Part shown: one piece after another, positions 1 through 21,594 of the stretch
How positions within the stretch are numbered: the first letter of the stretch is position 1
Layout: every line of letters begins with the position of its first letter
Virus record (IMG/VR): IMGVR_UViG_3300010373_000640
Coordinates: 1 to 21,594 of that record
Reading direction: 5' to 3' (one strand)
DNA length: 21,594 bases
Source of the DNA: a virus
Made by a program: the position numbers and the translations under genes
Notes under the pieces: model-generated
The model's input: only the letters and a program-made list of their open reading frames with translations
What the model was told of the DNA's origin: nothing
The model's database searches: none

Positions 1-1
1 A

Positions 2-3000
2 ACGGATGGCACACCCATGAATGAAAAAGAGGTTGCCGACGTAGTGTATAATGAGCTTCGTAAAAAAGCATTGGAAGGAAAACTAAAAACAGCTTCAGGG
101 CCGATAAAGCCGATTATTGAGGATAAAATACATGAAGTCAATAAAGATATTACCGATTTACACACGTCTGACGATGACAAGCAAAAGGCAGAACTCAATC
201 AATTGCTGCATGATAATTTAGATCAAATTAGGGTGAAGATGCCCACTATGGAACAACCAATCAAAGATGCCATTGCAGAAAACCGTCCTGAAGATATATT
301 TAGGGAAATAGCATCGCAGGCTATGGAGACTACTAAGGTGGATGGTAAAGAAGTTAGTTCCCGCGCCCCAACCGAAGAAATATTTGGCAAAGCGGTAGTT
401 GACAAGGCTATCGAATTATCTAAACAAAAAATAAAAGAAAATGGCAAAACCAACGCCTCCGAAGCCGAAGGGCGGCAAGGGAAAGTAATCGAAAAACCAG
501 CGGATGCGGCAAATCAGGGTGCTGCATCTGCCTTGGTTCCTAATTCAGAAACGATTCATTCGACGACAAATTTCAGAACATGGGATTTGGGCGACATGGA
601 AGGGAAGCCAGAGGATGAGGCGGCCAAAAAGCATCTCGAAGGTGTCGTAAGGGAATGGGATACAAAACCAGCCGGAACACAGGGAGAAACATTTGGCGAA
701 TTCATAAATCGGGTTATCCCTTCATTCGATAAGATTCTGAAAGAAGAACCAGAAAACACGACTATTGTCACGCATAGTTCTGTATTGAAAGCATTCAAGG
801 TGTGGGATGAAATGGGGCGTCCAGAAATAGATAAGATGACAGATGAGCAGAAAAAAGAATTTGCAGACGCTTATAACAAGCAAGAAACGCATAATGGAGA
901 CTTGGATACGTTCAATGGAACTAACGGTGATGTTCACGTTATAAGGCACGGGCAGACGGAAGATAATGAAAAAAACAATTTCCGATCTGGTAATACTAAC
1001 CTGACAAAAAAGGGGATTAACGATGCTGGCAACGCTGGACGGGAATTGAAAGATAAAACAGGCGGCGACGTTCCAAAAATAATAACCTCTGACTTACCAA
1101 GAGCTATTCATACATCAAATATTATAAACGATAAATTAAAAGAAAATGCCATACCAGAGCATCAAGCAGGAACGGTGGGCGCACACGCCAGCGGGGACGA
1201 AGGCGCTGGGGGGAGCGGCCAAGGTGAAGGAATGGGATCAAGCCAGCAAGGGCAAACATCTCCTATTCCGGGCGCACCGGCCAACGGGGAAGGCGGCGCA
1301 TTACCTCCAAAAGAAGGCGTAGGGAGTCCATTGTCTGTAGAAGACTCTGAAAATACATCAGGTATAAAACGAGTTATCTCTGAAGAACTCCGAACCACTA
1401 TTGGGCTACCGCAAGTAGAAATGAAAAAATTGGGTAGTGATTCCGAGAACCTACAAGCCGGAAAAGAGGCCGTTGATTCTGGTAAAATAGAGCCTCGTGT
1501 TGTAGCTATGAGAGTATTTTCTGATGGGCAAGGCAAAGGTATTTATACGCCAGAAGAAGGATGGGCCATGCAGTATTATTCTCATCAACTAGCGCAGGTA
1601 GAAAAATATTTGCGCTCGGCACTCCATGAGGCGAATACTGCGCTTAATAAAAATCCAGATAATACAGAAGCCGCTACTGCAAAAGATATTGCAATGCAGC
1701 GATTGGGGCAATTGGATGATGAAGTTGATTTAAAAACAAGAGCCGATAGGATTAATAGTAATTCGTGGGGAGGACTTGGGAATGCAATGAGTGCAGAGAC
1801 GGATGAAAGTTTCAGTCCTTCCAGAAATAAGTCTATTATCTCCGAAAATTATGGTGGGAAAATTCCTGAAGATGTTCAAAAAAGGTTAGATCAGGCTTTT
1901 GCAGAACGAGATAAGGCTCTTGCTGATTTGAAAGAGGCCAAAGAAAAAGTGGCCGAACAGGAATTGAAGAAAGATGCAGACAGATCGCCTTCTGTCGCAA
2001 AGACCATAAGAGATAAAAAGGCCGCGCTAAAGAAAGAACGTGTCGGGTTAATAGAAGAATTAAAGCAGGCAATAAAAAGAGATTCTAATCAATTGGGCGC
2101 AAACCCACTACCGATACATACTATAGAAGCCGTAAGTAAACTAGCTCTTAATTATTTTAAGGATGGCGTCTTAAGCGTAGAGGGGATAACAAACAGGATT
2201 TATGACGATTTGAAGGATGTGGTTAAGGGGATAGACAAAAACCAGATTAGAGAAGCCGTAGCCAACTATCAACCTTTAGCCAGAGAGCAGGCTACTGAAA
2301 AAGCTAAGAAAAAGGCGTCCAATTTGGAAGTGGATATCGAAATGGTAGAGGGAAGAAAAAAGACAAATCCAAAGTATACAATGGAATTGCCTGAGAAAAA
2401 GCCAAAAGTACCATTCGAAAAGGACATGGAATACAGAAAGGCAAACCAGAGATTGGTAAACGCAGAATTTAAAATTAAAAAAGAAAAACTACGATCTTAT
2501 GCTGCTAAAGAAACGAAATTTCAAAAAACATTAGGCTGGATAAATAGACTCACTAGATTATCTGTTCTTTCTGGCGTTAATGTTTTAGAAAAATTGGCGG
2601 CAGCGGCTACAATAGGTAGTGCATCCCAGAAACCAATAGAAGAAACGCTGAACGGTCTGTGGGGAAAAACCTTCCCAGAAATAAGAGGCAAGGCTGATAT
2701 AGACATGGGGGCTAATGCTGCGGCTACTGGAAAATATTATTCAGAATTTCTGAATCCAGAAAAGTTTTTAAAAGACTCGAAAGATATTCTTAAAAGTGGT
2801 GAGACGAATTTGGGTAAAGAATTGGAGAAGCAATTAAACAATCATATCCCTATCTTAGACTTGCCTACGGATTTGCACCAAGTAATAAAGGCTCCTGCTA
2901 AAAGAGCAATGTTTGAATATTCGTTGGCTAAAATTTTGGATGATCAAAGTAGAAAAGGAATAGACATCAATCATCCGCTTATAATTGAATCTGCTAGGCA

Positions 3001-3796
3001 AAGAGCTTTTGCGAGAGCTAAATATGAAATATTTCAAGAAAGTAATGATGTAAGCAAATGGATGAATAAAAAGATGTCTGAATGGGGTGATCAAGGAAAG
3101 ACGGGGGCGCTAAAACAATTCCTAACCAGACTAGCATTACCCGTAAGTACCGTGCCGACAAATATTGCCAGAAGAGTAGGACTATATACTATTGGCCTAC
3201 CCAAAGCATTGTTGTATGACATTCCTACCGCCTATTCTAAAGGCATAGAGAATTTAACCGAAGATGAAGCCAATCACATAGGCAGAGCATTGACTAAAGG
3301 AAGTATTGGTCTTGCGCTTTGGATGACAGGATATTTTGGGTACAAATCAATGGGAGGGATGTACACGAAATATGATCCGGATAAAGAACGAAAAAAAGAC
3401 CAAAGCCATACACTGCATGACCAATTGGAATTAATGAATGCGCCAATTAGTAGACCGTGGCAGCATGCACTCCCATTTCAGATAATGCAATTGGGTGCTA
3501 CTTTCAGACACATCTATGAGCATTCGGCACAAAAAAATAGCGATCCATTTGCGATTGCGCAAGCAACAATGGGAAGCACTGGCGCTATATTAGACCAGAT
3601 ACCAATAATAAATCGCGGAGTAGAAGCAATAACAGCAACTATGGACCCGTATCAAGGTAAAAAACTTGGAAATGATTTCCTGAGAGAATTTGAACCACAA
3701 ATATTGAGAGATTTGGGGGTTATAAAACCAGATAAAAAAGCCAGTGGTGGTGGCGCTGGGGCTGGCGGTCATTATGGAGGGGGGCATTCTGAATGA
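2..3796 (+). CDS. Large multidomain (polyvalent-type) phage protein with permuted histidine phosphatase, 5'-partial
   Basis: The frame is open from the window edge, so the true start is probably upstream; residue numbers here count from the Met at 17. Residues about 180-290 resemble the C-terminal half of a histidine phosphatase (WDLGDMEG at 189-196, VTHSS with His253). Residues about 305-385 resemble the N-terminal half (RHG at 310-312, then the FRSG...LTKKG and SDLPRA segments). A Gly/Pro-rich linker follows (about 390-440), then a charged coiled-coil-like stretch (about 617-690). The long, mostly helical C-terminal region has one hydrophobic segment (about 1095-1109) and a Gly/His tail. 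This mosaic style is typical of the 'large polyvalent proteins' of phages; which LPD families are present I cannot say. Its stop overlaps the start of the lysozyme-like gene by 4 nt, suggesting translational coupling. An internal virion or ejected role is inference. Whether the phosphatase is active is uncertain, because the usual acid/base Glu position appears to be Thr188. Confidence 0.85.
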   Translation, partial: TDGTPMNEKEVADVVYNELRKKALEGKLKTASGPIKPIIEDKIHEVNKDITDLHTSDDDKQKAELNQLLHDNLDQIRVKMPTMEQPIKDAIAENRPEDIFREIASQAMETTKVDGKEVSSRAPTEEIFGKAVVDKAIELSKQKIKENGKTNASEAEGRQGKVIEKPADAANQGAASALVPNSETIHSTTNFRTWDLGDMEGKPEDEAAKKHLEGVVREWDTKPAGTQGETFGEFINRVIPSFDKILKEEPENTTIVTHSSVLKAFKVWDEMGRPEIDKMTDEQKKEFADAYNKQETHNGDLDTFNGTNGDVHVIRHGQTEDNEKNNFRSGNTNLTKKGINDAGNAGRELKDKTGGDVPKIITSDLPRAIHTSNIINDKLKENAIPEHQAGTVGAHASGDEGAGGSGQGEGMGSSQQGQTSPIPGAPANGEGGALPPKEGVGSPLSVEDSENTSGIKRVISEELRTTIGLPQVEMKKLGSDSENLQAGKEAVDSGKIEPRVVAMRVFSDGQGKGIYTPEEGWAMQYYSHQLAQVEKYLRSALHEANTALNKNPDNTEAATAKDIAMQRLGQLDDEVDLKTRADRINSNSWGGLGNAMSAETDESFSPSRNKSIISENYGGKIPEDVQKRLDQAFAERDKALADLKEAKEKVAEQELKKDADRSPSVAKTIRDKKAALKKERVGLIEELKQAIKRDSNQLGANPLPIHTIEAVSKLALNYFKDGVLSVEGITNRIYDDLKDVVKGIDKNQIREAVANYQPLAREQATEKAKKKASNLEVDIEMVEGRKKTNPKYTMELPEKKPKVPFEKDMEYRKANQRLVNAEFKIKKEKLRSYAAKETKFQKTLGWINRLTRLSVLSGVNVLEKLAAAATIGSASQKPIEETLNGLWGKTFPEIRGKADIDMGANAAATGKYYSEFLNPEKFLKDSKDILKSGETNLGKELEKQLNNHIPILDLPTDLHQVIKAPAKRAMFEYSLAKILDDQSRKGIDINHPLIIESARQRAFARAKYEIFQESNDVSKWMNKKMSEWGDQGKTGALKQFLTRLALPVSTVPTNIARRVGLYTIGLPKALLYDIPTAYSKGIENLTEDEANHIGRALTKGSIGLALWMTGYFGYKSMGGMYTKYDPDKERKKDQSHTLHDQLELMNAPISRPWQHALPFQIMQLGATFRHIYEHSAQKNSDPFAIAQATMGSTGAILDQIPIINRGVEAITATMDPYQGKKLGNDFLREFEPQILRDLGVIKPDKKASGGGAGAGGHYGGGHSE

Positions 3797-5055
3797 TTGG
3801 GAAAAATTACGATATGGGAATAGGCGAACCGGCTGGATATGTGCCAATAACAAATCAGCAACGTACTGACTGGAATAATTTTTTGGATTCCAAACAGTCA
3901 TTACCGGTTTACACTAAATCTAACCCGGATTTTTCTCTCACATCTAAGCAATTGCCTTTTATTCAATATGAGCAAAATCAATTAAGAAATGGGGACACAT
4001 TCGGAAATTTAAATCCAGTCGCTACGGCATATATAAGAAGCGGGTTAACTGATGCTTATTTGAATAAGCCAGTAAGTAACATGCCCGGATATTATCCCCA
4101 ACACAAAGATTTCGGCACAGATATAGAAGGGTATTATAATTCAAAAGTTGGCCTAGCGCCGACTACTACAGCGCCAGAAATAATAGCCAAAAATCCAACA
4201 TCGGTCGCCCCTTTAGTTACTTCTGAGAATAAGCCGCCTATCCCAACAGGATCAATACCAAGACCAAATTATATTGATAGCGGATCAAGGATTAATTATC
4301 TGCAACAGTGGGCAAAAAAATATGGCGATCTACAAGGTAGAGGGGACACGGTTATGAAAGTTAATGAAGTGCCCAGAACTGGTTCCGGAACATCGGAGCA
4401 ATTGGCTACAAAATTCGGTAAACAATATGGAATTGATCCGGCACTTCTTTATACATCTGCAATGGAGGAAGGGATGAGTGGTCTATATAAAAATATTAAT
4501 GGAACGGATACTAAAGGCAGGAAGCCGGGCGAATATGGTTATCAAGATTATTATGATGATAAAGAATTTCCAATTAATGGAGGGCAAAGCTTCGGGTTTC
4601 AAACATTCACTGAACGGTTCCCGGATTTAGTAAAAGGCGGCTATTTGCCAAAAGAATTTGCAAGTCAATTCAGGGGATCGAAAGCCTCATCAGAGGATGA
4701 TAACCCACTTCATGATGCTAATAATTTCAAAACGGCAGACGCAGCACTCCAAGCCAAGGCCGCAATGATGAAATACGGCCAAGATTACGTCAAACGGCAA
4801 GCAAGTCAAAATAATATACAGTTAAGCCCAAAACAGTTAGAGTTTTTTACCCTCGCTTGGTTCAATGGGGGTGAAGGCGCAGTCAAAAAAAGATTACCAG
4901 AATATAAATCTAAAGGGTATTTAAATAATGATGATTTTATAAATCAAAGACCGCCTGAAGAAAAAGGGAAACCATCGAATTTAGATGTCTATGGTCACAT
5001 AGTCGGTAGAATGAAAATGAGAGACAATTTAAAAAAAGAAGGGTATTTTGAGTAA
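3793..5055 (+). CDS. Lytic transglycosylase / lysozyme-like protein, probably virion-associated
   Basis: This 420-residue protein has a Pro/Ser/Thr-rich, mostly unrecognisable N-terminal half. Its C-terminal half (about 200-400) has the order of motifs seen in SLT/goose-type lysozyme folds. These are YGIDPALLYTSAMEEGMSG (about 212-230, with Glu225/Glu226 as candidate catalytic acid), SFGFQTF (about 266-272, the place of the usual G-L-x-Q segment) and LAWFNGGEGAV (about 354-364, the AYNGG-type motif). Such enzymes cleave the glycan strands of peptidoglycan. There is no signal peptide. Its ATG lies inside the stop of the preceding giant protein (ATGA), and tail/fibre genes follow. I therefore infer a tail- or core-borne enzyme that opens the wall during DNA entry, not the late endolysin, which is better matched by the M15 peptidase further right. 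The fold assignment is fairly secure; the role is inference. Confidence 0.75.
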   Translation: MIGKNYDMGIGEPAGYVPITNQQRTDWNNFLDSKQSLPVYTKSNPDFSLTSKQLPFIQYEQNQLRNGDTFGNLNPVATAYIRSGLTDAYLNKPVSNMPGYYPQHKDFGTDIEGYYNSKVGLAPTTTAPEIIAKNPTSVAPLVTSENKPPIPTGSIPRPNYIDSGSRINYLQQWAKKYGDLQGRGDTVMKVNEVPRTGSGTSEQLATKFGKQYGIDPALLYTSAMEEGMSGLYKNINGTDTKGRKPGEYGYQDYYDDKEFPINGGQSFGFQTFTERFPDLVKGGYLPKEFASQFRGSKASSEDDNPLHDANNFKTADAALQAKAAMMKYGQDYVKRQASQNNIQLSPKQLEFFTLAWFNGGEGAVKKRLPEYKSKGYLNNDDFINQRPPEEKGKPSNLDVYGHIVGRMKMRDNLKKEGYFE

Positions 5056-5087
5056 AAAATTATATATTCGCTAAACTATTAAAAGCC

Positions 5088-5582
5088 ATGCCATTAACGG
5101 CAAGTTTTACAGTAGCGGCTACTTCGGACGAAACCGCCGCTTTTTTAACCGATACGTCAACCGGATCGGACGTTGCCATCACGGACAGAAAGATACTTCT
5201 GTATGATATTTCCAACACTTTATTGGGTACTTATGATTGGCCGATAGCCGATTCTTCTATAACAATCAACCCATTTACAAAAGACATAAGCGTCAATGTG
5301 GTCGTTAATTGGGTAGATGTGGACGGGAATACTTTGTACACATATTCTTTGTTGTTTGCTGCTGTTCAGTTTGCCGTACAATTTTTGTATTCTCTAATTC
5401 AGCAATTACAGGCCAAGCCGACGAAAGTGAATGATCAGGTTTTCTTCGACAATTTGAAACTATTAGATTTATTGATCGATTCGGCGCAATTAGCTATTGA
5501 TACTGGCGGCGATCAATATTCAGCAGAAACGTGTATTTCTCTTTATCAAAACATGATCAATAATCAAATATCATTCTTTTGA
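5088..5582 (+). CDS. Hypothetical phage structural protein
   Basis: This 164-residue protein starts at an ATG 32 nt after the previous stop, following an A/T-rich spacer without a Shine-Dalgarno sequence. The N-terminal 80 or so residues are rich in Thr, Ser, Val and Asp and look like a small beta-sandwich. The C-terminal part is helical (FAVQFLYSLIQQLQ, then LLDLLIDSAQLAIDTG). It carries no motif I can name. Its position between the lysozyme-like protein and the Ig-domain/fibre genes suggests a virion component such as a tail-tip or fibre-attachment protein. Its stop overlaps the TTG start of the next gene, so the two are probably made together. Real coding sequence is likely; function is unknown. 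Confidence 0.75.
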   Translation: MPLTASFTVAATSDETAAFLTDTSTGSDVAITDRKILLYDISNTLLGTYDWPIADSSITINPFTKDISVNVVVNWVDVDGNTLYTYSLLFAAVQFAVQFLYSLIQQLQAKPTKVNDQVFFDNLKLLDLLIDSAQLAIDTGGDQYSAETCISLYQNMINNQISFF

Positions 5583-6442
5583 GCCAACAGTTAAATATAG
5601 CAACAATTTTGTCTATCGCTAAAATATGCCAATATACTGATGTTGTATCTGTAGGAAGCAATATTGCTTTGAAAGGTGGAGATATAAATCAGCGACAGCC
5701 AGTGCTAATTAACATTGTAAGAAAATCTGTTCAGAATAGATTTAATTTAAATTCATCCGACTTTACATTGAGGGATACTGCCAATTATCTTTTGTCTTTA
5801 TTGAGGCAATGGCCGTTAGCTCAAAATATCTTTAACAAAATTTCCGCTGGCATCGCAACAATAAGCAATCCAGCTGATCAATCGATAAATGTAGGTCAGT
5901 CGGCTACTTTCACAGTAACAGTTACATCACCAACTGCCTATACAGTTGCTTGGTATCGTAATGGAGTGATTATTCCGGGAGCAACGGGGTTATCTTATAC
6001 ACTAACGAACGCTCAATTAACGGATAGTGGTGCAATGTTTTCGGCTATTGCGACAAACGCGGCTGGGCCAGTTTCTTCTAACACGGCTACTCTGACGGTT
6101 ACGGCGTTATTGACGGCACAATGGTGGTTTGGGTCAACTGATCCTTATGCTGCGTTGAGCGCTGGAAGCGATACACTTTCTTATCAAATTAATCAAACTA
6201 TTACGCATGACGCCGCTATAACTATTAATTATCCAATAGGTGCCGAAAATAATCAATTCAATGTACTGAGATACCCAAATACGGAGAACCAAAAGACGAC
6301 TTGGTTTAATACAAATTTAAATAATGGAATTATAGGCGATCCGCAGATGAGAAATATTTTGAACATAAATAATTTTTATTACATAGTTAGCAGAGTGGCT
6401 ATGTCTCTTGATAATGTAACAACTTCTTTGACGTACACTTAA
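5579..6442 (+). CDS. Ig-like domain phage structural protein
   Basis: This is a 287-residue protein. The start is TTG at 5579, overlapping the upstream stop (TTGA). No in-frame ATG occurs before about residue 153, so the TTG is needed to keep the helical N-terminal 90 residues. Residues about 93-176 form an immunoglobulin-like beta-sandwich: a buried Trp in VAWYRNG (Trp125), then SYTLTNAQLTDSGAMFSAIATNAAG, the usual 'D-S/A-G-x-Y' turn and F/G strands. The cysteine pair of I-set domains is absent. Such domains decorate many phage tail and capsid proteins and are thought to bind carbohydrate or stabilise surfaces. The last 110 residues (after WWFGSTDPY) look like another beta domain that I do not recognise. 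The gene sits directly upstream of the main fibre gene, which fits a fibre-base or decoration role. Confidence 0.8.
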   Translation: MSQQLNIATILSIAKICQYTDVVSVGSNIALKGGDINQRQPVLINIVRKSVQNRFNLNSSDFTLRDTANYLLSLLRQWPLAQNIFNKISAGIATISNPADQSINVGQSATFTVTVTSPTAYTVAWYRNGVIIPGATGLSYTLTNAQLTDSGAMFSAIATNAAGPVSSNTATLTVTALLTAQWWFGSTDPYAALSAGSDTLSYQINQTITHDAAITINYPIGAENNQFNVLRYPNTENQKTTWFNTNLNNGIIGDPQMRNILNINNFYYIVSRVAMSLDNVTTSLTYT

Positions 6443-6452
6443 ATATTTGAGC

Positions 6453-9400
6453 ATGAAAACATGCCATAGGATCGCTCTACTGGATAAATACCGGTCAGCG
6501 GTCCTAACGACAGTTATCTTATCGTTTTTTATGTTTGCCAAAGGGCAAACCACATACAATCCCTCGCAACCTCCGGGGATGTATCAGACTTTAAATAAGC
6601 CAATAGGGTCGGGGCAAGCGTTTAACGTAGAGGCCAGAAGCCTAAAGGCCGATTCTGTTAATTTTGTGTATAGGCCATACAATGGGACAAGCGAGGTTTT
6701 GTCCTATCTTAATCTTCCAAAATACCGGTATGGCTGGTTCCCTATTTTTGTTAACGTAGGCGGCTCCCTTCAAAGTAATGGGACATTTATCGGCGGCCAA
6801 ATACAAGTTTATTGGTTCCGAGATGGGACAGCAGATGGTAATTTAATCAGATGGTACACCGATTCAACTAGCGCATCGGGAGCCTTTTTTGCCATAGCCA
6901 ATAATCTTTCCGAAGGAAATCCGGGACTGATTAAAGGGAATCTTTCTTTGGATTTGGTTACCAACACAAGCGATGCCCAAAAATGGATTGCTACAGCGAC
7001 ATTGACAAATAAAACAATGTCGGGCTTAAGCAATACGTTTACAAATATTCCCAATTCAGCCCTACAAAATAATGCTATAGGGTTAAGCATAACTAGCAAC
7101 GCAGGATCGGATATTTCTGTCACAACGACTCCCGCCTCTCTGGGAACTTCTTTGGTATTTAATGTGCCAACTGCAAGCGGAAGCCAGCGCGGCGCTTTAG
7201 CTCCCGGCGATTGGGCTATTTTTGCAGCTAAACAAAATGCAATAACGCTTACTACCTCAGGTTCAACCGGCCCTGCAACTTTTATAGCAAATGTGTTGAA
7301 TATACCGCAATATGTATCGGCAACGCCGTGTTTTAATTGCAACGCGGATTCTTTAATGACCTTCCCATTTGACACAACGAATACAAGGAATAATTACGTA
7401 ATAGCATACGATAGTGTTAATCGGAAATTATTTTTGACGCCTCAAACGGGCGGCGGCGGCAGTGGGATTAACCAATTGACGGGGGATGGAACTGCTGGCC
7501 CCGGATCAGGAAGTCAAGTGTTTACATTAGCTACTGTAAATAGCAACGTAGGAACATTTGGAAGTGCCACCACTGTTCCGCAAATTACACTTAATGGGAA
7601 GGGGCTGGCAACGGCGGCCGTTGGCGTATCCATACAAATAGCCGAAAGTCAGGTAACAAATTTAACTACTGATCTTGCCGGAAAAGTCGGAACGTCTTTA
7701 AACTCGGGGCAGATATTTGTTGGAGGAGCGGCCAATGTCGTAAATAATGTTACGCCGTCGGGAGCCGTTTCGATGACGAATACGGGAGTTTTTTCGTTGA
7801 CCGCCAATTCTGTGGCTACGTCAAATATTCAAGCTAACGCGGTCACCTTGGCTAAAATGGCGACCAATACTTCAAATACGCTTTTGGGTTATGATGGAGT
7901 GGGAAATCCAGTGGATGTAACGCTGACAACAACAGGTACAAGCGGTACGGCTAGTCTAGTTGCAGGCGTTTTGAATATCCCACATTATTCAGATGGGCAA
8001 ACATTAACCTATACACAGAACGCCACTAATAACACCCTTGCAATAAGCGGTGGAAATACGCAAACGTTTTTGACAGCCACAACTAATCTAGCTGGTTTAA
8101 TGGACACGGCAAGAACCAGATGGGTAGATAGTGGCAGAAATAGGCTTTTCTCGTTTGCCTTTGTTCAAGGATTGCAACCGGCAGGACTGGATAGCGCTCA
8201 GCTTGGTGGTTCTTTTTATAAGCCAGATACACTTGATTTTGCGTATCAGCCTTTCTTGTGGCAGCATGTCACAAGTGCTAGTTCTTTATCTGTGGGAGAT
8301 TCAGTTACGCTCATAGCATCTAATGGTCAGGTGAAAAAAGGGGCGACTACTTTATTCGGCGGAATAACAGCAGCGCAGGTCGCATTTAATCTCCCGCAAA
8401 AAATATCAAGCCCGTTGGGCATATCCTATTGGAACGACTACTTTTTTTCTTCGTCTGGGGCTATACAAAATTACACTACAGCAGGAACAGTTACTTTGGC
8501 TCAAAATGGGAACTTTCTGAAATTTCGTGGTGGGACGTTCGGCACCTACACCAATTATCTGTACAAAAATGTAACGTCTTATTCAGAATGGATGGACAAT
8601 TGGGTGAAAGTAAGTGTGGATTCTATCGGGACGGCATTCGGCGGATTGACGTGGGGCAAGGGCGCAGGTGGTAATCCGTTATTGGGCGCGATTGATTTGC
8701 GAACCACAAGTTCTCATAACTTAACTATTGTATCCGCCGGTACTGTTGTAGCGACTAAGACACCCGCTACACTTGCTCCCGCGCAGGGCGATACGCTTAC
8801 CTTGCATTGGTATATCCATCAAGATACTGTACGGTTTGCAGTCTATGATCAGACATCGTCCGTTAGCGATTCCGTACAATATGTATTCCCGTCCACAACT
8901 TTTAACGATGCAACTACGGGCACCTACCCAACTTTTGGGAATTATACATTAGGGTCTCAAGCTGGTGCTTACACGATGGTTTATCAATCCGTAGTAACCG
9001 ATAACCCGTATAGGTCGATTTTAGCGGTTTTGGGCCATTCAATAGTACAAGGGTATGATGGTGGGTCGTTCGCTAATAGATTGTCGGAACGTCTAGCAGC
9101 TACTTATGGGTATGTTCCCGCCTTTGGCTCATCTGGCGATGTATTTGCAAATGTCGAAGCTCGATTAATGGATGTTATCCGTATTCAACCGCGCAATGTC
9201 GTTATTTATATTGGATGTAATGATGTTAGAAATTTGATAACGGCGGGATGGACAACGCCACAGATTTTGGCGTACATAAAAGTTCAGATGGGTGCTTTGT
9301 TATCCAGACTGCAACGGGCTGGTATATGGCCGATTATTATATACACGCCTGAGACAGGAACAGCGGCAACACAACAATATGAAGCCGATAGCCTTTTGAG

Positions 9401-11708
9401 AGTTAATTGGCCGCAATACTATTGCGCGGTTTACGATACGATTGCGTCGAATACAGCGAGTTTTATAACTGGCTCAGGCGGTATCCACTTGTCTTCATCC
9501 GGCATGGCAGCAGCAGTTGCCTATATGGTCAACCATGCTAATATTCAAGTCAGCACGTACGTGCCCAACCATGTAGCTGGCGGTGAAGGATACCCAACCT
9601 TTGGCGATACAGCCCAGATCACCAATACTTGGAAATTCAACACTAGCAGTCCCTTTAATAACGGGTATGGGATTGAAAATGCCGAATTTATAAATCAGGA
9701 TAGCGGTGGCTCCACAAGCCCAAATGTGGTATTTAGAAAATATTCGGGGACAACGGCGGCTATTAATTTTGAGCAGATGATCTTAACGGGGTCCAATTGG
9801 GCAACTAGTTCTACTTTCGAAAGTTTCACTGCATCTGGGTTGAATGTATACAAAGTACAAGTAGATGGGAGTATATTTTTCAGCGGAACGATAACCAGTC
9901 AGAATACTGGCGTTCCTTTTAAAAACAGTAGAGGGGATACATGGACAATGGCGTATGATGCTACGTATGGTACCGGCGATAACGTTATTTGGCAATCTAC
10001 TCCGGGATCAGGTGGGTATACGCGTTATGAAAGCAATGGGCCAGCAATCATCGGTTCAATCGGAGCGAATCCAATATGGTTTGATGCCAATAGGGCTCAT
10101 GCAGGCAGTAGTCCGACCGGTTTCCCTTTTGGGATCACTGGCACAAATATTCCTACTTTCAATACTCCTCCCGTAATTAATAATGTCACAGTTGCCACCG
10201 GATCAATTCTTATTCAGGGAACAGATAGTGTGGTTCACAAACTTGGGATAGGTAGTGGGCTGTCTGTAGTGGGGGGTAATTTGACGGCTCCCGGTGGCGG
10301 CACTGGCGGCTCATCGCCACCATTCAACAGCGACGCATCGCATCCAATTCTTCGAGATTTTGCCGACACTACTAAATTGTTGGATTTTAATATTAGCGCG
10401 TTAACTACCGCTTCTACAACGACGATAATTGTTCCTAATGGTGGCGGTACAATGGCTTTTATAAATACGAATCAAACGTTTAGTGGCAGTAATACATTCA
10501 CTCCTTCTCAGACGTTTAGTGGCGGCCTAACTGCCGGAAGCGTTACCAACAATACGACGATAACGGCCAGCAATAGCCTTACTGGAACGAATGGACAGCC
10601 CGTATTGCAGCTTAATTCTACCTTAAACGACGGAACTACTATAGCCACAGTAATTGACCTATCGGCGACCAATACAGCCACTAATGCATCAAGCATGCTT
10701 TTTAGATTGCGAAGCGGTAGCGCTGGAACCACGGATGAATTTCATATATTGATGGATGGCTCCGTTACTAGCGCAAGCGGTAATTTTAATACTAGTGGCA
10801 CTACTTTAACTTTAGCCAACAATCATACTAATTCTACTCTTACTTTTGGCTCAACGTACGGAACGAATGATAATCTAGTACAAGGTCGGCCGGGAGCAGG
10901 GACGGGATATAGTGTATTTGAAGATGGAACAGGCATAGGGGTTATAATAAGTGGCGTTGGCGTACATCCGATAAAATTCGCACCAAATAGAACGGTAGTG
11001 GCGCAGTTTTTTGGAGGAACTAATTTTGCCGTCGGTTCGACAACAGATAATAACGCTTTTATACAAATTGGGGCCAATACCACTACGAACGCATCCATGT
11101 TTTTTAATGGGGCAGCATCAGATGTGACAAGCCCAACTAATGGCATGATGTGGTATAATTCATCTACTCATGCACTTAATTTTAGGGACAATGGCGCAAC
11201 TTTAAATTTATTGGCTGGTAGTTTTTACAATACCGTACAAGCTAATACAAGTGCACAAACACAGCGGCCTAATCTTAATTTTAAATCAGACTTTACCGTT
11301 GCTGATAATAGTGGTAATTCTTCTACTGATATAAGCATTGCTTCTACGAAATTAAGCTCAGGTGTTTGGACACCAACGGTGACCGCCGGAACTAATGTAT
11401 CTGCCGGAAGTGGCAATAAGTGTACCTATACCAGAACGGATAGTATTGTGACCTTTGCTGGCAGTATAAATGCGACTATTACTTTGGCCGCAACGGCTTC
11501 TTCTGTAACGGTATCTTTGCCAATAGGAAGCACCTTTACTGCCGCTACGGACGCTAATGGCGTTCTTGGTTCAAATACGGCACTTAGCCTAAACCCAGAA
11601 AATTTAATCGCTAATACATCTACTAACACATTAACGATAAACTTCGGATCTGGTTCATCTACTGGCGGGTATGTAATATATTTCAGCGGCCAATATACAA
11701 TTCATTAA
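6453..11708 (+). CDS. Giant tail fibre / adhesin with embedded SGNH-hydrolase-like domain and signal-peptide-like N-terminus
   Basis: I chose the ATG at 6453 (1751 residues) over an in-frame TTG at 6447. The first 32 residues read like a signal peptide: a basic start, hydrophobic AVLTTVILSFFMF, then AKGQ. The rest is Gly/Ser/Thr/Asn-rich beta sequence typical of Bacteroidota phage fibres, with two copies of an LTTxG(S/T)SG...VLNIPxY unit (7246-7315, 7921-7989). Residues about 855-1025 match an SGNH/GDSL hydrolase: block I GHSIVQG (Ser863), block III GCND (Asn923), block V GGIHLSSSG (His1012). The usual Asp three residues before the His is Gly1009. Two related units (about 9940-10110 and 10830-11020) share YGTxDN...PGxGxGY...PIxFxxNR. 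The C-terminal region (SSGVWTPTVTAG to FSGQYTIH) resembles fibre-tip receptor-binding domains. Likely role: host adhesion and possible deacetylation or deacylation of surface glycans. Confidence 0.85.
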   Translation: MKTCHRIALLDKYRSAVLTTVILSFFMFAKGQTTYNPSQPPGMYQTLNKPIGSGQAFNVEARSLKADSVNFVYRPYNGTSEVLSYLNLPKYRYGWFPIFVNVGGSLQSNGTFIGGQIQVYWFRDGTADGNLIRWYTDSTSASGAFFAIANNLSEGNPGLIKGNLSLDLVTNTSDAQKWIATATLTNKTMSGLSNTFTNIPNSALQNNAIGLSITSNAGSDISVTTTPASLGTSLVFNVPTASGSQRGALAPGDWAIFAAKQNAITLTTSGSTGPATFIANVLNIPQYVSATPCFNCNADSLMTFPFDTTNTRNNYVIAYDSVNRKLFLTPQTGGGGSGINQLTGDGTAGPGSGSQVFTLATVNSNVGTFGSATTVPQITLNGKGLATAAVGVSIQIAESQVTNLTTDLAGKVGTSLNSGQIFVGGAANVVNNVTPSGAVSMTNTGVFSLTANSVATSNIQANAVTLAKMATNTSNTLLGYDGVGNPVDVTLTTTGTSGTASLVAGVLNIPHYSDGQTLTYTQNATNNTLAISGGNTQTFLTATTNLAGLMDTARTRWVDSGRNRLFSFAFVQGLQPAGLDSAQLGGSFYKPDTLDFAYQPFLWQHVTSASSLSVGDSVTLIASNGQVKKGATTLFGGITAAQVAFNLPQKISSPLGISYWNDYFFSSSGAIQNYTTAGTVTLAQNGNFLKFRGGTFGTYTNYLYKNVTSYSEWMDNWVKVSVDSIGTAFGGLTWGKGAGGNPLLGAIDLRTTSSHNLTIVSAGTVVATKTPATLAPAQGDTLTLHWYIHQDTVRFAVYDQTSSVSDSVQYVFPSTTFNDATTGTYPTFGNYTLGSQAGAYTMVYQSVVTDNPYRSILAVLGHSIVQGYDGGSFANRLSERLAATYGYVPAFGSSGDVFANVEARLMDVIRIQPRNVVIYIGCNDVRNLITAGWTTPQILAYIKVQMGALLSRLQRAGIWPIIIYTPETGTAATQQYEADSLLRVNWPQYYCAVYDTIASNTASFITGSGGIHLSSSGMAAAVAYMVNHANIQVSTYVPNHVAGGEGYPTFGDTAQITNTWKFNTSSPFNNGYGIENAEFINQDSGGSTSPNVVFRKYSGTTAAINFEQMILTGSNWATSSTFESFTASGLNVYKVQVDGSIFFSGTITSQNTGVPFKNSRGDTWTMAYDATYGTGDNVIWQSTPGSGGYTRYESNGPAIIGSIGANPIWFDANRAHAGSSPTGFPFGITGTNIPTFNTPPVINNVTVATGSILIQGTDSVVHKLGIGSGLSVVGGNLTAPGGGTGGSSPPFNSDASHPILRDFADTTKLLDFNISALTTASTTTIIVPNGGGTMAFINTNQTFSGSNTFTPSQTFSGGLTAGSVTNNTTITASNSLTGTNGQPVLQLNSTLNDGTTIATVIDLSATNTATNASSMLFRLRSGSAGTTDEFHILMDGSVTSASGNFNTSGTTLTLANNHTNSTLTFGSTYGTNDNLVQGRPGAGTGYSVFEDGTGIGVIISGVGVHPIKFAPNRTVVAQFFGGTNFAVGSTTDNNAFIQIGANTTTNASMFFNGAASDVTSPTNGMMWYNSSTHALNFRDNGATLNLLAGSFYNTVQANTSAQTQRPNLNFKSDFTVADNSGNSSTDISIASTKLSSGVWTPTVTAGTNVSAGSGNKCTYTRTDSIVTFAGSINATITLAATASSVTVSLPIGSTFTAATDANGVLGSNTALSLNPENLIANTSTNTLTINFGSGSSTGGYVIYFSGQYTIH

Positions 11709-11710
11709 AT

Positions 11711-13813
11711 ATGCGGAATGCTCTTGCAATATTATTTTTTATTCCCCTTTTTACACAAGGGCAATGGGTTCTCAACTCGGACACCGTTGATCATATTTCA
11801 TTGGCTGAATATTGTAATTTGGCATATAAGGCTTCTACACATCAGGTATATAACAACCTTAATGTCGTACCTCAATTATGTACAAATCAGGCATCTTATA
11901 TGTCTGAAATATTTGCAGGCCCACATGACGCAATAGCTATATCTCCTATCGCCGCCGGTAACCTTTACATTTTCGGAAGCGTATTCGGGGGGAACGGGAA
12001 TTTTCAGCATATAACCGTAGATAGTGCTGGCAACGCTCTTCCGCCGGTTACGGGGGCCTTATGCACTGCAAGTAATACCAGCCCTTTTTGGACAGATGTT
12101 ATTTGGACAACCGACAGCACGACCGGAAGACAAGTTGGGATTGCAGGAGAATTGGCTGGTGGGATGCACGGGAATGGAACCGATATATCCGTTAATCAAA
12201 CTTCATGGGTGTGGGCAACGTTTCCCAATAATACGCATATTGTAAAAGTGGTTGGCCAATACGTGCTTTGGGCTCTCGATAGCAAAGGGAATGTATGGAG
12301 TTGGGCCGGAGCAAATAATAAAGCACAATTACAGCGGGGGACTGTCCCATCAGTCACTTATAAATTACCGGATAAGATAACATTGCCTGCCGGCAGATTC
12401 GCTATTGATATTTGCAATTCTGGCCCATTTGGCGTTATTTTATTGGATGATGGCGAAGTATTAGGCGGCGGGGATCATCCAAAATATTGGGGAGGCGCTA
12501 GTGCATCTACATCCAATACACCACAGAATTTTTCTGCATTTTTGACAGCATCCGCCGGAATAGACCCCGCAACAAGTCAGTCTTTCGTCCCTGCAAAACT
12601 ATTCTCCAATTCAAGTAATGTTTTTTATATCGGAGCGGATTCTACTCTAGTATCTAGCGGAGATAATGTATGCGGCTCTATAGGTAATGGAGTTATGTTC
12701 TCAATGAATAATTATAGAGTGAGCCCGCCGCCAAATGGATCAACCCCTCAACCTTATGCCTATGATAATGGGTTAGAGGAATTCATGCAATATACACCAG
12801 TACGAATATGTAAAGGCGCTCACAATTGGGTAGTTGGGTATATGGGGCCATCCAATTGCTGGAATGCTAATTTCGTTAATAATATTGGTCAAACATTTGT
12901 ATGGGGAAGGGGTAAATCTATGCAGACATTCGACAATCGAGCCTCTTGTAATTATGTATTAGGCGGTCTGAATGGGACATACCCAGACATGATAAACATG
13001 CCATATCCAATACAGATTTCCCCGTTTACTATTACATCAGGAACCCTAATTACTCCCACTTGTTTTTATTGTATCGCCAATCCGGGCGCGTTAAACTGTA
13101 GTCAAGGAACAAGCTGTTATAATGGCGCATTGGCCGCTCCAGTTATACATACATCTACTCAAAATCTTTCATCCAAAACAACCACGGCATCAATTACGCC
13201 ATCAATTACCTATGCGTCTGGATCAAAAGAACTTTTCAATATAGTCACTTTCCAATCGGGTCCCACCACTCCGATACTCCCATTTAATACGGGCAGTACG
13301 ATAAATATTTCAGGGCTTACAACCGGCACCTATATATTCAAAGATAGCTCAACGGATATCATGTGGAAAACATCAGTTGCCTTTGATACGATTGTGATCG
13401 GCAATTCAAATACTGTTCCATCGCCTTTACCGTTTAGAGCTATAGCCTCTATCGATACCACTTGGAACAGAATGGTAATATGCCCTTCTGCCGCGTACGT
13501 AAATATAGATACATTATCGATGCCGCCTAATAGTTCAGGGACATTCGATATCTGTTATTACTCTTACGACACCGTTCAAAACTTTACGGGAAGCGGGAAG
13601 CAAACGATCATGGTCAATAGGTTCCAAACTATTTATTCAGAACCATACGTAGCCTATAATAGTCCCTATATTACCTCAGGCATTAGTACCCATCAATCAG
13701 GATATAATGTGAGTTTGATAAATGGATTGCCAATCATCCGCGTTTCCGGATATGGACCCAAAAATCCTATTCGATGGCATGTGGTAAAAGACGCTAAAAT
13801 ATCATCATTGTAA
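11711..13813 (+). CDS. RCC1-propeller-like secreted or virion surface protein
   Basis: This 700-residue protein starts two nucleotides after the fibre gene stop. The N-terminus (MRNALAILFFIPLFTQGQ) looks like a short Sec signal peptide. Residues about 60-400 contain several degenerate strands of the RCC1/'regulator of chromosome condensation' propeller type: LWALDSKGNVWSWAGANNKAQL (written here as one split motif: LWALDSKGNVWSW then GANNKAQL), GVILLDDGEVLGGG, FYIGADSTLVSSGDN and QTFVWGRGK. The C-terminal 230 residues are Thr/Ser-rich beta sequence with two or three sandwich-like stretches. There are about ten cysteines, which is unusual for a phage fibre and compatible with an exported protein with disulphides. 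Position and spacing suggest co-expression with the fibre. It could be an accessory fibre, a receptor-binding protein or a secreted factor; I cannot decide between these. Confidence 0.7.
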   Translation: MRNALAILFFIPLFTQGQWVLNSDTVDHISLAEYCNLAYKASTHQVYNNLNVVPQLCTNQASYMSEIFAGPHDAIAISPIAAGNLYIFGSVFGGNGNFQHITVDSAGNALPPVTGALCTASNTSPFWTDVIWTTDSTTGRQVGIAGELAGGMHGNGTDISVNQTSWVWATFPNNTHIVKVVGQYVLWALDSKGNVWSWAGANNKAQLQRGTVPSVTYKLPDKITLPAGRFAIDICNSGPFGVILLDDGEVLGGGDHPKYWGGASASTSNTPQNFSAFLTASAGIDPATSQSFVPAKLFSNSSNVFYIGADSTLVSSGDNVCGSIGNGVMFSMNNYRVSPPPNGSTPQPYAYDNGLEEFMQYTPVRICKGAHNWVVGYMGPSNCWNANFVNNIGQTFVWGRGKSMQTFDNRASCNYVLGGLNGTYPDMINMPYPIQISPFTITSGTLITPTCFYCIANPGALNCSQGTSCYNGALAAPVIHTSTQNLSSKTTTASITPSITYASGSKELFNIVTFQSGPTTPILPFNTGSTINISGLTTGTYIFKDSSTDIMWKTSVAFDTIVIGNSNTVPSPLPFRAIASIDTTWNRMVICPSAAYVNIDTLSMPPNSSGTFDICYYSYDTVQNFTGSGKQTIMVNRFQTIYSEPYVAYNSPYITSGISTHQSGYNVSLINGLPIIRVSGYGPKNPIRWHVVKDAKISSL

Positions 13814-13816
13814 CCT

Positions 13817-14047
13817 ATGGAAAGTGTTTTATTACAATATGGAGTATTGGGTGTCGCCGTACTTGCCATGGGTATTTTCATTAGACAGATGATGAAAGAT
13901 GGCAAAAAGGAAAGAGAAGACAGCAATAAAGAGCGAAAGGAAATGTTTGATCGCGTTACCGACGTGATGGACGAAAACAATAAAGTATTAAGAGAGCATT
14001 CTAGCATATTGTCCTCTCTAAAAACTTTGCTCGAAAACAGAAAATGA
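13817..14047 (+). CDS. BhlA/UviB-like holin candidate
   Basis: This is a 76-residue protein with one N-terminal transmembrane helix (about residues 5-25, LLQYGVLGVAVLAMGIFI). A strongly charged helical tail follows (KDGKKEREDSNKERKEMFDR) that should form a coiled coil. This is the architecture of BhlA/UviB and XhlA-type phage holins or holin-like proteins, which sit in the inner membrane and permeabilise it at lysis. It begins the membrane-protein cluster four nucleotides after the RCC1-like gene and overlaps the next membrane gene by 4 nt (ATGA). The family guess rests on topology and composition rather than on a diagnostic motif. Confidence 0.65.
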   Translation: MESVLLQYGVLGVAVLAMGIFIRQMMKDGKKEREDSNKERKEMFDRVTDVMDENNKVLREHSSILSSLKTLLENRK

Positions 14048-14334
14048 GAATGTACGAAAATTTTTACTTTAACGAAATATTATTTGCTGTCTTATGGGGA
14101 ATAGCGGCTTTTGTTTGCAAGGAGTTTATTATTTCGAAAGACGGTCAATTGAGAAAAATAATGATCGCTTATTTTGCATGGGAAGCGTTTACGTATATAG
14201 CATACGGGGTAGATGCCGCCGCTGCTCATTATCATTGGCCGCGTCTTTCGTATGATCTGTTCCGTGTATGCATACTAGCACCCAAAGCGGTGATAAAAAT
14301 ATGGTTGCTCAGTTGGTTTATTTCTAATAAATAA
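14044..14334 (+). CDS. Small multi-TM membrane protein of the lysis region
   Basis: This is a 96-residue protein starting at an ATG that overlaps the holin-like stop; a second ATG two codons on is an equally possible start. It has about three hydrophobic segments (EILFAVLWGIAAFVC, IMIAYFAWEAFTYIAYGV, VCILAPKAVIKIWLLSWFI). It carries many aromatic residues and a His-rich loop (AAAHYHWPR). I recognise no family. Topology is similar to the protein at 15843-16271 (a short charged loop, then Y-F-x-x-E followed by an aromatic stretch), so the two could be distant paralogues. A holin/antiholin or other membrane-disturbing role is suggested by context only. Confidence 0.6.
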   Translation: MRMYENFYFNEILFAVLWGIAAFVCKEFIISKDGQLRKIMIAYFAWEAFTYIAYGVDAAAAHYHWPRLSYDLFRVCILAPKAVIKIWLLSWFISNK

Positions 14335-14371
14335 AAATAGCTATATTTACACAAGCTAAAATCCACTTAAA

Positions 14372-14716
14372 ATGAGCCCTTTTTGGCAAGAAATACTTGG
14401 CAAGAATGATCCCGGTGTATTGGGAGCCGCCTTCGCCTTCGCCCTATTGGGGCACTTTTTAGTCCTTTTGGCGGGAACGACCCTGCGCGATCCGCAATCG
14501 CCTTCCAGTCCGCAAAAATGGTCGTTCTCCTATCTCCTTTTAGACAACGCTAAAAGAAGTCTTTTTGTCCTCATACTTATTGTCGTTTCTCTCAGGTTTA
14601 GTCCAGACCTGTTAGGTCAGCAACTAAGCCCTTTTACCGGTTTTTTGGTCGGTATCGGATTAGATGGGATCGCATTAACGATAAAACAAAAAACGAAATT
14701 CTTTGATCCAAAGTGA
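14372..14716 (+). CDS. Conserved Bacteroidota-phage membrane protein (holin candidate)
   Basis: This 114-residue protein follows a 37-nt A/T-rich spacer. Three or four hydrophobic segments are visible (GAAFAFALLGHFLVLLAG, SLFVLILIVVSLRF, FTGFLVGIGLDGIAL), and the C-terminus is charged. The pattern is one I associate with a small membrane protein recurrent in Bacteroidota phages: an FWQEILGKNDPG start, a LAGTTLRDP loop, SFSYLLLDNAKRS, and an R-F ending the second helix pair. No function has been shown to my knowledge. Location between a holin-like gene and a spanin candidate makes a lysis role reasonable. Its stop overlaps the GTG start of the next gene. Confidence 0.65.
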   Translation: MSPFWQEILGKNDPGVLGAAFAFALLGHFLVLLAGTTLRDPQSPSSPQKWSFSYLLLDNAKRSLFVLILIVVSLRFSPDLLGQQLSPFTGFLVGIGLDGIALTIKQKTKFFDPK

Positions 14717-15366
14717 CTAAGATTTTACCCATATTATATGTAGTGATTGGAGCAATTGTTTGTTTCTTGGTCATGCGTCAATGTTCGGCAAAACCACCAT
14801 TGCCAGATAATACAGCCAATCAAAAGTATATCGATAGTCTAGTAAAATTAAATAGAGACAGCGCTGTATTGCCCTACAAAGATTCTATTGCTGTCAAAGA
14901 TAAAAAAATAGATTCCCTTCAGATTATTGTTAATACAGACCGGTATAGCGGATTGGTAAAAGAAAACGAGATAGTTGGGCTTATCTCAGACTTGCAGCGG
15001 CTAAAAGAACAGAAAGATACAATAGGGCAATTAGCGGCGTGTGACAGTCTGCGTATATCCGCAGAACAAGGATTAGCGTTAGTTAAACAAGTGACAAAAG
15101 ATAGGGATAATTTAGATTCAGCCTATCGTGCAAAAATCGGTCTGCAAGATTCGGCAACTTCTCGTTTATATGGCATGTACAACTCAGCCAGTAATGCACT
15201 TTTCCAATGTGGGCTAAAGTACGATCAGTTAAGCGCGTTATACAAAAAATTTAATATTCCCGCGAAACATTGGTCAGTAGGGCCATCGGCGGGGGTAACT
15301 GTATTTGATGGAAAACTAGCGCCATTTGTTGGGATTGGCGTAACCTACTCAATCATAAAATTCTAA
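14713..15366 (+). CDS. Spanin candidate: TM anchor, coiled coil, OM-like C-terminal strands
   Basis: This 217-residue protein has a GTG start at 14713 that overlaps the previous stop (GTGA). The next Met is residue 21, inside the membrane helix, so GTG is the sensible start. Residues 4-20 form one transmembrane helix. Residues about 40-180 are charged, helical and periodic (KDKKIDSLQIIVNTD, ENEIVGLISDLQRLKEQKD, VTKDRDNLDSAYRAK), hence a long periplasmic coiled coil. The last 32 residues (HWSVGPSAGVTVF...GIGVTYSIIKF) are alternating beta strands ending in Phe, like the end of outer-membrane beta-barrels. An inner-membrane anchor, a rod and an outer-membrane-affine end is what a spanin needs to fuse the two membranes. 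Cys24 lies just after the helix but its context is not a lipobox. Function is inferred from architecture and neighbours only. Confidence 0.6.
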   Translation: MTKILPILYVVIGAIVCFLVMRQCSAKPPLPDNTANQKYIDSLVKLNRDSAVLPYKDSIAVKDKKIDSLQIIVNTDRYSGLVKENEIVGLISDLQRLKEQKDTIGQLAACDSLRISAEQGLALVKQVTKDRDNLDSAYRAKIGLQDSATSRLYGMYNSASNALFQCGLKYDQLSALYKKFNIPAKHWSVGPSAGVTVFDGKLAPFVGIGVTYSIIKF

Positions 15367-15371
15367 TTACT

Positions 15372-15650
15372 ATGAATGAAAAGAGATTGTTTACCAATAA
15401 ATCATATCCACGGCCATGGGAAATTTATTATGGGAGCGCATACGAAAAGCAATTGAGTTTGCCTTCTCGAAACAGCTTAAAGAAACTATTGGGGGGATGT
15501 GTTTGGGTTTTTTTGTTTGTAGTGATTGGGTACTTGCTGACGCGGGCGCTTGGATTTCTTCCCACGTGGGCTCATTGTAATCATCACCAAAGGAGTTTTT
15601 TGTTCGTCCCTATCAGCAGTAGCGACGAATACGGTCTCTTATCTTTATAA
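15372..15650 (+). CDS. Single-TM hypothetical protein
   Basis: This 92-residue protein starts 5 nt after the spanin candidate. A polar, aromatic N-terminus (RPWEIYYGSAYEKQ) precedes one clear transmembrane segment (about 43-62, CVWVFLFVVIGYLLTRALGF). A short tail with a Cys-His-His cluster (WAHCNHHQRS) follows. I recognise no family. The close spacing supports it being translated. Together with its neighbours it forms a run of short membrane proteins between holin candidates and endolysin, which is the only functional clue. Confidence 0.55.
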   Translation: MNEKRLFTNKSYPRPWEIYYGSAYEKQLSLPSRNSLKKLLGGCVWVFLFVVIGYLLTRALGFLPTWAHCNHHQRSFLFVPISSSDEYGLLSL

Positions 15651-15676
15651 AAAATACATCTTAAAAATTGATCAAC

Positions 15677-15853
15677 ATGATCCCCCACGACAAAGACAAA
15701 GACGAAGAAAAAAAGCAGCATGAGCATCCATCGCCGCATCCTAAACCAAGCTCAGAACCTCCTGTTGAAAATCCGCAGCAAGATGATAGCGGTTCTAATC
15801 CGGGGAATCCTCCCCCTCCGCCACCTCCTGCGCCAAGCGAAGATGCTGGATAA
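15677..15853 (+). CDS. Short charged, proline-rich protein
   Basis: This is a 58-residue ORF from the ATG at 15677; an in-frame TTG three codons upstream is possible. It starts with a Lys/Asp/Glu/His-rich block (HDKDKDEEKKQHEHP). It then becomes almost entirely Pro, Ser, Glu and Gly, with a run of seven prolines before the C-terminal APSEDAG. There is no transmembrane segment and it is expected to be disordered. It overlaps the start of the next membrane protein by 11 nt in a different frame. It may be a free small protein. Because the downstream frame is open upstream through most of this ORF, it could instead form a disordered arm through frameshifting; nothing seen proves that. Confidence 0.5.
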   Translation: MIPHDKDKDEEKKQHEHPSPHPKPSSEPPVENPQQDDSGSNPGNPPPPPPPAPSEDAG

Positions 15854-16271
15854 GGTGGTAAGGAGGTGTATTTTGCTTATCGTCATTGGCCTGTTGTTAG
15901 AGGAGGCTCCGTCGATGGTAATGGATTTCTTACCAAGATGGGCTAAAACGGAAGGAGATTGGTTTTTAAGGCCAACCTTTCATTACTCTGTGCAACACGC
16001 GTGGATGCTTAAATTTATAACCGATAGTTTATGGGATGTAATTCGAGCTTATATCATTTGTGTCTTAGCTAAGAGGTATAGTATGTTTCTGTTTTATGTA
16101 TGTGTTCTTTACTTCGGGTATGAAATAGTTGGTTTTGTAATGCTGTTTTGGGATTTTAAAACTAACCACGCGCTATTTTATTACATATTGATATTGGCTT
16201 GGATTATATTAGAGGGCCTAGTTAAACAATATAGCCCAGAGACTATAGGAAAAGTTAAAAGTCTGTTTTAA
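15843..16271 (+). CDS. Multi-TM membrane protein of the lysis region
   Basis: The frame is open from about 15720, but the upstream stretch reads as a shadow of the proline-rich gene. The ATG at 15843 gives a 142-residue protein beginning directly with a basic residue cluster and a hydrophobic helix (CILLIVIGLLL). Two or three more helices follow (IRAYIICVLA, FYVCVLYFGYEIVGFVMLFW, FYYILILAWIILEGL). No family is recognised. Topology is comparable to the 96-residue protein at 14044. The stop abuts the HNH endonuclease start (TAATG), so translation of the endonuclease is probably coupled to it. Confidence 0.6.
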   Translation: MLDKVVRRCILLIVIGLLLEEAPSMVMDFLPRWAKTEGDWFLRPTFHYSVQHAWMLKFITDSLWDVIRAYIICVLAKRYSMFLFYVCVLYFGYEIVGFVMLFWDFKTNHALFYYILILAWIILEGLVKQYSPETIGKVKSLF

Positions 16272-17044
16272 TGGAACAATGGGGAATAATAAAAGAAATG
16301 AATGGTTTCTTTGAAGTGTCATCTGAGGGTAGGGTTAGGGGGCGTCATAGGGAATTTGTAAATAAAAAGAACGCAAGACAAGTGGTAAATGGATCGATGT
16401 TGACACCCGCTATAGATAGATATGGGTATATGAATGTTACGTTAACTATATGCGGTAAAAAACACTATAAACGAGTGCATAGGTTAGTTGCGGAGACATT
16501 TATTGCTAAGCCAGATGGGAAGAATGTCGTTAACCATAAAAATGGGATTAAGACAGATAATAGATTGGATAATTTAGAGTGGGTTACAGACATTGAAAAT
16601 TTATCACACGCTCATCTGGCATTAGGGTATAAGTCTAAATTTGGTATTCCGATATTACAATACGATATGAATGGGGATTTAGTAAAAGAATGGGAAAATA
16701 TGGCTGCTGCTCAAAAGAATGGTTTTTTATCAAGCGAAATATGCACATGCGCCCAAAACCAGAATTTGACACATTATGGGTATAGGTGGGCTTATAAAGG
16801 TAGCCAGAATGTATTAAGTAAATTTCCTGAATCTAGGTTAGAGTCGTATAAAAGAAGGGATAAAAATAGGACTAAAGTCAACCAACTATCACCTAATGGA
16901 GACTTTATTAAGAAATGGGAGAGCATTTCAGAGGCTAGCAGAGCGTTAAAAATGTCCACTTCCGGGATTTCAAATGCCGCAAAAGGTAAAAGAGTAATCT
17001 GTGGTGGGTTTAAATGGGAATATATTTTAGTCATCAAAAAATAA
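16271..17044 (+). CDS. Free-standing HNH homing endonuclease with NUMOD4 and NUMOD1 modules
   Basis: This is a 257-residue protein. Residues 3-55 match a NUMOD4 DNA-binding module (WGIIKEMNGFFEVSSEGRVR). Residues 66-105 contain the HNH nuclease signature (RVHRLVAETFI with His70, VVNHKNGIKTDNRLDNLEW with His89 and the paired Asn/Asp segment). Two NUMOD1/IENR-like repeats follow at about 127-176 and 203-252. Each runs from a Y/L-x-x-x-G-D-hydrophobic-hydrophobic-K-x-W start to an aromatic G-Y/F-R/K-W end. Enzymes of this build nick or cut a specific DNA site and spread their own gene into empty alleles. The gene has no visible intron around it, sits between membrane-protein genes and starts at the previous stop. 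All key residues look intact, so it may be active. Its many AGA/AGG codons suggest a separate origin, but I did not compute this. Confidence 0.9.
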   Translation: MEQWGIIKEMNGFFEVSSEGRVRGRHREFVNKKNARQVVNGSMLTPAIDRYGYMNVTLTICGKKHYKRVHRLVAETFIAKPDGKNVVNHKNGIKTDNRLDNLEWVTDIENLSHAHLALGYKSKFGIPILQYDMNGDLVKEWENMAAAQKNGFLSSEICTCAQNQNLTHYGYRWAYKGSQNVLSKFPESRLESYKRRDKNRTKVNQLSPNGDFIKKWESISEASRALKMSTSGISNAAKGKRVICGGFKWEYILVIKK

Positions 17045-17049
17045 ATTAT

Positions 17050-17202
17050 ATGAGTACGTTTGGATTGATCTTAATTGGTGTGCTATTTGTCGCGTGGGGT
17101 ATCTTTATGTTTTTTGTTGGAGCAAACAATCCGCCTGCCAGCATTCGCAGAAAGATCGTTCAAAAAGCTCAGGATGCATTGAACAAGATCAAAAATGCTT
17201 AA
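17050..17202 (+). CDS. Small single-TM protein
   Basis: This 50-residue protein has an ATG at 17050, five nucleotides after the HNH gene; the frame runs further upstream inside that gene, but this ATG gives the sensible membrane protein. One transmembrane helix (about residues 4-24, FGLILIGVLFVAWGIFMFFVG) is followed by a basic amphipathic helix (SIRRKIVQKAQDALNKIK). Holin/antiholin or small membrane regulator are options. The gene probably belonged to the lysis cluster before the HNH gene inserted ahead of it. No family is recognised. Confidence 0.55.
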   Translation: MSTFGLILIGVLFVAWGIFMFFVGANNPPASIRRKIVQKAQDALNKIKNA

Positions 17203-17331
17203 ATGAAATGGGAGGATACTTTTTGGAAAGTATGCCATGTGGTGGCACTTATATTCGCTGTGTTGGCCTTGGCATATTTTATCTATAGTATCCCAGATAG
17301 AGAAACATTATATCAAATTTATGGAGAATGA
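17203..17331 (+). CDS. Very small single-TM protein
   Basis: This ORF of 42 codons starts immediately after the previous TAA and ends in a TGA that overlaps the GIY-YIG gene start (ATGA). The polar start contains MKWEDTFWK. A central hydrophobic helix (VVALIFAVLALAYFIYSI) and a charged tail (PDRETLYQIYGE) follow. Perfect start/stop packing with both neighbours is the main argument that it is a real gene. No family can be named. Confidence 0.55.
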   Translation: MKWEDTFWKVCHVVALIFAVLALAYFIYSIPDRETLYQIYGE

Positions 17332-18119
17332 GTGCAATAACTGATCAGGAAAGAGATGCGGAGGTTGAAAGATCGCTTGATGAATTGGAGAGAATGATAT
17401 ATTCCCCTGAGCCATCTATTTACGGCATTCGTAATTTAATAGATTTTAAGATTTATGTTGGCAGTACAAAAAATATGAGGCAAAGGGTTAGGAGACATCG
17501 GTACGATTTAAAGAAGGGGGTTCATAAAAATCCACATCTTCAAAATGCTTACAATAAGTACGGGAAGAGGAATTTTGTTTATTTTTCATTGCAGAAATGG
17601 GATATATTTTCTTTGAAAGATGCAGAACAACATTGGATAGATTTTTTTAAATCATATGATAGGGAGTTTGGCTACAATCATCAGCCCGCAGCTTATTCTA
17701 ACAAAGGAGTTAAACTAAGCGAAAAGACAAGAAAAAAAATAGGAGACTTCTTCAGGGGTAAGCCGAAAACAATAGAACAAAACAAGAAAAACGCAGATGC
17801 TCATCTTGGGTCAAAAAACATTAATTACGGGAAGCCTATATCAGAAAAATTAAGTCGCGCTATTGCGGCTGCCAATATTAGGGGGAGGCAAAAATTTAAG
17901 TTTTTAAATCCTGATGGGAAATGGATTGAAATAGTTGGTCTTCAATACTTCTGCAAACAAAATGGACTAAGTGCTGCTGCTATGAGCCAAGTATATAATG
18001 GGAAACAAGGAAACCATCAAGGATGGAAAAGCGAAAAAAGCCTAATTCGTAAACAAAGGAAAATATACAAAAAAAGTGGACACAGAATCAATAAAGAATC
18101 TAACAACCCTACACCCTAG
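17328..18119 (+). CDS. Free-standing GIY-YIG homing endonuclease with NUMOD3 repeats
   Basis: This is a 263-residue protein. The GIY-YIG nuclease domain spans about residues 30-120: SIYGIRN and KIYVGST (the GIY and YIG strands, 31-46), basic QRVRRHR with the expected catalytic Arg, NAYNKYGKRNFVYF, and AEQHWIDFF with candidate metal-binding Glu100. Two NUMOD3-like DNA-binding units follow (about 126-150 and 160-188, SNKGVKLSEKTRKKI and GKPISEKLSRAI). A helix-turn-helix-like module (about 189-235) ends in GWK. The first 25 residues are an acidic extension not typical of the family. The C-terminal 15 residues are encoded within the start of the endolysin gene, a 44-nt overlap. It is the second homing-type nuclease in this lysis module and probably targets a lysis-gene junction in related phages. 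Confidence 0.88.
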   Translation: MSAITDQERDAEVERSLDELERMIYSPEPSIYGIRNLIDFKIYVGSTKNMRQRVRRHRYDLKKGVHKNPHLQNAYNKYGKRNFVYFSLQKWDIFSLKDAEQHWIDFFKSYDREFGYNHQPAAYSNKGVKLSEKTRKKIGDFFRGKPKTIEQNKKNADAHLGSKNINYGKPISEKLSRAIAAANIRGRQKFKFLNPDGKWIEIVGLQYFCKQNGLSAAAMSQVYNGKQGNHQGWKSEKSLIRKQRKIYKKSGHRINKESNNPTP

Positions 18120-18543
18120 ATTTAGGGCATCCGCTATTCAAGCATGGACGGAAGCGCAGGCCGCTATGCCGGATAATGTACAGGTTGTCGTTATCCAAGG
18201 GCTAAGAACATTCGCCGAAAGCGATGCTTTATATGCTCAGGGGCGAACAGCGCCGGGGCCAATAGTCACTAAGGCTGCTGCTGGTCAATCATATCATAAT
18301 TATGGGTTGGCCTTCGATTTTAAAATGATAACAGATGGTAAAGAAGACGATGTAGTAGGACCGCATTGGATGATCGTGGTAAAGATTATGAAGGCGTATG
18401 GAATGACATGGGGAGGGGACTTCCCAGAAGGTTTCCATGACAATCCTCACTTCGAAAATAAGTTTGGGCATAATTGGCGAGACCTATTGGCCCTCTATAA
18501 CTCAAAAACATTCATTCCAAACACGGAGTACGTTCTTATTTAA
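18076..18543 (+). CDS. M15 family peptidase, phage endolysin (L-Ala-D-Glu / D,D-carboxypeptidase type)
   Basis: This 155-residue protein starts at GTG 18076; the next Met is residue 31. The N-terminal DTESIKNLTTLHPRFR matches the usual 'S...L..LHP..R' start of this family, so the GTG is preferred. GLRTFAESDALYAQGR (42-57) is the conserved R-T-x-x-E-x-x-x-L-Y-x-Q-G-R element. SYHNYGLAFD supplies Zn ligands His74 and Asp81. DNPHFEN supplies Asp122 (catalytic candidate) and His125 (Zn). Length is normal for a single-domain enzyme without a wall-binding domain, as in many Gram-negative phages. It cleaves the peptide part of peptidoglycan after holins open the inner membrane. Its 5' end overlaps the GIY-YIG gene, and a terminator follows 27 nt after the stop, making it the last gene of the long rightward unit. 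Confidence 0.9.
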   Translation: MDTESIKNLTTLHPRFRASAIQAWTEAQAAMPDNVQVVVIQGLRTFAESDALYAQGRTAPGPIVTKAAAGQSYHNYGLAFDFKMITDGKEDDVVGPHWMIVVKIMKAYGMTWGGDFPEGFHDNPHFENKFGHNWRDLLALYNSKTFIPNTEYVLI

Positions 18544-18570
18544 AGAAGCGGTGTTTATCGTGGTTCATCT

Positions 18571-18603
18571 AGGCCCGTGCAATTAGAAATAGTTGTCGGG
18601 CCT
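18571..18603 (+). terminator. Rho-independent-type terminator after the endolysin
   Basis: The outer stem AGGCCCG/CGGGCCT is 7 perfect pairs. After a small internal loop, an inner stem CAATT/AGTTG (one G-T pair) closes a 6-nt AGAAAT loop. The 3' side continues with CTTTATTT. It lies 27 nt past the endolysin stop and immediately before a candidate promoter, so it probably ends the lysis transcript. Confidence 0.7.
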
Positions 18604-18608
18604 CTTTA

Positions 18609-18640
18609 TTTGCCTGATTTTCAGTCTTAAAAAATATTTG
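18609..18640 (+). promoter_or_regulatory. Candidate Bacteroidota-type promoter
   Basis: TTTG at 18609-18612 and AATATTTG at 18633-18640 are separated by 20 nt. The Bacteroidota housekeeping consensus is TTTG near -33 and TAnnTTTG near -7, so only the first base of the downstream box differs. It lies just after a terminator and about 33 nt before an ATG, the right place to start transcription of the small operon that follows. Confidence 0.5.
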
Positions 18641-18672
18641 CAAATACCGGAAGTACGTATTACCTTAGCTCA

Positions 18673-18834
18673 ATGAAGAAAGATGAAAAGAGAAAAGTAC
18701 GAAGTTACAAAGCTCGGGATGAAGCGTACAAAAATGCCGTCCGAGAGGCAACGAAACGGAAGCAAAAATTAGCTACAGAGGTAGAGCGATTCATAGAACA
18801 GTATTCTGAACTTTACGATTATATCAGTAGATAG
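18673..18834 (+). CDS. Small basic, coiled-coil-like protein
   Basis: This is a 53-residue ORF from the ATG at 18673. It is very rich in Lys, Arg and Glu (KKDEKRKVRSYKARDEAYK, then EATKRKQKLATEVERF) and predicted by eye to be one long helix. It has no membrane segment and no known motif. It is the first ORF after the candidate promoter, with 4 nt between its stop and the next ATG, which argues for real translation. A DNA-, RNA- or protein-binding role would fit its composition, but nothing specific can be claimed. Confidence 0.5.
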   Translation: MKKDEKRKVRSYKARDEAYKNAVREATKRKQKLATEVERFIEQYSELYDYISR

Positions 18835-18838
18835 GATT

Positions 18839-19054
18839 ATGAAAACACTCGAACATATTTGCACTGCTCTTTGGGGGATTTCAATGGTTGGTGAAATCGT
18901 AACTATTTTAATAACCTGTTTTACGGGGGTAACCGATCTTATCAGATCATTTGCGATGGCGTTTGGGATATTATTTTTAATCTCCGTTCTTTTCGCTTTA
19001 GCTATGGCGGAAATGGAAGACGAAATGGAGACGAAGCGGAACGATAACTTTTAA
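18839..19054 (+). CDS. Two-TM hypothetical membrane protein
   Basis: This 71-residue protein has two hydrophobic helices: ICTALWGISMVGEIVTILI (about 7-25) and FAMAFGILFLISVLFALAMA (about 38-57). A short acidic then basic tail (EMEDEMETKRNDNF) follows. It starts 4 nt after the preceding stop. The hairpin topology is like small class II holins, but being beyond the endolysin terminator and under another promoter it may serve another purpose. No family is recognised. Confidence 0.55.
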   Translation: MKTLEHICTALWGISMVGEIVTILITCFTGVTDLIRSFAMAFGILFLISVLFALAMAEMEDEMETKRNDNF

Positions 19055-19067
19055 TAAAAATAAACAA

Positions 19068-19139
19068 ATGATACGTTTTATTAAATCCTTATTTCATGCT
19101 CTCCTATCTTGGGATGAGTGGATGAATTATAAATCTTAA
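19068..19139 (+). CDS. Possible 23-residue peptide
   Basis: This short ORF has an ATG 13 nt after the previous stop and a TAA 3 nt before the next ATG. The peptide begins MIRFIKSLFHALLSW and ends DEWMNYKS, an amphipathic or weakly hydrophobic helix with two Trp. Only the tight spacing on both sides supports it, and it may be a translation-coupling leader rather than a functional protein. Confidence 0.35.
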   Translation: MIRFIKSLFHALLSWDEWMNYKS

Positions 19140-19142
19140 TCT

Positions 19143-19367
19143 ATGTTTTGGAAAATAATTGCATGGGCTTGTCTATTAGGATTTGGGGCCGCTACTTGGG
19201 GCGCTTTGCAATACAAGCAAGAAAGAGATACGGCACGGGAAGAATGCCTTTATAGGGCATCTATTCAAAAAGGATTGGAACAAGCCGCGGCGGATGTCCG
19301 GCTACTCGAAATATGTCGGGTATGCACTGATAAATGTTTTTTAGTTTTCGAATGGTACGATCAATAA
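19143..19367 (+). CDS. Small protein with N-terminal signal anchor
   Basis: This 74-residue protein has a hydrophobic N-terminus (IIAWACLLGFGAATWGAL, about 5-22) acting as a signal anchor. A charged helical segment follows (QYKQERDTAREECLYR), with Cys residues near the end (EICRVCTDKC). The topology with a short outside helix recalls small Rz-type i-spanins, but it is shorter than most. It is not next to the endolysin, so I leave it as hypothetical. The last 16 nt overlap an ATG in another frame that begins the interrupted frame described next. Confidence 0.5.
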   Translation: MFWKIIAWACLLGFGAATWGALQYKQERDTAREECLYRASIQKGLEQAAADVRLLEICRVCTDKCFLVFEWYDQ

Positions 19368-19645
19368 GTTCCCCTATTTCTATAGAGTGACTTTTAAAAA
19401 GAAAAAAGTTCTTTCAAAATATTGCGGGGTGGCGGAGATATAAACGCGACCATACGGAGAACCGGGTAAAGCCGCTCAAAGTAGTGCTTTCCGTAAATCC
19501 CTATAGGGTGAAGCGGATAGAAGGGGACAATAAGCCGGTTCACGGGAAGCCCTTTCAATTGCAGGAAGAACCGCTCACACGGCCTGATCCTGCCCCCGCA
19601 AAACTTACTGGCGATATTGCCAGCATTATGGTCAAAGCATCTTAA
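19352..19645 (+). pseudogene. Reading frame interrupted by one in-frame TGA (nonsense mutation or readthrough)
   Basis: The ATG at 19352 opens a frame of 97 sense-or-TGA codons that ends at TAA 19643-19645. Its only interruption is TGA at 19388-19390, codon 13, with context GAG-TGA-CTT. Read through as Trp, the segment becomes ISIEWLLKRKKFF. Downstream the frame is protein-like (GWRRYKRDHTENRVKP, KVVLSVNPYRVKRIEGDN, LTRPDPAPAKLTGDIA) and has no ATG of its own except very near its end. The start overlaps the preceding gene by 16 nt, as expected for a coupled phage gene. Genes elsewhere in the window clearly use TGA as a stop, so a changed code is not the explanation. A point mutation TGG to TGA, a sequencing error or programmed readthrough are all possible. 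A 103-codon antisense frame here (19394-19705) looks like a shadow. Confidence 0.45.
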
Positions 19646-19690
19646 CAGACGGGAATGGTTTCTACCGCTTCCAGCTTTAACCAATGATTT

Positions 19691-19792
19691 ATGTGTATGT
19701 CTCATTCAATAGAATGGGTCGAAAAGTTTAATGGAACAGACAGTGGGCGGTATTCTTATCGCTCACTTTATCTAAAAAATAAATCACCATGA
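19691..19792 (+). CDS. Possible 33-residue peptide
   Basis: This is a short ORF from an ATG at 19691 (a second in-frame ATG is at 19697), ending in a TGA that overlaps the next ATG (ATGA at 19789). The sequence is polar (HSIEWVEKFNGTDSGRYSYR) without a membrane segment. The 4-nt overlap is the only positive evidence. A hairpin (19742-19767) lies within it. Confidence 0.3.
   Translation: MCMSHSIEWVEKFNGTDSGRYSYRSLYLKNKSP
19742..19767 (+). other. Hairpin AGTGGGCG / CGCTCACT
   Basis: An 8-pair stem (one G-T pair) with a 10-nt loop is followed by TTATCT. It could be a weak terminator or a translational control structure just ahead of the last ORF of the rightward operon. The short, imperfect T-tract makes a terminator doubtful. 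Confidence 0.3.
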
Positions 19793-19872
19793 TAAAAAAT
19801 GTAACTAAGCCAGCATTGGAGATAATAGGGTGGATAGCTGTTTTTCTTTTTCTGAAGTACTTACTAACTTAG
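19789..19872 (+). CDS. Possible 27-residue membrane peptide
   Basis: The ATG at 19789 overlaps the preceding stop. The product is almost entirely one hydrophobic helix (IIGWIAVFLFLKYLL) with a short polar start (MIKNVTKPALE). It is the last ORF before the convergent terminators. Single-helix peptides of this size are common in phages, but chance ORFs of this length are too. Confidence 0.4.
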   Translation: MIKNVTKPALEIIGWIAVFLFLKYLLT

Positions 19873-19913
19873 TGCTCTATATGGGTTTTTTATTTTCATT
19901 TTGTACGGTAACG

Positions 19914-19933
19914 AGGGCCTTTTTTAGGGCCCT
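19914..19933 (+). terminator. Terminator of the small rightward operon
   Basis: Stem AGGGCC/GGCCCT (6 pairs, all but one G-C) with an 8-nt loop TTTTTTAG, followed by TTCTTC. It lies about 40 nt after the last rightward ORF. The downstream T-tract is interrupted, so efficiency may be moderate. Confidence 0.6.
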
Positions 19934-19948
19934 TTCTTCATACGAAAA

Positions 19949-19974
19949 AATCCGAACTTAGAAAAGTCCGGATT
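19949..19974 (-). terminator. Terminator of the leftward operon
   Basis: Read on the minus strand: stem AATCCG/CGGATT, one mismatch, then ACTT/AAGT closing a TTCT loop, followed directly by a TTTT-rich tail. This is a clear intrinsic terminator, placed about 40 nt past the stop of the last leftward gene. Confidence 0.75.
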
Positions 19975-20014
19975 ATCAAAGTAACCGTATGAAAATGAAC
20001 CATCAAACCAATCC

Positions 20015-20263
20015 TTATTTCTCCAATAGGGATTTAATTATTTGTATCGTCTCATCGCCAACGACATCGGATATCATTTCCGGATTATGATGATAAGAAT
20101 CTAAAATGTCTTTGGCTATTTTAAGTGTAGGCTTTTTGTTTTCGAGTGCTACATGGATGCTAAGCCCGATTATTGTGTCTGGCATTACATCATGGAGCCT
20201 TACATCCAAATCAATTATTTTGAATGTACGCGCCAGATCGGGGAATGAGTTATATGTTTTCAT
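20015..20263 (-). CDS. Hypothetical protein, last gene of the leftward operon
   Basis: This 82-residue soluble protein is likely mixed alpha/beta: an N-terminal segment FPDLARTFKIIDLDVRLHD, then VMPDTIIGLSIHVALENKKP, and a helical C-terminus ending DETIQIIKSLLEK. There is no transmembrane segment, Cys cluster or nuclease motif. Its ATG overlaps the stop of the upstream gene by 4 nt, so it is translated from the same message. No family is recognised. A strong terminator follows its stop. Confidence 0.65.
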   Translation of the reverse strand: MKTYNSFPDLARTFKIIDLDVRLHDVMPDTIIGLSIHVALENKKPTLKIAKDILDSYHHNPEMISDVVGDETIQIIKSLLEK

Positions 20264-20502
20264 ATATTTTCGGATTTAATGACTTCTTTTACTGGCCCAT
20301 ACGTCCCATGAACTGAATGATGTTCTTTTAGACCGGCAAAATATACTTCCGCTTGCTCTTGTGTGCTAAAACACTCGGATACGACTTCTGAGTCTTTATC
20401 GTCGGTCGCTTTTACAAAGTATGATATTTGAGGTTTGCCAAAATCATCCTTTAAAATTGGCATCCTTCCAGTCATTGTGAATTTTACTATTTCAAGTTTC
20501 AT
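20260..20502 (-). CDS. Hypothetical small phage protein
   Basis: This 80-residue soluble protein begins with MKLEIVKFTMTGRMP. The central part (YFVKATDDKDSEVVSECFSTQEQAEVYF) looks like two strands and a helix in which a Gln-Ala-Glu segment could pack. It ends with a basic/acidic tail. The compact alpha/beta layout with a 'STxEQAE' helix is common among small phage accessory proteins, but I cannot tie it to a named family. It lies 12 nt downstream of the preceding gene and overlaps the next by 4 nt. Confidence 0.65.
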   Translation of the reverse strand: MKLEIVKFTMTGRMPILKDDFGKPQISYFVKATDDKDSEVVSECFSTQEQAEVYFAGLKEHHSVHGTYGPVKEVIKSENI

Positions 20503-20514
20503 GATTATGATTTT

Positions 20515-20718
20515 TTAAAGTGTGTATTTATTCCCTCTGTAGTTATAAGTAGCTCCGGGTATGATGAAAAATAAGTCCTCTTTTTCAGCAACTAATCCTT
20601 TTTTCTTTAGCTCCATGCACAACTTACTATCGCCTGTCATTGGTCTATATCCCTGTCGGGAGGCTTTTATATCTTGCAAAATAAAATTCTGATAGAATGT
20701 TAATGTACGTGTAGGCAT
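20515..20718 (-). CDS. Hypothetical small phage protein
   Basis: I place the start at the ATG at 20718 (67 residues), four nucleotides after the upstream stop. The frame extends upstream to an ATG at 20757, but that would overlap the preceding gene by 35 nt and add 13 residues that read as a shadow. The product starts MPTRTLTFYQNFILQ, is basic in the middle (KASRQGYRPMTGDSK, then ELKKKGL) and ends in an aromatic segment (GATYNYRGNKYTL). A small winged-helix-like fold is possible but not demonstrated. Function is unknown. Confidence 0.6.
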   Translation of the reverse strand: MPTRTLTFYQNFILQDIKASRQGYRPMTGDSKLCMELKKKGLVAEKEDLFFIIPGATYNYRGNKYTL

Positions 20719-20722
20719 GGTT

Positions 20723-20956
20723 TTATTTATTAGCTTCCTCAAGTACGGATTTAGCAATGTTTACCGAGCATCTTGCTATTTCAGCGCCTTCTTGTTCCTC
20801 ATTTTCGTAAGCGCCTGCGGCAATATATCCCTGAGCTATCATAAGAGAGGCTAGTTCAAGTTTAGTGAAGCCGTCGTCCTTAGTTCTTATTTCGACTATT
20901 CCATCGAATAGTCTGGATTCTATTGTAGGATGGGCTGGTTGTTTTAGATTATCCAT
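20723..20956 (-). CDS. Small phage accessory protein with TKxELA...A-D/K-x-L-type helical layout
   Basis: This is a 77-residue protein. After a variable N-terminus comes DGFTKLELASLMIAQGYIAAG, then an acidic stretch with EEQEGAEIARCSVNIAKSVLEEANK at the end. This two-helix layout is shared by many short uncharacterised proteins in early or accessory regions of tailed phages: a G-x-T-K/R-x-E helix, 'A-x-Q-G', then 'A-x-x-A-x-x-L'. No biochemical role is known to me. It is the first complete gene after the hairpin at 20984-21007. Confidence 0.6.
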   Translation of the reverse strand: MDNLKQPAHPTIESRLFDGIVEIRTKDDGFTKLELASLMIAQGYIAAGAYENEEQEGAEIARCSVNIAKSVLEEANK

Positions 20957-20983
20957 TGGTTATAATAGTTTTTGCCGCCAAAA

Positions 20984-21007
20984 GCCGGGCCTAAAAGGCT
21001 GACCGGC
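20984..21007 (-). terminator. Terminator or attenuator hairpin between leftward genes
   Basis: On the minus strand, GCCGG pairs with CCGGC, with an inner GCC/GGC around a TTTTA loop and a 3-nt bulge, followed by TTTTGG. It lies in the 96-nt gap after the stop of the repeat-bearing gene. A partial terminator that lowers expression of the four downstream genes is a fair reading; the short T-run makes complete termination unlikely. No matching promoter consensus was seen between it and the next gene. Confidence 0.45.
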
Positions 21008-21052
21008 GTGGCGAACTGCTTTCCACGTTAGCGGATAGGAGTAATATCTTGT

Positions 21053-21594
21053 TTATGTTAACCTTCGAATAATATCCCCGCCATAGGCGTTTTTGGTCAA
21101 TTCTACGAACTCTTCGCGGGTCATATCGGACTCCAATAGTATCCCGTGTTGGGATACCCAAAGGTCTTTACCTGTCTTACATGATCCGGTTAATAGGCTA
21201 TGCCATTCGTAGAAGAGAGAGGCGGCGTATTTTACCCCCTTTTTGAATTGACTCTTAAACTGTTCGATCTTTTCATCCACGCTCTGGTTAGATATCCATT
21301 TCTGTAAAGCCTGTTCGGTGGCTTCTTTGATGGTCTTTCCGTGGGCGAAGAATCCTTCCTTTTTAGCGACGTACATTTTTATCGATTCGAAGGATGCAAC
21401 ATTAATGACATCAACTAAGGCACAATCCCCCTTTATGGATCGGATAACACAAGGAATGCCATCAATGTAATGAACAGGTTCTTTTTTGTAGAGGGATATT
21501 TTTAAGCCGTAGCCGTCGCCGTCGCCGTTGCCGTTGCCGTTGCCGTAGCCGTTGCCGTTGCCGTAGCCGTTGCCGTAGCCGTTGCCGTTGCCGT
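21053..21594 (-). CDS. Phage protein with Gly-X dipeptide repeat and conserved TGSC...G domain, 5'-partial
   Basis: The leftward frame is open to the window edge. A shorter ATG-initiated version starting at 21376 exists but would drop obviously coding sequence. The visible protein starts with 14 full Gly-X units (X = Asn, Tyr or Asp), then about 150 residues: LKISLYKKEPVHYIDGIP, a FFAHGKTIKEATEQAL helix, SLFYEWHSLLTGSCKTGKD, and TREEFVELTKNAYGGDII near the end. I recognise this layout (F-x-H-G-x-T, L-T-G-S-C-x-x-G, T-x-x-E-F-x-x-L-T...Y-G-G) from uncharacterised proteins of many phages, often led by leucine-rich or Gly-X repeats. The function is unknown to me. There is no TM segment. It is the upstream-most gene of the leftward operon visible here. 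Confidence 0.75.
   Translation of the reverse strand, partial: GNGNGYGNGYGNGNGYGNGNGNGDGDGYGLKISLYKKEPVHYIDGIPCVIRSIKGDCALVDVINVASFESIKMYVAKKEGFFAHGKTIKEATEQALQKWISNQSVDEKIEQFKSQFKKGVKYAASLFYEWHSLLTGSCKTGKDLWVSQHGILLESDMTREEFVELTKNAYGGDIIRRLT
21506..21594. repeat. GCCGTN hexanucleotide tandem repeat
   Basis: There are fourteen complete 6-nt units and a partial one running off the edge. Only the last base of each unit varies (A, C or T). On the coding (minus) strand each unit reads NAC-GGC, so the variable base is the first codon position and the encoded residue changes among Asn, Tyr and Asp while every other residue is Gly. Confidence 0.95.

What the first reader, a model, noticed from the sequence alone, without database searches (positions are those of the whole stretch)
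550..1170. Histidine phosphatase with its halves in swapped order inside a giant phage protein
The C-terminal half signatures (WDLGDMEG, GETFGEFINRV, VTHSS) come before the N-terminal half signatures (RHGQTEDN, LTKKG, SDLPRA). The joint between them (about residues 290-308) sits where natural C- and N-termini would meet. This is the arrangement expected of a circular permutation rather than two broken domains, as no second copy of either half is seen in the window. The usual acid/base Glu two residues before the W-D-x-G segment appears as Thr188, while both catalytic histidines (311, 253) remain. A permuted phosphatase in a polyvalent protein would be unusual and could act on host nucleotides or signalling molecules.
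Basis: partly seen in the sequence, partly recalled or inferred. Interest (0 to 1): 0.6.

Follow-up and report, generated by a model that had tools for sequence, protein, structure and literature searches.

The report
Circularly permuted phage histidine phosphatase domain
A giant phage protein carries a phosphatase-type domain whose two halves have swapped order; the same rearranged domain occurs in at least 17 different phage fragments, descends from a single event, keeps its catalytic residues and is predicted to fold normally, so it is a real, apparently undescribed natural rearrangement of a very common enzyme.

Summary
In the 5'-truncated ORF at 2-3796 (+), Pfam His_Phos_1 matches in swapped order: profile 60-154, then 2-71. 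It is not a fragment or an assembly accident. Sixteen more viral contigs carry the same C-half-then-N-half order, with the cut at the same place, in at least three unrelated giant-protein contexts and one nearly stand-alone protein. None has a second copy of either half. AlphaFold gives one compact domain (pLDDT 93, pTM 0.88). A profile built from normal-order relatives splits the domain in two, but the same profile written twice in tandem aligns it as one unit. A tree puts all 17 in one clade (100/99) inside a phage-only clade whose other members have the normal order. The catalytic Arg-His/Arg/His set is intact in 17 of 17. The missing acid Glu (Thr or Ala here) is also missing in all 10 normal-order phage relatives, so its loss came before the permutation. 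Host proteins include virion-structural, lytic-transglycosylase and Kinase-PolyVal fusions, so a virion-delivered effector is likely; activity and substrate are untested. I found no report of a permuted histidine phosphatase. New variant of a known kind.

The parts
2..3796 (+). Giant phage ORF holding the domain (1264 aa, open at the 5' window edge; about 830 residues missing compared with L005)
422..541 (+). Poorly conserved linker before the domain (21% identity to L004/L005)
542..928 (+). C-terminal half of the histidine phosphatase fold, encoded first (residues 181-309; LR-T-WDLGDMEG, GETF, VTHSS, last strand)
   Evidence: Pfam profile 60-154; half-HMM 174 bits
578..580 (+). Thr193 in place of the usual acid/base Glu
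   Evidence: Alignment; T or A in 17/17 permuted copies
773..775 (+). His258, second catalytic histidine (VTH)
   Evidence: H in 17/17
914..934 (+). Joint where the ancestral C- and N-termini meet (FNGTNGD)
   Evidence: Halves 0-1 aa apart in 16 of 17 copies
929..1147 (+). N-terminal half, encoded second (residues 310-382; RHGQTEDN, LTKKG, SDLPRA)
   Evidence: Pfam profile 2-71; half-HMM 113 bits
944..949 (+). Arg315-His316, phosphate-binding Arg and nucleophile His of RHG
   Evidence: R-H in 17/17
1100..1102 (+). Arg367 of SDLPR, second phosphate-binding Arg
   Evidence: R in 17/17
1148..1351 (+). Low-complexity Gly-rich linker after the domain
   Evidence: 31% identity to L004/L005
3793..5055 (+). 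Next gene, conserved beside the giant gene in relatives; weak SLT (lytic transglycosylase-like) match in L005

Best explanation
This is a naturally circularly permuted histidine phosphatase (branch 1) domain. Its chain starts at the strand before the W-D-x-G segment, runs through the ancestral C-terminus, across a short loop into the ancestral N-terminus (RHG), and ends after the SDLPRA helix. Shown by computation: one origin within a phage-specific, Glu-less histidine phosphatase clade; then spread as a module between unrelated giant phage proteins; strong conservation of the domain and its RH/R/H active site. Inferred: it arose by in-frame tandem duplication inside a multidomain protein, with later loss of the outer halves; it folds as one unit and forms a phospho-His intermediate like other members; it acts as one module of a virion-borne polyvalent protein that enters the host early, removing phosphate from a host protein or small molecule. 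Lack of the usual acid favours a substrate with a good leaving group such as phosphohistidine (my guess, about 30%), with nucleotide-type signals next. Rough confidence: permutation 0.97; catalytic competence 0.75; delivery into the host 0.55.
For: Swapped Pfam halves. Same order in 16 other viral contigs, one C-half and one N-half each. About 65 bacterial-genome relatives, none in swapped order. AlphaFold pLDDT 93.3, pTM 0.88. Doubled profile of normal-order relatives: one domain of 96.5 bits against 32.7+53.6 split, no gain for the normal-order control L024. Foldseek, a sequential aligner, finds only the N-half (2f90, probability 0.93, rmsd 1.4 over 66 columns), while the normal-order phage relative finds full-length histidine phosphatases such as 1h2e (E 1.7e-11). 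Tree: 17 permuted copies one clade 100/99, grouped with normal-order phage copies 100/99. Active site 17/17. Domain 72-80% identical to the nearest relatives while later parts of the protein are 16-20%. Host-protein contexts: SLT and internal virion protein, virion structural protein, Kinase-PolyVal; nearly stand-alone copy L033.
Against: No experiment; activity, substrate and delivery are inferred. The acid Glu is missing, so the domain could be a slow enzyme or a phosphate/phosphoprotein-binding module. The window's own ORF has no second recognised domain. No duplication intermediate (N-C-N-C) was seen. All copies are metagenome or database contigs, none from a cultured phage record. Coordinates of the model could not be superposed on a solved structure.
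Confidence: 0.8

Rival explanations
1. Two broken histidine phosphatase remnants: a C-half left from one copy next to an N-half left from another, decaying and non-functional.
For: Only two partial Pfam matches in the window; the gene is truncated.
Against: Order, cut point and catalytic residues are kept across 17 divergent copies (29-75% identity) and no partner halves exist; the domain is among the best-conserved parts of the protein; AlphaFold gives one fold.
Confidence: 0.02
2. The rearranged domain folds correctly but has lost catalysis and serves as a binding module (for a phosphorylated host protein or phosphate compound).
For: Acid Glu absent in 17/17; giant multidomain setting.
Against: Nucleophile His, second His and both Arg are invariant, which is not typical of a dead enzyme; Glu-less relatives in normal order keep the same set (9 of 10 keep the second His).
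Confidence: 0.18
3. The two halves are not one intramolecular domain but pair between neighbouring subunits of a virion assembly (domain swap), the permutation being tolerated because copies sit side by side.
For: L034 has about 175 residues inserted at the joint; host proteins may be virion proteins.
Against: 16 of 17 copies have a 0-1 residue gap and a short loop; monomer model pTM 0.88; nearly stand-alone L033.
Confidence: 0.05
4. Structural or assembly role in the virion only, not a host-acting effector: the enzyme acts during assembly or on the phage's own proteins.
For: L023 host protein matches a virion structural family; neighbouring genes look virion-related.
Against: Fusion to Kinase-PolyVal, a domain of proteins proposed to be injected (PMC5512222); swapping between unrelated hosts is typical of effector modules.
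Confidence: 0.25

Closest known systems
Histidine phosphatase superfamily branch 1 (PF00300: dPGM, PhoE, CobC, SixA)
   Same: Both halves pass the Pfam cut-off; RHG, second His, SxLxR, LTxxG all present; predicted single fold.
   Different: Order of the halves reversed; acid Glu replaced by Thr/Ala; no specific NCBIfam model reaches its cut-off.
Normal-order phage histidine phosphatases with LR[PT]WxLG (L024, L116-L124; L024 matches phrog_12933, unknown function)
   Same: Same clade (100/99), Glu absent, also found in large phage proteins as well as alone.
   Different: Normal N-to-C order.
Polyvalent proteins of phages and conjugative elements (Iyer et al. 2017, PMC5512222)
   Same: Giant multidomain phage proteins; L035 carries Kinase-PolyVal with the permuted phosphatase.
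   Different: That paper's main text mentions no histidine phosphatase or phosphoglycerate mutase.
Circularly permuted DNA adenine methylases in jumbo phages (PMC7824862)
   Same: Precedent for circularly permuted enzymes in phages.
   Different: Unrelated enzyme.

Membership tests
Histidine phosphatase superfamily branch 1 | Sequence match above the curated Pfam cut-off | tested here: met
   85.7 bits against 21.7, both halves
Histidine phosphatase superfamily branch 1 | RHG nucleophile His, second His, two Arg | tested here: met
   17/17 copies; quartet named in PMC5501728
Histidine phosphatase superfamily branch 1 | Single alpha/beta fold of the family | tested here: met
Histidine phosphatase superfamily branch 1 | N-to-C order of halves (usual, not strictly defining) | tested here: not met
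   Reversed in all 17
Histidine phosphatase superfamily branch 1 | Acid/base Glu (common, not defining; absent in some members such as SixA, from my own knowledge) | tested here: not met
   T or A in 17/17
Histidine phosphatase superfamily branch 1 | Phosphatase or mutase activity | not testable with these tools
   Needs a bench assay
CobC / dPGM / SixA / GpmB subfamilies | NCBIfam equivalog cut-off | tested here: not met
   Best TIGR03162 64.1 against 162.9 bits
Polyvalent protein | Several catalytic domains of unlike activity in one chain | tested here: inconclusive
   Met in relatives L035 and L022; window ORF shows only the phosphatase
Polyvalent protein | Packaged and injected with DNA | not testable with these tools
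   Only context: virion-related fusions and neighbours

The most novel reading that the evidence does not exclude
First natural circular permutation in the histidine phosphatase superfamily. It arose once in phages and has spread between unrelated giant virion proteins as an injected enzyme module that disarms host phospho-signalling early in infection, alongside an injected kinase in at least one case.
Probability: 0.4. Interest if true: 0.75.

Novelty: new variant of a known kind. Interest (0 to 1): 0.62.

Why it matters
Histidine phosphatases are one of the most widespread enzyme superfamilies, and I found no described permuted member. A once-arisen permutation conserved at 29-75% identity shows the fold tolerates new termini between the SxLxRA helix and the next strand, and gives a clean marker for tracing module traffic between large phages. 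It also adds a phosphatase to the known arsenal of polyvalent proteins, including a kinase-phosphatase pair in one chain. Sequential search tools split it into two partial hits, so annotators may read it as fragments.

Tried and rejected
Scans with the whole domain or C-half returned only the two close relatives; the N-half plus joint and the 13-member alignment gave the wider family. First genome scan found nothing; the second gave 65 loci, none in swapped order. Cultured phage and plasmid records: with permuted queries only partial matches, no place covering 80% of the query. Foldseek against BFVD: nothing at E<=0.001. A missing upstream N-half was checked and rejected. The Glu-to-Thr change as a mark of the permutation was rejected. 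Two acid-column entries (one E in L023, one gap in L015) are artefacts of merging the halves; the direct alignment shows Thr. TEDN invariance is partly a product of the scan pattern HG[EQ]TEDN. Paper searches for permuted histidine phosphatases found none, within an open-licence library only.

Full report
Observation. The window is a 21,594-base viral record. Its first ORF, 2-3796 (+), is open at the 5' edge and encodes 1264 residues. Pfam His_Phos_1 matches it with 85.7 bits against a cut-off of 21.7, in two stretches and in swapped order: residues 174-265 on profile positions 60-154, then the RHG half on positions 2-71. Each half alone scores E about 4e-12.

Full-length relatives. Contigs L004 (75.9 kb) and L005 (43 kb) encode 2172 and 2093 aa homologues with the same swapped domain at 72-75% identity. 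About 1010-1020 residues lie upstream of the domain, and neither Pfam nor half-specific HMMs find an N-half there or a second C-half downstream. The domain is 72% (C-half) and 80% (N-half) identical to these relatives, while the linkers are 21-31% and the later parts of the protein 16-20%; only the stretch just upstream (69%) is comparable.

A family of permuted copies. Scanning with the N-half plus joint, and then with a 13-member alignment, gave in total 16 other viral contigs with C-half followed by N-half, at 29-75% identity for the 12 aligned with the window. Half-specific HMMs show exactly one of each half per ORF, 0-1 residues apart in 16 of 17 copies; L034 has about 175 residues inserted at the joint. 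The cut is at the same place in all. The same search over 65 loci from bacterial genomes finds N before C wherever both halves are detected, and never the reverse.

One fold. AlphaFold on the 13-member alignment gives mean pLDDT 93.3 and pTM 0.88, with the strand and helix order expected for a permuted copy. A profile of normal-order relatives splits the window domain into 32.7 and 53.6 bits; the same profile written twice in tandem aligns it as one stretch of 96.5 bits crossing the repeat boundary. The other permuted copies gain likewise, except L034 with its insert, while the normal-order control L024 gains nothing. Foldseek aligns in sequence order and so finds only the N-half for the permuted model (2f90, rmsd 1.4 over 66 columns). 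The model of a normal-order phage relative (pLDDT 89.3, pTM 0.85) finds full-length histidine phosphatases such as 1h2e PhoE (E 1.7e-11, TM about 0.7).

Origin. A pattern for LR[PT]WxLG found nine normal-order phage histidine phosphatases, alone or in large proteins. With halves placed in common columns, a tree puts all 17 permuted copies in one clade (100/99), grouped with the ten normal-order phage copies (100/99) apart from bacterial-genome copies (a first tree without the nine gave 89/86). The permutation thus appears to have happened once, in phages. Duplication followed by loss of the outer halves is the usual route for such events (established knowledge) and is inferred here; no intermediate was seen.

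Active site. The RHG Arg and His, the second His and the SxLxR Arg are present in 17/17; these are the family's catalytic cluster (PMC5501728). The usual Glu is Thr or Ala in 17/17, Pro or Thr in 10/10 normal-order phage copies, and Glu in 62/62 bacterial-genome copies. Its loss is therefore a trait of the phage clade that came before the permutation.

Setting. Host proteins fall into groups with no or little similarity outside the domain: the window group; L017/L019/L020/L021/L023; L018/L035; L022; and the nearly stand-alone L033 (about 312 aa). L022 joins the domain to an SLT lytic transglycosylase and an internal virion protein family. L023 matches a virion structural protein (E 1.5e-90). 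L035 carries Kinase-PolyVal and an exonuclease match. Kinase-PolyVal belongs to proteins proposed to be injected with phage DNA, mainly in Bacteroidetes and Verrucomicrobia lineages (PMC5512222). Delivery of the permuted phosphatase into the host is thus a reasonable inference, not shown. The substrate is unknown.

Novelty. The open-licence paper library has no paper joining histidine phosphatase with circular permutation, and related queries gave nothing relevant. The main text of the polyvalent-protein survey mentions no histidine phosphatase. This is a new variant of a known kind; subscription papers could not be searched.

Noticed in passing
L022 (IMGVR_UViG_2651869516_000092) 8924-11488: This phage appears to read TGA as Trp: every in-frame stop in the 855-aa SLT plus permuted phosphatase gene is TGA, and open-frame length about doubles under code 4.
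   Followed up: partly
L034 ORF 5769-11516, residues about 875-1049: About 175 residues inserted exactly at the joint of the ancestral termini; identity of the insert unknown.
   Followed up: partly
L035 ORF 7818-16280: One 2821-aa phage protein carries a permuted phosphatase, Kinase-PolyVal and an exonuclease match: kinase and phosphatase in the same chain.
   Followed up: partly
L004, L005, L014, L015, L016 giant ORFs: L004 and L005 share the front and phosphatase parts but have unrelated rear parts, each matching other phages: module swapping around the domain.
   Followed up: partly
window 6447-11708: 1753-aa protein with a GDSL/SGNH hydrolase domain (E 4.8e-9), part of a tail-fibre-like region by appearance.
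   Followed up: no
window 5579-6442: Ig-like domain resembling tail and Hoc-like head decoration proteins.
   Followed up: no
window 16271-17044 and 17328-18119: Two ORFs that look by eye like HNH and GIY-YIG homing endonucleases, next to an endolysin (18076-18543).
   Followed up: no
window about 21500-21594, - strand: Gly-Asn/Gly-Tyr repeat (GNGNGYGNGYG) running off the window end.
   Followed up: no
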